Source: Streptomyces luomodiensis
GTDB lineage: Bacteria > Actinomycetota > Actinomycetes > Streptomycetales > Streptomycetaceae
DNA length: 64,000 bases
Assembly: GCF_031679605.1 (NCBI RefSeq)
Contig: NZ_CP117522.1
Coordinates: 8,680,001-8,744,000, forward strand
Direction of reading: 5' to 3'
In this document: positions 1 through 64,000 of the stretch, piece by piece
Position numbering within the stretch: the first letter of the stretch is position 1
Layout: each line of letters opens with the position of its first letter
Notes under the pieces: generated by a model
Database searches by the model: none
The model's input: only the letters and a program-made list of their open reading frames with translations
Told to the model about the DNA's origin: nothing
Made by a program: the position numbers and the translations under genes

Positions 1-30
1 CCCAAGGACCCGTACCACGACCTGGGCTGA
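1..30 (+). CDS. Possible 3' end of a plus-strand gene
   Basis: The first ten codons in frame 1 read PKDPYHDLG and then a TGA at 28-30. This could be the tail of a gene entering from the left that converges on the phage-tail module with a 7-nt gap. Only nine residues are visible, so no function can be assigned. The reading frame is an inference from the tight convergent packing. Confidence 0.3.
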   Translation, partial: PKDPYHDLG

Positions 31-37
31 CGAAGGG

Positions 38-244
38 TCAGTCAGGAGCCGCCGTGCCGTCCGGCGGCGGCTCGTCCGCGGAGCCCTCCTCGGCCCGCGG
101 CGGTGCGGGCTCGACGGCCGCCAGGGGCGCCGCCAGGGACGCCGGCATCGCGCCGGGCTTGCTGTTGACGTAGGTGGTGAGCCGGTGGACCTGACGCTCC
201 AGGGCCCTGATCCGGTCCACGATGTCCTCGGGCAGGTTCGCCAT
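38..244 (-). CDS. Small coiled-coil protein at the end of the tail module
   Basis: A 68-residue protein. Its N-terminal third (MANLPEDIVDRIRALERQVH) looks like a short heptad-repeat coiled coil; the rest is Pro/Ala/Glu-rich and probably disordered. The ATG (242-244) overlaps the TGA of the upstream tip protein gene by one base, so translation is probably coupled. Short coiled-coil proteins of this kind often close actinophage tail-tip operons, where they may help oligomerise a tip or fibre protein; that role is inferred from position. It is the last minus-strand gene before the left edge. Confidence 0.7.
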   Translation of the reverse strand: MANLPEDIVDRIRALERQVHRLTTYVNSKPGAMPASLAAPLAAVEPAPPRAEEGSADEPPPDGTAAPD

Positions 245-1341
245 CAGTCTGTCTCCTCCAGATACAGATCGGCGGTCTCCGGGCGCCCCCGCTCCGGGGC
301 GGTGACCTTGATGCCGACGACGCGGTAGCGGGCGTCCAGCCCCTCGGCGAACCACAGGTCCTTGATGCGCAGCCGCACGGTCGTGCCGAGCAGCGCGGGC
401 GTGGTGTCCGGGCCGAGGCGGATCCGCACCGAGGGGATGACCACCGCACCGCGCAGGGCGGCGAGTTCGGACCGGGCGAACGCGTCGAGCGTCGCCTTGT
501 CGGTGACATTGCTGTGATCGGACGAGGTGTCCAGGCGGGGGAACCCGGCCGCGAGGAGATCCTCGGCCACCTGCTCCCCGGACATCACCGGGCCGCCCGC
601 CCCGCTCTCCGGGGTGCCGCCCCTGGCCCGCGCGGTCGTCCCGCCGCGCGTGGCGTCGCGGGGGAAGGAGTACGACAGCACATCGCCCGGCAGATCCAGC
701 ATCACCGGCTGGTCGCCCACCCGGATGGCCGGAGAGCCGAGCTGGAGCTGCTTCACCCGCCGCCCGGTCACCGGATCGCGGTACACCGCGATCCGGTGCT
801 CGAAACCGGGCTCCATCGCCGCGAGCTGCCCGATCGCCTCCTCCACCAGGGTCTCGTCACCGTCGCTGTAGGCCACCGTACGGGCCGCGGTGGGGGCCGT
901 CGGCTGGTACTCCACGCCGATGTGGCCGCCTTCGGACCCTTGCATGTAGTCCCACAGCCGACGGACGATCTCCAGGTGGTCGAGGGTGGTGAAGCTCAGG
1001 TTCGCGCGGATGTAGCGCCGGCCCGCGTAGGAGTCGAACGTGGCCGCCTGCACCCCGACCGTGGTGAGGCCCCGGTCGTCCGTGGCCGGGGTGAGCGTCC
1101 AGACGATACCGCCCCAGCAGACTTCGTTCCCCCGTTCCAGGTAGACCGCGGTGCGCCCCTCCACCAGCTCCCGGACCCGGCGGGCCATACGGGCGTCGGG
1201 CACCGGCACGGTCGCGGTGAGCGAACCGGGCTTGCCGAGGTAGTCGTCGTACTCCACCTCCCGCAGGGGCAGCACATCGATGGCCTGATCGGTGCGCAGA
1301 TCGGTGAAGACGGCGCGGTAGCGGGTGTCCACGGCGGTCAC
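244..1341 (-). CDS. Phage minor tail / tip protein, Gp37-like
   Basis: A 365-residue protein with a GTG start at 1339-1341 that overlaps the TGA of the preceding gene (GTGA coupling). The N-terminal part (AVFTDLRTDQAIDVLPL, then EYDDYLGKPGSLTATVPVP) resembles the siphovirus ReqiPepy6 Gp37-like family of tail proteins common in actinomycete prophages, followed by a mixed alpha/beta region and a C-terminal beta-rich domain. It lies directly after the probable distal-tail and appendage genes, where baseplate hub or tip proteins sit. It probably forms part of the tail tip. The family call is from recalled sequence character, not a database search. Confidence 0.6.
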   Translation of the reverse strand: MTAVDTRYRAVFTDLRTDQAIDVLPLREVEYDDYLGKPGSLTATVPVPDARMARRVRELVEGRTAVYLERGNEVCWGGIVWTLTPATDDRGLTTVGVQAATFDSYAGRRYIRANLSFTTLDHLEIVRRLWDYMQGSEGGHIGVEYQPTAPTAARTVAYSDGDETLVEEAIGQLAAMEPGFEHRIAVYRDPVTGRRVKQLQLGSPAIRVGDQPVMLDLPGDVLSYSFPRDATRGGTTARARGGTPESGAGGPVMSGEQVAEDLLAAGFPRLDTSSDHSNVTDKATLDAFARSELAALRGAVVIPSVRIRLGPDTTPALLGTTVRLRIKDLWFAEGLDARYRVVGIKVTAPERGRPETADLYLEETD

Positions 1342-2378
1342 GCCACCGGATCGACGCGGATGAAGCGATCGTCGAAGTGCACCCGCGTCCCCGCGATGGA
1401 CGAGCGGTAGGCGGCGGTCGCCGTGTAGACGGCGCCCGGGGTCAGGTTGCCCACCGGGAAACAGGTGGAGATCGAGGCCCGCCCGGCGCCGGAGAGGGCC
1501 GCCGCCCGGTCGTCGGACGGGGCGAGCACCTCGGCGCCGCTCTGCGTCCTGAGCCGGAACGAGATGTACGCGGTGGCGTCCCCGTCGGCGGCCGTGAAGG
1601 CGCCGAAGGTGAGGGACACCCACCGGGACGCCGGGGCGGTGAAGGTGGCGGTGAGCGTGGCGACGGTGTCGGTGAGCATCTCCTGGTAGGTGGCGGAGGT
1701 GGTGGCTCCCCAGTCCGCCGTGTGCCGGAGCACGGTGTCGGGGATGAGCTTCGCCCACTGGGTGCCGTCCCAGCGCTCCAGCCGCCCGCCCGTGTCGCGG
1801 TACTGGCCGACGTACGCGCCGTTGTGCGGCGCGCCGCCCGCCGCGGGGACGATGCCGCCCAGCGCCACGGTGTAGCGACGGCGGTCGGTGATGGCCGAGG
1901 CCCAGGTGATGCCCTTGGCGGCGGACGCCCCGGCGGGTACGGCGACCTCGTGGAGGAGTTCGGCGTTCTTGGGCACGGCCGGGGCGGTGGGCGAGCTCGC
2001 CGCCGTCCCCTGGAGCACCTCCAGCGTCGCCTCGTACTTGCCCGAGCCGTCGTAATCGGTGTCGTAGACCCGGACGATCACCGCGTCCACGCGCGGCAGG
2101 CTGGCGTGGCCGTCGGCGAAGGTCAGCAGGGTGTCGGCGTCGACGGTCACGGGGTAGCCGCCCTGGGCCCCGGTGGAGGTGCCGGGCACCCACACCTGGC
2201 CGGGGGAGAGCTTGGCCTGCATACCGGTGGCGGCGGTGCCGGTGAGGTGCAACCCGCCGAACACACACCCCGCCCGGGTCAGCAGCGGTCCGGCGGAGGC
2301 CATGCCGAGGCCGACAGCCAGCCGGGTGTCCTCACGGGTCTGTCCATTGGGCAGGTGCCAGGCGGAACGAACGGTCAT
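1338..2378 (-). CDS. Phage tail appendage protein, probably receptor-binding region
   Basis: A 346-residue protein. The ATG at 2376-2378 is preceded by an AGGAG ribosome-binding site, which makes the longer upstream extension unlikely. The N-terminal half contains VRSAWHLPNGQTREDTRLA and a segment TPxxP-like turn region (APAVPKNAELLHEVAVP) common in actinophage minor tail proteins upstream of fibre domains. A GQYRDTGGRLERWDGTQW segment follows, then a beta-rich C-terminal domain, likely carbohydrate- or surface-binding. Position after the Dit-like gene and before the Gp37-like gene supports a tip/appendage role. The specific receptor is unknown. Confidence 0.55.
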   Translation of the reverse strand: MTVRSAWHLPNGQTREDTRLAVGLGMASAGPLLTRAGCVFGGLHLTGTAATGMQAKLSPGQVWVPGTSTGAQGGYPVTVDADTLLTFADGHASLPRVDAVIVRVYDTDYDGSGKYEATLEVLQGTAASSPTAPAVPKNAELLHEVAVPAGASAAKGITWASAITDRRRYTVALGGIVPAAGGAPHNGAYVGQYRDTGGRLERWDGTQWAKLIPDTVLRHTADWGATTSATYQEMLTDTVATLTATFTAPASRWVSLTFGAFTAADGDATAYISFRLRTQSGAEVLAPSDDRAAALSGAGRASISTCFPVGNLTPGAVYTATAAYRSSIAGTRVHFDDRFIRVDPVA

Positions 2379-2436
2379 GAAACGGCTCCTGGATGCGGGA
2401 AGAGGCGGGTGCGGGCCGGTGGGCGGTGCCGGGCGG

Positions 2437-3357
2437 TCACCAGTCGGCACCGCGCCAGGCGACGGTGACGTCCGCCGCCCCGCCGGACGCGGACTCGGCC
2501 CGGAACGACAGCTGGGAGGTGCCGGGCGGCAGGGTGAACGACTCCTCGGGTGCGCTGCCCGGGGTCGCGGTGTGACGTCGCGACGCGGTGCCGTTGAACA
2601 TCACGGTCCCCTCGGCCGTGTCGACGACGAGTTCGTCGTCCGGGGCGAGGGTGATCGCGTACTCGAGCCAGTCGCCGGTGGTGCGGTTGGCCAGCCGTGG
2701 CGTGGTGCACGGACCGGTGAAGGTGATCACGGGGTGGGCGGGGGCACTGCCGGTGTTCTCCACGTTCAGATCGCCGGTGGACTCGGGGGTGCCCCAGATC
2801 AGCGGCCAGCCGAGCGGCCAGGTCAGGCCGGGCTCCGGCCGGGGGAGACCGACGGTCTCCCGCCGTGCCACCGCCTCGTAGCGGCGTGGGTCGCTCGCCT
2901 TCCACTGGAGCGTCATCTTCGCCAGGCGGCTTGCGGTGAACTGCCGGTCGGTGGGTACGACGCGCTGGGTGACCCGGGCCCGTACGGCCAGCGTCTCGCC
3001 GTGCAGCCGTACCGCGAGCCACTCCTCCTCGTCGCGTACGGCGGTGGCGGCGCGCAGCGCGCGCAGCGCGTCGCGCACGGCCTGTGGCCCGGCGTCCGGG
3101 TCGGGCGCGAACCACACCTGCGCGGTGACCGTACGGGCCTGTGCCCACTGCGAACCGGGCCAGCCGCCGTGCCCCACCGGGCGGTCGGCGTCGGAGGTGT
3201 CGAGGGCGGGCAGCTCCTCCCAGCCGGTGAGCCCCTCGGCGGCGATCCAGTAGTCGGTGCCGGGGCCCATCAGCAGCCCGGCCCACTGCACCTGCCCATC
3301 GGCGGTGATCAGCGGCCCCGGTTCGGTGGTGCTGGTCCGGCTCGCCATGTCACTCAC
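2437..3357 (-). CDS. Phage distal tail (Dit-like) protein
   Basis: A 306-residue protein immediately after the tape measure gene. Its order, size and character (GPGTDYWIAAEGLTGWEELP early; ATRTVTAQVWFAPDP-type strand; KMTLQWKASDPRRYEA; then a galectin-like C-terminal half with VENTGSAPAHPVITFTGP) fit the siphovirus distal tail component that caps the tube and joins it to the tip. GTG 3355-3357 overlaps the tape measure TGA (GTGA). An ATG three codons later at 3346-3348 is an alternative with better spacing to the GAGGGG Shine-Dalgarno sequence. Confidence 0.7.
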   Translation of the reverse strand: MSDMASRTSTTEPGPLITADGQVQWAGLLMGPGTDYWIAAEGLTGWEELPALDTSDADRPVGHGGWPGSQWAQARTVTAQVWFAPDPDAGPQAVRDALRALRAATAVRDEEEWLAVRLHGETLAVRARVTQRVVPTDRQFTASRLAKMTLQWKASDPRRYEAVARRETVGLPRPEPGLTWPLGWPLIWGTPESTGDLNVENTGSAPAHPVITFTGPCTTPRLANRTTGDWLEYAITLAPDDELVVDTAEGTVMFNGTASRRHTATPGSAPEESFTLPPGTSQLSFRAESASGGAADVTVAWRGADW

Positions 3358-4514
3358 CCCCTCGCCTTCATCAGGAACATCAGATCCTCGGCGGTCTGCC
3401 GGGCGGTGGCGCCCGGGGCCTCGTGGTAGTGCTCGATGACGAACCCGCCCGGTGGCCTGCCGGAGGCGGCCGGGCCGGGCGCGGGCCCGGTGCGGGCGAG
3501 CAGCGTGTGCAGCCGGTTCAGCGGCAGGACGGCCTCGGCCTGCCCGCCCTCGGCGAGCAGCGCGAGCGTGCCGCCGGGGCGGGGCAGTACGACGCCGCCC
3601 TGGGCGAGCGTGGGGATGGTGGGGATGTTCACCCCGAACGACCGGCCGCCGATTCCCCCCGGCACCCAGGAGGGCACCGAGACCTTGACCCGGTTCAGCG
3701 CGCCGATCGCCCGGTTGACCAGCCCGATCACTCCGTTGAGCGGCCCGCGCACGGCCCCGAGCACGGCGCTGAACGCACCCCTCACGATGCCCGCCAGCCC
3801 GCTGAAGGCGCGCTGGATGCCGCTTCGGGCGGAGCGGAAGGCGCCCGGGACGCGCTCGGAGAAGAACGACAGCAGGGGCCGTACCACGGCCATGATGGCG
3901 TGGATGACCGTGGTGATGATGGTCTTGTAGAGGGTGAAGTAGGTCTTCACCACCGTCCAGATGACCTTCAGTACGACCGTGAACGCCGTCTTGATGGCGT
4001 TCCAGGTCGTCTGGACCACGCGCCTGGCCACCCGCATGGTGGTGCCGATGACCTGGCCGATGATCCGGAAGGCGGCCTGGACGACGCGCTGGACGGTCTT
4101 GGACTGCAGGGCCATGTCGACCAGCTTCATGATCAGCGGCATCAGCAGGGCCATGACGACCCCGAAGACATTCGCCTTCATGGCGGTGTTCAGGCCCTTC
4201 TGGGCCGTGGTCACCCCCTGGAGTCCCGTCTTCATCCGCCCCATGAGCCCGCCCCCGGTCGCCGCGCTGCGCCCCGCCGTGCTCATGGACCTCCCGCTCT
4301 TGGCGACGGAGCGCTCGGCGGCGTCGGCGTTGCGCTGGAGGGTGCGCATCGAGGTGGCCGACTTGTCGACGTCGGCCTTGATACGGCCGACGGCGGAACC
4401 CGCCTGGGTGGCCGTACGGGCGAGCCGGGCGACGCTCGTATCGGCCTGACCGGTGCCGTTCTTGAGTTTGACCAGTGCGGACGATGACCTGTTGAGTGCC
4501 GCGATCAGTGACAT
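3354..4514 (-). CDS. Short tail tape measure protein
   Basis: A 386-residue protein. Residues 1-110 are alpha-helical coiled coil rich in Ala, Ser and Lys. Residues 113-215 hold hydrophobic stretches (VFGVVMALLMPLIMKLVDMA and ITTVIHAIMAVVRPLLSFF). The C-terminal third has the Gly/Pro-rich signature of tape measure proteins (VPSWVPGGIGG, IPTLAQGGVV). Tape measures fix tail length at roughly 0.15 nm per residue, so this one would give a tail of only about 60 nm, far shorter than most siphophages (usually over 600 residues). It lies between the chaperone and Dit-like genes, the standard place. Confidence 0.8.
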   Translation of the reverse strand: MSLIAALNRSSSALVKLKNGTGQADTSVARLARTATQAGSAVGRIKADVDKSATSMRTLQRNADAAERSVAKSGRSMSTAGRSAATGGGLMGRMKTGLQGVTTAQKGLNTAMKANVFGVVMALLMPLIMKLVDMALQSKTVQRVVQAAFRIIGQVIGTTMRVARRVVQTTWNAIKTAFTVVLKVIWTVVKTYFTLYKTIITTVIHAIMAVVRPLLSFFSERVPGAFRSARSGIQRAFSGLAGIVRGAFSAVLGAVRGPLNGVIGLVNRAIGALNRVKVSVPSWVPGGIGGRSFGVNIPTIPTLAQGGVVLPRPGGTLALLAEGGQAEAVLPLNRLHTLLARTGPAPGPAASGRPPGGFVIEHYHEAPGATARQTAEDLMFLMKARG

Positions 4515-4535
4515 GGCTGCCTCCTTCCCGGCTCG

Positions 4536-5102
4536 TCAGCCCAGGGCTCGGGTCAGGCTGCTGATGCGTTGCTCGAGGCGGTTGATCCGCTCGGCGGTTT
4601 CGCTGAAGGACCGCGTGTTGCCGATGTGCGCCTGCTGCTGCGGGGCGCCGCGCCGGATCTCGGTCCGCAGGGCGTCCAGCCGCCGGTTGGCCCGGGTGGC
4701 CTGGCCCAGGGCTCGGCCGGTGACGCGGCCGAGCGATTGGCGGGTGTTCCGCAACGTCACCGTGGCCTGCTCGGCGATCCGTGTCGCCCGCTCCGCGACG
4801 CCGCGTACGGTGGCGATCTCGCGCTTGAGGGAATCCGGGTCCAGACCGCGCCTCTTGTCCAGGATCTCCTGGAGGTCGAACACCGTCTTCTCGGCGTTGA
4901 ACAGTTTGAAGCCGAGCGAGGCTCCGACCGCCTCGGTCTTGATGCCGCTGGTCTCGCCCTTCACCGCCGCGGGGTGCACGATGGCCTTCGCGGCGTCCAC
5001 GGCGTCTTTGACGATCTTCTTGCCGGCCGTGTTCAGGGCGGCGTGCACTCTGCGGTCGATCTCCTGGCCCATGGACCTCATCGGATCGATCGATCCCGTC
5101 AT
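4536..5102 (-). CDS. Coiled-coil protein of the tail module, function unknown
   Basis: A 188-residue protein not recognised as a named family. The central and C-terminal parts (residues 75-188) are predicted long helices rich in Arg, Ala and Glu, ending in ERINRLEQRISSLTRALG, a clear heptad pattern. The N-terminus (HAALNTAGKKIVKDAVDAAK) is amphipathic. It lies between the chaperones and the tape measure with short gaps (21 nt and 46 nt) and ends 21 nt before the tape measure start. It may be a tape-measure partner or part of a split tape measure; this is inference from position and coiled-coil content. Confidence 0.65.
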   Translation of the reverse strand: MTGSIDPMRSMGQEIDRRVHAALNTAGKKIVKDAVDAAKAIVHPAAVKGETSGIKTEAVGASLGFKLFNAEKTVFDLQEILDKRRGLDPDSLKREIATVRGVAERATRIAEQATVTLRNTRQSLGRVTGRALGQATRANRRLDALRTEIRRGAPQQQAHIGNTRSFSETAERINRLEQRISSLTRALG

Positions 5103-5148
5103 CTTCCTTCCCCTCAGCTCCAGAACGCCTCGTCGGCCGAACGTCTCC

Positions 5149-5571
5149 TCAGCCGAAGAACCGCGCCAATTCCGCCGCCGTCGGCGACGGCCCGGTGGCG
5201 GCCGGGCCGCCGGACGCGTCGACGGGCTCCGTCTCCGCCCCCGCTCCGGCCCCCGGCCTCGGCACCGGTACCGGCGTCTGGGGCGGGTCCGCGTACTCGT
5301 CGCGGTTGACCGACGCGAACATCCAGTTGGCGATCGCCAGGTGGTCCACGGTTGCCGCCAGCAGATGGTCGGTCAGCGTCCACTCCGCGGCCTCGCCCTC
5401 CCGCGACCGTACGAACGCCGAGTCCGGTGGCAGATGGCGCACCAGGACCGCCAGACGGCGTGAGGACAGCTCCTCGCGGTGCCAGTCGAGCAGATCGACG
5501 CCGTAGTACCGCAGCAGATCGGCCTCCAGCGCCTCGGCGTGCTCCTCCACGAGCGCGCCGAGGCTCAGCCT
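5149..5571 (-). CDS. Tail assembly chaperone, C-terminal frame (gpT-like, reached by -1 frameshift)
   Basis: This frame lies in the -1 register relative to the short chaperone gene at 5565-5855 and is open across the junction. After slippage on GGGGGAA (5577-5571) ribosomes would enter it at AGG (5571) and add 140 residues (beginning RLSLGALVEEHAEALEADLL), giving a fusion of about 235 residues. The sequence (LLRYYGVDLLDWHREELSSR and LAVLVRHLPPDSAFVRS) resembles downstream chaperone frames of actinomycete prophages. No good independent start exists: CTG at 5568 overlaps the upstream stop, and GTG at 5550 has a poor site. In siphophages the long form binds the tape measure during tail assembly. 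Confidence 0.7.
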   Translation of the reverse strand, partial: RLSLGALVEEHAEALEADLLRYYGVDLLDWHREELSSRRLAVLVRHLPPDSAFVRSREGEAAEWTLTDHLLAATVDHLAIANWMFASVNRDEYADPPQTPVPVPRPGAGAGAETEPVDASGGPAATGPSPTAAELARFFG

Positions 5572-5855
5572 TCCCCCACGCCGAGCCCGGTGTCCTGGCC
5601 GTACGCCTCCAGGATCGCGGCGATGTCCTGCACGCTCACCTCGTGTGCGCACAGTCGCTGGTAGCTCTCCTCGCCCATCAGGAGGGCGAGCAGTCCGTCC
5701 AGGTCGTTGTCCTTCAGCTCGGCCAGGGCGTGCGCGGAGCGGCGGGGGATCTCGGTGGGCAGCGAGAACGTCTCCCCGTCCACCTCGAAGTCCCAGGTCA
5801 GGCCCAGCGCTTCGAGGCGCTGGGCGCGAGCGGCGTTGACATTGAACGCGGACAT
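5565..5855 (-). CDS. Tail assembly chaperone, short form (gpG-like)
   Basis: A 96-residue protein starting MSAFNVNAARAQRLEALGLT. It contains the segment LKDNDLDGLLALLMGEESYQ followed by HEVSVQDIAAILEAY, typical of the short tail-assembly chaperone upstream of tape measure genes. An AAGGAG site precedes the ATG. The last codons are GTG GGG GAA GGC TGA, so the slippery run sits two codons before the stop. Most ribosomes should stop here and make the short form; a minority would shift to make the long form. It acts in the cytoplasm on the tape measure and tube. Confidence 0.75.
   Translation of the reverse strand: MSAFNVNAARAQRLEALGLTWDFEVDGETFSLPTEIPRRSAHALAELKDNDLDGLLALLMGEESYQRLCAHEVSVQDIAAILEAYGQDTGLGVGEG
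5571..5577 (-). other. Candidate -1 programmed frameshift slippery heptamer
   Basis: On the minus strand the heptamer is GGGGGAA, read in the zero frame as G GGG GAA. Re-pairing one base back lets the glycine tRNA stay fully paired (GGG to GGG). The -1 frame is open from here to 5149 and encodes the conserved second chaperone frame. Lambda uses GGGAAAG for the same purpose between genes G and T; the homopolymer-based site here is an analogue by position. Confidence 0.65.
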
Positions 5856-5934
5856 GGGTGACGGCTCCTTCGCGGTGGAGATCTTTCGTGGGCGGGGTCT
5901 TCGCGGCGGGGGCGGCGCGGTCGGGGCGGCGCGG

Positions 5935-6510
5935 TCAGGATCCGGCGAACGCCGGGTCGTTCATCAGCCAGGTGGCCAGCGGGGTGGCGTTGTCCACGGC
6001 CAGCGCCGTGAAGGTGACGCCGAGCCGGACCGCGGCCGTACGGGTGAGCTGGAGCTCCTCGGTCTCGGTGACCTGGCCGCGGCGGATGACGAACCGGTAC
6101 CTGATGACATCGCCGTCCGCGAACTCCACGCCCAGCATCCGCTCGTCCTTCTTCGGCTCGGCGGCGAGTTCATAGCGGTACACCTGGGACCCGGCCTCGG
6201 TCTCCGTCACCGCATCACCGCCGAAGAAGAACGGCAGGGTGTCCTCGTTGAGCTGGAGGAGCTGGAACTTCAGAGTGAGATCGCGGTCGGAGTAGACGAA
6301 GCGGGCGGGGCTGACCGACTGCCAGGTGTCCACCGGGTCGATCTTGTCCTTCTTGTTGAACTTGATGCCGTCGGTGGTGGTGTACCCGAGGTCCTTCCAG
6401 CCCGCCGCCCACTCCGTGGAGACATCGGCCGGGACGGTGGTGCCCAGCGGTGCGGTCAGGATGCGGCCGGTCCCCGCGACACGGATCTCATTGGGGTTCA
6501 TTCCGGGCAT
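5935..6510 (-). CDS. Major tail tube protein
   Basis: A 191-residue protein. The ATG at 6508-6510 has an AAGGAG site 7 nt upstream. The N-terminus (NEIRVAGTGRILTAPLGTTV, then WKDLGYTTTDGIKF) and the beta-rich middle (FVYSDRDLTLKFQLLQLNED) are typical of siphovirus major tail subunits, which stack as hexameric rings into the tube. Order tail terminator, tube, chaperones, tape measure is the canonical one. There is no sheath gene in between, so the tail would be non-contractile. Confidence 0.8.
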   Translation of the reverse strand: MPGMNPNEIRVAGTGRILTAPLGTTVPADVSTEWAAGWKDLGYTTTDGIKFNKKDKIDPVDTWQSVSPARFVYSDRDLTLKFQLLQLNEDTLPFFFGGDAVTETEAGSQVYRYELAAEPKKDERMLGVEFADGDVIRYRFVIRRGQVTETEELQLTRTAAVRLGVTFTALAVDNATPLATWLMNDPAFAGS

Positions 6511-6548
6511 GCGTGGCTCCTTGTGGCGTGATGAGGACAGGCGGCCGG

Positions 6549-6956
6549 CTACGCCGGGCGGATCGAGAGCCGGGCCGTGGACAGATAGCGGCTGGCCGCG
6601 GCGTGGAGGTAGTCGGGCAGCCAACGGGGGCCGTCCACCTCGGAGACATCGGTGACGCGGGCGGTGCCGAAGGTGGTGCCGCGCACGGTGAACAGCGCCG
6701 TACGGGCGGCCGTGGCGACGGTGTGGGCGGTGGGTTTGTCCGGGCCGTACACCTCGAGGTCGACCAGCGGCTGGTCCAGGTGGATGTCCTCCACCCAGAC
6801 CCCGCCCGCCCGGGAGACCAGCACGGCCTTCTGGGTCCCGTCGAAGTCCGGCGGGGTCCGGTTGTCCACCAGCACCCCGGCCAGTTCGGGGCGGTTCTGC
6901 AAATGCTCGACGACGAGGCGCTCGACGTCAGGAAAGATCACCAAGGGCTCGGTCAT
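6549..6956 (-). CDS. Tail terminator-like protein
   Basis: A 135-residue protein, ATG at 6954-6956 with AAGGAG upstream. The sequence (EPLVIFPDVERLVVEHLQNR, DNRTPPDFDGTQKAVLVSRAG, VDLEVYGPDKPTAHTVATAA) matches the compact alpha/beta proteins that cap siphovirus tails and set the head-proximal end. It is the first structural gene of the module, which in a complete phage would follow the head-tail connector genes; here only regulatory genes lie upstream. Confidence 0.7.
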   Translation of the reverse strand: MTEPLVIFPDVERLVVEHLQNRPELAGVLVDNRTPPDFDGTQKAVLVSRAGGVWVEDIHLDQPLVDLEVYGPDKPTAHTVATAARTALFTVRGTTFGTARVTDVSEVDGPRWLPDYLHAAASRYLSTARLSIRPA

Positions 6957-6998
6957 GCGCGCACTCCTTGCTGTGGTCAGGGGCTGCGCACAGCGAAA

Positions 6999-7042
6999 AG
7001 CGGCGGGGCCGTGGCCCGTTCCCCGGGCACAGCTCCGCCGCT
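6999..7042 (-). terminator. Terminator-like hairpin in the leader of the tail genes
   Basis: Arms AGCGGCGG (7042-7035) and CCGCCGCT (7006-6999) pair perfectly on the minus strand, with a GC-rich loop that can fold further, and are followed by a short T run (6999-6996). It lies between the HTH gene (ends 7123) and the tail terminator gene (starts 6956). It may end the regulator transcript or act as an attenuator for the structural genes. Confidence 0.5.
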
Positions 7043-7070
7043 GGCACCAAGTGTGATTGACCTGGCGCCC

Positions 7071-7097
7071 CTTGACAACCACTTGTCGTCACTTGTC
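7071..7097. promoter_or_regulatory. Tandem ACTTGTC repeats, candidate operator of the tail module
   Basis: ACTTGTC occurs at 7081-7087 and again at 7091-7097, exactly 10 bp apart, so on the same face of the helix. A TTGAC-type inverted half (GACAA at 7074-7078) makes an additional dyad GACAA-CCAC-TTGTC with the first repeat. The block lies 25 bp after the small HTH gene and upstream of all structural genes, the expected place for that regulator to bind. Confidence 0.4.
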
Positions 7098-7122
7098 CCA
7101 AGATGACCAAGGGGTCCGCAGG

Positions 7123-7320
7123 TCAGTCATGTCGCCGTGCGGCGCGCTCGGCCGCGAACACATCCTCCAGCCGGTAGAGGAACGCCTTGCCCTGGCGGCC
7201 CGCGGGCCGCAGACGCTCCAGCTGCACCCACTTGCGGATGGTGGCCGGGGTGACGCCCACCTCCAGGGCGGCCACGGCGGCGGTCAGCAGGGGGTATTCG
7301 GGCGCCCGAGTGGTCCTCAC
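7123..7320 (-). CDS. Small MerR/excisionase-type HTH protein
   Basis: A 65-residue protein. GTG 7318-7320 overlaps the TGA of the zinc-ribbon gene (GTGA). The core LEVGVTPATIRKWVQLERLR followed by GRQGKAFLYRLEDV is a winged helix-turn-helix of the MerR/excisionase type used for DNA binding. It is the last regulator before the tail structural genes and probably controls them through the repeats at 7071-7097. It lacks any effector domain. Confidence 0.75.
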   Translation of the reverse strand: MRTTRAPEYPLLTAAVAALEVGVTPATIRKWVQLERLRPAGRQGKAFLYRLEDVFAAERAARRHD

Positions 7321-7985
7321 CGGTTCACCGCCGGTGCGGCGGAACGGCCGTCCAGGGCGGCGGTGATCTCCTCCAGGGCGATCCCGCCGCCGGCCGAGAG
7401 CTCCGCCCACTCGCCCTCCGGCCAGGAGTGCCGGTGCGCCCGGTCCGCATGGCAGCCACAGGCCGGGTGCGGGCAGCGGCAGCCGGGGTTGATGCACAGC
7501 ACCGCCCGGCGCAGCGGGAAGGCCCGCAGCGAGACCGAGGCGCACAGCGGGCAGCGGCCGCGCAGCCGGACCACGGGCTCGGCGTCCCCGAGCGCGCCCG
7601 CGCAGCGTCGCGCCATCGCGCTGACCTCGTCCAGCAGATGGCGCATCAGCACCGGGTCGGCCTCGACCCGCTCCAGCAGCCCCGCCAGGCGTACCAGCCG
7701 GACCTCGACCGTTCCCCTGGCCGCGGGCGGCAGGCCGAGCCGGTCGTGGACGGCCTCCTCCAGCTCCACGACGCCGTCGGTGATGTCGCGCAGGGTGTCG
7801 GAGACCCGCAGGCGCAACGGTGCCGAGGGCCCGTGGCGGTCGGCGCCGTCCCGCCGCCGGCCCGCGCCGGAGCGGCGCGGGGTGGCGGCCAGCTCCGCCC
7901 GCAGTTCGGGGAACTGCCGTACCAGGACGGTGATCCAACGGCTCGCTGTGATGCGGTCAGGGTGCGCGAACGCGTCCTTGCTCAA
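7317..7985 (-). CDS. Zinc-ribbon protein upstream of the tail module
   Basis: A 222-residue protein if started at TTG 7983-7985, which has a GGGGGG site; an ATG at 8111 would run into the SDR gene. The C-terminal part carries CPLCASVSLRAF, then CINPGCRCPHPACGCHADRA: paired Cys clusters that suggest a zinc ribbon. The N-terminal part (ITASRWITVLVRQFPELRAE) is helical. It is co-transcribed with the HTH gene. Homologues beside actinomycete prophage genes are known to me only as hypothetical proteins; a DNA-binding or regulatory role is inferred. Confidence 0.6.
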   Translation of the reverse strand: MSKDAFAHPDRITASRWITVLVRQFPELRAELAATPRRSGAGRRRDGADRHGPSAPLRLRVSDTLRDITDGVVELEEAVHDRLGLPPAARGTVEVRLVRLAGLLERVEADPVLMRHLLDEVSAMARRCAGALGDAEPVVRLRGRCPLCASVSLRAFPLRRAVLCINPGCRCPHPACGCHADRAHRHSWPEGEWAELSAGGGIALEEITAALDGRSAAPAVNR

Positions 7986-8020
7986 CGGAAACCCCCCGGG
8001 TCGTCTGCCTCTTCGCTCCC

Positions 8021-8052
8021 TAGGAACCGCGGTCCACGCGGAACGGTTCCTA
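8021..8052. terminator. 9-bp inverted repeat between SDR and tail operon
   Basis: TAGGAACCG (8021-8029) and CGGTTCCTA (8044-8052) form a perfect stem with a 14-nt loop. It lies 37 bp after the SDR stop and 36 bp before the zinc-ribbon start on the minus strand. It may terminate the SDR transcript or be an operator for the tail module; there is no clear T run. Confidence 0.4.
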
Positions 8053-8088
8053 CCGGAATGAGGCTTTCGAGGGGTGGCCGGGGGTCGG

Positions 8089-8883
8089 TCAGGGGAGGAT
8101 CGAGTCGACATAGCCGCCGTCGACGCGGACGGCGCCGCCGGTGGTGGCCGAGGCGAGCGGGGAGCTGAGGTAGACCGCCATGTTGGCGATCTCCTCGGGC
8201 TCGATCAGCCGCTGGAGCAGCGACTGCGGCCGGTGCTTGGCCATGAACTCCCGCTGCGCCTCCTCCCAGGGCAGCTCCGGGTCCACCAGCTCGTACACGA
8301 AGTCCTCGACCCCGCCGGTGTGGGTCGGCCCGGCGATCAGCGAGTTGACCGTGACCCCGGTGCCGGCGGCCTCCTTGGCGAAGCCGCGGGTGACGGCGAG
8401 CAGCGCGGTCTTGGACATCCCGTAGTGGATCATCTCGGCGGGGATGACGACGGCGGAGTCACTGGCGACGTTCAGGATCCGGCCCCATGAGCGGTCCTTC
8501 ATCCCGGGCAGATAGCCGCGGATCATCCGGACGGCGGCCAGGACGTTCACCTCGAAATAGCGCCGCCACTCCGCGTCGCTGATCTCCAGCGCCGGAGCGG
8601 CCCCGAAGATGCCGAGGTTGTTGACCAGGACATCGGCGTCCGGAACGGCGCCGGTGACCTGGCGGGCGCCGTCCTCGGAGGTGATGTCGCCGGGGGCGGG
8701 GACGAACGAGCCGCCCGCCGTCTCCTCCTCGAGCTTCTGGATGGCGGCCTCGACGGACTCCGGCCGGCGGCCGTTGACGGCGACACGGGCGCCCGCCCGC
8801 GCCAGGCCGGCCGCGATGGCGAACCCGATGCCCTGGGTGGAGCCGGTGACCAGGGCGGTCTTACCGGAAAGGTCGATCTGCAC
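8089..8883 (-). CDS. Short-chain dehydrogenase/reductase
   Basis: A 264-residue NAD(P)-dependent classical SDR. The cofactor motif is TGSTQGIG (13-20), the NNLG motif is at 88-91, and the catalytic residues are Ser141, Tyr154 and Lys158 (YGMSK). NGRR at 37-40 after the second strand suggests NADP preference. The full length fits the family. An AAGGAGC site precedes the ATG. The substrate cannot be told from sequence. It is monocistronic, with a long repeat-containing region upstream. Confidence 0.9.
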   Translation of the reverse strand: MQIDLSGKTALVTGSTQGIGFAIAAGLARAGARVAVNGRRPESVEAAIQKLEEETAGGSFVPAPGDITSEDGARQVTGAVPDADVLVNNLGIFGAAPALEISDAEWRRYFEVNVLAAVRMIRGYLPGMKDRSWGRILNVASDSAVVIPAEMIHYGMSKTALLAVTRGFAKEAAGTGVTVNSLIAGPTHTGGVEDFVYELVDPELPWEEAQREFMAKHRPQSLLQRLIEPEEIANMAVYLSSPLASATTGGAVRVDGGYVDSILP

Positions 8884-8913
8884 GGCGCTCCTTCGTCGAT
8901 GCCTTGGACGCCC

Positions 8914-8946
8914 GCAATGCTTGCGTGCGCCTTTAGTTGCATGCGC
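8914..8946. promoter_or_regulatory. Direct repeats upstream of the SDR gene
   Basis: TTGCGTGCGC (8921-8930) and TTGCATGCGC (8937-8946) are 16 bp apart, and GCAATGCTTGC (8914-8924) adds a short dyad. They lie 30-60 bp upstream of the SDR start codon, where an operator would sit. Confidence 0.35.
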
Positions 8947-9121
8947 GCCATACTAGCGCAGTCGGCTCGATGAAGGCGGTCTCCGCCGCGGGGATTCGGC
9001 CACGGACGTCGGGTGCGCACCGTGCGGTCATCACATCACGGGGCCGCCCGCTCGCCGGTGTGCGCCGGATTTTCGCCGAGCGCGGGTGTCGGACCGGCGC
9101 GCGGCGGTCCGCGAAAGCGGT

Positions 9122-9226
9122 GGACCCCGCCCGGCAAGGGGCGGACCCCGCCCGGCAAGGGGCGGACCCCGCCCGGCAAGGGGCGGACCCCGCCCGGCAA
9201 GGGATGGACCCCGCCCGGAAAGGGGC
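9122..9226. repeat. Five tandem copies of a 21-bp GC-rich repeat
   Basis: The unit starts GGACCCCGCCCGG and ends in a G run; copies start at 9122, 9143, 9164, 9185 and 9206, and the last is slightly changed (GGAAAGG). Each junction contains GGGGCGGACCCC, a small hairpin with a CGGA loop. The array lies in the 387-bp gap between the amidase-domain gene (ends 9271) and the SDR start. Confidence 0.85.
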
Positions 9227-9234
9227 GGGGTCCA
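9205..9234. terminator. Strong hairpin at the end of the 21-bp array
   Basis: TGGACCCCGCCC (9205-9216) pairs with GGGCGGGGTCCA (9223-9234) across a short loop. It is 37 bp after the stop of the minus-strand amidase-domain gene, so it probably terminates that transcript. The rest of 8947-9121 shows no gene. Confidence 0.6.
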
Positions 9235-9270
9235 CGGCCGCGGGAAGCGCGTTCGCACGCGCCGGGTGCC

Positions 9271-10410
9271 TCAGGTGCGGTAGGCGTAGTAGGCCGAGTT
9301 CGGGTACGAGGCGATGATGCTGGCCACGGACCTGCGGTAGGTGTTCACCGAGTGGTAGGTCAGATACGGGACCCCGCTCGCGCTCCGGTAGGTGACGACC
9401 ATGGTGTGGTCCTTGGACCCGTCCTTGTCGAAATCCATCTGCATCACGTCGCCGACGCCCATGTCGTAGACGTTCGCCAGGTTGGTGGCCCGCTTGGAGT
9501 CCAGCGTGAACCAGGACCACTCGTTGGCGCCCACCCAGGACGTCGACTGGTACGAGGTGTCGTACCACCAGCTGTGGTAGTCGTCGTAGTCGCCGGACTG
9601 GTGGGCCCAGCCGCCCGCCTTCAGGGCCTGGCTCACGAAGTTGGTGCAGTCCCCGCCGTCGTCGTTGAACTTCCGGTAGGCGGTGTTGTAGTTCTGCCAG
9701 TACTTCTCCGCGTACGAGGCCATCGCCGCGTAGTCATAGCTGCCCGCGGGCTTCGTCTGCGGCCGGGACGGCACCGTGGTGGCGGCGGGCGTCGCCTCGG
9801 GCAGGGCCGTCGTCCCGGCCGCCACCCGCGCCGTACCGGGCTCGTTGACCGCCAGCGGACCGTCGTCGGCCGAGGTGAGGCCGGTCAGCTGCCACGTCCC
9901 GTCCGCCGCGGCGGTGAAGCTCAGCCGGTGGTGTGCCTGGAAGCCGGTGGTCGTGGGCTCGTCGCCGCGCACCTTCCGGTACGTCAGCGTCGTGGTCTCG
10001 GTGGCCTGGACCGTGGCGTGCCCGGCCTCGACCCGCACCCCGTCCACCGCCACCCGGGTGTCGGCGGAGGTGTACGCCTCGCCCAGGGCCGCCAGCCGCG
10101 CCTTGCGGGTGCGCAGCGCGGACAGCGCGGTGTCCTCGGCCCGGGTCGCGCCGGCCGACAGGCGGACGTTGTTCGCGGCGAGCGGGGCCGCGCGCCGCGC
10201 CGACCGCTCGTTGTCCAGCAGAGCCGCCGTGCGCTGGGTCAGCACCGCGTCGGCCAGCCGTCCGAAGGACTGCGCGGTCGCGGCGTCCACGGTGCCGGCC
10301 GCCGCCGCGCTCTCCGCCGCGCTCGCGGCGGAGGCGGGCAGAGCCACGGCGGACAGGGCCGCCGTCAGCACGGCCCCCACGGCGGCGGATCTGAAGGTCG
10401 TTGACTTCAC
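9271..10410 (-). CDS. Secreted protein with putative amidase domain (amidase_6)
   Basis: A 379-residue protein. GTG 10408-10410 has a GGAGGGG site 8 nt upstream. A signal peptide (KSTTFRSAAVGAVLTAALSA then ALPASA) leads to an Ala-rich helical region, an NTF2-like beta segment, a Pro-rich linker, and a C-terminal domain from about residue 225 beginning YDYAAMASYAEKYWQNYNTA and containing GGDCTNFVSQALKAGGW. The Cys and later His (DHTMVVTYRS) are the presumed catalytic pair of the amidase_6/CHAP-like fold. It probably acts on cell wall or extracellular peptide bonds. Confidence 0.8.
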   Translation of the reverse strand: MKSTTFRSAAVGAVLTAALSAVALPASAASAAESAAAAGTVDAATAQSFGRLADAVLTQRTAALLDNERSARRAAPLAANNVRLSAGATRAEDTALSALRTRKARLAALGEAYTSADTRVAVDGVRVEAGHATVQATETTTLTYRKVRGDEPTTTGFQAHHRLSFTAAADGTWQLTGLTSADDGPLAVNEPGTARVAAGTTALPEATPAATTVPSRPQTKPAGSYDYAAMASYAEKYWQNYNTAYRKFNDDGGDCTNFVSQALKAGGWAHQSGDYDDYHSWWYDTSYQSTSWVGANEWSWFTLDSKRATNLANVYDMGVGDVMQMDFDKDGSKDHTMVVTYRSASGVPYLTYHSVNTYRRSVASIIASYPNSAYYAYRT

Positions 10411-10458
10411 GTGTATGTCCCCTCCACACTCCCGGACCGGACGGACCGGGGCCACCGC

Positions 10459-10500
10459 ATCATCACATGAACTCCATGGATGCGAGGCTCATGTGATGAT
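10459..10500. promoter_or_regulatory. Perfect 12-bp inverted repeat
   Basis: ATCATCACATGA (10459-10470) and TCATGTGATGAT (10489-10500) are perfect arms around an 18-nt centre. It is AT-richer than its surroundings and lies between the P450 stop (10535) and the amidase-domain start (10410). It could be the P450 terminator or an operator for the secreted protein. Confidence 0.5.
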
Positions 10501-10534
10501 TTCGGTCGGGTGCGGAACGGGCCCTACCGCGTCG

Positions 10535-11749
10535 TCACCAGGTGACGGGCAGCTCATGCGCTCCGTAGATGACCATGTCGCTGCGCATCGGGACCTCCTC
10601 CGGGGGCACGGCGAGCCGCAGTCCCGGGAACCGGCGGATCAGCCCGCGGTAGCCCGCCACCAGCTCGATCCTGGCCAGATGCTGGCCCAGGCACTGGTGG
10701 ATGCCGTATCCGAAGGCGAGATGGCTGCTGCGGGCACGCTCGATGTTCAGCGTGTCCGGGTCGTCCACCAGCGCCGGGTCCCGGTTCACCGCGGGGATCG
10801 AGACGGCCACGGACTGGCCGGCCGTGATGGTGACACCGCCGATGACGACGTCCTCCAGCGCGATGCGGACGGGGAAGGCGTTGACGATGCTGAGGTAGCG
10901 CAGCAGCTCCTCGACGGCCCGCGGAAGGAGCGACTCGTCCTCCCGCAGCCGCCGCAGCTGCTCGGGGTGGCGCAGCAGGGCGAAGGTGCCGAGGCTGAGC
11001 ATGTTGGTCGTGGTCTCGTGACCGGCGATCAGCAGCAGCCCCGCGATACCGGCGATCTCCTCGTCGGTGAATTCGTCGACGGCGGTCAGCAGGGAGATCA
11101 GATCGTCCCGCGGCTCCTTGCGCTTGGCTTGGATCAGCGTGCCCAGGTACGTCTGGAGCGCGGCCCGCCCGGCGACGAACTCCTCGTCGGTGCGGTCCTG
11201 GCGCAGCAGCTGAGCGGCCACGGTCTGGAACAGCTCCCGCTCCTCGTACGGCACACCGAGCATCTCGCAGATCACCAGCGAGGGGATGGGCAGGGCGAAG
11301 TGCCGGACCAGATCGGCCGGTTTGCCCGCCGCCTCCAGGGCGTCCAGCCGCTCGGCCACGATGTCCTCTATGCGCTCCTCCAGCGCACGCATCCGCCGCA
11401 CCGTGAAGTACTTGGTGAGCTGCCCCCGGTAGCGTCCGTGCTCCGGCGCGTCCATGGCCAGGAACGACCCCGCCCCGCTGCTCCGCTCCCGCCGGATCGA
11501 CTCGGGGACCTCCCGCATCGCGTCGTCGCCGCGCCAGCGCTCGGCGCTGAAACGAGGGTCGCGCAGCACCTCCCGCGCCTCGTGATAGCCGGTCACCAGC
11601 CAGCCGGCGCTGCCGCCGACGAACCTCAGCGGACTGATCGGCGGCCCGCTGAGCAGCGCGCGTGCCGGGTTGATGTAGTCGTCCCGCTCATTCGGATACG
11701 AAGGGAGGTCTCGGAGGTCGTCATGGGTCGTGGGCATCGGTGTGTTCAC
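10535..11749 (-). CDS. Cytochrome P450
   Basis: A 404-residue soluble bacterial P450. It has the I-helix oxygen-binding motif AGHETT (242-247), ExxR (Glu281-Arg284), and the heme loop FGYGIHQCLG with Cys353 as axial ligand. GTG 11747-11749 follows AAGGAG. Such enzymes need a ferredoxin and reductase; neither is adjacent. A TetR regulator is divergently transcribed 188 bp away and probably controls it. The substrate is unknown; CYP107-like character suggests a secondary metabolite or xenobiotic. Confidence 0.92.
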   Translation of the reverse strand: MNTPMPTTHDDLRDLPSYPNERDDYINPARALLSGPPISPLRFVGGSAGWLVTGYHEAREVLRDPRFSAERWRGDDAMREVPESIRRERSSGAGSFLAMDAPEHGRYRGQLTKYFTVRRMRALEERIEDIVAERLDALEAAGKPADLVRHFALPIPSLVICEMLGVPYEERELFQTVAAQLLRQDRTDEEFVAGRAALQTYLGTLIQAKRKEPRDDLISLLTAVDEFTDEEIAGIAGLLLIAGHETTTNMLSLGTFALLRHPEQLRRLREDESLLPRAVEELLRYLSIVNAFPVRIALEDVVIGGVTITAGQSVAVSIPAVNRDPALVDDPDTLNIERARSSHLAFGYGIHQCLGQHLARIELVAGYRGLIRRFPGLRLAVPPEEVPMRSDMVIYGAHELPVTW

Positions 11750-11830
11750 GATGGCTCTCCTTCGTGATTCCTGGAACCGCCCGGCACGAACGTCCCGGAA
11801 CGAACTTTCCGGAGCATCGGCCGCGGTCTT

Positions 11831-11861
11831 CGATAGGGAACGCTACCGATAGGGTTCCCTA
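11831..11861. promoter_or_regulatory. Candidate TetR operator between P450 and TetR genes
   Basis: TAGGGAAC (11834-11841) and GTTCCCTA (11854-11861) form a perfect inverted repeat with 12-bp spacing; CGATAGGG also occurs twice (11831 and 11847). Its central place in the divergent 188-bp promoter region fits autoregulation plus control of the P450 gene. Confidence 0.5.
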
Positions 11862-11937
11862 CTGAACAGGGGGACGGATCGGATACCGTACGGATCTGGC
11901 CAGGTTCGTCGAACAACTGGGGGAGAGGGGCACACCG

Positions 11938-12546
11938 ATGCCGCCGCAGCGGTCAAAGACCGTGGAAGCGTTGCTCGTCGGGGCGGAGCGGGCGTTCGCC
12001 GAACGCGGTTTCCACGGGGCCTCGATCGGATACATCTGCCAGTGCGCGGGCAGGACCACCGGGGCCTTCTACTCCAACTACGACAGCAAGCTGAAACTCT
12101 TCCTCGATGTCTTCCGGCGGCACGGCGACCGCACCGCCGACTACATCGGGGAGCGGATCGCCCATGTGGACACCGGACGGGACCTCGCCCCCCAGCTCGC
12201 CCGGATCTTCGCCGGAATCTTCAGCGGGGAGCACCTGGACGCCCGGTGGGTCTTCATCCACCTCGAATTCCGGATGATGGCGCTGCGGGACCACGAGGCC
12301 GCCACCGCGCTGGTGGACCACGAGAACTGGTTCAGCGGCCGCATCGGCACCATGCTGGACGCGCTGTTCGAGCGGGCCGGCCACCGGCCCGCGCTGACCG
12401 GCACCGAACTGGCCGCGCTGCTCGGCGCGATGACACGGGGCATCAAGCTGGACCGGGCCATCTACGCCGTGGGCGGGGTCGCCGACCCGCTCTCGTCGGA
12501 CCAGATGGCGAAGGCGCTGGAGGGCTTGTTCCGCTCCGTGATGTGA
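11938..12546 (+). CDS. TetR-family transcriptional regulator
   Basis: A 202-residue protein. The N-terminal HTH (VEALLVGAERAFAERGFHGA, then AGRTTGAFYSNYDSKLKLFL) is a standard TetR DNA-binding domain; the C-terminal part is the ligand and dimer domain with no recognisable specificity. It is divergent from the P450 gene and probably represses it. GGGGGAGAGG-type purines precede the ATG. Confidence 0.9.
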   Translation: MPPQRSKTVEALLVGAERAFAERGFHGASIGYICQCAGRTTGAFYSNYDSKLKLFLDVFRRHGDRTADYIGERIAHVDTGRDLAPQLARIFAGIFSGEHLDARWVFIHLEFRMMALRDHEAATALVDHENWFSGRIGTMLDALFERAGHRPALTGTELAALLGAMTRGIKLDRAIYAVGGVADPLSSDQMAKALEGLFRSVM

Positions 12547-12565
12547 GACCGCCGAACACGGCGAA

Positions 12566-12596
12566 CGCCGCCCGCCGGGTGTCCCGGCGGGCGGCG
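12566..12596. terminator. Terminator hairpin after the TetR gene
   Basis: GCCGCCCGCCGGG (12567-12579) pairs with CCCGGCGGGCGGC (12583-12595) across a TGT loop, and 12566/12596 extend the stem by one pair. It lies 20 bp after the TetR stop between convergent genes and could act in both directions. Confidence 0.7.
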
Positions 12597-12658
12597 CTTA
12601 TGCGGTGAGTCGCTTACGTGGTGAATCGCTTACGTGGCGAGTCGCTTACGCGGTGGTG
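12595..12658. repeat. Four tandem 16-bp repeats between convergent genes
   Basis: The consensus is CGCTTAYGYGGYGART; copies start at 12595, 12611, 12627 and 12643, the last one diverged. The array begins at the foot of the terminator hairpin and ends one base before the stop codon of the minus-strand protease gene. Confidence 0.75.
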
Positions 12659-12659
12659 G

Positions 12660-13868
12660 CTACTCGACTACCTTGAGCAGCTTGTTCGGCGAGCCCGAGC
12701 CGATACCGGACAGGGCCCCCGAGGTGGCCCCGTTCACCAGCGCGGACCCCACCGCGGACGGTGCCGCGGAGGGGTGGCCGGAGAGATAGACCGCCGCGGC
12801 TCCCGAGACGTGCGGAGCCGCGAACGAGGTGCCGTTGCCGGTGTAGGTGGCGGTGTCGGAGGAGTTCCAGCCGGCGGTGATGTTCGAACCCGGGGCGAAG
12901 AGGTCCACGACCGACCCGTAGTTGGAGTAGCTCGCCCGCGCGTCGGCGCTGGTGGTGGCGCCGACCGTGAGGGCGGCCGCCACCCTGGCGGGGGAGTAGT
13001 TCGCGGCGTTGGCGTTCGAGTTGCCCGCGGCGATGGAGTAGGTCACGCCGGAGGCGATGGAGTTGTTCACCGCGGTGTCCAGCGAGGTGCTGGCGCCGCC
13101 GCCCAGCGACACATTGGCCACCGACGGGCCGGAGTGGTTGGCGGTGATCCAGTCCACGCCCGCGATGACACCGGCCGTGGTGCCCGACCCGTCGTTGCCG
13201 AGCACCCGCACCGCCACGATCTTCGCCTTCTTGGCCACGCCGTAGGTGCTGCCGGCGACGGTCGTGGCCACGTGGGTCCCATGGCCGTAACCGTCCTGCG
13301 CGGTGGTGTCGTTGTCCACGAAGTCATAGCCGTAGGAGGCCCGGCCGCTGATCTCCGTATGCGTGATCCGCACACCGGTGTCCAGGACGTAGACCGTCAC
13401 CCCGCTGCCGGCGCTGTCGGGGTAGGTGTACGTGCCGCTCAGCGGCAGACCGGCCTGGTCGACCCGGTCCAGGCCCCAGGGTGCGTTGGTCTGGGTGGCA
13501 TCGGCGTGGACCTCGCGGTCCTGCTCGACGGAGGCGACGGCCGGATCGGCGGCGAGCCGTCTGGCCTCGGTGGCGCTCAGCTTCGCCGCATAGCCGTTCA
13601 GCGCCGTGGTGTAGGTCCGCCGCACCTCGCCGCCGTATCCGGAGACGAGGTCCTTCCCCTCGCCGGAGGTGGCCTTCAGACCGGATGTCTTCTTCAAGGT
13701 GACGATGTAGCTGCCGGGGATCGCGTCGGCGGCGCCGGCGTGCAGCACCGTGCCTTCGGCCGGTGCGGCGTGCGCGGGGAGCGCCGTGCCTGCTCCGACG
13801 CAGACGGCGGCGGCCGCCGCCGCGATCGCTGCGGCGATCCGCCGCTTGGTGGTACGCATCACTGCCAT
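12660..13868 (-). CDS. Secreted subtilisin-family serine protease (S8)
   Basis: A 402-residue preproprotein. The signal peptide (residues 1-34, ending AHA) is followed by an inhibitor I9 propeptide (PGSYIVTLKK to about 120) and the S8 catalytic domain. The catalytic triad is Asp163 (VLDTGV), His196 (GHGTHVA) and Ser348 (GTSFAAPH), with the oxyanion Asn283. It is exported and probably self-activates by removing the propeptide. A GAGGAGG site precedes the ATG. No C-terminal cell-wall or P-domain is present. Related actinomycete enzymes are extracellular alkaline proteases. Confidence 0.93.
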   Translation of the reverse strand: MAVMRTTKRRIAAAIAAAAAAVCVGAGTALPAHAAPAEGTVLHAGAADAIPGSYIVTLKKTSGLKATSGEGKDLVSGYGGEVRRTYTTALNGYAAKLSATEARRLAADPAVASVEQDREVHADATQTNAPWGLDRVDQAGLPLSGTYTYPDSAGSGVTVYVLDTGVRITHTEISGRASYGYDFVDNDTTAQDGYGHGTHVATTVAGSTYGVAKKAKIVAVRVLGNDGSGTTAGVIAGVDWITANHSGPSVANVSLGGGASTSLDTAVNNSIASGVTYSIAAGNSNANAANYSPARVAAALTVGATTSADARASYSNYGSVVDLFAPGSNITAGWNSSDTATYTGNGTSFAAPHVSGAAAVYLSGHPSAAPSAVGSALVNGATSGALSGIGSGSPNKLLKVVE

Positions 13869-14099
13869 CGCGAGGGTTCCTCCTCGGTCGGTGGCGCGCC
13901 GTGGTGCGTGCGCGCTCTATGGGTGGTGTGGGACCGCGCGGTGCACCGGAAGCGCACGGTGAGCGCCCCGGCCTCTCGAGGATTCGTCGCGGTGGAAGCG
14001 CACCACAAGCGATGTCATATGCATGCCACACGATTGACGCGGTGGGTCATCCGCCGTCATGCGGGGCCATGTTGCCGTCACGATGCGGTAAAAGCACTG

Positions 14100-14132
14100 C
14101 GGCTCCCGGCCTCGCCGAGGGGCCGGGAGCCG
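14100..14132 (-). terminator. Terminator of the lipoprotein gene
   Basis: CGGCTCCCGGCC (14100-14111) and GGCCGGGAGCCG (14121-14132) form a perfect 12-bp stem with a 9-nt loop. On the minus strand it follows the lipoprotein stop by 17 bp and is followed by CAGTGCTTTT, a fair intrinsic terminator. Confidence 0.75.
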
Positions 14133-14149
14133 CCGGGGTCCGGCGGGCG

Positions 14150-14626
14150 TCAGCTCGCCCTGCGGAAGCTGTCGATGGGGCCGCCGAAGCCGCCCTCGGG
14201 GCCGTCCCAGTTGATCGCCAGCGCGTCATCGCCCTTCATCTGGACGGTGCCCCGGCCCCGACCGCCATCGCTGCCGCCCTCGCACGACAGGGTCAGGGAG
14301 GGCGCGTCCGCGCCGTCCTCCTGACCGGGCTTCAGCGTGCCGGTGCAGTCGAGCTTCGGCCCCTTCGCGGTGACCTCGCCGTCAGCGATGGTGAGGGTCG
14401 CCAGGGCGTCGTCGGACTTCGCCGCCACGATGGACTTCCAGGACCCCGCCGAACGCTCGATGATCGTGCGCTGGGCCGACGGGCTCGAACTGGGCGACTG
14501 CCGGGCGGCTGAGGTGGCTCCGCCACTCGGCTTCGATTCCTTCTCACCGTCATCGCTGTTTCCACAGCCGCTGACGACAAGGCCGACGATGACCGAAGTG
14601 ACTGCCATGTGCACTGCCTTGCGCAC
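14150..14626 (-). CDS. Small secreted lipoprotein of unknown function
   Basis: A 158-residue protein. GTG 14624-14626 has AAGGAG 5 nt upstream. The signal sequence (VHMAVTSVIVGLVVSGCG) ends in a lipobox VSGC, so the mature protein should be lipid-anchored. A Ser/Pro/Lys-rich linker (ESKPSGGATSAARQSPSSSP) precedes a compact beta-rich domain with two cysteines (LDCTGTLKPG and LTLSCEGG) that may form a disulphide. No family is recognised. Confidence 0.75.
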   Translation of the reverse strand: MRKAVHMAVTSVIVGLVVSGCGNSDDGEKESKPSGGATSAARQSPSSSPSAQRTIIERSAGSWKSIVAAKSDDALATLTIADGEVTAKGPKLDCTGTLKPGQEDGADAPSLTLSCEGGSDGGRGRGTVQMKGDDALAINWDGPEGGFGGPIDSFRRAS

Positions 14627-14862
14627 GTGATCTCCTTTTGCTTCACAACCGGGCATGTCAACCTAACAGCCCGGGTCACCACCCCCACCACGGGCCTGGC
14701 CTGCGAAGACACCGTCCGGGCCGGGAACCTGCCGCGCGCGACCGGCCTGATGTGTCCGGCGCTTTCGAAGGCCCGTGAAACGGTCAATACAGTACGTCGG
14801 TGGGCGGACCGCCGGCCGGTCCGCACGACATGGCGAACGGCGGGGTGAGGAGGAGCACTGCT

Positions 14863-16440
14863 GTGGAGGCACCGGCGCACACCGGACGGCTGGACGAACT
14901 GCTGCACGAGGTGCGGCGGCAGATGAGCCGGGGGACCGGGGCGGACCCGCGGGCGGTTCTCGACTGGCTGGGCCGGCAGATCGACGCCGGTGTCGCGCTG
15001 GTCGGAAGCGCGGGGGCGGTGGAGACGGCCACCGCGCGCTTCCCCCGGCAGATCCTGCCCTCGCTCGGGCCGACGCTGGCGCGCCTGGCCGGCGGGCAGA
15101 TGGCCGCGGCGGTCACCGAGAGCGGGGCCTTCCAGGTGCGTCTGGAGGCACTCGGCGCGCGTGTGCCACGCCCCGTCCTGGTGGTGGCCGGCGCCTCGGC
15201 GCCCACCCGGGACGCGGCGTCGCTGGTCTCGCACGCCGGGAGCGTCATCGCGCTGCTGGACCGGGCGCAGGACGCGGACACCACCTTCCGCGGCTACCAG
15301 CACAAGGCCCGGCAGCTGCGGTTCGCCGTCTTCAGCGCCCTGCTGGCGGGGGACATCACCCTGGCCCGCCGGATGACCACCGGCGCCGTCCCCGCGCTGC
15401 TGGACGCCGAACGGCTGCGGGTCTACCTGCTGCACTGCCCACCGGAGGACCGTGACCGGCTGGCACAGGCCTACCAGGACGGATCGGGCTATCACGGCAC
15501 GGGTCTGATGGTGCACTGCCCGGCCTTCGAGGAGCACCTCATCTGTCTCGTCGCCGACGACGACGCCGACGACGCCGACGCCGACGACGACGCCGACGAC
15601 GACGCCGACGACGACGCCGACAAGGCCGACGACACCGACGGGACCGCCGCCGACCCCAGGACGGCCCACGGCCAGGGCATGGTGCTGCGCCGCCTGGTGC
15701 GGGAGAACCCGCACTACGCGCTGGGCATCAGCAGCCCGTATCCGCTCGGCGCCACGGCCGAGGCGTACGGGCAGGCCGTCCACGCCCTGGCCGCGGCGCA
15801 CCACACCCCCGAGCGGACGGCCGCCTACCTCGGCCGGACCCCGCTGCTGCCGCTGCTGCCCCGCACCGACGCGGACGCCTGGGCCCGCGCCCTGCTGCGG
15901 CCACTGGCCACCACGCCCAGGGCCACGCTCGACATCACCCGGCTCGCCGTCACCTTCCCCCGGTCCGCCGTGGCCCGGCTGCTGGACATCAGCCGCAACA
16001 CCGTCTCCCACCACCTCAGACGGGTGGAGACGGCCCTCGGCCTGGACCTGGGCGAGGTGCGCACCCGGGCCGCCCTCGACCTGGCCTTCGGCCTGACCGG
16101 AGGGCAGCCGGAGGGTGGCTTCGGCGCCGCGGACGGGCGCCCGGTGCCCACCCTGGACGAGCTGCTGAGCACCGGACCCGCCCACGCCTGGGCGCGGGAA
16201 TTCCTCGGCCCGCTGCGGGACACCCGCGGCCGCGATCTGCACACCACCCTGCGCGCCTGGATCGACGCGAACACCGACGCCCAGCGGACCGCCCGCCACC
16301 TCGGCGTCAGCCGCAACACCGTCAGGGCCCGTCTGCGGGCCGCCGAACACCTGCTCAGCCGTGACCTGCTCACCACCGGCTCCGGCATCCACGACCTGGT
16401 GCACGCCCTGCACATCTCCGGGCTCAACCAGGAGGTCTGA
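14863..16440 (+). CDS. PucR/CdaR-type transcriptional regulator with two HTH segments
   Basis: A 525-residue protein if started at GTG 14863, which has AGGAGG 8-9 nt upstream; ATG 14830 is an alternative. The N-terminal part is helical. The middle resembles a GGDEF-like PucR domain interrupted by an Asp/Ala-rich insert. The C-terminal half has two Fis-like HTH units: VARLLDISRNTVSHHLRRVE, and TARHLGVSRNTVRARLRAAE near the end. Two HTH units in one chain are unusual for the family. It is probably a DNA-binding activator; the GST-like gene downstream, with repeated palindromes in front, is a plausible target. Confidence 0.75.
   Translation: MEAPAHTGRLDELLHEVRRQMSRGTGADPRAVLDWLGRQIDAGVALVGSAGAVETATARFPRQILPSLGPTLARLAGGQMAAAVTESGAFQVRLEALGARVPRPVLVVAGASAPTRDAASLVSHAGSVIALLDRAQDADTTFRGYQHKARQLRFAVFSALLAGDITLARRMTTGAVPALLDAERLRVYLLHCPPEDRDRLAQAYQDGSGYHGTGLMVHCPAFEEHLICLVADDDADDADADDDADDDADDDADKADDTDGTAADPRTAHGQGMVLRRLVRENPHYALGISSPYPLGATAEAYGQAVHALAAAHHTPERTAAYLGRTPLLPLLPRTDADAWARALLRPLATTPRATLDITRLAVTFPRSAVARLLDISRNTVSHHLRRVETALGLDLGEVRTRAALDLAFGLTGGQPEGGFGAADGRPVPTLDELLSTGPAHAWAREFLGPLRDTRGRDLHTTLRAWIDANTDAQRTARHLGVSRNTVRARLRAAEHLLSRDLLTTGSGIHDLVHALHISGLNQEV
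15553..15640 (+). repeat. GAC/GCC trinucleotide repeat encoding an Asp-Ala tract
   Basis: A run of GAC and GCC codons inside the PucR-type gene encodes about 27 residues that are nearly all Asp and Ala. It is in frame and therefore could vary in length without breaking the gene. It lies within the central domain, not between domains. Confidence 0.85.
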
Positions 16441-16441
16441 C

Positions 16442-16486
16442 TGCGCACCGTGCACATGCCCGCGGGCGACGATGCGCACCGTGCAC
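16442..16486. promoter_or_regulatory. 14-bp direct repeat after the PucR-type gene
   Basis: TGCGCACCGTGCAC occurs at 16442-16455 and 16473-16486, 31 bp apart (about three helical turns). Each holds the palindrome GTGCAC. It starts 2 bp after the regulator stop in the 488-bp gap before the GST-like gene. No gene is seen in 16441-16928. Confidence 0.5.
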
Positions 16487-16746
16487 CGTTGCCCGCCCCC
16501 GTGATCCGCTTTAGCGTCGGCCCTGCCGCACAGCGCGGGAACGAAGCCCCGGCCCCAGCGTGACGACGGTCTGCATCACCACGTGGGGAGTGATCCAGGC
16601 GGTCGCCGTACGGTGCGTCACAGCTCCGAGGGCTTCTTTCCCGCGGTGGGCGCGGTACGCGCTCGGCGACGTTCCGGCCCACGTCCCCCCGGGTTCGGGT
16701 GCGGCGAGCGCCCCCAGCGGCAGTGTCCCCGCACAGGTGGCACAGG

Positions 16747-16892
16747 CCGTGGCGCGCAGCGGGACGATCCCGGTCGGCACCCGTGGCGCGGTGCCGTGTC
16801 CGATCCGTGAGGAATACCCCTTCCCGTGATGTGGAACCGGGTAGGTGTCACCCCGTGGCACGGAACGTTCGCAAGCCAACCCGTGGCACGGA
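16747..16892. promoter_or_regulatory. CCGTGGCACGG-type operator array upstream of the GST-like gene
   Basis: CCCGTGGCACGGA occurs exactly at 16852-16864 and 16880-16892 (28 bp apart). Its core CCGTG-G-CACGG is a dyad. Degenerate copies CCCGTGGCGCGG (16780-16791) and CCGTGGCGCGC (16748-16758) precede them. The nearest copy ends 37 bp before the TTG start of the GST-like gene. Confidence 0.5.
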
Positions 16893-16928
16893 CCGCACAC
16901 AAGGTTCACGCTGTGGAAGGTGGTCCCG

Positions 16929-17948
16929 TTGAACATCGCTGACCAGGACACATCCGGCGAACGCAAGGAGTTCCGCCGATCCGCGCCACACTTCGCCGAC
17001 CGGATCACCGCCGACGGCCGGGACGGCTGGCCGGTGGAGGCCGGGCGCTATCGGCTGGTGGTCAGCCGGGCCTGCCCCTGGGCGAGCCGTGCGCTGGTCT
17101 CACGGCGGCTGCTCGGCCTGGAGCCGGCCCTTTCGCTGGCCGTCGCCGACCCGGTCCAGGACGAGCGCAGTTGGCGCTTCACCCTGGACCCGGGGGACCG
17201 GGACCCGGTGCTGGGCATCGCGTTCCTCAGTGAGGCGTACGACGCCCGCGAGACGGGATATCCGGGCGGGGTGAGCGTGCCCGCGGTCGTGGACGTCCCC
17301 AGCGGCGCACTGGTCACCAACGACTACCACCGGATCACCCTGGACCTCGCCACCGAGTGGACCGCCCTCCACCGGGAGGGCGCCCCGGACCTGTACCCCG
17401 AGGAGCACCGCGACGAGATCGACGAGGTGGCGGAGGGGATCTACCGCGATGTGAACAACGGCGTGTACCGGGCGGGTTTCGCCGAGCACCAGCACACCTA
17501 CGACGACGCCTACCGGCGTCTGTTCGCCCGTCTCGACGAGCTGTCCGAGCGGCTGTCCACGCGGCGCTATCTGGTCGGCGACACCATCACCGAGGCCGAT
17601 ATCCGGCTGTTCACCACGCTGGTCCGGTTCGACGCCGTCTACCACGGCCACTTCAAGTGCAATCGCAACAAGCTCAGCGAGGACCCGGTGCTGTGGGGCT
17701 ACGTCCGTGACCTCTTCCAGACGCCGGGCTTCGGGGACACCGTCGACTTCGACCACATCAAACGCCACTACTACCAGGTGCACACCGACATCAACCCCCG
17801 CCGCATCGTCCCGCTCGGCCCCGATCGCTCCGGCTGGCTGACCCCGCATCACCGCGAGGAGCTGGGCGGTCGTCCGTTCGGCGACGGCACCCCGCCCGGA
17901 CCGGTGCCGGACGGCGAGGAGGTACCGGAGCGGGGCCGGGCGGTCTGA
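16929..17948 (+). CDS. Glutathione S-transferase-like (glutathionyl-hydroquinone reductase family) enzyme
   Basis: A 339-residue protein of Xi-class GST type. TTG 16929 has a GGAAGGTGG site; GTG 16920 or 16923 are alternatives. The thioredoxin-like N-terminal domain carries the catalytic motif CPWAS with Cys49; the C-terminal all-helical domain includes YLVGDTITEADIRLFTTLVR and FKCNRNKL, characteristic of the family. Family members reduce thiol-quinone conjugates. Actinomycetes generally use mycothiol instead of glutathione, so the true thiol is uncertain. Repeated dyads upstream suggest specific control. Confidence 0.85.
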   Translation: MNIADQDTSGERKEFRRSAPHFADRITADGRDGWPVEAGRYRLVVSRACPWASRALVSRRLLGLEPALSLAVADPVQDERSWRFTLDPGDRDPVLGIAFLSEAYDARETGYPGGVSVPAVVDVPSGALVTNDYHRITLDLATEWTALHREGAPDLYPEEHRDEIDEVAEGIYRDVNNGVYRAGFAEHQHTYDDAYRRLFARLDELSERLSTRRYLVGDTITEADIRLFTTLVRFDAVYHGHFKCNRNKLSEDPVLWGYVRDLFQTPGFGDTVDFDHIKRHYYQVHTDINPRRIVPLGPDRSGWLTPHHREELGGRPFGDGTPPGPVPDGEEVPERGRAV

Positions 17949-18121
17949 TGTCGCACATGTCGCCATTCCCGCGCCGCCCGGCGGCGCGTGCGACCGCCGT
18001 TCGTCTGGTCTTCAAGTGATCAGCACAGCTGCTCCACAGATGCCGTGCGCACCTCCCGTCCCAGGTGTCACTTCGGCCCCGGTCCCGGCCGCCGGACCCG
18101 GAATGACGCGCGTCACCTGGC

Positions 18122-18159
18122 GAAAGGTGTCCGGGGCGCGGCGCGAAAGGTGACCTTTC
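18122..18159. promoter_or_regulatory. GAAAGGTGACCTTTC palindrome upstream of the bacteriocin cassette
   Basis: A perfect 15-bp palindrome GAAAGGT-G-ACCTTTC lies at 18145-18159, and a half-site GAAAGGTG is at 18122-18129, 23 bp upstream. It is about 250 bp before the precursor peptide start in a 463-bp gap (17949-18411) that otherwise shows no gene. It is a good candidate operator for the export cassette. Confidence 0.45.
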
Positions 18160-18411
18160 TGTGAGCAAACCGCGTCGATGATGTGTGCGGATGTGCCTGA
18201 CGTGTGATCGGAAAGTGGTGGAATGCCCGATTCCGGGGGTTGGCTGATTCGCGACGCCGCGAGCCCCGTGGTTACATCCCCATTCCGCGCTCAGGCAGCC
18301 ACGGACCCCGGGTCTCCCGGAGCCCCGTGGCTGGCCGCGGGAGCCGATCCCCTTCGGCCCCCAGGCGCTGTTGCAAGCTCAACGAGACAGTCACCCAAGG
18401 GAGACGCAACA

Positions 18412-18630
18412 ATGAACAACGCGCCCAAGGTCGCGACCCAGGAGATTTCCGACGCCGAGCTGGACAACGTGGCCGGCGGCATCGGCAACCCGGTGGGCGA
18501 CGTCCTCGGCACGGTCGACTCCGTCACCGGCCCGGTGGCCGGCGTCGTCGGCACCGTGACCGGCACGGTTGACGGTCTCACCGGCCTGAACACCACCGGC
18601 ATCGTCGGTGGGGTCGTCAGCAGCCTCTGA
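18412..18630 (+). CDS. Double-glycine leader precursor peptide (bacteriocin/RiPP-like)
   Basis: A 72-residue peptide. The ATG follows AAGGGAG. The leader (residues 1-23) ends in the typical recognition sequence ISDAELDNVAGG, cleaved after Gly-Gly by C39 peptidases. The 49-residue core is rich in Val, Gly and Thr with repeated GTV units (VLGTVDSVTG, VVGTVTGTVDG) and has no Cys, so lanthionine rings are impossible unless Cys is supplied elsewhere. No LanM, YcaO, radical SAM or other modifying enzyme is adjacent. It is followed by a terminator hairpin and then its exporters. It may be an unmodified secreted peptide or be modified in trans. Confidence 0.85.
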   Translation: MNNAPKVATQEISDAELDNVAGGIGNPVGDVLGTVDSVTGPVAGVVGTVTGTVDGLTGLNTTGIVGGVVSSL

Positions 18631-18651
18631 GGCTGACGCACCGCCTTCCCC

Positions 18652-18680
18652 GTGCCCCGGACCCGCCAGGTCCGGGGCAC
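18652..18680 (+). terminator. Hairpin between precursor and exporter genes
   Basis: GTGCCCCGGACC (18652-18663) pairs perfectly with GGTCCGGGGCAC (18669-18680) around a 5-nt loop. It lies 21 bp after the peptide stop and 79 bp before the first transporter gene. Partial termination here would give more peptide mRNA than exporter mRNA, as is common for bacteriocin operons. Confidence 0.7.
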
Positions 18681-18759
18681 TCGGCGGTCCGCGCCCGCCT
18701 CATCGAGCACTCCACCCGTGGTGTCCGGCCACTCCCCTCGCGGTTGAGGAAAGACTTTC

Positions 18760-19566
18760 GTGCAGTTCCGCCAGCAGGCCCTCACCAAGCTCCAGTCGGC
18801 AGAGGACATCGATCTGCCGGTGCGCTACGCCCGCCCCCAGGGATGGCTGGCGCTGGCGGTGACGATGGTGGTCATGGCCGGTGCCGCCGTATGGGCCGTC
18901 ACGGGCGCCGTCTCCAGCACCCTGGAAGCCACCGGGATCCTCACCCACGGACAGGGCAGCTATGTGCTGCAGAGCCCGATCGCGGGCCAGGTGACCTCGG
19001 TCCTCGCGCGCGAGGGCAGCACCCTCCCGGCGGGAGCGCCGCTGCTGAAGGTCCGCACCGACCGGGGCACCACCGTCGTGCGCACCATCGCCGCCGGCCG
19101 GCTCACCGCCCTTTCCGCCTCGATCGGCTCCGTGCTGAACACCGGTGCCGACGTCGCGTCCGTGGAGCGGGTCGGCCACTCCGGCGACCCCCTGGTGGCG
19201 ACCCTGTACGTCCCCGCGGACCGGGCGGCCTCGGTCCGGGCGGGCGCGTCGGTCGACCTCAGTGTGCAGTCCGTGCCCACGCAGACCTATGGGGTGCTGC
19301 GCGGTGCGGTGCAAGCCGTCGGCCGGACCGCCCAGTCGTCCCAGCAGATCGGCTCCTACCTCGGCAGCGAGCAGCTCGGCGCGGAGTTCTCCAAGCACGG
19401 TCCGCCGGTCGCGGTCCAGGTGCGCCTCGACCGCAGCTCCGCCACCCGCTCCGGCTACCGCTGGTCGTCCCCCGAGGGCCCGCCGTTCGCCCTCGGCTCC
19501 ATGACCCTGACCAGCGGCACCATCCACCTGGCCGACCGCCACCCCATCGATTGGCTGCTCCCGTGA
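18760..19566 (+). CDS. HlyD-like membrane fusion protein of the peptide exporter (NHLM type)
   Basis: A 268-residue protein. GTG 18760 follows GAGGAAAG. One N-terminal membrane helix (LALAVTMVVMAGAAVWAVTG) anchors a biotinyl-lipoyl-like domain (VLQSPIAGQVTSVLAREG with GAPLLKVRTD). It is shorter than Gram-negative HlyD proteins and matches the secretion proteins of NHLM bacteriocin systems. It should link the ABC exporters to the cell exterior. Its stop overlaps the next start (GTGA). Confidence 0.8.
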   Translation: MQFRQQALTKLQSAEDIDLPVRYARPQGWLALAVTMVVMAGAAVWAVTGAVSSTLEATGILTHGQGSYVLQSPIAGQVTSVLAREGSTLPAGAPLLKVRTDRGTTVVRTIAAGRLTALSASIGSVLNTGADVASVERVGHSGDPLVATLYVPADRAASVRAGASVDLSVQSVPTQTYGVLRGAVQAVGRTAQSSQQIGSYLGSEQLGAEFSKHGPPVAVQVRLDRSSATRSGYRWSSPEGPPFALGSMTLTSGTIHLADRHPIDWLLP

Positions 19567-21845
19567 CCGCGACGAACCAAGGCGGCCCGCCCCGGCCCGC
19601 ACCCGCCGGAAGCAGCGGGGCGCGCCGCCCCCAGCCGGCCCGCGGCCGGCGGCGCGCCCCGCGCGGCGGAGGCGGGCCGAGGACATCCAGGCGCCGGACC
19701 GTGCGCACCCCCACCGTGCTCCAGATGGAGGCCCTGGAGTGCGGTGCGGCGTCGCTGGCCATGGTGCTCGGACACTACGGGCGCCACGTCCCGCTGGAGG
19801 AACTGCGGATCGCCTGCGGTGTCTCCCGGGACGGATCGCGCGCCAGCAATCTGCTCAAGGCCGCCCGCGGCTACGGCCTGCGCGCCAAGGGCATGCAGAT
19901 GGAGCCCGAGGCCCTCGCGGAGGTCCAGGCCCCGGCGATCCTGTTCTGGGAGTTCAACCACTACGTCGTCTACGACGGCATGGGACGGCGGTTCGGCAAG
20001 CGCGGCGTCCACATCAACGACCCCGACAAGGGCCGCCGTTTCGTCCCCGTCGAGGAGTTCGACACCAGCTTCACCGGTGTGGTCCTGGTCTTCGAACCCG
20101 AGGAGTCCTTCCGCCGGGGCGGCCGCCGCCCCGGGGTGCTGGGTGCCCTGCCCGCGCGGATGCGCGGCACCACGGGCACCTTGCTGGCATCGCTGCTGGC
20201 CAGCCTGTTGCTGGTGGCGGTGGGGGCCGCGGTGCCGGCGCTCAGCCGCGCCTTCATCGACGGCTTCCTGATCGGCGGCCAGGACTCGACGCTGGGCCCG
20301 CTGTTCGCGTCCATGGCCGTGGCGGTGGCGCTGACCGCCGTGCTGACCGGCGTCCAGCAGGCCAATCTGCTGCGCGGACGCATCATCTCCTCCACCCTCG
20401 GCAGCGCGCGGTTCCTGCGGCATCTGCTGCGGCTGCCCGTCACCTTCTTCGCCCAGCGCAGCCCGGCGGACCTGGTCCAGCGGCTGCGCTCCAACGACAC
20501 CGTCGCCGAGACGCTCGCCCGCGATCTGGCCGCCGCGGCCGTCGACGGGATCGTGGTGGTCCTCTACGCCGTTCTGCTGTGGACCTACGACCCCCAGCTC
20601 ACCGTCGTCGGCGTCGGACTGGCGCTGCTCAACGTGGTGGCGATGCGGGTGGTGGTACGGCTGCGGGCCACCAGGACCCAGAAGCTGCGGGCCGACACCG
20701 CGCGGCTGACCACCACCGCGTACACCGGTCTCCAGCTCATCGAGACGGTGAAGGCCACCGGCGGCGAGACCGGCTACTTCCGCCGCTGGGCCGGTCAGCA
20801 CGCCATCACCCTGGACGAACAGCAGCGCCTCGGCGTGCCGAGCGCCTACCTGGCCGTGGTCGCCCCCACCCTCGCCACGCTCAACAGCGCCCTGATCCTG
20901 TGGATCGGCGGGCTGCGGGCCGTCGAGGGACACATCTCCATCGGTCTGCTGGTGGCCTTCCAGGCGCTGGTGGCCCGCTTCACCGCGCCCATCACCCGGC
21001 TCAACGGAGTGGCCGGCCGCGTCCAGGACTTCTCCGCCGACGTGGCCCGGCTCAAGGACGTGGAGAACTTCCCGGTGGACTCCCTCTACACCCGCGACGA
21101 GCCGCGCGCGGACACCCGCAGGCTGACCGGGCAGGTGACGCTGGAGCACATCACCTTCGGCTACAACCCGCTGGACGAACCGCTGCTGCGCGACTTCTCG
21201 CTGTCCGTCGGCCCCGGCCGGCAGGTGGCGCTGGTCGGCGCCTCCGGCAGCGGCAAGTCCACCGTCTCCCGGCTCGTCTCCGGCCTCTACACCCCCTGGG
21301 AGGGGGTCATCCGCATCGACGGACAGCGCCTGGAGGACATCCCCCGCGGTGCGCTGGCCGCCTCGGTCTCCTTCGTCGACCAGGACGTCTTCCTGTTCGA
21401 GGGGACGGTGCGGGACAACGTGGCGCTGTGGGACCCGTCCATCCCGGACGACGCGGTGGTGGAGGCCCTGCGGGACGCCGCGCTCTACGACGATGTGATC
21501 GCACGCCGCCCGGAGGGCATCCACTGCCGGGTGGAGCAGGACGGCCGGAACTTCTCCGGCGGCCAGCGGCAGCGGCTGGAGATCGCCCGCGCCCTGGTGC
21601 GGCGCCCCAGCGTCCTGGTGCTGGACGAGGTCACCAGCGCCCTGGACGCGCGGACCGAGCAGATCGTGATGGACAACCTGCGCCGCCGCGGCTGTGCGTG
21701 TGTGGTGATCGCCCACCGGCTCAGCACCGTGCGCGACAGCGACGAGATCCTCGTCCTGAACCGTGGCACGGTCGTCGAACGCGGACGGCACGAGGACCTC
21801 GCCGCCGCCCAGGGCCCGTACGCCGAGCTGATGAAGGAGCACTGA
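19563..21845 (+). CDS. Peptidase C39-ABC exporter (NHLM ABC1 type)
   Basis: A 760-residue protein; GTG 19563 overlaps the upstream TGA. After a Pro/Arg-rich N-terminus (1-45) comes the C39 peptidase with Cys60 (QMEALECGAASLAMVLGHYG), His133 (NHYVVYDG) and Asp153 (NDPDKG). The membrane domain covers roughly 190-480. The ATPase has Walker A GASGSGKST, signature FSGGQRQRLE and Walker B VLVLDEVTSALD. It should cut the leader after Gly-Gly and export the core peptide. The peptidase residues are intact. Confidence 0.92.
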   Translation: MTATNQGGPPRPAPAGSSGARRPQPARGRRRAPRGGGGPRTSRRRTVRTPTVLQMEALECGAASLAMVLGHYGRHVPLEELRIACGVSRDGSRASNLLKAARGYGLRAKGMQMEPEALAEVQAPAILFWEFNHYVVYDGMGRRFGKRGVHINDPDKGRRFVPVEEFDTSFTGVVLVFEPEESFRRGGRRPGVLGALPARMRGTTGTLLASLLASLLLVAVGAAVPALSRAFIDGFLIGGQDSTLGPLFASMAVAVALTAVLTGVQQANLLRGRIISSTLGSARFLRHLLRLPVTFFAQRSPADLVQRLRSNDTVAETLARDLAAAAVDGIVVVLYAVLLWTYDPQLTVVGVGLALLNVVAMRVVVRLRATRTQKLRADTARLTTTAYTGLQLIETVKATGGETGYFRRWAGQHAITLDEQQRLGVPSAYLAVVAPTLATLNSALILWIGGLRAVEGHISIGLLVAFQALVARFTAPITRLNGVAGRVQDFSADVARLKDVENFPVDSLYTRDEPRADTRRLTGQVTLEHITFGYNPLDEPLLRDFSLSVGPGRQVALVGASGSGKSTVSRLVSGLYTPWEGVIRIDGQRLEDIPRGALAASVSFVDQDVFLFEGTVRDNVALWDPSIPDDAVVEALRDAALYDDVIARRPEGIHCRVEQDGRNFSGGQRQRLEIARALVRRPSVLVLDEVTSALDARTEQIVMDNLRRRGCACVVIAHRLSTVRDSDEILVLNRGTVVERGRHEDLAAAQGPYAELMKEH

Positions 21846-21846
21846 C

Positions 21847-24720
21847 ATGGCGTCCGTTCACCCGTCCGCGGCGGTGGCCGCGGACGGCGGCGACGCGGTG
21901 GTCCAGGCGCTGGGCGCCCTCGGCACGCCCGTCGACCTCGCCGGAGCGCGCAGCCTCCCGCTGGAGGGCCCGCAGGTGCTCTGGCTGGTCGTCGGCGGTG
22001 CCCTGGACCTGTTCGCGGTCGACGCCGCCGAGGAGGGCCAGTGGCACTTCCTCGGCCGGCTGGAGACGGGCGCCGCGCTGCCGGGCCCGGTCGAGGGGCC
22101 GCGGCACACCCTGCTGGGCCGGCCCTCGCAGGACTGCCTGGTGCGCCGTATCCCGCTGCGCGAGCTGTACCGCCCGGAGGCGTACGACCCGTACGGCACG
22201 GACCCGGCCCACGACCCGTACGGCGCGTACGGGGGCGGCGGATTCCAGGACACCCCGCCCACCCCGCTGGAGCACGCCGTGTCGCTCGGGGTGAGCCGCA
22301 GCCTCGGCGTCCTCTTCCAGGCCCCGCTGGACGGCGGGACCGCGCCCGACTCGGAGGCGGCCGACGAGGACCTGCTCTGGCTTCCGGTACCGCCCGGCAG
22401 CGTGCGCTACGGCGCCGAGTACAGCGCCCAGGCCGCCGGGGACCTGCTGATCGACGGCGCGCTGTGGCAGCGGATGGTCAATCAGCAGTACCGCCTGGGC
22501 ACCGCCGTGGACCGCTGGATCGAGACCATGGAGCGGGCCCACGCGGACCGTACGGCGGCCGGTATCCGCGCGGGTGAGGCCGTGCGCACCCGCGCCGACC
22601 AGGCGCTGATCGCCTCCATCGCCGGGCCGCGGCGGGAGCGGTGGTCGTCGGAGGAGAGCACCGACGACGCCGTGTACGCGATATGCCGCCGCGTGGCGGA
22701 GGCCGCCGGGATCACCCTGCCCGAGCCGCCGAGGGTCCGCGCCACCGACGACCGCACGGACCCGGTGGAGCGCATCGCCGCCCACGCGCGGATCCGCACC
22801 CGCGCCGTCCGGCTGGAGGGCCGCTGGTGGCGGGAGGACGCCGGACCGCTGGTGGGCTACCGGGCCAAGTCCGGGGCCCCGGTGGCGCTGCTGTGGCGGC
22901 GCGGCCGGTACGAGGCGGTCAATCCCGCCTCGGGTCTGCGCATCCGCGTCGGCCCGGACAACGCGGATCAGTTCGAGCCGCGGGCCGTGATGTTCTACCG
23001 TCCGCTGCCCGACCGTCCGATGACGGTGTGGCGGCTGATGCGCTTCAGCGCCCGCGGCGCCGCCGGGGACATCCGCAACCTCGCGATCGCGGGGCTGGTG
23101 ACGGTGGCGCTCGGCGCGCTGGTGCCCCTGGCCACCGGTCGGGTGCTGGGCGGATTCGTGCCCCGCGCCGAGAAGGACCCCATCGTCCAGATCTCCCTGG
23201 CCCTGATCGTCGCCGGCGTTGTCGCGGCCGCCTTCATGCTGCTCCAGAACCTCACCCTGCTGCGGCTGGAGGGGCGGCTGGAGTCCACCCTCCAGCCCGC
23301 GGTGTGGGACCGGCTGCTGCGGCTGCCCACCACCTTCTTCGCCCGGCGCTCCACCGGAGAGCTGGCCAGCGCGGCGATGGGCATCAGCGCCATGCGCCGG
23401 GTGCTGTCCGGGGTCGCCCCGACGGTCCTCCAGGCCGGCACGGTGGGCGCGGTGAACCTCGCCCTGCTGCTGTACTACAGCGCCTCGCTGGCGCTCGCGG
23501 TGATCGCCCTGCTGCTGGTGGTCTCCGGGGTCTTCCTCGGCATGGGGCTGTGGCAGGTGCGCTGGCAGCGACGGCTGGTGGAGAGCGAGAACAAGCTCAA
23601 CAACCAGGCGTTCCAGACCCTGCGCGGGCTGCCCAAGCTGCGGGTCGCCGCGGCCGAGAACTTCGCCTACGCGGCCTGGGCCCGTGGCTTCGCCCACTCC
23701 CGCGATCTGCATCAGCGCACCGGCCGCATCAAGAACCTCACCCAGGTGCTGGACGCGGTCTACCTCCCGCTGGTCTCGCTCATCGTGTTCATGCTGCTGG
23801 CCGGCCCGGCGCGGGGGAGCATGTCGGCGGGCGCCTTCCTGACCTTCAACACCTCGGTGACCATGCTGCTCACCTCCCTCACCCAGCTCACCAATGCGCT
23901 GGTCTCGGTGGTCGCGGTACTGCCCCTGTTCGAGCAGGTCAAGCCGATCCTGGACGAGCCGCCCGAGGTCCGTGGCGGCAGCGCGCAGCCGGGGGTGCTC
24001 TCCGGCGACCTCCGGGCCAAGAACCTCACCTTCCGCTACGGTGCCGACGGGCCGCTGGTGCTCGACGACGTCTCGCTGGAGATCCGGCCGGGCGAGTTCG
24101 TGGCCGTCGTCGGTCCGAGCGGCTGCGGCAAGTCGACCCTGCTGCGGTTGCTGATCGGCTTCGAACGGCCGGTGTCCGGCAGTGTGCTCTACGACGGCCA
24201 GGACCTCGCCGCCCTCGACCAGGCGGCCGTGCGCCGCCAGTGCGGGGTGGTCCTCCAGAACGCCCAGCCGCTGGGCGGTACGGTGCTGGACTGCATCCGC
24301 GGCGCCGAGCCGTTCACCCCCGAGGAGGCCATGGCCGCCGCCGAACTGGCCGGTCTGGCGGAGGACATCCGGCAGATGCCCATGGGGCTCCAGACCATGA
24401 TCTCCGGCAGTGGCGCCATCTCCGGCGGTCAGCGGCAGCGGCTGATGATCGCCCAGGCCCTGATCCGCCGCCCGCGCATCCTCTTCTTCGACGAGGCCAC
24501 CAGCGCCCTGGACAACGAGACCCAGCGCATCGTCATCGACAGCACCCGCCGGCTCAACGCCAGCCGGCTGGTGATCGCGCACCGGCTGTCCACCGTCATG
24601 GACGCCGACCGCGTCCTGGTCATGGCGGACGGCCGGATCGTGGAGCAGGGCGCCCCGGCCGAGCTGATGGCCCTCCCCGACGGGAAGCTGCGCGAACTGG
24701 TGCGGCGCCAGATGAGCTAG
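21847..24720 (+). CDS. Second ABC exporter of the peptide cassette (NHLM ABC2 type)
   Basis: A 957-residue protein starting one base after the previous stop. It lacks the C39 domain. The long N-terminal region (about 1-390) is a soluble segment typical of NHLM ABC2 proteins, including a Tyr/Gly-rich stretch (YDPYGTDPAHDPYGAYGGGG). Then come a six-helix membrane domain and an ATPase with Walker A VGPSGCGKST, signature ISGGQRQRLM and Walker B ILFFDEATSALD. NHLM systems always pair it with the peptidase ABC protein. The pair presumably works as a heterodimer or in series. Confidence 0.9.
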   Translation: MASVHPSAAVAADGGDAVVQALGALGTPVDLAGARSLPLEGPQVLWLVVGGALDLFAVDAAEEGQWHFLGRLETGAALPGPVEGPRHTLLGRPSQDCLVRRIPLRELYRPEAYDPYGTDPAHDPYGAYGGGGFQDTPPTPLEHAVSLGVSRSLGVLFQAPLDGGTAPDSEAADEDLLWLPVPPGSVRYGAEYSAQAAGDLLIDGALWQRMVNQQYRLGTAVDRWIETMERAHADRTAAGIRAGEAVRTRADQALIASIAGPRRERWSSEESTDDAVYAICRRVAEAAGITLPEPPRVRATDDRTDPVERIAAHARIRTRAVRLEGRWWREDAGPLVGYRAKSGAPVALLWRRGRYEAVNPASGLRIRVGPDNADQFEPRAVMFYRPLPDRPMTVWRLMRFSARGAAGDIRNLAIAGLVTVALGALVPLATGRVLGGFVPRAEKDPIVQISLALIVAGVVAAAFMLLQNLTLLRLEGRLESTLQPAVWDRLLRLPTTFFARRSTGELASAAMGISAMRRVLSGVAPTVLQAGTVGAVNLALLLYYSASLALAVIALLLVVSGVFLGMGLWQVRWQRRLVESENKLNNQAFQTLRGLPKLRVAAAENFAYAAWARGFAHSRDLHQRTGRIKNLTQVLDAVYLPLVSLIVFMLLAGPARGSMSAGAFLTFNTSVTMLLTSLTQLTNALVSVVAVLPLFEQVKPILDEPPEVRGGSAQPGVLSGDLRAKNLTFRYGADGPLVLDDVSLEIRPGEFVAVVGPSGCGKSTLLRLLIGFERPVSGSVLYDGQDLAALDQAAVRRQCGVVLQNAQPLGGTVLDCIRGAEPFTPEEAMAAAELAGLAEDIRQMPMGLQTMISGSGAISGGQRQRLMIAQALIRRPRILFFDEATSALDNETQRIVIDSTRRLNASRLVIAHRLSTVMDADRVLVMADGRIVEQGAPAELMALPDGKLRELVRRQMS

Positions 24721-24749
24721 GTCGCACCCACCTGGACCGGCCCCTCCGC

Positions 24750-26321
<1,572 letters not shown>

Positions 26322-26376
26322 TCACTTCCTTCTCGGCGCGCTCGGCGCGGGGGTCCTCACAGAAGAGCACACCGAA

Positions 26377-26405
26377 TAAAAAAGTTCAACGACTCAACTT
26401 TTTTA
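26377..26405. promoter_or_regulatory. AT-rich palindromic operator of the MFS gene
   Basis: TAAAAAAGTT (26377-26386) and AACTTTTTTA (26396-26405) are perfect arms around a 9-nt centre CAACGACTC. In GC-rich DNA this is striking. It is at the promoter position of the minus-strand MFS gene. The AGTTNAAC-like inner bases are typical of MarR- and TetR-type sites controlling DHA2 pumps. No MarR gene is in the window nearby. Confidence 0.6.
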
Positions 26406-26862
26406 CTCGATTCACCCACGGGGAGGGTGGTCCCGGGACCGAGACGATGGGGCGCCGTGAGCCCTTCCCCGGCAAGGAGGCCCTGGTCTTCGACCAGGAC
26501 TCGGACCGGTAAGCCGCCCTCCGCCGGGCGATGACATCTCTCACACCGGACGCCCGGGCAAAGGGCGTGGAGCGGTGCGCATCGACGAGGCGACATAGGA
26601 GCTCTTGTCCGCCCTGTCGGACATAAGTGATGACCGGGATCGTGCTCCCCGGCGCCACCGGCGCTTCGTCCACGCGCCTGGTCGCCGGGTTTTCCTGATG
26701 CCGCGTCGGGTCGCCCGAGCACCCCCGGAGGCGGCTCAGCATGTCTCGCCGCTGAGCGCAAGCTCAGGTCCCCGCTACGAACCCGTGTCGTACGAACACG
26801 TGTTGCCTCGCGCGGCCGGCCGCTCCAAGAATGACGGGCCTCAACCGAGTGTGAGGTCACGA
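26406..26862. other. Intergenic region with no convincing gene
   Basis: This 457-bp stretch holds a 21-codon open frame (26446-26511, beginning MGRREPFPGKEALVF) that may be a remnant, and a short stem CCTGGTC-TTC-GACCAGG at about 26490-26506. Base composition is less extreme than in genes. Nothing else is supported. The last 40 bp include the GTGAGG ribosome-binding site of the CAP-domain gene. Confidence 0.4.
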
Positions 26863-27381
26863 ATGAGCAAGCACCGCAGCAGCACGACGCACCAGCGCTC
26901 CATAGCCATCGCCGCGCTCGCCGCGGCCGCCGTGGGCATTCCCTCGGCGGCGATGGCACAGTCCGCCGCACCCGCGGGCGTCCCCGCCGCCGCCTCCACG
27001 GCGGCCACCGCCCGGCAGGAGGTGGTGGATCTCGTCAACAGCGAACGCGCCAAGGCCGGTTGTCAGCCGCTGACCGTGAACGAGAAGCTGACCGAGGCCG
27101 CCCAGGACCACAGCGAGGACATGGCGGCCCACGGCAAGATGTCGCACACCGGCTCCGACGGGTCCTCCCCGGGCGACCGGATCGAGCGGGCGGGCTACAG
27201 CTGGAGCACCTATGGCGAGAACGTGGCCTACGGCTACGGCTCGGCCAAGAGCGTCATGGACGGCTGGATGTCCAGCCCCGGCCACAAGGCCAACATCCTG
27301 AACTGCGACTTCAAGGAGATCGGCGTCGGCCTGGCGCAGCCCGGCAACTACTGGACGCAGGACTTCGGCACCGCCCGGTAG
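26863..27381 (+). CDS. Secreted CAP-domain (SCP/PR-1-like) protein
   Basis: A 172-residue protein. The signal peptide (1-33, ending AMA) is followed by a short Ala/Pro linker and a CAP domain from about residue 52: EVVDLVNSERAKAGCQPLTV, HGKMSHTGSDGSSPGDRI, YGENVAYG and SPGHKANILNCDF. The His and Glu pocket residues of CAP proteins (SHTG, GENVA, PGHKANI) are present. The cellular role of bacterial CAP proteins is poorly known. The stop is one base from the stop of the convergent TetR gene. Confidence 0.9.
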   Translation: MSKHRSSTTHQRSIAIAALAAAAVGIPSAAMAQSAAPAGVPAAASTAATARQEVVDLVNSERAKAGCQPLTVNEKLTEAAQDHSEDMAAHGKMSHTGSDGSSPGDRIERAGYSWSTYGENVAYGYGSAKSVMDGWMSSPGHKANILNCDFKEIGVGLAQPGNYWTQDFGTAR

Positions 27382-27382
27382 C

Positions 27383-28066
27383 TCAGCGCTCCGGGGCCCG
27401 GTGCGACCGGCCCAGCCGCAGTGGCGCCGGTGGCGGGAGCGGGCGGGCCGGCTCGGCCCGCCCGGTCTCGAAGGACCGCAGGAGGTGGGCGACCAGTCGC
27501 CGGGACGCGGCCGGCGCGGTCCGGGCGTCGCCGATGACACCCTGGTTGGCCATGAAGACGAGGGTGAGGTCCGACAGGTCGAAGTCCTGGCGCAGCCGCC
27601 CCGCGGCCTTGGCGCGCCGGACCACCTCGGCGAAGCCCTCCTCGATGCGCCGGCGCTCCCGCTCGAAGCCGGCCATGTCGGGGAACGACGACAGGAAGGC
27701 GTCGCTGAACCCGCGGTCCTGCGCCTGCGAGGCGCACACCGACTCGATGGTCCGGCAAAACCCCCGCCAGGGGTCGTCGTCGGCCAGGGCCTCCTCCATG
27801 CTCGCCCGGCACACGGACAGCTCGTCCGAGAACACCGCGGTGACCAGCGCGTCGCGGGTGGGGAAGCGCCGGTAGAGGGTGGCCACCCCGACCCGGGCGT
27901 GCCGCGCGATGGTGGCCATCGGCACATCGATCCCGCGCGAGACGAACAGCGCACGGGCCGTGTCCAGGACGCGCCGCCGGTTGAGCTCCGCGTCGGCGCG
28001 CAGCCCGGTGCCCCCGACGGCCGGGACACCGGTGGCGGGCGCTGTAGGCGAGAGGCGAGCAGGCAT
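27383..28066 (-). CDS. TetR-family regulator divergent from the helicase gene
   Basis: A 227-residue protein. ATG 28064-28066 with AAGGTGAG is preferred to the ATG eight codons upstream. The HTH is at ARALFVSRGIDVPMATIARH followed by GVATLYRRFPTRDALVTAVF. The C-terminal domain is of the type with a central HxxxFxxF-like helix bundle. It is divergent from the HelD/HelR gene, and copies of TGCCATAAAC flank the promoter region, so it may repress itself and the helicase. Confidence 0.9.
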   Translation of the reverse strand: MPARLSPTAPATGVPAVGGTGLRADAELNRRRVLDTARALFVSRGIDVPMATIARHARVGVATLYRRFPTRDALVTAVFSDELSVCRASMEEALADDDPWRGFCRTIESVCASQAQDRGFSDAFLSSFPDMAGFERERRRIEEGFAEVVRRAKAAGRLRQDFDLSDLTLVFMANQGVIGDARTAPAASRRLVAHLLRSFETGRAEPARPLPPPAPLRLGRSHRAPER

Positions 28067-28097
28067 GTGTCTCACCTTACGCCGTGCCATAAACAGA

Positions 28098-28133
28098 GAA
28101 ACGCCCCTGCCGCCTTGACGGCCGGGGCGTTTC
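28098..28133. terminator. Terminator-like hairpin inside a divergent promoter region
   Basis: GAAACGCCCC (28098-28107) and GGGGCGTTTC (28124-28133) form a perfect 10-bp outer stem, with an inner GCCG/CGGC stem and a CCTTGA loop. It overlaps the -35 element of the plus-strand promoter. A terminator here would serve no gene end, so a regulatory role (operator or attenuator) is more likely. Confidence 0.4.
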
Positions 28134-28145
28134 TTCGCGTATATT
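28115..28145 (+). promoter_or_regulatory. Candidate sigma70-type promoter of the helicase gene
   Basis: TTGACG (28115-28120) and TATATT (28140-28145) match vegetative -35 and -10 boxes with a 19-bp spacer (18 if GTATAT is used). The start of transcription would be about 70 bp upstream of the TTG start codon at 28220. Confidence 0.4.
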
Positions 28146-28219
28146 GGGGATTTCCATGTGCCAATGTTTTATGGCAGGCGGAAACCTGATGAAGTCATCG
28201 TATCCCGGCGGGAGTCGCA

Positions 28220-30526
28220 TTGTCAAATGAGGAAATGGACCGTGAGCAAGAATTCCTCGATCTGCTCAACGGGCGCCTCGCCGAACTCACGGCGCACGCC
28301 GAGGAGGCGGTGACCGAGGCCCTGTCCCTGGAGGGCACCACCTTCCAGGCCCGGCTGGAGCGCGATGTGCTGGTGGCCGAGCGGTCCGGACTGCTCGCCG
28401 CGTTCGAGGCGGGGGAGCGCGGGCTGTGCTTCGGCCGGCTGCTGTTCCGCGACGGCCGCGACCACCACATCGGCCGTATCGGCATCCGCCGCGACGACGC
28501 GGACCGCACCCCGCTGGTCATCGACTGGCGGGCCGAGGTGGCGCGTCCGTTCTACCTCGCCACCGGCCACACCCCCATGGGGCTGCGCCGCAGGCGCCAC
28601 ATCACCACCGAGGGCCCCAAGGTCACCGGGCTGCACGACGAGATCCTGGACCTCGACGACACCGTGCGGACCGGGCACGAGGGGTCCGACGCGGACGCCG
28701 TGCTGCTGGCCGCGCTGGACGCCGCGCGCACCGGCCGAATGCATGACATCGTGCAGACCATCCAGGCCGAACAGGACCGGATCATCCGCGCCCCGCACCA
28801 CGGGGTGCATGTCGTCGAGGGCGGCCCCGGCACCGGGAAGACCGTCGTCGCGCTGCACCGTGCCGCGTATCTGCTCTACGCGCACCGCGAGTCGCTGGCC
28901 CGCCGCGCGGTGCTGGTCGTCGGGCCCAACCCGGCGTTCCTCGGTTACATCGGAGAGGTGCTGCCCTCGCTCGGCGAGACGGGTGTGCTCCTCGCCACGC
29001 TCGGCGAACTCTTCCCCGGGGTGACGGCCACCGGCACCGACACCCCCGAGGCCGCCGAGGTCAAGGGCCGCGCCGGGATGGCGGACGCCCTGGCCCGCTT
29101 CGTACGCGACCGGCAGTCGCTGCCCGACCCGGCGATCGTGATCGACCACGACGACGGTGAGCTGGTCCTGGACCGGGACATCGCCTCCGAGGCGGGCCAC
29201 AAGGCCCGGGAGACCGGGCTGCCGCACAACCTGGCCCGGCCGCACTTCGCGTTCCGGGTCATCGACGCCCTCACCGACCAGCTCGTCGACCGGATCGGCG
29301 CGGACCCCTACGGCGGGCCCAACCTCCTCGGCGCGGACGACATCGCCCAGCTCGGCAAGGCGATCGCGGTCAACCCCGAGGTGCACGCCGCCATCGAGGA
29401 GCTGTGGCCGGCCCTCACCCCGGAGCGGCTGGTGGCCGACTTCCTCGCCGACCCCGTCCACCTCCCCGAAGCGGACGCCGCCGCGATCCGCCGCACCGGC
29501 GGCGAGTGGACCCCCGCCGACGTCCCGCTGCTGGACGAGGCCGCAGAACTCCTCGGCCACGACGACGCGGCGGCCCGCGCCCGCGAGGAGGCCGAGCGCC
29601 AGGAGCGCATCGACTACGCGCAGGGCGTGCTCGACCTCTCCTACGGCTCGCGCACCCAGGAGTTCGAGGACCGCGACGACGAGGAGTCGGAGGTGCTGGC
29701 CGCCCATGACCTGATCGACGCCGAACGGCTGGCGGACCGCGCCGAGGAGCGCGACCACCGCAGCGCCGCCGAACGCGCCGCCGCCGACCGCACCTGGGCC
29801 TTCGGCCACATCATCGTGGACGAGGCCCAGGAGCTGTCCGCGATGGCGTGGCGGCTGCTGATGCGGCGCAGCCCCACCCGTTCGATGACCCTGGTCGGCG
29901 ACCCCGCGCAGACCGCGGAACCGGGCGGCTGCGGCTCCTGGTCGGCGATCCTGGCGCCGTACGTCGGCGATCGCTGGGAGCACACCCGGCTCGGCGTCAA
30001 CTACCGCACACCCACCGAGATCATGGAGGTCGCGGCGCGGGTGGCGCGCACCGCCGACCCCGCCTTCACCCCGCCGCGCTCGGTCCGCGCCACCGGCGCA
30101 CGGCCCTGGGCGGAGCGTACCGGCGATCTGCCCGGCGCGGTGGCCGCGGCCGTGGCGCGGGAGACCCGTGCCGAGGGCCGGCTGGCGGTGATCGCCCCGA
30201 GGGACCGCCATGCCGCGCTGTCGGCCGCCCTCCCGGACGCGTCCACCGGCCGCTCCCCGGACCTGACCAGCCCGGTGGTCCTGCTCGACCCCCGGCAGGC
30301 CAAGGGGCTGGAGTTCGACACGGTGATCGTGGCCGAGCCCGCGGAGTTCGGCACCAGTGACCTCTATGTGGCGCTCACCCGGGCCACCCAGCGGCTGGGC
30401 GTGGTGTACACCGGTGAGCTGCCGGCGGGTCTGGACGACCTGGCCGGCCCGGTCGATCAGGAGGAACCCGACGGCTCCGCGGGGACGGTGATGTCCCGGA
30501 ACTCCGCTCGGGCGTCCTCGGTGTAG
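28220..30526 (+). CDS. helR: HelD/HelR-type RNA polymerase-recycling helicase
   Basis: A 768-residue UvrD-like superfamily 1 ATPase. TTG 28220 has GGGAG upstream; ATG 28235 has a site too close. The N-terminal helical coil (EMDREQEFLDLLNGRLAELT) is followed by Walker A GGPGTGKT (201-208), Walker B-like VDEAQELS and the ARQAKGLEFDTVIV-type motif (DPRQAKGLEFDTV), with VALTRATQRL near the end. HelD proteins remove RNA polymerase from stalled or drug-bound complexes; HelR of Streptomyces gives rifampicin resistance. I find no rifamycin-associated element upstream. The symbol is used for the family. Confidence 0.85.
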   Translation: MSNEEMDREQEFLDLLNGRLAELTAHAEEAVTEALSLEGTTFQARLERDVLVAERSGLLAAFEAGERGLCFGRLLFRDGRDHHIGRIGIRRDDADRTPLVIDWRAEVARPFYLATGHTPMGLRRRRHITTEGPKVTGLHDEILDLDDTVRTGHEGSDADAVLLAALDAARTGRMHDIVQTIQAEQDRIIRAPHHGVHVVEGGPGTGKTVVALHRAAYLLYAHRESLARRAVLVVGPNPAFLGYIGEVLPSLGETGVLLATLGELFPGVTATGTDTPEAAEVKGRAGMADALARFVRDRQSLPDPAIVIDHDDGELVLDRDIASEAGHKARETGLPHNLARPHFAFRVIDALTDQLVDRIGADPYGGPNLLGADDIAQLGKAIAVNPEVHAAIEELWPALTPERLVADFLADPVHLPEADAAAIRRTGGEWTPADVPLLDEAAELLGHDDAAARAREEAERQERIDYAQGVLDLSYGSRTQEFEDRDDEESEVLAAHDLIDAERLADRAEERDHRSAAERAAADRTWAFGHIIVDEAQELSAMAWRLLMRRSPTRSMTLVGDPAQTAEPGGCGSWSAILAPYVGDRWEHTRLGVNYRTPTEIMEVAARVARTADPAFTPPRSVRATGARPWAERTGDLPGAVAAAVARETRAEGRLAVIAPRDRHAALSAALPDASTGRSPDLTSPVVLLDPRQAKGLEFDTVIVAEPAEFGTSDLYVALTRATQRLGVVYTGELPAGLDDLAGPVDQEEPDGSAGTVMSRNSARASSV

Positions 30527-31152
30527 GCGCCCACGCTGCCCGACGTGTACGGGCGTTCGGTGTCGGTGAAGCCCACCACCTGGCGGTCGTCCACCGACAC
30601 CGTCATCCGCTGACCGCGCTGCCGGACCCGCACGTCCGACCAGTCACCGACCGGGAAGGGGCTGGTGCCGGTGGCCAGGAACCGCTGCCCGCCCCGATAG
30701 GCCGGGTCCCGTTTGCCCAGCTCCCAGCCGTTCGGCTTGAGCGCCACGTAGTAGAAGTGCTCCGGGTCGGTGTACGCCCACACCAGCCACGCCACTTCCC
30801 AGGGATTGGGCTCGGGTGTGCGCAGTTGCTCCGCCGTGCGCATCCGGGCCCGGAAGTCCACGCGCTCGTAGCGGGCGGTGGAGACCACCAGACAGGCGTG
30901 GGTACGGTCCTCCCGGCGGGCCGCCCGCGGGGTGAGCGTCAGCTCGTCCACCCCGCCGACGTTCCCGCCGTAGCCGTGGAACACCGAGCGCCAGGGGCCG
31001 TGCACCGAACCGTCCCGCCAGGTCTCGACGTTGTCCGGCGGCCGCTTCTCGTCCCATACGCCGGACAGTGCGAGCACCCCGGCCACCACGAGGGCGAAGG
31101 CCAGCACCAGCCCGCCGACACGCCACCAGGTACGCCCTCGTAATGACGTCAT
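30457..31152 (-). CDS. Membrane-anchored LamG/DUF1080-like protein of the polysaccharide locus
   Basis: A 231-residue protein with one N-terminal membrane helix (VGGLVLAFALVVAGVLALSG) and an extracellular beta-sandwich resembling LamG or 3-keto-disaccharide hydrolase-like domains (HFYYVALKPNGWELGK, VRVRQRGQRMTVSVDDRQVV, GSVGAYTEDARAEFRDI). ATG 31150-31152 overlaps the epimerase TGA. It probably binds or processes a glycan at the cell surface. Its 3' end overlaps the convergent helicase gene by 70 bp. Confidence 0.75.
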   Translation of the reverse strand: MTSLRGRTWWRVGGLVLAFALVVAGVLALSGVWDEKRPPDNVETWRDGSVHGPWRSVFHGYGGNVGGVDELTLTPRAARREDRTHACLVVSTARYERVDFRARMRTAEQLRTPEPNPWEVAWLVWAYTDPEHFYYVALKPNGWELGKRDPAYRGGQRFLATGTSPFPVGDWSDVRVRQRGQRMTVSVDDRQVVGFTDTERPYTSGSVGAYTEDARAEFRDITVPAEPSGSS

Positions 31153-32366
31153 GCCACCGGATCATACGAGCCCGGCGCGACGCGCCGCGCGGTGTTCACC
31201 GCCTCCTCGGGGCCGAAGTCCTCGGTGAGCCGGGCCACGATGCGCTCGGCGGCCCGGCCGTCGCCGAACGGATTCCCCGCCCCGGCCATCCGTGCGTACT
31301 CCCGCGGATCGTCCAGCAGCTGCCCGGCGGCGGCGAGGATCGTCTCCGGGTCCGTGCCCACCAGCCGCGCCGCGCCCGCCTCCACCGCCTCCGGGCGTTC
31401 GGTGGTGGTCCGCAGCACCAGCGCGGGCTTGCCCAGGCTCGGGGCCTCCTCCTGGAGTCCGCCGGAGTCGGTCAGCACCAGATCGCAGTCGGCGAGGGTG
31501 GCGGCGAAGTCCAGATAGTCCAGCGGGTCCACCACTCGCACCCCCGGATGGCCTTCCAGCTCCGGCAGCAGCGCCTCCCGCACCGCGGGGCTGCGGTGCA
31601 GCGGCAGCACCAGCTCCACATCGCCGCGGTCGGCCAGCCGGCGCAGCGCCGCGCCCATGGCCCGCATCCGCTCCCCTTGGTTCTCCCGGCGGTGCAGGGT
31701 CAGTAGCACCTTGCGGTGCGCGGTGCGGAAGACGCTTCCCCCGGCGCCCTCCTTCAGCACCCACAGCAGATTGTCGATGACCGTGTTGCCCGTGGTGATC
31801 ACCTGCTCGGACGGTACGCCCTCGGCCAGCAGCTGGGCGGCGGACCGGCCGGTGGGGGCGAAGTGCCAGCGCGCCACCCGGCCGATCATCCGCCGGTTGA
31901 GCTCCTCCGGAAACGGGTTGTCCAGGACGCCGGTACGCAGCCCCGCCTCGACATGGGCCACCGGTACGCGCTCGTAGAACGCGGCCAGCGCACCGCACAG
32001 CGCCGTGGTGGTGTCGCCCTGGACCACCACCAGATCCGGCCGTTCGGCGCGGATCACCGTGCCCAGGCCGTCCACCAGCCGGGCGGTCAGCTCCGACAGC
32101 CGCTGCCGGTCCCGCATCACGGCCAGGTCGGTCTTCACCCCGACCCCCAGCAGCCCGAGCATCTGCTGGAGCATCTCCCGGTGCTGACCGGTGGTCACCA
32201 CGACCGGCTGGAACAGCGCGGAGGCGGCCATCGCCCGGACCACCGGGGCCAGTTTGATCGCCTCCGGGCGGGTGCCGAGCACCAGCATGGTGCGCACGGT
32301 GCGGGGCGGACGCGGCGCGGACGCCTCGTCCACGGACAGGGACACGGGTCTGCCGATGAGGGACAT
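31149..32366 (-). CDS. wecB: UDP-N-acetylglucosamine 2-epimerase (non-hydrolysing)
   Basis: A 405-residue protein; ATG 32364-32366 has AAGGAG. It has the family motifs GTRPEAIKLAPV, QGDTTTALCGA, HVEAGLRTG, LTDSGGLQEEAP and TERPEAV, and a GT-B fold. It converts UDP-GlcNAc to UDP-ManNAc, so the neighbouring polysaccharide probably contains ManNAc or a derivative. A helper N-terminal extension of about 35 residues is present. It is cotranscribed with the LamG-like gene (ATGA overlap) and follows the glycosyltransferase gene by 107 bp. Confidence 0.92.
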   Translation of the reverse strand: MSLIGRPVSLSVDEASAPRPPRTVRTMLVLGTRPEAIKLAPVVRAMAASALFQPVVVTTGQHREMLQQMLGLLGVGVKTDLAVMRDRQRLSELTARLVDGLGTVIRAERPDLVVVQGDTTTALCGALAAFYERVPVAHVEAGLRTGVLDNPFPEELNRRMIGRVARWHFAPTGRSAAQLLAEGVPSEQVITTGNTVIDNLLWVLKEGAGGSVFRTAHRKVLLTLHRRENQGERMRAMGAALRRLADRGDVELVLPLHRSPAVREALLPELEGHPGVRVVDPLDYLDFAATLADCDLVLTDSGGLQEEAPSLGKPALVLRTTTERPEAVEAGAARLVGTDPETILAAAGQLLDDPREYARMAGAGNPFGDGRAAERIVARLTEDFGPEEAVNTARRVAPGSYDPVA

Positions 32367-32473
32367 GGGTCTCCTTGACGAGCGGAGCGGAAGGAGCGGA
32401 AGAAGCGGTGCGAGCGGGTGGCGCGGAGTGCGGGGGGTGCGGCGGAACCGGGTGGTGCACGGATGCGGGCGGG

Positions 32474-33715
32474 TCAGCTGCGGGCCGTCTTGAGCCAGGT
32501 GCGCTTTCCGGTGACGGCCCGCCACAGCCCCCACCAGCCCGCGGCGAACCAGATGTAGCCGTAGATCACGAAGATGTGGCCGAGCAGCACCGCGCGGAGC
32601 GCGCCGAGCGTGGATTCGCGCCGGCGGTAGACGAAGCCGTAGATCCAGGCCGCGGTGAACGAGAGCAGATACGGGCCGAGGAACCACATGGTGGAGACCA
32701 GCGGCCGGCCGGCCTGGAGGGAACCGGCGATCGTGCCGAGGACCGCCACCAGGAAGGACAGCGGCAGCAGCGAGGTGAGCAGGATCAGCACCGGACTGGA
32801 CAGGTGGTAGATCAGGTCCATCGCGGCCCGGCCGGGCACATCCCGCAGGATCAGCGGAACCAGGTTGGCCGACTGCAGATGCCCCTGGAACCAGCGGGAC
32901 CGCTGGCGGACCAGCCGCCGCAGATCCAGGACGGCCTGCTGGGAGACGGCCGCCGTGGTGCAGTGCTGATTGGTCCAGCCGCGGGCGATCAGCCGCACCC
33001 CGAGGTCCAGGTCCTCGGTGAGGCTGTCGCTCCAGGGCTTCTCGCCCAGCGTGTCGAGCGCGGACAGCCGCATGAACTGGCCGTTGCCGCCCATGCCGAC
33101 GCTGCCGATGAAACGGCGGGCGCTTTGGAAGATGTCGCCGTAGACGACGAACTCCATGTCCTGCATCCGGGCCAGCAGCCCCGCCCGGCGGTTGTACATC
33201 CGGACGCCGATCTGGGTCGCCCCGGTCCGCGGGTCGTTGAAGAACGGGTCGACCGCCTCGATCACATGCGGGTCCAGCCGGCCGTCCGCGTCCACCACAC
33301 AGACGATGACGTCGTCCGGGTCCCGGCCGCCGAGCAGCCCGGAAGCGCGCAGCAGACGCACCCCGTCGTTGAGGGCCGCGCCCTTGCCGAGCCGGGCGTT
33401 CGGCAGCGTGCGCTGATGGAGCCACACCCGCTCGGGGTCCGCGGACCGCGCGATCTCGGCGGTCCGGTCGTCGGAGGCGTCGTCGATGACCAGGGCGACG
33501 CATTTCCCGGCGGGCAGGGCGGTGATCCGCGCAAGGCTTTCGGCCAGTACTTTCTCCTCGTTCAGACAGGCGAGCAGAAAGACGTAGAAGCGTTGTTCAC
33601 CGGAGCCGGAATGCTGCGGCAGCCGGCGCCGGGACAGCAGGAACAGACCGAAGTTGTAGGTACCCGCCATCACGATGATGGCGACGCTGGCCCATATCAG
33701 GGGCTCATCGGTCAC
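32474..33715 (-). CDS. Membrane glycosyltransferase family 2, synthase type
   Basis: A 413-residue protein. An N-terminal membrane helix precedes a GT2 catalytic domain with DDASDD (nucleotide binding), DAD (metal), TEDLDLG (catalytic base) and QRSRW (Q/RxxRW processive motif). Three or four membrane helices follow. The Q..RW motif marks processive synthases like cellulose or hyaluronan synthase. It probably polymerises and extrudes a polysaccharide, with UDP-ManNAc or UDP-GlcNAc as donor given the neighbour. The start overlaps the TGA of a small membrane protein gene. Confidence 0.92.
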   Translation of the reverse strand: MTDEPLIWASVAIIVMAGTYNFGLFLLSRRRLPQHSGSGEQRFYVFLLACLNEEKVLAESLARITALPAGKCVALVIDDASDDRTAEIARSADPERVWLHQRTLPNARLGKGAALNDGVRLLRASGLLGGRDPDDVIVCVVDADGRLDPHVIEAVDPFFNDPRTGATQIGVRMYNRRAGLLARMQDMEFVVYGDIFQSARRFIGSVGMGGNGQFMRLSALDTLGEKPWSDSLTEDLDLGVRLIARGWTNQHCTTAAVSQQAVLDLRRLVRQRSRWFQGHLQSANLVPLILRDVPGRAAMDLIYHLSSPVLILLTSLLPLSFLVAVLGTIAGSLQAGRPLVSTMWFLGPYLLSFTAAWIYGFVYRRRESTLGALRAVLLGHIFVIYGYIWFAAGWWGLWRAVTGKRTWLKTARS

Positions 33716-33954
33716 GTCCGGTCCACCGCGGACAGGTCCTTGGCCCCGGAGGCTGTGGAACCGGTCGCGGAGGGGCGGACGCGCAGCCTTGATCGTGCCA
33801 CCAGCAGACCGATGACTATCAGGCAGTACAAGAGAAAACCCGCCCCGGCGGTTGCCTGCAAAGCCCTGGCAACCGGAATTCCGGGAATCATTTCCGGCGC
33901 CGCGGCCAGGCCGACCAAGGGCAGCACTGATCCCACAGCAGACCTACCGTACAT
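33712..33954 (-). CDS. Small membrane protein heading the synthase operon
   Basis: An 80-residue protein. ATG 33952-33954 has a GGGGGG site. There are two hydrophobic segments (SAVGSVLPLVGLAAAPEMIP and AGFLLYCLIVIGLLVARSRL). Its TGA overlaps the synthase ATG (ATGA). It may be a small accessory subunit of the synthase; no family is recognised. Confidence 0.65.
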   Translation of the reverse strand: MYGRSAVGSVLPLVGLAAAPEMIPGIPVARALQATAGAGFLLYCLIVIGLLVARSRLRVRPSATGSTASGAKDLSAVDRT

Positions 33955-34172
33955 CGGTCCCCCCACCTTCAGTTGGCGCAGGAGTGCCGGACGCCTCCCC
34001 AATGGGCCGGCCGCTGCGCGCTTAGGGAAGGTACCAGACCCAACTGTGCTTCAGTTGAACTTTCAAGGCGTAGTTTTCTGCCCCATCGGCCCCATTGACA
34101 GGCAGCCGGAATCCTCAGAACAATCACCGGATTGTTGAGCTCGTGATCCCGCGTTGGGAATTCCGTGGGGAA

Positions 34173-34233
34173 CCGGCCATGATCCATGCGTTGTGACCGG
34201 CCATGATCCTCAGGTCGGAATCGGCCATGATCC
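34173..34233. promoter_or_regulatory. Three iterons CGGCCATGATCC at 24-bp spacing
   Basis: CCGGCCATGATCC lies at 34173-34185 and 34197-34209, and TCGGCCATGATCC at 34221-34233: exactly 24 bp apart each time. They are in the 349-bp divergent gap between the synthase operon and the DUF2334 gene, the last ending 70 bp before its start. A dedicated regulator binding as a multimer is likely. The same bases read on the minus strand give an eight-residue repeat (IMA units) in a 34-codon frame, which I consider less likely. The rest of 33955-34303 shows no gene. Confidence 0.7.
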
Positions 34234-34303
34234 GCTGTTTTCCTCGCTGTCTTGTGCCACGTAAATGCGGGATGCGGGACCGAATCCGAGGGGGGTAAAG
34301 AGC

Positions 34304-36163
34304 ATGAAGGAACCCTGGAGAAGAGCACGGCCGGCCTGGCTGGCGTTCATCGCCCTCGCCATGGCCGCCCTGCTGGGAGGCGGTTTCTGGGCACCCACGG
34401 CGGTGGCCCGGGACGGCCGGGGGGACGCCGACCGGTCGGCGGCACAGGACACCACCAGCGGTGTGAACGCCGACGACCTCAAGGGCTGGGCGGCCGCGCA
34501 GCGGTCCGCCGACCGCGAGCGGCGCGCCGGGACGGCCGGAACGCACACCAGCGAAAAACGGACGACCAAGCAGCTGGGGCGGCCGAACCCGGCCACCGGG
34601 CCGCGGACGAGGAGCGCACCGCGGGCCGCTGCGCCCGGCCAGGCCAAGACACTGGTCCTGTACGACACGGCGGGCCCGTACGGACACCTCGGTGAGCTGT
34701 ACGCGATGGGCGCGGCCAACCTCGGCGGCCACTTCGGCACCGTGACCAGCAAGCCGGTCCAGGAGTACACCTCCGGCCTGATCGAGTCCTACGACGCCAC
34801 CATCTACATCGGCTCCACCTACTACGGCGACGAGATCCCCGACGCCGTACCGGAGGACTTCTACCTGGACACCCTGCTCTCCGAGCGGCCGGTGATCTGG
34901 GTCGGCGAGAACATCTGGAACATGGCGAACTCCATCAGTCTCCAGGAGTTCGAGTACCGGTACGGCTGGGACCCGACCTCCTCGTTCTACGAGACGGACG
35001 GCAGCGTCGGCCAGATCACCAAGGTCACCTACAAGGGCCAGGAGCTCACCCGGAAGATGCCGGCCGGCCTGGACGCCGGTGTGCTGCACCCCCACCTCAC
35101 GCCCGGCGGGGACAACGGGACCGTGACCGAGCTGGCCCAGGCGGTCGACACGGCCGGGGGCACCGAGAAGACCTCCCCGTGGGCGATCCGCTCGGGCAAC
35201 CTGACCTACGTCGGTGAGATCCCCTTCACCTACGTCTCCGAGACCGACCGGATCATCGCCTTCCAGGACCTGCTCTTCGACGCGCTGGCCCCGGACACCG
35301 CCGAGCAGCACCGGGCCATGGTGCGCCTGGAGGACATCACCCCGCTCTCCGACACCACCAGCCTCCGGGCGATCGCGGACTACCTGAAGTCCAAGAACAT
35401 CGCCTACGGCATCAACGTCATCCCGGTCTACAGCGACCCCAAGGGCGTGCAGAACAACGGGGTGGCGCGCACCGTGCGGCTCTCCCAGCGCCCGGCGCTG
35501 GTGAACACCCTCAAGTACATGCTCAACAACGGCGCGGTGCTGATGGACCACGGCTACACCCATCAGTACGGCAACACCGACAACCCGTACAACGGGCTCA
35601 CCGCCGATGACTTCGAGTTCTTCCGGGCCCATGTGGACGCCACCGACACGGTGGTCTACGACGGCCCGGTGACCGAGGACTCCGCCGAGTGGGCACAGGG
35701 GCGGGTCACCGCCGCCCTGGCCGAGTTCGCGAAGGTGGGCCTGCCCACGCCGAAGCTGTGGACCACCCCGCACTACGCGGCCTCGGCCACCGACTACAAG
35801 GTGTTCGCGCAGAACTTCGCGGCCCGGATGGAGCGCCCGCTGTACTTCTCCGGCACCCTCTCCGGCGCCGAGACCGACACCAGCCGCTACCTCGGACAGT
35901 TCTTCCCGTACCCGGTCACCGACGTCTACGGCACCAAGGTGATCCCGGAGAACCTGGGTGCCTACGAGCCCGAGGGCCAGAACAACAACCCGCCCCGGCT
36001 GGCGGCCGACCTGATCAACAACGCCAAGGCCAACCTGGCGGTGCGGGACGGCTTCGCCAGCTTCTACTACCACCCCTACCAGGCGGTCGAGCCGCTCCAG
36101 GAGACCGTCGAGGGCATCCTGGCGCTCGGCTACACCTTCGTCAGCCCCGAGAGCCTGATCTGA
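34304..36163 (+). CDS. Secreted DUF2334 polysaccharide deacetylase-like protein
   Basis: A 619-residue protein; ATG 34304 follows a GGGGGG run. The signal peptide (PAWLAFIALAMAALLGGGFW) is followed by a linker and an N-terminal domain (TLVLYDTAGPYGHLGELYAM, TIYIGSTYYGDEIPDAVPED), then a DUF2334 catalytic domain with RLEDITPLSD, GINVIPVY, MDHGYTHQYGN and WTTPHYAAS. The Asp and His residues in RLEDITP and DHGYTHQ match the metal ligands of NodB-type deacetylases. It probably removes acetyl groups from the extruded polysaccharide. Confidence 0.85.
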   Translation: MKEPWRRARPAWLAFIALAMAALLGGGFWAPTAVARDGRGDADRSAAQDTTSGVNADDLKGWAAAQRSADRERRAGTAGTHTSEKRTTKQLGRPNPATGPRTRSAPRAAAPGQAKTLVLYDTAGPYGHLGELYAMGAANLGGHFGTVTSKPVQEYTSGLIESYDATIYIGSTYYGDEIPDAVPEDFYLDTLLSERPVIWVGENIWNMANSISLQEFEYRYGWDPTSSFYETDGSVGQITKVTYKGQELTRKMPAGLDAGVLHPHLTPGGDNGTVTELAQAVDTAGGTEKTSPWAIRSGNLTYVGEIPFTYVSETDRIIAFQDLLFDALAPDTAEQHRAMVRLEDITPLSDTTSLRAIADYLKSKNIAYGINVIPVYSDPKGVQNNGVARTVRLSQRPALVNTLKYMLNNGAVLMDHGYTHQYGNTDNPYNGLTADDFEFFRAHVDATDTVVYDGPVTEDSAEWAQGRVTAALAEFAKVGLPTPKLWTTPHYAASATDYKVFAQNFAARMERPLYFSGTLSGAETDTSRYLGQFFPYPVTDVYGTKVIPENLGAYEPEGQNNNPPRLAADLINNAKANLAVRDGFASFYYHPYQAVEPLQETVEGILALGYTFVSPESLI

Positions 36164-36191
36164 CGCACCGTCCGTACCTCACGTCCGTCAA

Positions 36192-36228
36192 GCCGTTCCC
36201 GGCCCGCACCGCGCGGGCCGGGAACGGC
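36192..36228 (+). terminator. 16-bp perfect hairpin between DUF2334 and GH113-like genes
   Basis: GCCGTTCCCGGCCCGC (36192-36207) and GCGGGCCGGGAACGGC (36213-36228) pair without a mismatch around a 5-nt loop. It lies 28 bp after one stop and 42 bp before the next start, in one transcription direction. It may be an intra-operon terminator or mRNA stabiliser. Confidence 0.65.
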
Positions 36229-36269
36229 CACGTGTCCGTTCCCGCCCGAGGAAGGAAGGCCCTGACCCG

Positions 36270-37292
36270 ATGAGAGCGCTGAGGCGGGTGACCGCGGCGG
36301 TCACCGCCGCCGTCGCCGTCCTGACCGGATGCTCGGCCGGTGGGAGCGACGACCCGCCCGCCCCCGATGACCAGGTGCGGGGCATCACGCTGCCCGCCTG
36401 GAACACCGACGACTACGACCGTCCCGAGGCCGGCCGCTATCTGCGGCAGATCGCCGGGACCGGCGCCCGGTGGGTGGTCTTCACCCCCACCTGGTACCAG
36501 AACGGCACCCGTCGCGCGACGATGCACACCACCGAGGAGACCGCCAGCGACCGCAGTGTGCGCCGGATCGTCGGCCTGGCCCATGACGCCGGACTGAAGG
36601 TGATGCTCAAACCGCATGTGGACCTGGTGGACGGCGGCGACCGGGCCGGTATCCGGCCCGCCGACCCGGACGCCTGGTTCACCGCCTACCGCCGCTTCAT
36701 CACCCACTACGCCCGGCTGGCCGGCGCACTGGACGTGGAGCAGTTCGCCGTCGGCACCGAACTGGCCGGCACCTCCACCGACCGCCGCCGCTGGACCGAT
36801 GTGATCTCCGCGGTGCGCGACACCTACGACGGTCCGCTGACCTACGCCGCCAACTACGACGAGTACGCCCGCATCCGCTTCTGGGGCTCCCTCGATCTGA
36901 TCGGCATCGACGCCTACTGGCCGCTGGCCGACTCCGCCACCACCGACCCCGCGCGACTGGCGGCGGGCTGGAAGCCGATCGTCGCCGAACTCGCCGATTT
37001 CGCCGCCCGGTTGGACAAGAAGATCCTGTTCACCGAGGCCGGCTACACCAGCCAGCGGGGCGCCGTCGCCGCACCGTACTCCTGGACCGTCAGCGAGCGC
37101 ACGGCGACGGACGAGCAGTCCGCCGCGTATGACGCGCTGCTGACCGCCTTCGACGGCCGGTCCTGGTGGGCCGGGGTGTGCTGGTGGATGTGGGACGACT
37201 GGCCGGACAGCGGCGAGACCGCGCCGCGGCTGGCCTACACCCCCCATGGCAAACCCGCCGAGAAGGTGCTGCGCAGCTGGTGGCGGGGGTGA
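36270..37292 (+). CDS. GH113-like glycoside hydrolase lipoprotein
   Basis: A 340-residue protein. The signal peptide ends in a lipobox LTGC, so Cys21 should be lipidated. The rest resembles the GH113 TIM barrel (VRGITLPAWNTDDY, WVVFTPTWYQNG, LKVMLKPHVDLVDG, DLIGIDAYWPL). Acid/base candidate Glu164 (GTELAG) and nucleophile Glu256 (FTEAGYTS) sit at the ends of strands 4 and 7, as in clan GH-A. GH113 enzymes act on mannans; here it may trim the ManNAc-type polymer. AGGAAGGAAGG precedes the ATG. Confidence 0.85.
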   Translation: MRALRRVTAAVTAAVAVLTGCSAGGSDDPPAPDDQVRGITLPAWNTDDYDRPEAGRYLRQIAGTGARWVVFTPTWYQNGTRRATMHTTEETASDRSVRRIVGLAHDAGLKVMLKPHVDLVDGGDRAGIRPADPDAWFTAYRRFITHYARLAGALDVEQFAVGTELAGTSTDRRRWTDVISAVRDTYDGPLTYAANYDEYARIRFWGSLDLIGIDAYWPLADSATTDPARLAAGWKPIVAELADFAARLDKKILFTEAGYTSQRGAVAAPYSWTVSERTATDEQSAAYDALLTAFDGRSWWAGVCWWMWDDWPDSGETAPRLAYTPHGKPAEKVLRSWWRG

Positions 37293-37355
37293 CGGCCGCG
37301 ACCCCGGCCGCCCTGCCGACGGCCCTGCCGACCGTCTGGGAGGCCGCCGATCGCC

Positions 37356-37361
37356 TACGAT
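37356..37361 (+). promoter_or_regulatory. -10 box of a probable leaderless gene
   Basis: TACGAT lies 6 bp before the GTG start at 37368 and there is no ribosome-binding site in between. Transcription would then start at or near the first base of the start codon. Confidence 0.45.
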
Positions 37362-37367
37362 CCCGCT

Positions 37368-37802
37368 GTGGCCCCCTTCCGTGTCCAGCGGCGCTCCCCG
37401 CTGACGGCCGACGAGACCTGGCGGCGGCTCACCGACTGGCCGCGCCACGGTGACCAGGTACCGCTGAGCGGCGTCACCGTCCACCCGGCGGGGCCGACCC
37501 GGGTGGGCACCGTGGTCGTGGTGCGCACCGGTGTCGGCCGGGCCGGGTTCGACGACCCCATGGAGGTGGTGCGCTGGGACCCGCCGGCCGGTGACGCTCC
37601 CGGGCGCTGCCGGCTGGAGAAGCGCGGCTCGGTGGTCCTCGGCTGGGCCGAGATCGAGGTGCGCCCCCAGGGCGACGGCTCCGAGGTGGTGTGGCGCGAG
37701 GAGGCGCGGCTGCGGGGGCTGCCCCGGCTGTTCGACCCGGCCACGGCCTGGTCCGGCCGGCTGCTCTTCGGCCGGGTGGTCGACGCGCTGCTCGCGGAGT
37801 GA
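37368..37802 (+). CDS. SRPBCC (START-like) family protein
   Basis: A 144-residue protein with helix-grip fold character: RVQRRSPLTADETWRRLTDW at the start and WSGRLLFGRVVDALLAE as the C-terminal helix, with beta strands such as TVVVVRTGVGRAGFDDPMEV between. Such proteins bind hydrophobic ligands in a deep pocket or act as cyclases. The start lacks a ribosome-binding site and is probably leaderless. It precedes the FAD oxidoreductase gene by 134 bp. The ligand is unknown. Confidence 0.8.
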   Translation: MAPFRVQRRSPLTADETWRRLTDWPRHGDQVPLSGVTVHPAGPTRVGTVVVVRTGVGRAGFDDPMEVVRWDPPAGDAPGRCRLEKRGSVVLGWAEIEVRPQGDGSEVVWREEARLRGLPRLFDPATAWSGRLLFGRVVDALLAE

Positions 37803-37936
37803 CCGGCTCGGCCCGGACCGCGGGGGACGCGGGCGGGGCCGGGGCCCGCCAACGGGGCCGGTTCCGACGGGCGTTCATCCTCGGGGGCGCCGCCGCTACG
37901 GTGACGCAGGGGTGATCTTGCGCTACTCTCCGTAGT

Positions 37937-39301
37937 ATGGGGGTTCAGGGGGAGACCACAGGACGAGGGACCGCGGTGGTGATCGGCGGAGGTCTCGCCG
38001 GGATGCTGGCCGCATGGGCGCTGCGGGGACATGCCGAGCGCATTGTCGTGGTGGAGCGCGACCGCTATCCCGAGCGGCCGGCGTTCCGCTCGGGCCTGCC
38101 GCAGGGGCGCCACGCACATCTGCTGCTCGAGGCCGGGCACCGGGCGCTGGAGGAGCTGATGCCCGGTGCGCGCGAGGAGTTGCTGGCCGCCGGCGCGGTG
38201 CGGGTGCCGATGTCGGGCGTGCGCTGGCTGAGCGCGGCCGGATGGCTCGCGCGGTACGAGAGCGAGGTCGCGTTCCTGTCGTGCACCAGACCGCTGCTCG
38301 ACCATACGGTGCTGAGCCGGGTGCGCGGCGAGCCCACGGTGCGCTGGCTGGAGAACACGGATGCCGTCGGCCTCCTCGGCGCGTCCGGCCAGGTGACGGG
38401 CGTCCGGGTCCGGGGCCGGGGCGACGCCCGTGCCAGGGTGCGCGAGCTGCCCGCGGAGCTGGTGGTGGACGCCTCCGGGCGGGCCTCCTCGCTGCCTTCC
38501 TGGCTGGCCCGGCTGGGCTGCCCGGTCGCCCCGGAAGAGCGCGTCGACGCGGGCGTGTCCTACGCCAGCCGGCTCTACCACCGCTCCACCGGGCCGGATC
38601 CGGGCTTCGCCGCGCTCTATCTTCAGACCAAGGCCCCCGAGGCGCCCAGGCTCGGTGTGGTGCTGCCGGTGGAGGACGGCCGGTGGATCGCCAGTCTCGG
38701 CAGTATGCGCGGGGCGGCGGCCGAGCCCGGTGCGGCCGGGTTCGACCGGCAGCTCCGGCTGCTGCGCGATCCGAGCCTGCATGAGCTGCTGGCCCGCGCC
38801 GAGCCCGCCGGCCCGGTGCGCGGCTTCTGGCCCGGCCCCGGTGTGCGGCGCCACTACGAGCGCCGGGCGCCGCGGGGGCTGGTGGTCATCGGCGACGCCG
38901 CGTGCACCTTCAACCCGGTCTACGGCCAGGGCATCACCGTGGCCGCGCTCGGCGCCCGCGCCCTGCGGGCCGCCGCCGAGCGCCACGGCGGCATAGGCCA
39001 CCGCACGGCGCGCACCGCCCGCAAGGGCATCGCGGCGGCCACCGACAGCGCGTGGATGATGTCCTCCAGCGAGGATGTGCGCTTCCCCGCCACCACGGGC
39101 GGCCCCGCCGGTGTGTCGGTCCGGGTCCAGCACCGCTACCTGGACCGGGTCATGCGGCGGGCCACCGTCGACCCACAGGTCTGCAAGGCGCTGCACGAGG
39201 TGATGTCGCTGGTCGCCGACCCCACCGCGCTGATGCGTCCCGCCGTCCTCAGGGCCGTTCTGCGCGGCGGAGGGAGCGACCGGCCCGCATCTCCCCAGTG
39301 A
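37937..39301 (+). CDS. FAD-dependent oxidoreductase/monooxygenase
   Basis: A 454-residue flavoprotein. The Rossmann motif VVIGGGLAGMLAAWAL with ERD at the end of strand 2 binds the FAD ADP moiety, and LVVIGDAACTFNPVYGQGI is the GD motif contacting the ribityl chain. It resembles the group A hydroxylase/epoxidase type seen in secondary metabolism. ATG 37937 has no ribosome-binding site; TAGTAT directly before it suggests a leaderless or near-leaderless mRNA. The substrate is unknown. Confidence 0.85.
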   Translation: MGVQGETTGRGTAVVIGGGLAGMLAAWALRGHAERIVVVERDRYPERPAFRSGLPQGRHAHLLLEAGHRALEELMPGAREELLAAGAVRVPMSGVRWLSAAGWLARYESEVAFLSCTRPLLDHTVLSRVRGEPTVRWLENTDAVGLLGASGQVTGVRVRGRGDARARVRELPAELVVDASGRASSLPSWLARLGCPVAPEERVDAGVSYASRLYHRSTGPDPGFAALYLQTKAPEAPRLGVVLPVEDGRWIASLGSMRGAAAEPGAAGFDRQLRLLRDPSLHELLARAEPAGPVRGFWPGPGVRRHYERRAPRGLVVIGDAACTFNPVYGQGITVAALGARALRAAAERHGGIGHRTARTARKGIAAATDSAWMMSSSEDVRFPATTGGPAGVSVRVQHRYLDRVMRRATVDPQVCKALHEVMSLVADPTALMRPAVLRAVLRGGGSDRPASPQ

Positions 39302-39362
39302 TCGCCGCGATGCCGCGAGGGGAGTTCCGCCAGGAGCGCCCGCCCTCTCACGGCGCGCCCGT

Positions 39363-39956
39363 CTACGGTCTGCGGTCCGGTGTCGGAAGGCCGTCCAGGA
39401 GCGTGCCGAGCGCGGTCGTGACCAGCGCGCACACCTCGTCCGGGTCCGCGCCGGCCAGCGGCTCCTTGCCCACGATCACCCGCATCGTCCCTATGCCGAG
39501 CAGCCAGGACAGCGCCAGATCCGCCCGCAGCTCGCGGTTGTCGGCGCTGGACAGGGTGGCCAGCACCCGTGCGTAGGCGTCGCTGATGGCCCGCACCGCC
39601 GTACCGATCTCGTCACCGCTGTCCACGGAGCGCAGCAGGGTCGCCAGGGCGCGGGTGCCCGGTTCCTTCCCGCCGTGGCCGAGCAGCCCGCGCAGGGCGG
39701 CCTCCAGCAGCTCATGGGGAGGGGTGGTACGCAGCTGCTCCTCCCCGTTGTGCGCGATCACCTCGCCGAACAACGCTCTTTTCGAGCCGAAATAACGGAA
39801 CAGCAGCGCCTGGTTGACCCCCGCCCGATCGGCGATGTCCCGGACCGTGGCCCGTTCGTAGCCCCGCTCGGCGAACAGCGCCACCGCCGCCTCCAGCAGC
39901 CGTCGACGCGTGTCCCGCGCATCCCGGCGCTGCCCCTCGGACATCGTCCCACTCAT
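39363..39956 (-). CDS. TetR-family regulator of the P450/ferredoxin unit
   Basis: A 197-residue protein; GAGAGGGG precedes the ATG at 39954-39956. The HTH is LFAERGYERATVRDIADRAG followed by VNQALLFRYFGSKRALFGEV. It has the TetR_C-type C-terminal helix bundle (DLALSWLLGIGTMRVIVGKE). It is divergent from the P450 gene, and a perfect 16-bp palindrome in between is the likely operator. Confidence 0.92.
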   Translation of the reverse strand: MSGTMSEGQRRDARDTRRRLLEAAVALFAERGYERATVRDIADRAGVNQALLFRYFGSKRALFGEVIAHNGEEQLRTTPPHELLEAALRGLLGHGGKEPGTRALATLLRSVDSGDEIGTAVRAISDAYARVLATLSSADNRELRADLALSWLLGIGTMRVIVGKEPLAGADPDEVCALVTTALGTLLDGLPTPDRRP

Positions 39957-40057
39957 CCCGGCACCCCTCTCGTCTGCTTGCGGCGATTCCCCGTCGGCCC
40001 GTCAGATCAACGGCGCAAAGGGGCCGTTGACCGTACCAGGCGGCGCCTCCTAGCTTT

Positions 40058-40073
40058 GTAAGCACGTGCTTAC
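40058..40073. promoter_or_regulatory. Perfect 16-bp palindromic TetR operator
   Basis: GTAAGCACGTGCTTAC is fully palindromic and has the AAGCACGTGCTT-type core common among TetR sites. It lies 16 bp before the P450 start and about 100 bp upstream of the TetR start, so bound repressor would block the P450 promoter. Confidence 0.75.
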
Positions 40074-40088
40074 GCAAGGGAGGTCACG

Positions 40089-41279
40089 GTGACCACAGCG
40101 GAGACGGCAACCCTCGCCTATCCCTTCAACTCCGCCGAAGGACTGGCGCTCAGCGAGGCGTACGAGGAGGCCAGAAACCGCCCCGGACTGCTCCGGGTGC
40201 GCTTGCCCTACGGTGAGCCCGCCTGGCTGGTCACGCGGTACGCCGAGGCCCGGCTGGTGCTCGGGGACCGGCGCTTCAGCCGGGCGGCGGCGCTCCACCA
40301 CGACGAGCCACGGCAGTCCGAGGCCCGGCGCGACAGCGGCATCCTGACCATGGACCCGCCCGATCACACCCGGCTGCGCACCCTGGTCGCCAAGGCGTTC
40401 ACCGTCCACCAGGTGGAGAAGCTCCGCCCGTGGGTACGGCAGCTGACCCAGGACCTGCTCGACGACCTCGAGGCCGCGGGGCCGCCCGCCGATCTCGTGG
40501 ACCGCTATGCGCTGCCCATTCCGGTCGGCGTCATCTGCGCGATGCTCGGCGTCCCGGAGGAGGACCGGCCCAAGTTCCGGGTCTGGAGCGACGCCGCGCT
40601 GTCCACCAGCTCCCTGAGCGCCGAGGAGTTCAACCGCAACCGCGACGAACTGCGCGCCTATATGGCCGGGCTGATCGAGGCCCATCGCATCGCCCCGCGG
40701 GACGACATCATGACCTCGCTGATCGAGGCGCGGGACGCGGGTGACCGGCTGTCCGAGCTCGAACTGGTCGATCTGTGCGTGGGCATCCTGGTGGCCGGGC
40801 ACGAGACCACGGCCACCCAGATCCCCAACTTCGTGCTGACGCTGCTGGAGCACCCGGAGGAACTGCGCCGGCTGCGCGAGGACCCCGACCTGGTGCGCGG
40901 CGCCGTCGAGGAGTTGCTGCGCTTCGTACCGCTGGGCATGGGGGCCTCCATGCCCCGCTACGCCACCGAGGACATCGAGGTGGGCGGGACGCTCGTGCGC
41001 AGCGGGGAGCCCGTGCTGGTGGCCGTCGGCTCGGCCAACCGCGACGCGCTGCGCTTCGACCAGCCCGGCACGTTGAACGTCGCCCGCCCCGCCACCCAGC
41101 ACCTCGGCTTCGGCCACGGTGTGCACCACTGCCTCGGCGCGTCCCTGGCCCGGCTGGAGCTCCAGGAGGCGCTCGGCGCGCTGATCACCCGCTTCCCGGA
41201 CCTGCATCTGGCCGGGGACGTGCGGTGGAAGGACCAGATGCTGGTCCGCGGGCCCCGTGTCATGCCGATCGGGTGGTGA
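40089..41279 (+). CDS. Cytochrome P450 with cognate ferredoxin downstream
   Basis: A 396-residue P450. AGHETT (236-241), ExxR (Glu275-Arg278) and the heme loop FGHGVHHCLG with Cys348 are all intact. GTG 40089 has GGGAGG upstream. The next gene is a 3Fe-4S ferredoxin, its probable electron donor, an arrangement typical of CYP105-type drug- or metabolite-oxidising enzymes. Control by the divergent TetR protein through the palindrome at 40058 suggests induction by a small molecule. Whether it tailors the NRPS peptide is unknown. Confidence 0.93.
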   Translation: MTTAETATLAYPFNSAEGLALSEAYEEARNRPGLLRVRLPYGEPAWLVTRYAEARLVLGDRRFSRAAALHHDEPRQSEARRDSGILTMDPPDHTRLRTLVAKAFTVHQVEKLRPWVRQLTQDLLDDLEAAGPPADLVDRYALPIPVGVICAMLGVPEEDRPKFRVWSDAALSTSSLSAEEFNRNRDELRAYMAGLIEAHRIAPRDDIMTSLIEARDAGDRLSELELVDLCVGILVAGHETTATQIPNFVLTLLEHPEELRRLREDPDLVRGAVEELLRFVPLGMGASMPRYATEDIEVGGTLVRSGEPVLVAVGSANRDALRFDQPGTLNVARPATQHLGFGHGVHHCLGASLARLELQEALGALITRFPDLHLAGDVRWKDQMLVRGPRVMPIGW

Positions 41280-41284
41280 GCCGG

Positions 41285-41500
41285 ATGACCTGGAAGGCGG
41301 AGATCGACTCCGGCCGGTGCATGGCGTCCGGCATGTGCGCCGGAATCGCCCCCGATCTGTTCGTCCTGGACGAGGAGCACGCCCGCCCGCTGGGTGCGGA
41401 GGTGCCGCGGGAGGAGCGGGTGCTGGACGCGGCGGACTCCTGTCCCGCGCTGGCGATCATCATCCGCGACGGCACGACGACCGTCGGACCGCGTCCCTGA
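41285..41500 (+). CDS. 3Fe-4S ferredoxin
   Basis: A 71-residue protein. Cys12, Cys18 and Cys53 (RCMASGMC and SCPALA) are ligands of a single 3Fe-4S cluster; the position between the first two that would be Cys in a 4Fe-4S protein is absent. ATG 41285 follows GGTGAG; GTG 41276 overlapping the P450 stop is an alternative. It should pass electrons to the P450 just upstream. No reductase gene is adjacent. Confidence 0.9.
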   Translation: MTWKAEIDSGRCMASGMCAGIAPDLFVLDEEHARPLGAEVPREERVLDAADSCPALAIIIRDGTTTVGPRP

Positions 41501-41515
41501 GCCACGCCCCTGAAA

Positions 41516-41539
41516 CCCTGGAGCCGGGGGGCTCCAGGG
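41516..41539. terminator. Terminator of the P450/ferredoxin operon
   Basis: CCCTGGAGC (41516-41524) and GCTCCAGGG (41531-41539) form a perfect stem with a CGGGGG loop, 15 bp after the ferredoxin stop. It lies between convergent genes. Confidence 0.7.
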
Positions 41540-41570
41540 CTTCGGGGGTTCGTGGCTTCAGGACCGCGAA

Positions 41571-41606
41571 GCTTCAGGGTTTTCCGGATTTCCGGGTTTC
41601 CGGGTT
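41571..41606. repeat. Short TTTCCGGG tandem repeats
   Basis: TTTCCGG starts at 41581, 41589 and 41597 (8-bp period), preceded by GCTTCAGGG (41571-41579). A second GCTTCAGGG occurs just inside the methyltransferase 3' end (41612-41620). It fills the gap between convergent genes. Confidence 0.6.
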
Positions 41607-42470
41607 TCAGGGCTTCAGGGCGACGCCCGCCCAGAAGGACACCTCTTCGTCGGTCACATCGCCGGTCTCCACCGAGGAACTGCTCTGTGCCAGGTCGGTC
41701 CGCCAGCGGTGCGGCACCTCCAGGCCCGGTTCGACCAGCTCAAGACCGGTGAAGAAGCGCGCCACCTCGTCCTTGGTGCGGATCTTCCCCTGGATGCCCC
41801 CGCTGTGGTAGATCTGCACGGTCTTCTGGGTGGCCTCGGGGTCGAAGTCCGGGGTGATGTGGCTCAGCACCAGGAAGGAGCCGGGGGCGAGGGCGTCGAC
41901 CAGCCGCTGGACGATCTCGTACGGGCCCCATTCGTCGGGGACGAAGTGCAGCAGCGAGACCAGGCTCAGCGCGACCGGCTGGGACAGGTCCAGCACCTCG
42001 GTGAGGTCGGGCGCGGCCAGGATCGAGTCGGGCTCGGTGATGTCCCCGTGCACATAGGCGGTACGCCCCTGGGGGTGGCTCTTGAGCAGGGCCTGGGCGT
42101 GGGCGAGCACGATGGGGTCGTTGTCCACGTAGACGACCCGGGACTCCGGGGCTATCCCCTGGGCGACCTCGTGCAGATTGGGCCGGGTGGGAATGCCGGT
42201 GCCGATGTCGAGGAACTGGCGGACGCCCCGCTCGGCGGCGAGGAAGCGGATCGCGCGGTGCATCCAGGCTCGGTTGGTCCGCGCGGCGATCATGACACCC
42301 GGCCACAGGCCGAGCACCTTGGCGGCGGCCTCACGGTCGGCGACGTAGTTGTCCTTGCCGCCCAGGAAGTAGTCGTACATCCGGGCGCTGTGCGGTCGCC
42401 CCTGGTTGAGGGGGGTGTTGGGGGGCTCCGGCCCGCTTCCGGTCTGGGATGCTACCCCTTGCGCGGTCAC
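41607..42470 (-). CDS. SAM-dependent methyltransferase (PF04672/DUF574 type)
   Basis: A 287-residue protein; GTG 42468-42470 has GGAGGAGA. The N-terminal HSARMYDYFLGGKDNY and the SAM-binding segment FLDIGTGIPT with VVYVDNDPIV are typical of this large actinomycete family. LLHFVPDEWGP follows. Substrates of the family are mostly unknown. It converges on the ferredoxin gene and is separate from the NRPS operon, with a terminator between. Confidence 0.88.
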   Translation of the reverse strand: MTAQGVASQTGSGPEPPNTPLNQGRPHSARMYDYFLGGKDNYVADREAAAKVLGLWPGVMIAARTNRAWMHRAIRFLAAERGVRQFLDIGTGIPTRPNLHEVAQGIAPESRVVYVDNDPIVLAHAQALLKSHPQGRTAYVHGDITEPDSILAAPDLTEVLDLSQPVALSLVSLLHFVPDEWGPYEIVQRLVDALAPGSFLVLSHITPDFDPEATQKTVQIYHSGGIQGKIRTKDEVARFFTGLELVEPGLEVPHRWRTDLAQSSSSVETGDVTDEEVSFWAGVALKP

Positions 42471-42570
42471 GTGGTCTCCTCCGTATCCGGGGCGCGATCC
42501 CTCGCGCCGCGGCCGACAGTTCCCGAGATCGTAACCGCGCACCCGTGACGAGGAGTTGAGGGGCCCGGTC

Positions 42571-42598
42571 GCGGCCGGCGCCGCCACGCGCCGGCCGC
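42571..42598 (-). terminator. Terminator of the NRPS/MFS/MbtH operon
   Basis: GCGGCCGGCG (42571-42580) and CGCCGGCCGC (42589-42598) form a perfect 10-bp stem with an 8-nt loop, 18 bp after the MbtH stop on the minus strand. Confidence 0.65.
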
Positions 42599-42615
42599 GC
42601 CGCCTCAGCGCCCCG

Positions 42616-42819
42616 TCAGGAGGCCACGCCGTCCATGCGTTCGCGCAGGCTGCGCGGCCGCATGTCGGTCCACACCTCGTCGACGTACGCGGAGCACTCG
42701 TCCTTGGTGCCCTCCTTGCCGACGGGGTGCCAGCCCTCGGGCACGTCGAGGTCGGCGGGCCACAGCGAGTACTGGTCCTCGTCGTTGCGCAGCACCTGGT
42801 AGCGGGCGTTGTCGTCCAT
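42616..42819 (-). CDS. MbtH-like NRPS helper protein
   Basis: A 67-residue protein with all family hallmarks: NDEDQYSLWP, VPEGWHPVGKEG, C at the usual place, and VWTDMRPRSL. MbtH proteins bind adenylation domains and are needed for their folding or activity. A GGAGAGG site precedes the ATG. It follows the MFS gene by 83 bp and belongs to the NRPS operon. Confidence 0.95.
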   Translation of the reverse strand: MDDNARYQVLRNDEDQYSLWPADLDVPEGWHPVGKEGTKDECSAYVDEVWTDMRPRSLRERMDGVAS

Positions 42820-42902
42820 GGTCGGTCGGTTCCTCTCCTAGGAGTGATCTCGGATGTCGGGTCGAGCAGAGGGCCGGGCAGCGGATGGGGCGGACCTGAC
42901 GG

Positions 42903-44162
42903 TCAGTCGGCGGCCACGGGCTGCCGCCCGGTCTCATGGCCCCGGGCCAGGGTGCGCAGGCTCGGGCTGACGGTGGCCAGGACGGCCGCGGTGGCCATCC
43001 CGGCCGAGCAGAGCAGGATCGCCCGGCCGCCCGGCAGGAGCTGGGCGAGCGACCCGCCCAGCGCGGGACCCGCCGCGCCCGCGGCCCCGCAGGCCAGGAC
43101 GAGGGTGCTGGTGAGCCTGCCGCGCAGCTCGTCCGGGGTGCGCAGCAGCTGGTCCGTCATGATGGCGGTGTTCGCCGCCGGCGGGAACATCGCCATCAGG
43201 GCGAACAGCACCCCGATCGGATAGCCGCTGTCCACCAGCACGGTGACCGGGGCGAGCACGGCCAGGGCCCAGAACACCGCGACGATGGCGCCGTAGGGGC
43301 CCAGCCGCCGGTGGGTCACGGGCGCCGTCAGCGCGCCGAGCACCCCGCCCACCCCGAGCATCGCCGCCATCACACCGACCTCCCCGGAGGGCACCCCCCT
43401 GGACTCGGCGACCACGATGACGACGAGGTAGAAGGCGCTGAAGAACAGGTTGAGCACCACCGCGCACAGCACCGTGACCCGGATCCGGGGCTCCCGCCAC
43501 ACCCAGCGCAGCCCGGCCAGCGCCTCACCGACGAGCGGGCCCGCCCCGCCGGCGGGCCGCTCGCGCCGGGGCAGCCGGACGAAGAGCAGCGCGACGAAGG
43601 AGAGCGTGTGCGTCACGGTGTCCACCAGGAAGGGCACGAACCGTCCCACGGCGAAGAGGAATCCGCCGGTGGCGGTGCCCGCCAGCTGGCCCATCGAGGC
43701 GCGGGCGGTGTTCATCGCCACCGCCGTGGGCAGCTGCTCGTCCGCCACCAGGGCCGGCAGCGACGCGCTCTCCGCCGGTTCGAAGAGCGCCGCGCTCGCC
43801 CCGAACACGGCCGCCACGACCACCATGTGCCAGACCGCGGCGGCGCCGGACCACACGGCGACCACCAGGCTGAGGGCGGCGGCCGCCTGGGCGGCCTCAC
43901 AGCCCAGCATGATCGCCTTGCGGTCGTAGCGGTCCACCAGGACACCCGCCGGGAGCCCCGTCACCAGCTGTGCGGCGGCGACGGTGCCCATGACCAGACC
44001 GGAGGCGGCGCCCGAGCCGGTGAGCGCGAGGACCAGCAGCGGAAACGCGATCGCCGTCGCGTGGAAGCCGAACTCCGACAGCGCCTGACCGCCCCACAGC
44101 AGCCGGTAGCCCCGGTTGCGCGACAGCGGGACCGGTTCGGACACCGGCGCGGCCGCGGTCAT
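42903..44162 (-). CDS. MFS exporter (EntS/MFS_3 type) of the NRPS operon
   Basis: A 419-residue protein with about 12 membrane helices. The N-terminus ([20 protein letters not shown]) and the motif A-like loop [13 protein letters not shown] are typical of the MFS_3 group that exports siderophores and peptides. ATG 44160-44162 overlaps the NRPS stop TGA, so the two are translationally coupled. It most likely exports the peptide product. Confidence 0.92.
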
Positions 44163-47100
44163 ACGGCACCCCGGCAGTCGTCGGCGATCGCGCGCAGCGC
44201 CGCCGCGAAGTCGCCGGCCACCGCCTCCACGGTCGCCCTGTCGTGCACATCGGGGCGGTAGTGCCAGGTGAAACCGAGCCGGCCGTCCTGCACCGCGCCC
44301 ACCACCTCCAGCAGGTGGGAACCGCCCTCGCGCGGGTCGTGGTCCTGGCCGAACGACCCGTGCTCGGCGTGCACCAGACCACCCTGGGCCCGTGCCGACC
44401 GGGCGTCCCACTGGCCCAGGTAGTTGAAGACGATCTGCGGCCCGGCGCCGTCGCGGGACAGCCGCTCGCGCAGCTCGGGCGGGCCGAAGGCGCGCAGCGC
44501 CCCGAAGCCGAAGCCGTTGCCGGGGACGGTCCGCAGCCGCCGCCGGACCGACTTGACCAGACCGCGCCAGTCGGCCGGCCCGCCGTCGGGCAGGTCCGGC
44601 AGCTCGAAGGAGACCGGATACATCGTGGTGAACCAGCCCACCGTACGGGAGAGGTCGACACCCTCCAGGACGTCCTCCTCGCGCCCGTGCCCCTCCAGCT
44701 CCACGAAGACCCGGTTCCGGCCCGTCCAGCGGGACAGCGCCGGCGCGAGGGCGGCGAGCAGCACATCGTTGATCCGGGTGCGGTAGGCGGTGGGCGCCGC
44801 GCGCAGCAGCGCCTCGGTGTCCCGCTGGCCGAGCGCGACCGCCACCGTACGGGTGGCTGCCCCCGGCGCGGCCACCTGGTGGTCGACCGGCAGCGGCGGG
44901 GCGTCGAGGGCCGCGCACCAGTGGTCGGCCTCATGGTCCAGGGCGCCGCCCGCGACATGGTCCGCCAGCCGCCGCGCCCAGTTGAGGAACGCGGTGGTCC
45001 TGGGGCCCAGGTCCACCGGTTCGCCCCGCACGCCCTGCTGATAGGCCAGGTCCAGATCGTCCAGCAGGATCCGCCAGGACACCCCGTCGATGACCAGGTG
45101 GTGCGCGGTCAGGAAGAGGAACGGCCGCCGCGCCCCGCCGAAGCGGAACAGCGCGGCCTTCAGCAGCGGCCCGCGGCCGAGGTCGAAGCCCGCGTGGAGC
45201 GCGTCGGCCACCCGCTCCATCGCCGCGTCCGCCTCCCGCGCCGGCAGACCGGACAGGTCGTGGCGGTCCAGGACGGCGGTGTCCGCCCCCGGCTCGGGGA
45301 CGTGACCGCGCCACTCGCCGCCGTCCTCGGTGAACCGGGTGCGCAGCGCGTCATGGTGGACCAGGAGCGCGGCCAGCGCCCCTTCCAGCGCCTCCTCGTC
45401 CGGTTCCCGGTGCAGCTCCAGCAGGGTGGACTGGTTGAAGTGGTGCGGATTGACGGTGTGGGTGGCGAAGAACCAGCGCTGGATCGGGGTCAGCGGCAGC
45501 GCCCCGGTCACCGGCTCCGCACCGCCCTCGTCCCGCTCGGCGGTGGCCACGGTGGCCAGCGCGGCCACCGACTGATGGGTGAACAGGTCCTTGGTGGTCA
45601 GCCGGAGCCCGGCCTGGCGGGCGCGGGAGACCACCTGGATGCTGAGGATGGAGTCCCCGCCGAGGTCGAAGAAGTTGTCCTCCACGCCCACCCGTTCCAG
45701 GCCGAGCACATCCGCCCAGACGGCCGCGATCCGGCGCTCCATCGGGGTGCGCGGGGCGACATGGCCCGCTCCGGAGGAGGCCGGCGCCGGGTCCGGGTCG
45801 GGCAGGGCCCGGCGGTCGACCTTGCCATGGGCCGTCAGCGGCAGGGAGTCCAGGGTGGCGAACGCCGAGGGCACCATGTGGGACGGGAGGGTCCGCCGCA
45901 GATGGTCGCGGAGCGCGGCGGCGGTCGGCGCGCCGCCCGGCGCCGGGACGACATAGCCCACCAGCCGCTTCCCGCCCAGGGGCTGCTCCGACGTCGCGGC
46001 GGTCCGCCGTACGGCGACCACCGCTTCCCGCACGTCCGGGGCGCGCCGCAGCGCGCTCTCCACCTCGCCGAGTTCGATCCGGAAGCCCCGCACCTTGACC
46101 TGGTCGTCGGCCCGGCCCAGGAACCTCAACTCACCGTCGCCGGTCCACCGCACCACATCGCCGGTGCGGTACATCCGGCCGCCCGCGGGGCCGAACGGAT
46201 CGGCCACGAACCGCGCCGCGGTCAGCCCCGGACGGCCCAGATAGCCCCGCGCCAGACCCGCGCCCGCCACATACAGCTCCCCGGCCACGCCCACCGGCAC
46301 CGGGCGCAGCGCCTCGTCCAGCACATAGACCCGGGTGTTGGGGATCGGCCGGCCGATCGGCGGCGCCCCCGACCCGGCGGTCAGCGGCTCGGACCAGGTG
46401 CTCACCACCGTGGCCTCGGTCGGGCCGTAGGAGTTGACCAGCCGCCGGCCCGGGGCCCAGCGGTCCACCAGCTCGGCGGAGCAGGTGTCGCCGCCGACGA
46501 TCAGGGTCCGCAGATCCGGCAGCTTTGGGCACGCCGCCTCGTCCAGGGTGGCCAGCGCCGCCGGGGGGATCAGCGCATGGGTGATCCGCTGCCCGCCGAG
46601 CACCTCGGCCAGCCGCTCGCCCAGCAGCGGGCCCTCGTCACCGATCACCAGCGCCGCGCCGGCGGGCAGCGAGACGCACAGCTCCAGCACGGCGGCGTCG
46701 AAGCTCGGGGAGGAGAACTGGAGCACCCGGTCCCCGGCCCGCACGCCGTAGTGCGCGGCCGCGGCGGCCGCGAAGCTCGCCAGCCCCGCATGGGTGACCA
46801 CGACCGCCTTGGGCACTCCGGTGGACCCGGAGGTGTAGATGACGTACGCCGGGTGGTCCGGCGTCAGGCCACGGCCGGGCGGCGGCCCGGCCGGGCCGTC
46901 CTCGACCCAGACCGAGGCCGTGTCGTCGAGCACCACCGAGGGCGCGGCGTCCTGGAGCATGAACGCCACCCGCTCCTTCGGATAGCCGGGGTCGACCGGC
47001 AGGAACGCGCCGCCCGCCTTCACCACGGCCAGCTGCGCCACCAGCATCTCCACCGAACGCGGCAGCACCAGTGCCACCAGCCGCTCCGGGCCCACACCCC

Positions 47101-50100
47101 GGCCGATCAGCCGGTGCGCCAGCCGGTTCGCGGCCGTCTCCAGCTCGGCGAAGGTCAGATCGCCCTTCCCGTACCGCACGGCCGTGGCGTCCGGGGAGAG
47201 CGCCACCTGCCGCTCGAACAGCTCGCGCAGCGTGGCCGGCGCCACCTCCCGCCGGGTGTCGTTCCACTCGACCAGGGTGCGCCGCAGCTCGGCCGGGGTG
47301 GCCAGCGGCAGCGCGCCCACCGGCCGCCGCGGATCCACGGCGATCCCGGCGAGCAGCGCGCCGAGGGCGGTGCCCATCCGCGCCACGGTCGGGGCGTCGA
47401 ACAGATCGGTGCTGTAGCCGATCAGCCCGCGCAGCACGCCCCCCTCGCCCTCGGCGAACTCGAAGGTGAGGTCGAAGCTGGCGGTGTCGGTCTCCAGCTC
47501 CACGTCCGTCAGCTCCAGACCGGGCAGGTCCAGCGCCCGGCCCGGGGCGTTCTGGAGCACCACCATCGCCTGGAACAGCGGTGTCCGGCTGGCGTCGCGG
47601 GCCGGCCGCACCTCGTCCACCACCCGCTCGAACGGCACCGCCTGATGGGCGAAGGCGTCCAGGACGGTGCCGCGCACCTCGGCCAGGAAGTCGTCGAAAC
47701 GGGCGCGCGGATCGACCGTGGAGCGCAGCACCAGGGTGTTGACGAAGAACCCGATCAGCCGCTCGACCTCGGCGCGCTCCCGCCCCGAGGTGACGGTGCC
47801 CACGGCGATGTCGCGCCCGCCCGACAGCCGGGCCAGCAGGATCTGGGCCGCCGCCACCAGCGTCATGAACAAGGTGGTGCCCCGGGCCTGCCCGAACTCC
47901 CGCAAGAGCCGGACCACCTCGGCGGGGACGGTGAACTCCACGGTCGCGCCGTATCGCGTCCGCACCGCGGGCCGGGGCCGGTCGGTGGGCAGCTCCAGCG
48001 GTGGTACATCTGCCAACTGGCGTTTCCAGTAAGCCAGTTGCTCTTCGGCGCGGAGGGCGGTGAGCTCGGCGCGCTGCCAGTGGGCGAAGTCCGCGTAATG
48101 CACCGGCAGCGGTGGCAGCGCCGCCGGCTCGCCGCTCAGCGCCGCCCGGTACAGCTCCCGCAGATCGCCGAGGAGCACACCGGTGGACCAGCCGTCGGTG
48201 ATGATGTGGTGCAGCGTCAGGCTCAGGACGTGTTCCCGGGCGCCCAGCCGGATCAGCCCGGTCCGCAGCAGCGGGCCGCGCCGCAGGTCGAACGGGCGGG
48301 CCCGGTCGTACGCCAGCAGCGCCAGCAGCTCCGCCTCCCGCTCGGGGGCGGACAGATGGGACAGGTCCAGCGGGTCGAGCCGGATCTCCCCCGGCTCGTG
48401 CACGATCTGCACCCCGCGGCCGTCCACCGTGTCGAAGGTGGTCCGCAGCGACTCGTGCCGGGCCACCAGCGCGGTCAGCGCCGCGCCGAGCGCCGCCACG
48501 TCGAGGGTGCCGCGCATCCGCAGCGCGAGCGGGGTGATGTACTCGGCGCTGTCCGGTGCGTAGGAGTCCAGGAACCACAGCCGTTGCTGGGGGTACGACA
48601 GCGGCAGCTCGGCGTCCCGGTCCACCGGTGTGATCGGGGCGGGCCGGTCCGCGCCCCGGCCGTCCGCGCCGGCGAGCGCCTCGGCCAGGGCGGCGACCGT
48701 GGGATGGGTGAACACCAGCCGGGGCGACAGCTCCACCCCGAAGACCTCCCGCAGCCGCGAGGTGAGCCGGATGGACAGGATCGAGTCGCCGCCGAGTTCG
48801 AAGAAGTCGTCCCCGGCGCCGACGCGCGCCACCTGGAGCACCTCGGCCCAGACCGCCGCCACCGTCCGCTCGGCCCCCTCGCGCGGCTCGCGGTAGGGCG
48901 CGCGGCGCGATCCGAGAGCCGCCGGGTCCGGTGCGGGCAGCGCCGCGCGGTCCAGCTTCCCGGTGGGGCCGAGCGGCAGCGCGTCCAGCGGGACGACGGC
49001 GGACGGCACCATGTAGTCCGGCAGCCGGGCCGCGGCGTACGCGCGCAGCCGCGCACCGTCCACCGTGGCCCCGGCACCGGCCACCGCGTAGGCCACCAGC
49101 CGCTTCCCGCCGGGCCGGTCCTCCCGGGCCACCACCGCGACATCCGCCACGTCCGGATGCCCGGCCAGCACCCCCTCCACCTCGCCGGGTTCGATCCGGA
49201 AGCCACGGATCTTGACCTGGTCGTCGGCGCGGCCGAGGAATTCCACCGTGCCGTCCGGCCGCCGGCGCGCCAGGTCGCCGGTGCGGTACATCCGCTCCCC
49301 GGCGGGCCCGTACGGATCGGCGAGGAAGGCGGCGGCGGTCGGGCCGGGGCGGCCGAGATAGCCACGCGCCACCCCCTCACCGGCGATGAACAGCTCCCCG
49401 ACCACCCCCGGGGGAACCATCCGCAGCCGCGCGTCCAGGACGTGGACCCGCATGTTGTCCAGCGGCCGGCCGATCGGCACCACCTCGGGCACCGTATCGG
49501 CGCGGGACATCGGATACGACGTGGCGAAGGTCGTGGTCTCGGTCGGTCCGTACCCGTCCACCACGGTCAGCCCGGGGCAGTGCGCCAGCACCCGGCGCAC
49601 CGCCGCCGCCGGCACCACATCGCCGCCCGTCCACACCTCGCGCAGCCCCGCGAAGCAGTCCGGCGCGTCCTGCGCCAGCAGCCGGAACAGCCCGGCGGTC
49701 AGCCACAGCCCGGTCACCCCCTGCTCGGCCACCAGCCGGCGCACCGCCGTGGCGTCCAGCTCGCCGGGTGCCACCACCACCCGGCCGCCGTTCAGCAGCG
49801 GCACCCACATCTCGTAGGTGGCGGCGTCGAACGCCACCGGCGAGTGCATCGCCACCCGTTCGTGCCCGCCGCCGGTGAAGGCGCGGTCGAGGGCGAGCGC
49901 CGCCACATCGCGCTGGCGCACCCCCACGGCCTTCGGCACCCCGGTCGACCCGGAGGTGAACATCACATACGCCAGCTGGTCCCGGTGCACCGGCACCGCG
50001 GGCGCCGCCGGCCCGCCCTGCCGCGCGGCGGCCACCTCCTCGCGCGTCAGCACGACCGCGGCGCCCGCCTGGTCCAGCAGCGCCCGCCGCCGGTCGCGCG

Positions 50101-53100
50101 GGGCGCGGGCGTCCACCGGTACGTACACCCCGCCGGCCCTGACCACCGCCAGCTGGGCCACGACCAGTTCCACCGACCGGTCCATCAGCAGCGCCACCCG
50201 GTCCTCCGGCCGCACCCCGGCGCGCACCAGGTGCCCGGCCAGCCGGCCCGACCAGTCGTCGAGTTCGGCGTAGCCGAGCGAGGTGGCGCCGTCGGTGACG
50301 GCGACGGCGTCCGGGGCGCGCCGGACCCGCTCGGCGAACAGCTCGGCCGGCGAACCCTGCGGCAGCGGCCGGGCGGTGGCGTTCCACTCGGCCGCCGCCC
50401 GCAGCCGCTCCGCCTCCGTCAGCAGCGGCAGCTCGTCCAGACACCGCCCGGCGCCGTCCGCGATCCCGGTCAGCAGCGTCCGGAGATGGGCCGCCGCCCG
50501 CTCCACCGTGGCCGCGTCGAACAGCGCCGGATCGTAGGCGATGTCGAAGCCCAGCCGGTCGCCGAGATAGGCGCGCAGACACAGCGGGAAGCTGGTGGAG
50601 TCCTCGGCCCGCACCTCGCGGACGACGATCCCGGCACCGGCCGCCGACGCCTCGTCGAACGGGTAGTTCTCGAACACCACCAAGCTCTCGAAGAGCGCCT
50701 CACCGGCCGGGAGCGGGCTTAAGCCCTGGATGCGGGGGAGCGCGACGAAGTCGAAGCGGCGCGCCTCGCTCTGCTGCTCCTGGAGCTCCCGCAGCCACTC
50801 CACGACCTCACGGCCGCCGTCCGCCACGGTCCGGGTGGGGACCGTGTTGATGAACATGCCGACCATCGTCTCCACGCCCGGCAGCCCGTCCGGACGGCCC
50901 GAGACGGTGGTGCCGAACACCACGTCGCGCTCACCGCCGTACCGCGCCAGCAGCAGCGCCCACGCCCCCTGCACCACTGTGTTGACCGTCAGCCCGCCGC
51001 CGCGCGCCGTCCGACGCAGCCGGTCGGATACCGCCTCGGTCAGCTCCAGCCGGGTCAGCGCGGTGGAGGTGGTGCGGTGCGCCTCCCGGGGCGGCCGGTC
51101 GTACGGCAGCGGCGTGCGGGCCCCGAACCCCGCCAGCACCCCGGCCCAGTGCCGCTCCGCCCGCTCCTGGTCCCGCCCCCGCAGCCAGCCGAGGAAGTCC
51201 CGGAAGGGCCGGCGCGCGGGCGGCCGGGGCGTCAGCCCGGCGACCAGGGCCGCATAGGTCTCGCACACCTCGGCGAAGACCTGCCCGGTGCTCCAGCCGT
51301 CGAGCATCAGATGGTGCGCGGTCCACACCAGCATGACCTCGTCCTCGGGGAGCCGGGCCACCGCGATCCGGCTCAGCGGGGCCGAGGTGAGCTCCATCCC
51401 GGCGGCCCGGTCCGCGTCCAGCAGCCGGCGCAGCGCCTCCTCCCGCGCGGGCGGTGTCAGTTCCCGCCAGTCCAGCCGGGCGGTGGGCAGGGCGGCCCGC
51501 CGGTGGACGACCTGGACGGGCTCGGCGAGCCCCTCCCAGCGGACGGAGCTGCGCAGGCCCGGCGTACGGTCCACCACCCGCTGCCAGGCGGCCGCGAAGG
51601 CGTCCGGGTCGGCGATCCCGCCGATCCGGATCGCGATCTGGTCGAGGTAGGCGCCACCGGTGTCCACCAGACCGTGGAAGAGCATGCCGGCCTGGAGCGG
51701 GGTCAGCGGGTAGATGTCCTCCACCGCGCCGCCGTCCCCGGCGATCAGATCCACCTGGCGCTGGTCGAGCCGGGCGAGCGGGAAGTCGGAGGGGGTGCGC
51801 CCGCCGGCGCCGGGCTCCGCGCAGTGCGCGACGATCTCCCGCAGCGCGGCCAGAGTGTCCTCCGCGAGCCGGCGCACGGTCGCCTCGTCGTACATCCGGG
51901 CCGGATAGCTCCAGCCCAGTTCCAGCCGGCCGTCCTGGACCGCGCCGGTGACCTCCAGCAGGCAGGGGCGGGTCTCCTCGGGCGGGGCGTCCTGGCCGGT
52001 CACCGGGAGGGCGGCGCGGTACAGGCCCGGGACCGCACCGGCGTCGTCCCCGGCCACGTCCCACTGGCCGTGGTAGTTGAAGACGACCTGCGGTGACGGG
52101 CCGTCGGCAAGCTCCCCGGCCGGGGAACCCTCGGGGGCCAGGTGGCGCAGCGCTCCGTGGCCGATCCCGTGGTGCGGGACGGCCCGCAGCTGCTCCTTGA
52201 CGGACCGCAGGGTCTCGCGCCACCCCGCCTCGGCGTCGACGGTCAGCGCCAGGGGGTACTCGGCGGTGAACCAGCCGACGGTGCGGGACAGGTCCAGGTC
52301 CTCGAAGAGATCCTCGCGGCCGTGTCCCTCGACCCCGATCAGCGCGGTGTTCCCGCCGGTCCAGCGCACCAGGGTCCGGCCGAGCGCGCCGAGCAGCACG
52401 TCGTCGATCCGCGTCCGGTAGACCCCGGGGACCGCGCGCAGCAGCGCCTCGGTCTCGGCGCGGCCGAGGACCGTGGTGACCGTGGCCGCCGTGCCATGGG
52501 TGTTGGGGCCCTCGCGGTCGACGGGGAGCGCGGCGGGCGCGGCGCGCGCGACGTCCCGCCAGTACGCCAGGTCGCCGTCGAACCCGCCGGAGCGCACATG
52601 GTCCGCCAGCCGGGCGGCCCACCGGGTGAAGGCGGTGCTCGCCGGGGGCAGGGCGGGAGCGCCACCGGCGGCGGCGCTCCGGTAGGCGGTCTGCAGATCG
52701 CCGAGGAGGACGCGCCAGGACACGCCGTCCACCACCAGGTGGTGTGCGGTGATCAGCAATTCGGGCGGCCGCTTGGGCCCGAAGGTGAACAGCAGCACCC
52801 GCAGCACGGCCCCCTCGCCGATGTCCAGCCCGGTCTGCGCGCCGACCGTGGCCTCGGCCACGGCGGCGGCGCGTGCCGCCTCCGCCAGCCCGGACAGCTC
52901 GTACCGCTCCAGGACGCCGGCGGGGGCGGCGGGCAGGACCTCCTGGTACCACCGCCCGTCGACGGCCAGGAAGCGGGTGCGCAGCGCCGCGTGCTGCGCC
53001 ACCAGGGCGTCCACCGCCTGCCGCAGGGCGGCCTCGTCGAGGTCGCCGGTGAGCTGGAGCCGGTGGCTCATGGTGAAGTGGTGCCGGTCGCCGGGGCGCC

Positions 53101-56100
53101 GTCCGTCGAGGTACCAGTGCTGGATCGGGGTCAGCGGCGCCGGGCCGGCCACGGCCCCGGACGGGGCCGGGTGGGGCTGGTGGCGGGCGCCCACGCGCAC
53201 CGCGAGTTCCGCGACGGTCTGGTGGCGGAAGACGTCCTTGGAGGTGAGCGCGAGCCCGGCCGCGCGGGCCCGGGAGACGATCTGGATGCTGAGGATCGAA
53301 TCCCCGCCCAGGGCGAAGAAGTTGTCCTCCACGCCCACCTGGGGGACACCCAGCACCTCGGCCCACACCCGCGCGAGCACCGTCTCGGCCTCGGTGCGCG
53401 GCGCCACGTACGGCGAGCCCCGTTCCGGCCGGTCACCGGGTGCGGGCAGGGCCCGCCGGTCGACCTTGCCGCTGTCGGTGCGGGGCATCCGCTCCAGCGT
53501 CACGAAGGCGGCCGGAACCATGTAGTCGGGCAGGGTGCGCTTGAGATGGGCGCGCAGCTGGACCGGGTCCGGGGCGGCGGCGGTCACCAGGTAGGCCACC
53601 AGCCGCCGGTGGCCGGTGTCCTCGCGGGCCACCACCACCGCGTCCTCGATCGCCGGATGGTCCAGCAGCGCGGCCTCGATCTCCCCGGGCTCGATCCGGA
53701 ACCCGCGGATCTTCAGCTGTTCGTCGGCGCGGCCGAGGAACTCCAGCGTCCCGCCCGCCGCCCAGCGCGCCCGGTCGCCGGTGCGGTACATCCGGCTGCC
53801 GGGAGGGCCGTACGGATCGGCGACGAAGTGCGCCGCGGTGAGCCCTGGGCGGCGCAGATAGCCACGGGCCACCTGGGCCCCGGCCAGATGGAGTTCACCG
53901 GGGACGCCGGGCGGCACCGGCCGCAGCGCGCCGTCCAGGACGTACGCCCGCAGATTGCGGCCGGGCCGCCCGATGAGCGGGCGGTCGCCCAGGTCGGCCA
54001 GCGCGCCGTACACCGCGTCCACGGTGCACTCGGTGGGCCCGTAGAAGTTGTACGCCGCCACATCCGGCACCGCGCGCAGCCGACGCCACAGCGCCGGCCC
54101 GATGGCCTCCCCGCCCACCATGACGATCCGCGGCCGGTGGCGGCCTTCGGCGAACAGCCCGGCCACCGTCAGCTCGTGCAGATACGACGGGGTGAGATCG
54201 AGGAAGTCCAGGCCACGGGCGTCGATCAGCGCCACCAGGGCGGGCGGGTCCAGCCGTACCGCGTCGTCGACCAGATGCACCTCCTGGCCCGAGGCTAAGA
54301 ACACCGCGCCCTCCCAGGAGGTGTCGAAGGAGAACGCGGCGGTCAGCGCGGCGCGCAGCGGACGGCCCGCCTCGGCCTGGTGCGGTGCGATGAGCCCGGC
54401 CCGGTGGTCCAGGCACAGGTTGACCAGCTGGCGGTGTTCGACGGCGACGCCCTTGGGGCGGCCGGTGGACCCCGAGGTGTAGACGAGGTACGCGCAGTGC
54501 CCGGGGAGCAGCGGGGAGAGCCGGTCCGCATCGGTGGGATCGGTGTCCGGCAGCGCGTCCAGGGGCGTGTCCCGCAGGGCCTTCGGGGTGAGGACGACCT
54601 CCGGCGCCGCGTCCTGGAGCAGGAACCAGGCCCGGTCGGCGGGCAGCGCGGGGTCGAGGTACAGCTGCGCACCGCCCGCCTTGAGGACCGCGAGCTGGGC
54701 CACCATCAGCTCGGCGGTACGCGGCAGGCTGACCGCGACCACCTTCTCCGGGCCCACGCCGAGGGCGATCAGATGGTGGGCCAGCCGGTTGGCGCGGGCG
54801 TTCAGCCCCGCGTAGTCGTAGGCGGCGTCACCGGCCACCAGCGCCGTGGCGCCCGGGGTGCGGGCGGCCTGCTCCTCGAAGAGCCCGGGGAAGGTGGTGT
54901 CCGCCACCGTGAGCCCGGTGGCGTTCCACTCCGCCAGCACCGTCCGCCGCTCCTCGGCGGTCATCAGCGGCAGTTCGCCCACCCGGCGGCCGGGGTCCTC
55001 GGCCACCGCCTCCAGCAGCAGCCGCAGCCGGCGGACCATCCGCTCCACGGTCGCCGCGTCGAACAGATCGGTGTTGTACTCCACGAAGCCGGTCACGGCA
55101 CCGAGGTGGGCCACGAAGTCGAAGCCCAGGTCGAAACCGGCGGTCCGGCCGGGGACCCGGACGGCCTCCACGGCCAGACCGGGCAGGTCGGGCACCTCGC
55201 CGCCCAGGTTGTGCAGCGCCACCATCACCTGGAAGAGCGGGGTGCGGCTGGTGTCCCGCTCCGGCTGGAGCGCGTCCACGACCCGCTCGAACGGCACGTC
55301 CTGGTGGGCGAAGGCGTCCAGCACGGTGCCCCGCACCCGGGCCAGCAGCTGCGCGAACGGCTCGTCGGCGGCCACCCGGGTCCGCAGCACCAGCGTGTTC
55401 ACGAACATCCCGACCAGGTGCTCCAGTTCGGGGCGCTCCCGTCCGGAGGTCACGGTGCCCACCGCGATGTCCTCCTGCCCCGACCAGCGGGCCAGCAGCA
55501 CCTGGCAGGTGGCGAGGAGCGTCATGAACAAGGTGGCGTCACCGCGCCGCCCGGTCGCGCGCAGCCGCTCCACCAGCCCGGCGGGCAGGGTGAACTCCAG
55601 CAGCGCCCCATTTTTGGTTTGCACGGCCGGCCTCGGGCGGTCGGTCGGCAGCTCCAGCGGCGCCAGCTCCGCCAGCCGCGCCCGCCAGTGCTCCAGCTGC
55701 GGCTCCACCAGCGCCGCGCCGCCGCGCGGATCGCGCTGCCACGCCGCGAAGTCGGCGTAGCCCAGGGGCAGCGGGGGGAGCGCGGGCCGCCGGCCGGTGG
55801 CCGCCGCGCCGTACAGCTCGCTCAGATCGGTGCCGATGACGGCCGTGGACCAGCCGTCCGTGACGATGTGGTGCATCGTCAGGGTCAGCACGTGTTCCGC
55901 GTCGTCCAGCCGGATCAGGGACGCCCGCAGCAGCGGCCCGGTGCGCAGGTCGAACGGTGTGGCGCCGTCCCGCTCCAGCAGCCGGGCCAGCTCCCCCTCG
56001 CGCTCCGCCGGGGGCGCGGCGGTGAGGTCGTGCAGGGGCAGCGCCACCGGGTACGGGTCGTGCACCCGCTGCACCCCGTGGCCGTCCACCTCGGCGAAGG

Positions 56101-59100
56101 TGGTGCGCAGCGACTCGTGCCGGGCCACCAGACCGTCCAGGGCGGTGCGCAGGGCGGTGGTGTCGAGGCGGCCGCGCAGCCGCAGCGCGAAGGGTGTCAC
56201 ATACTCCGTGCCGCCGTCGTCGAAGGAGTCCAGGAACCACAGGCGCGCCTGCGCGAAGGACAGCGGCAGGTCCCCCTCCCGTGGCACGGCCGGGATGGGG
56301 TCCGAGGCCCCGCCGCCCGGTGCCGCGGTCAGCGCGGCGGCGAGGTCGGCGACGGTGGTGTGGGTGAACAGCGCCCGCGGGGAGACATCCGTGCCGAAGG
56401 CCGTCCGCAGCCGGGAGGCCACCCGGATGGCCAGGATGGAGTCGCCGCCCAGCGCGAAGAAGTCGTCCGTCGCCCCGGCCTCCTCGATCGGGAGGACCTC
56501 GGCCCACGCCCGCGCCACCGTCACCTCGGCCTCGGTGCGCGGGGCGATCCGCTCGGCGCTCGCCGCGAAGCCGTCCGGGCCGGGCGCGGGCAGCGCCGCC
56601 CGGTCCAGCTTGCCGTTGGCGGTCAGCGGCAGCGCGTCCAGCGGCACGAACGCCGCCGGGACCAGCTGCGCGGGCAGCGACCGCTTGAGGAACTCCCGCA
56701 GCGCGGCGGCGGACGGTGGCGCGGCCGGACCGGCGGCCACCACATAGGCCACCAGCCGCCGCACCCCGGGCTGGTCCTCCCGCGCGGTCACCACCGCGTC
56801 GCCGACCTCCGGATGGGCGGCCAGCGCGGCCTCGACCTCCCCGGGCTCGATCCGGAAACCGCGGATCTTCACCTGGTCGTCGGCGCGGCCCAGATACTCC
56901 AGCTGTCCGTCCGCGCTCCACCGGGCCCGGTCCCCGGTGCGGTACATCCGGCTCCCGGCGGGTCCGTACGGATCGGCCACGAAGCGGGCGGCGGTCAGCC
57001 CCGGGCGGCGCAGATAGCCGCGGGCGAGCCCCGCCCCCGCCACGTACAGTTCGCCGACCGCCCCCGGGGGCAGCGGCTGAAGACCCTCGTCCAGCACGTA
57101 CACCCGCAGATCGGGGATGCCGGTGCCGATGGCGCTCCCGGTGGCCGCCGGTGCGGCCGCGGCGGCGCGGTCGAGCGGGGTGTAGGTGACATGCACGGTG
57201 GTCTCGGTGATCCCGTACATGTTGACCAGCACCGGCGCGGTGTCCGGATGCCGCGCGTACCACTCCGCCAGCCGCCGCACATCGAGCGCCTCACCGCCGA
57301 AGACGACCCGGCGCAGGGCGAGCCGCGCCCCGGGGTGCTCGGCGTCGGCGCGCATCAGCCCCTGGAAGGCGGACGGCGTCTGGCTGAGCACCGTCACCCG
57401 TTCGTCCGCCAGCAGCCGCCGGAACTCCTCCGGGGAGCGGGAGACCGCGTACGGGACGACCACCAGCCGGCCGCCGTGCAGCAGCGCCCCCCAGATCTCC
57501 CAGACGGAGAAGTCGAAGGCGTAACTGTGGAACAGCGTCCACACATCGCTCGTGTCGAAGGAGAACCACGCGCGGGTCCGGTCGAACAGCCGCACCACAT
57601 TGGCGTGCGGGATCACCACCCCCTTGGGCACCCCCGTGGACCCGGAGGTGTAGATGGCGTAGGCGGGGCTGTCCGGCAGCGGCCCGGCACCGGCCGGGAC
57701 GGCGGCGGGCCGGCCCGCCAGGTCGGCGATCAGCGCCGGGTCGTCCAGGCACAGCCGGGCCACGGCGGTGTGCCCGCCCCCGTCCCCGCCGAGCCGCGCC
57801 GCGAGGGCGGCGGTGGTCACCAGGGCGACCGGTTCGGCGTCGGCGAGCATCCGCGCGATCCGGCCGGACGGCTGGTCCGGGTCGAGGGGCAGATAGGCCG
57901 CGCCCGTCTTCAGCACCGCCACGATCGCCACGATCATCTCCGGCGAACGGGGCAGGGCCAGCGCCACATACCGCTCCCGCCCGGCGCCCTCGGCCAGCAG
58001 CCGGTGCGCCAGCCGGCCCGCCCGCGCGTCCAGTTCGGCGTACGACAGCGACTTACCGGCGCAGGTGACGGCGGTGGCGTCGGGGGTGCGCCCGGCCTGC
58101 TCCTCGAACAGGTCCACCAGGGTCCGCTCCGGCGCCCGCGGGGCCGTGCCGCCGGCCCACTCCTCCAGGGTGCGCCGGCGCTCCTCGGCGGTGGCCCACG
58201 GCAGCGCCCGCAGCGGCCGGCCGGGGTCGGCCGCGATCGCGGTGAGCAGCAGACACAGCCGGTCGGCGAGCGCCCGCGCGGTGCGGGCGTCGAACAGCCC
58301 CGGGTCATAGCCGAGGTCGAAGCCCAGCCGGTCGGAGAGATGGGCCCGCAGACTCAAGCCGAAGTTGGTCGCGTCGATGGACCGCACCTCGATGATCCGC
58401 AGACCCGCCTCGCGCGCCGAGGAGTCGTCAAAGGGGTAGTTCTCGAAGGCCACCATGGAATCGAAGAGCGGGGTTCCGGCCGGTACCTCGCTCCAGGCCG
58501 ACACCTGTGCCAGCGAGACCGATTCGTGGCGCCGGGACGCGGACTGCGCCAGCTGGAGGTCCCGCAGCCAGTCACCGGTGTTCCGGTCGGCGTCCACCCG
58601 CACCCGGGTCGGCAGGGTGTTGATGAACATCCCCACCATCGACTCCACCCCGGCCAGTTCGGCCGGGCGGCCCGAGACCGTGGTGCCGAAGACCACGTCC
58701 CGCTCACCGCTGTACCGGGACAGCAGCAGCGCCCAGGCGCCCTGCACGACCGTGTTGACGGTCAGCCCGCCGCTCCGCGCGGTGCGGCGCAGCTCCTTTG
58801 ACACCTCGGCGGTGAGCGCCACCGCCACCGTCGCGGAGGACCGGGACCGGTGGGACTCCACGGCCGCGCGGTCGCGGGGGAGCGGGGTCGGCGCGGTGAA
58901 GCCCGCGAGCACGGTCCGCCAGTGGCGCTCCGCCTCCTGTCCGTCCTGCCCGTCCAGCCAGTGCAGATAGTCGCGGAACGGCCGGCGGGCGGCGAGCGCC
59001 GGCCGACCGCCCCGGGCGGCCGCGGTGTACCGCTCGCACACCTCGGTGAACACCTGCGCCAGGCTCCAGCCGTCCAGGATTAGATGGTGCGAGGTCCAGA

Positions 59101-62100
59101 CCAGCGCCACACGGGTGTCGGTCAGCCGGGCGACGGCCAGCCGCATCAGCGGCGGTGCGGCCAGATCGATGCCCCGGGCCAGATCCTCGGTCCGGAACCG
59201 CTCCAGCTCGGCCTCGCGCCGCTCCCCGGACAGCCCGCGCCAGTCCAGCCGGGTCACGGGCACCTCGGCCCGGCGGCGGACCACCAGCAGCGGCCGCTCG
59301 ACGTCCTCCCAGACGACGCCGCCGCGGAGCACCGGTGTCCGGTCCACCGTCTCCTGCCAGGCCCGCGCGAACCCCTCCGGGTCGCCCACCCCTTCCAGGA
59401 TCAGCGTGGCCTGGTCCAGGTAGACGTCCTCCCCGCCGCCGACCAGCCGGTGGAAGAGCATGCCCTCCTGAAGCGGCGTCAGCGGATGGACGTCCTCGGT
59501 CTCCCGCCCGTCGCCCACCAGCCGGTCGACGGTGGCCTGGTCCAGCCGGGCCAGGGGGAAGTCGGAAGGGGTCCGGCCGCCCGCGTCCGGTCCGTCGCAG
59601 TGCGCCACGATCTCCCGCAGCGCCGTGAGCATGCCGTCCGCGAGCCGCCGCACCGTGGCCGCCTCGTGCACCCGGTCGGAGAACAGCCAGGTCAGCTCCA
59701 GCTCACCGTCGGCCACCACGGCGGATACATCGAGCTGATGCGCCGAGGGCTGGTCGGCGGCCAGATCCCGCCCCAGCGCCTGGCCGGTGAGCGTGAACCC
59801 GCCGTCGCCCCCGCCCGAGTCCCACTGGCCGTGGTAGTTGAAGCAGATGCCCGGCAGCGGTGCGGCGGCGAGCGCCCGCGCGGGGGAGTCCGGGGCGCTC
59901 AGATACGCCAGCGCCTCATGGCTCAGCCCCCGGTGCGGCACGGCGCGCAGCTGCTCCTTGACCGACTTCAGCACCGCGCCCCAGCCGCCGCCGGGCACGG
60001 TCAGCGCCACCGGATACTGCGTGGTGAACCAGCCCACGGTCCGGGACAGGTCGACGGCCTCCGCCAGGTCCTCCCGGCCGTGGCCCTCCATGGCCACCAG
60101 CACCCGGTCCTCGCCCGTCCAGCCGGCGAGCACCCGCCCCAGCGCGCTGAGGAGCACATCGTTGATCTGCGTGCGGTAGACCCCGGGCACCCGGCGCAAC
60201 AGCCCGTCGGTGGCCGCGCGGTCGAGCGTGACGCGCACGGTGCGGGTGGACCCGGCCGTGGCCGTGCCCGGCCGGTCCACCGGAAGGGCCGCGCCGCCCG
60301 TCCGCCACAGGTCCTCCCAGTACGCCAGATCGCCGTCCAGCCGGCCCTCCCGCACCTGGCCGGCCAGCCGGGTGGCCCAGGTGGTGAAGGGGGTGGGGAC
60401 GGGCTCCAGCCGCACCGGCTCCCCGGCGGCGGCCTGCCGGTAGGCGCGCTCCAGATCGCCGAGCAGAATGCGCCACGAGACGCTGTCCACGGCCAGGTGG
60501 TGGGCGGTCAGGAACAGCCGCGGCCGGGCCCCCGCCCCGCGCCTGAGCAGCGCACCCCGCAGCAACACCCCGGCGGCCAGGTCGAGTTCGGCGCGGGCGG
60601 CCTCCGCCGCCGCCTCGGCCGCGGCTGCCTCCTCGGCGCCGCTGAGCTGGGACAGGTCGTGGCGGCGCAGCGGCGGCCCGCCCGCCGCGCCGTCCGCCAG
60701 CTGCCGCCACCCGCCGTCGTCGCCGCGCACGAACCGGGTGCGCAGGGCCGGGTGATGCGCGACCACGGCGCCCAGCGCGGTCCGAAGCGCGCCCTCGTCC
60801 AGGTCGCGGGGCAGATCGAGGACCATCGACATGGTGAAGTGGCGCAGCGGGCCATGGGTGGCGAAGAACCAGTGCTGGATCGGGGTGAGCGGCGCCGGAC
60901 CCGCCACCTCCGCCCGCTCCCCGGCATCCGCCTCGGCGGCGCCGGGCGCGGTGCGCGGTGCCACGGCGGCGGCCAGCTCGGCGACGGTCTGGTGCAGGAA
61001 GACGTCCCGCGAGGTGAGCGCGTATCCGGCCTGGCGGGCGCGGGAGACGAGCTGGATGCTGAGGATCGAATCGCCGCCCAGCTCGAAGAAGTTGTCGCTC
61101 ACCCCCACCGTCCCGGCGCCCAGCACCTCGGCCCAGATCCGCGCGAGCTCCCGCTCCGCCTCGGTGCGCGGAGCCACCTCCGCCCGCTCCGGCCGGTCCG
61201 CCTCCGGTCGCGGGGCGGGCAGCGCCCGGCGGTCCAGCTTGCCGCTGGGGCTGAGCGGCATGGCGTCGAGGGCGACGAACGCACCGGGGACCATATGGCC
61301 GGGCAGGGTGCGCCCGAGGGCCGTGCGCAGCTCACCGGAGGTGGGCGGGGCACCGGCCGGTGCGGGGACGTAGTAGGCGGCCAGCCGCGCGTGACCGCGG
61401 TCGTCGGTCACGGCGACCACGGCCGCCTCGGCGACGGACGGCAGATCCAGCAGCGCCGCCTCGATCTCGCCCGGTTCGATCCGGTGGCCCCGGATCTTCA
61501 CCTGATCGTCGGCGCGCCCGAGGCAGTCCAGCTCCCCGGCGGCGGTCCAGCGCGCGATGTCCCCGGTGCGGTACATCCGGCTGCCGGCGGGCCCGTACGG
61601 ATCGGCCACGAAGCGGGACGCGGTCAGTCCCGGACGGCCCCGGTACCCCCGGGCCACCTGCGCACCGGACAGATACAGCTCACCCGCCACCCCCACCGGC
61701 ACCGGCTGCAGCCGGGCGTCGAGCACATGGGCGCGCAGATTGCCCAGCGGCCGGCCCACCACCGGGTGCCCGGCGCCGGATATCCGGGCCGCGAGCGCGT
61801 CGATGGTGCACTCGGTCGGGCCGTAGAAGTTGTACGCCGTGGTGCCGGGCGTGTCCGCCAGCTGCCGCCACAGCGAAGGACCGATGGCCTCGCCGCCCAG
61901 CATCAGCACCCGAGGGCGGTGCCGGGGGTGGTCCAGCAGCCCGGCGGGCAGCAGCTGCCGCAGATACGAGGGGGTGAGGTCGAGGAAGTCGATGCGGTGG
62001 GCCGCGACGTACGCCACGAGCGCGGCCGGATCGAGCCGGGTGGTCTCGTCGATGAGGTGCAGCTCATGGCCGTCGGCCAGCAGCAGCAGCCCCTCCAGCG

Positions 62101-64000
62101 AGGTGTCGAAGGAGAACGACGCGGTCAGCGCCGCGCGCAGCGGACCGCCGCCCGCCTCGGCCACGAACCCCCGGCCATGGCTGACCAGCAGATTGACCAG
62201 CGACCGGTGCTCCACGACCACCCCTTTGGGGCGGCCGGTCGAGCCGGAGGTGTACAGGACGTAGGCGGCGCTGCCGGGGTGCAGGGCGGCGGTCCGGTCC
62301 GCGTCCGTGGGATCGGCGGTCGGCAGGGTGTCCGGGACGGCGCGCAGCGCCGCCTCGTCGAGCACCAGCGCGGGCCGGGCGTCGGCGAGGAGGAACGCGA
62401 CCCGCTCGGCGGGCAGTTCCGGATCGATGGGCAGATAGACCCCGCCCGCCTTGAGCACACCCAGGATCGCCACGATCATGCCGGCGGTCCGGGGCAGCTT
62501 CACCCCGACGACGCGCTCCGGTCCGACGCCCTGGGCGATCAGATGGTGCGCCAGCCGGTTGGCGGCCGCGTTGAGCCCGGCGGCGTCGTACACCTCGTCC
62601 CCGGCGACCAGCGCCGTCGCCCCCGGGACGCGGGCCGCCAGCGCCTCGAACGCCGCCGGGAACGTGGCCGGCGCCACCGCGAGGGCGGGGCCACGTCCCA
62701 GCGCCGCCATCCGCCGCCGCTCCCCGTCCGTGAGCAGGGGCAGCTCGCACACCGGCCGGTCCGGTTCGGCGGCCACCGCGTCGAGCAGTACCAGCAGATG
62801 TCCCGCCATCCGCTCGGCGGTCGCCGGGTCGAACAGGTCGGTGCTGTACTCCAGCAGCCCCCGCAGCTCCGCCCCGTCCGCCGCTTCTTCGATGAATTCG
62901 ACGCTGAGGTCGAAGGTGGCGGACCGCCGGGGCACATCGACGCTCGCGGCGGTCAGTCCGGCCGGCCGGGGCGCGCTCCTGGGGGCGCTGTGCAGCAGCA
63001 CCATCACGTCGAACAGCGGGTTGCGGCCCGCGTCCCGGCGCGCCCCCACCGCCTCCACCAACCGCTGGTACGGCGTCTCGTCGTGGGCGAAGGCGTCCAG
63101 CACCGTGGCCCCGGCGCCGGCCAGCAGCTCCCGGTAGGAGCGGGCGGTGTCCACCGCGGAGCGCAGCACCACCGTGTTGACGAAGAAGCCGACGGCCCGC
63201 TCCAGCTCGGTACGGCCACGGCCGGAGGTGACGGTGCCGATGGCGATGTCGTCCTGTCCCGACCAGCGGGCGAACAGCCCCTGGCAGGCCGCGACCAGCG
63301 CGGTGAACAGCGTGGTGTGCTCCTGCGCGGCGAGCGCGCGCAGCCGGGCCGCGGTGGCGCGGCCCACGGTGAACTCGTGCACCGCCCCCGCCGAGGTGCG
63401 CACCGGGGGGCGGGGCCGGTCGGTGGGCAGCTCCAGCGGGACGACGCCGTCCAGCCGCTCCTTCCAGTGGTCGAGCGCCCGGTCCGACGCGGCTGACGCG
63501 AGCCGCTCCCGCTGCCACACCGCGAAGTCCGGGTACTGCACCGGCACCGGTGGCAGCGGGTCCGCGCCCGGCTCCGCGCCGTACAGCGCGCACAGCTCGT
63601 CCTGGAGCACCCCCATCGACCAGCCGTCGGTGACGATGTGATGGGCCGTGACCAGCAGGACGTGCTCCTCCTCGGCGAGGCGGACCAGCAGCGCCCGCAG
63701 CGGTGGCCCGGTCCGCAGGGGGAAGGGCCGGGCGTACTCGGCCGACAGCAGCTCGTCCAGCGCCCCGGGCCCGTGCTCCGGGCCGGTGAGGTCCGCCACC
63801 GGCAGCGGGACGGGCCCGGCCGGGTGGACCACCTGCACGGGCCGGCCGTCGGTGTCGTCGAACGTGGTCCGCAGCGCCTCATGGCGCGCCACCAGGGCAT
63901 CCAGCGCCCGGGAGAGCGCCACCGGGTCCAGGGCGCCGGTAAGCCGCAGCGCCAGCGCGCTGTTGTACCCCGCATCCCGCGGCTGGAGGGTGTGCAGGAA
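44159..64000 (-). CDS. Non-ribosomal peptide synthetase, five modules visible, 5' end outside window
   Basis: The frame is open from 64000 to TGA 44159 (6613 residues; begins within a C domain). Domains (approximate nt): C1 64000-62735, A1 62700-61200, T1, E1 60900-59515; C2 59500-58200, A2 58130-56570, T2; C3 56280-54960, A3 54900-53420, T3, E3 53145-51740; C4 51725-50430, A4 50360-48910, T4; C5 48615-47310, A5 47245-45770, T5, E5 45505-44162. All C and E domains keep HHxxxD; T domains keep GGDS. C2 and C4 start PLTPLQxGMLFH as expected after E domains. Pocket residues I read by eye: A1 DTEDMGFID, A3 DTEDMGFVD (acidic pockets, basic residue), A2 DFWSVGMVH (Thr), A4 DAYWWGGTF (Val), A5 DALLIGSVV (hydrophobic or aromatic, uncertain). 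No thioesterase follows E5. Confidence 0.97.

Follow-up and report, generated by a model that had tools for sequence, protein, structure and literature searches.

An export cassette without a modification enzyme in Streptomyces, and dispersed precursors that share its leader and promoter element

What is a complete leader-peptidase export apparatus for, when no enzyme that would modify its peptide is encoded next to it? A locus of Streptomyces luomodiensis raises this question. We analysed a stretch of 64,000 nucleotides (the window) from a genome of 10.04 Mb assembled as a single contig. In it, the genes for a precursor peptide, an HlyD-like adaptor, an ABC exporter with a C39 leader peptidase (C39-ABC) and a second ABC exporter follow one another in that order, all on the forward strand; 129 bases separate the precursor gene from the HlyD gene, and the three export genes touch or overlap. 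A first-pass annotation had described these four genes, a 49-residue Cys-free core behind a Gly-Gly leader and the lack of a modification enzyme. Our analysis bears out each of these points, with no tailoring enzyme beside the window cassette. The features, in window positions, are as follows.

18246–18279, forward strand: two-box promoter-like element, GATTCG, 15 nt and CGTGGTTACATCC (box at 18267–18279), from a pattern search
18397–18403, forward strand: ribosome-binding-site-like AAGGGAG, read from the sequence; AAGGG-type sites stand ahead of most relatives listed
18412–18630, forward strand: precursor peptide gene, 72 amino acids, from its open reading frame and family searches, with a PF04604 match
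18412–18480, forward strand: leader, residues 1–23, with a Gly-Gly end and a motif conserved family-wide
18481–18627, forward strand: core, 49 amino acids, the residues after Gly-Gly, with its composition computed
18760–19566, forward strand: HlyD-like adaptor of the NHLM type, 268 amino acids (TIGR03794, E 7e-44, just below cut-off)
19563–21845, forward strand: ABC exporter with C39 leader peptidase (TIGR03796, PF03412, match to 4RY2)
21847–24720, forward strand: second ABC exporter, without a C39 domain (TIGR03797)

We consider that this is probably a complete unit for leader cleavage and export that has no modification dedicated to its peptide, and that the exporter would also serve scattered peptides that share the leader.

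The cassette and its peptide

Both ABC proteins score above the curated cut-offs of their models (C39-ABC, 996 bits against 853 for TIGR03796; second ABC, 886 against 709 for TIGR03797). The HlyD protein reaches 150.4 bits against 156.2 for TIGR03794, and its length of 268 amino acids is the same in most relatives. The C39 domain lies at 19707–20105 (PF03412, E 1.7e-36); the C39-ABC protein contains ECGAA and HYVV..NDP motifs, and its residues 51–759 match the solved peptidase-containing transporter 4RY2. We propose that it would cut the precursor after Gly-Gly and, with the second ABC and HlyD proteins, export a 49-residue anionic, hydrophobic, helix-prone peptide with no dedicated modification.

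The surroundings of the cassette include a subtilisin-like S8 protease with an inhibitor prodomain about 5 kb upstream (12660–13868, reverse strand) and a HelD/HelR-type RNA polymerase recycling helicase (28220–30526, forward strand; NF041258, 696 bits against a curated cut-off of 1100). A search for structured RNA between 16500 and 25000 gave one Rfam match only, far below the gathering score.

Precursor matches at E ≤ 1e-3 occurred in 32 of the 100 genomes searched, the source genome included, and belonged to one genus throughout. The 80 loci that we name here are the best 80 of 311 confirmed candidates by precursor similarity (79 Streptomyces and 1 Kitasatospora), and the set is therefore biased towards cassette-type precursors. 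The four genes stand in order in 77 of the 80, two of which have the last gene cut short, by a strict count that leaves out cross-matches between the two ABC genes; the other three loci (L109, L153 and L165) end at contig ends. No further gene is common to all relatives, either in the 80 named loci or in a first set of 60 sequences (the window and 59 other stretches): the commonest extra neighbour, an S1 protease, is present in 48 of the 80, mostly on the opposite strand, and the commonest in the first set in 16 of the 60. As judged by gene content, the enzyme-less form is thus the normal form of the cassette in Streptomyces. The first-pass annotation had set the locus apart from NHLM cassettes, which it said usually carry enzymes. 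That contrast fails in this genus, in which the enzyme-less form prevails. Neither do homologues consistently keep an enzyme that was lost here, as relatives have no tailoring gene in common, and local loss at the window cassette can be ruled out.

The S1 protease (for example, at L048:11355-12650) is trypsin-type with an alpha-lytic prodomain, and is encoded upstream of the cassette near SpoIIE-type phosphatase genes. Where other loci have this protease, the window flank carries a GST-like gene and a PucR-like regulator.

The leader motif E-I-S-D-A-E/D-L-D-x-V-A/S-G-G is kept across the precursor family. The window core is rich in Thr and Ser, has no Cys, Lys, Arg or aromatic residue, a net charge of −3 and a GRAVY of 0.88. 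The 80 named cassette cores are likewise all free of Cys, Lys, Arg and aromatics (net charge −1 to −3, median GRAVY 1.0); an Arg does occur in L089, the core of a divergent cassette. The cassette core is common to many species and is not strain-specific; the window precursor is 100% identical to one in Streptomyces sp. S465. Over 600 random pairs, dN/dS was about 0.85 for the core and about 0.32 for the leader, values that are unreliable because dS is low. As the leader is slow to change and the core faster, constraint on the core looks partly compositional. The suggestion that the core is built of GTV units is weak: the window core contains GTV three times, but the relatives compared retain mainly one GTVEG-like segment, so that no repeat array is conserved. 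A helical amphipathic periodicity, at 100 or 110 degrees, was found for three cores, that of the window and those of two relatives (p 0.002 to 0.0045, best of six angles, uncorrected). An AlphaFold model of the precursor is helical at low confidence (pLDDT 59), and comparison of the precursor with solved structures gave chance-level matches only.

Precursors away from the exporter

The genus also contains precursors encoded away from the exporter, with the same leader and different cores. In 160 same-genus genomes, we identified the second ABC exporter at E ≤ 1e-180 in 118 (116 over the cut-off), that is, in about three quarters of the Streptomyces genomes sampled, and searched for the precursor at E ≤ 1e-8. 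Precursor matches occurred in 101 of the 160 genomes, all of them among the 118 with the exporter, and in none of the 42 without it. Seventeen exporter genomes lack a strong precursor match; in nine of these, a divergent precursor that matches more weakly stands next to the exporter. In total there were 143 precursor hits, 94 of which are no more than 12 kb away from the second ABC gene, in 94 genomes. Seven further hits were set aside because their genomes have no adjacent precursor match, possibly owing to contig breaks. This leaves 42 orphans in 36 of the 160 genomes, and the exporter is present in all 36 (hypergeometric 3e-6, phylogeny ignored).

Orphan cores are less uniform than cassette cores, with Cys in 8 of 46 and Lys or Arg in 16 of 46. 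Clustering of the orphan cores by BLAST merged 41 of the 46, owing to low complexity, and the grouping was set aside. The loci of two orphans, L084 and L086, have nearby predicted genes in common; in L086, TadE-like and T2SSF proteins are among these, as is a large RHS-repeat protein.

A promoter-like element connects the two groups of precursors. The strict pattern GATTNG-N14-17-CRTGNTTWSATC gave 29 hits in 61 genomes and none in a backward-read control. Each hit, inspected by eye, lies a short way upstream of a precursor of the family, which belongs to a cassette in 26 cases and is an orphan in 3; the pattern was derived from this precursor family, so its specificity, and not its recall, is informative. 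Allowing up to 3 mismatches, the main box (the CGTGCTTTGATCC box) was found at 17 of the 19 first orphans, compared with 65 of 1,200 shuffles of 24 upstream stretches. In an independent test at up to 2 mismatches, the box was present in the 250 nt upstream of 25 of 27 orphans that had not been used in the derivation, all with intact reading frames. At the same stringency it occurred in 11 of 2,700 shuffles and in none of the 646 regions that lie upstream of other predicted genes (those of more than 150 amino acids in the first set of loci). We suggest that some members of the genus use the exporter of the cassette for one to three additional peptides as well, which have its leader but are encoded at other sites, and that the promoter element of the cassette would also switch these on.

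The dispersed paralogues could instead be relics or cargo of other exporters, with leader and promoter merely inherited by duplication. These genomes do have other ABC exporters, and at the stringency used the box is absent at L227 and L236 in the test set and, in the first set, at L091 and at the orphan candidate of the window genome itself (L034:10063-10272, genome position 6,496,063), which has the leader and an Arg in its core. Relics or foreign cargo are nevertheless hard to square with the lack of any precursor match in exporter-less genomes or with a box and reading frames kept in the test orphans, and we consider this explanation unlikely. The proposal that one exporter serves dispersed peptides is itself weakest in the window genome, because the orphan candidate there has no box.

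Modification of the peptide

The first-pass annotation left two options, that the peptide is secreted unmodified or that its enzyme is encoded elsewhere. We scanned the source genome and 60 others of the genus for enzymes acting in trans, taking TIGR03797 over the cut-off as the mark of the second ABC exporter (40 of the 61) and searching at E ≤ 0.001 for YcaO, LanM (PF13575) and LanB-N (PF04738); the scan was confined to these three classes. Among the 40 exporter-bearing genomes, there was no YcaO match in 13, no LanM match in 28 and no LanB-N match in 12, and matches to all three classes were absent in 4 (G009, G026, G040 and G045). Because exporter genomes exist without matches to them, the YcaO, LanM and LanB classes cannot, on these profile searches, be a universal requirement of the cassette.

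In only one of the 40 genomes, G035, did a match to these classes lie within about 20 kb of an enzyme-less cassette (coordinates compared by eye). There (L237, G035:C7:358,001-378,000), a group made up of LanB-N, LanB-C and two YcaO genes starts some 6 kb past the second ABC gene, with beta-lactamase and LysR regulator genes between it and the cassette, which is divergent. The group may be a separate RiPP cluster; it stands as an exception.

Enzymes were seen in one NHLM cassette only, a second cassette that the genome of the window carries elsewhere (L033, 1,788,001–1,808,000). It encodes YcaO and SagB/ThcOx enzymes together with a pair of NHLP-type precursors, both of which end in CCCCSPCCCCT. 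It alone showed such enzymes within the cassette among 41 second-ABC loci over the cut-off, the neighbours of the others having been scanned in part. Open reading frames between its two precursors read like an ABC ATPase and a permease (by reading, not by family search). The radical-SAM motif CX3CX2C occurs in 3 of 1,803 predicted genes, one in L033 and two near the orphans L084 and L085; these two were rejected as local tailoring enzymes, being of the CofH/MqnC type.

A pathway split across the genome, in which an enzyme encoded elsewhere modifies the peptide, for example by dehydration of Thr or Ser, would suit the many such residues in the core. The window genome has two YcaO genes and one partial LanB-type match, distant lanM genes have been reported in cyanobacteria (PMC3140520), and the G035 group could be read in the same way. 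Such a split nonetheless has to contend with the enzyme classes missing from exporter genomes, the lack of a tailoring gene common to the loci and a window core without Cys for thioether or thiazole rings, and it appears distinctly unlikely. As far as sequence can tell, the option of secretion without modification is favoured.

The name under which the family is filed points the other way. Many of the 120 relatives listed are called ‘type A2 lantipeptide’ in the database, and a 2026 paper reads this name as a sign of antimicrobial activity (PMC13047742). The Pfam model L_biotic_typeA (PF04604) does match the window precursor, at 21.8 bits against 21.7, but over residues 6–27, which cover the leader only. 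Cys for thioether rings is present in 0 of the 80 named cassette precursors, and no lanthionine synthetase is common to the loci (80 named loci; first 60 sequences). Given precursors without Cys, the NCBI name looks wrong. The TigB RiPP model NF047709 gives 16.3 bits on the precursor against a cut-off of 70.

We think it very unlikely that the peptide is an unmodified class II-type bacteriocin that kills relatives: it has the Gly-Gly leader and C39-ABC exporter of such a system, the transporter models are named for bacteriocins and the window core shows amphipathic periodicity (100 degrees, p 0.0045, best of six angles, uncorrected), but the 80 named cores are anionic without Lys or Arg, in contrast to cationic bacteriocins, the same core spans many species and no immunity-like gene is common to the loci (80 named; first 60 sequences). 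The most likely reading of the sequence data is one exporter for a set of hydrophobic peptides that are regulated together and are probably unmodified.

Known systems and the role of the peptides

Small hydrophobic peptides with a role at the surface are known from Streptomyces: the lanthipeptide morphogen SapB is exported and acts there. SapB is mentioned in a report on S. coelicolor (PMC6629963), and the window peptide differs from it in having no Cys and no adjacent lanthionine synthetase. The same report describes SCO0753–SCO0756, a gene for a Cys-free hydrophobic peptide, an HlyD gene and two ABC exporter genes, in the gene order of the window cassette. From this description, we infer that the two are of the same kind; the SCO0753 peptide is given as 77 amino acids, and the relatives here are mostly 71. 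With an activated kinase (SCO5282-D125G), sco0753 was the single most overexpressed gene (log2 6.3), and in the null mutant the SCO0753–SCO0756 genes were hardly expressed; the authors noted that the peptide has no Cys and might alter the hyphal surface (PMC6629963). Elsewhere, SCO0753 was up-regulated in an aor1 mutant (PMC5733086), sco0756 was up-regulated upon loss of Ppm1 (PMC5882110) and SCO0756 stood at 0.6-fold in a copper-related comparison (PMC6414726).

The same three export proteins (TIGR03794, TIGR03796 and TIGR03797) form the NHLM cassette described with NHLP and Nif11 precursors (PMC2887384). In contrast to that system, no heterocycle or lanthionine enzyme stands alongside, and the window precursor, with its leader of 23 amino acids, matches neither the NHLP nor the Nif11 model at E ≤ 0.01. 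Cyanobacterial group V clusters likewise combine HlyD, C39-ABC and a second ABC without C39, but groups II–V have more than 3 precursors on average (PMC3140520), whereas here one stands beside the cassette and the others are scattered. Neither dispersed paralogues nor a shared promoter feature in the account of SCO0753–SCO0756 in PMC6629963, and we found no description of either in the open-licence literature, judged mostly from listings. The cassette type is already in print, and the dispersed, promoter-sharing set of precursors is likely to be the new part.

Whether such use is general is evenly balanced in our view: the Streptomyces exporter, present in 116 to 118 of 160 genomes, may serve a dispersed, co-regulated suite of unmodified peptides in at least 36 of the 118. 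If so, the suite would be a secreted-peptide regulon, marked by a leader and a private promoter element, and not a biosynthetic gene cluster. Mining based on clusters would then overlook many members, since their genes are not linked to those of the exporter, and a search for the leader together with a short promoter motif would find them. Genome mining is also misled by a family that is filed under ‘lantipeptide’ and lacks the essentials of one. The 80 named cores, having no Lys, Arg or aromatics, would be hard to detect by trypsin proteomics or by absorbance at 280 nm. The properties of the peptides and one transcriptome suggest that they perhaps work at the cell envelope or on the surface of the hyphae and are not classical bacteriocins. 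A link to a two-component system that alters hyphal dispersal is already published, and makes a cell-surface role directly testable in S. coelicolor.
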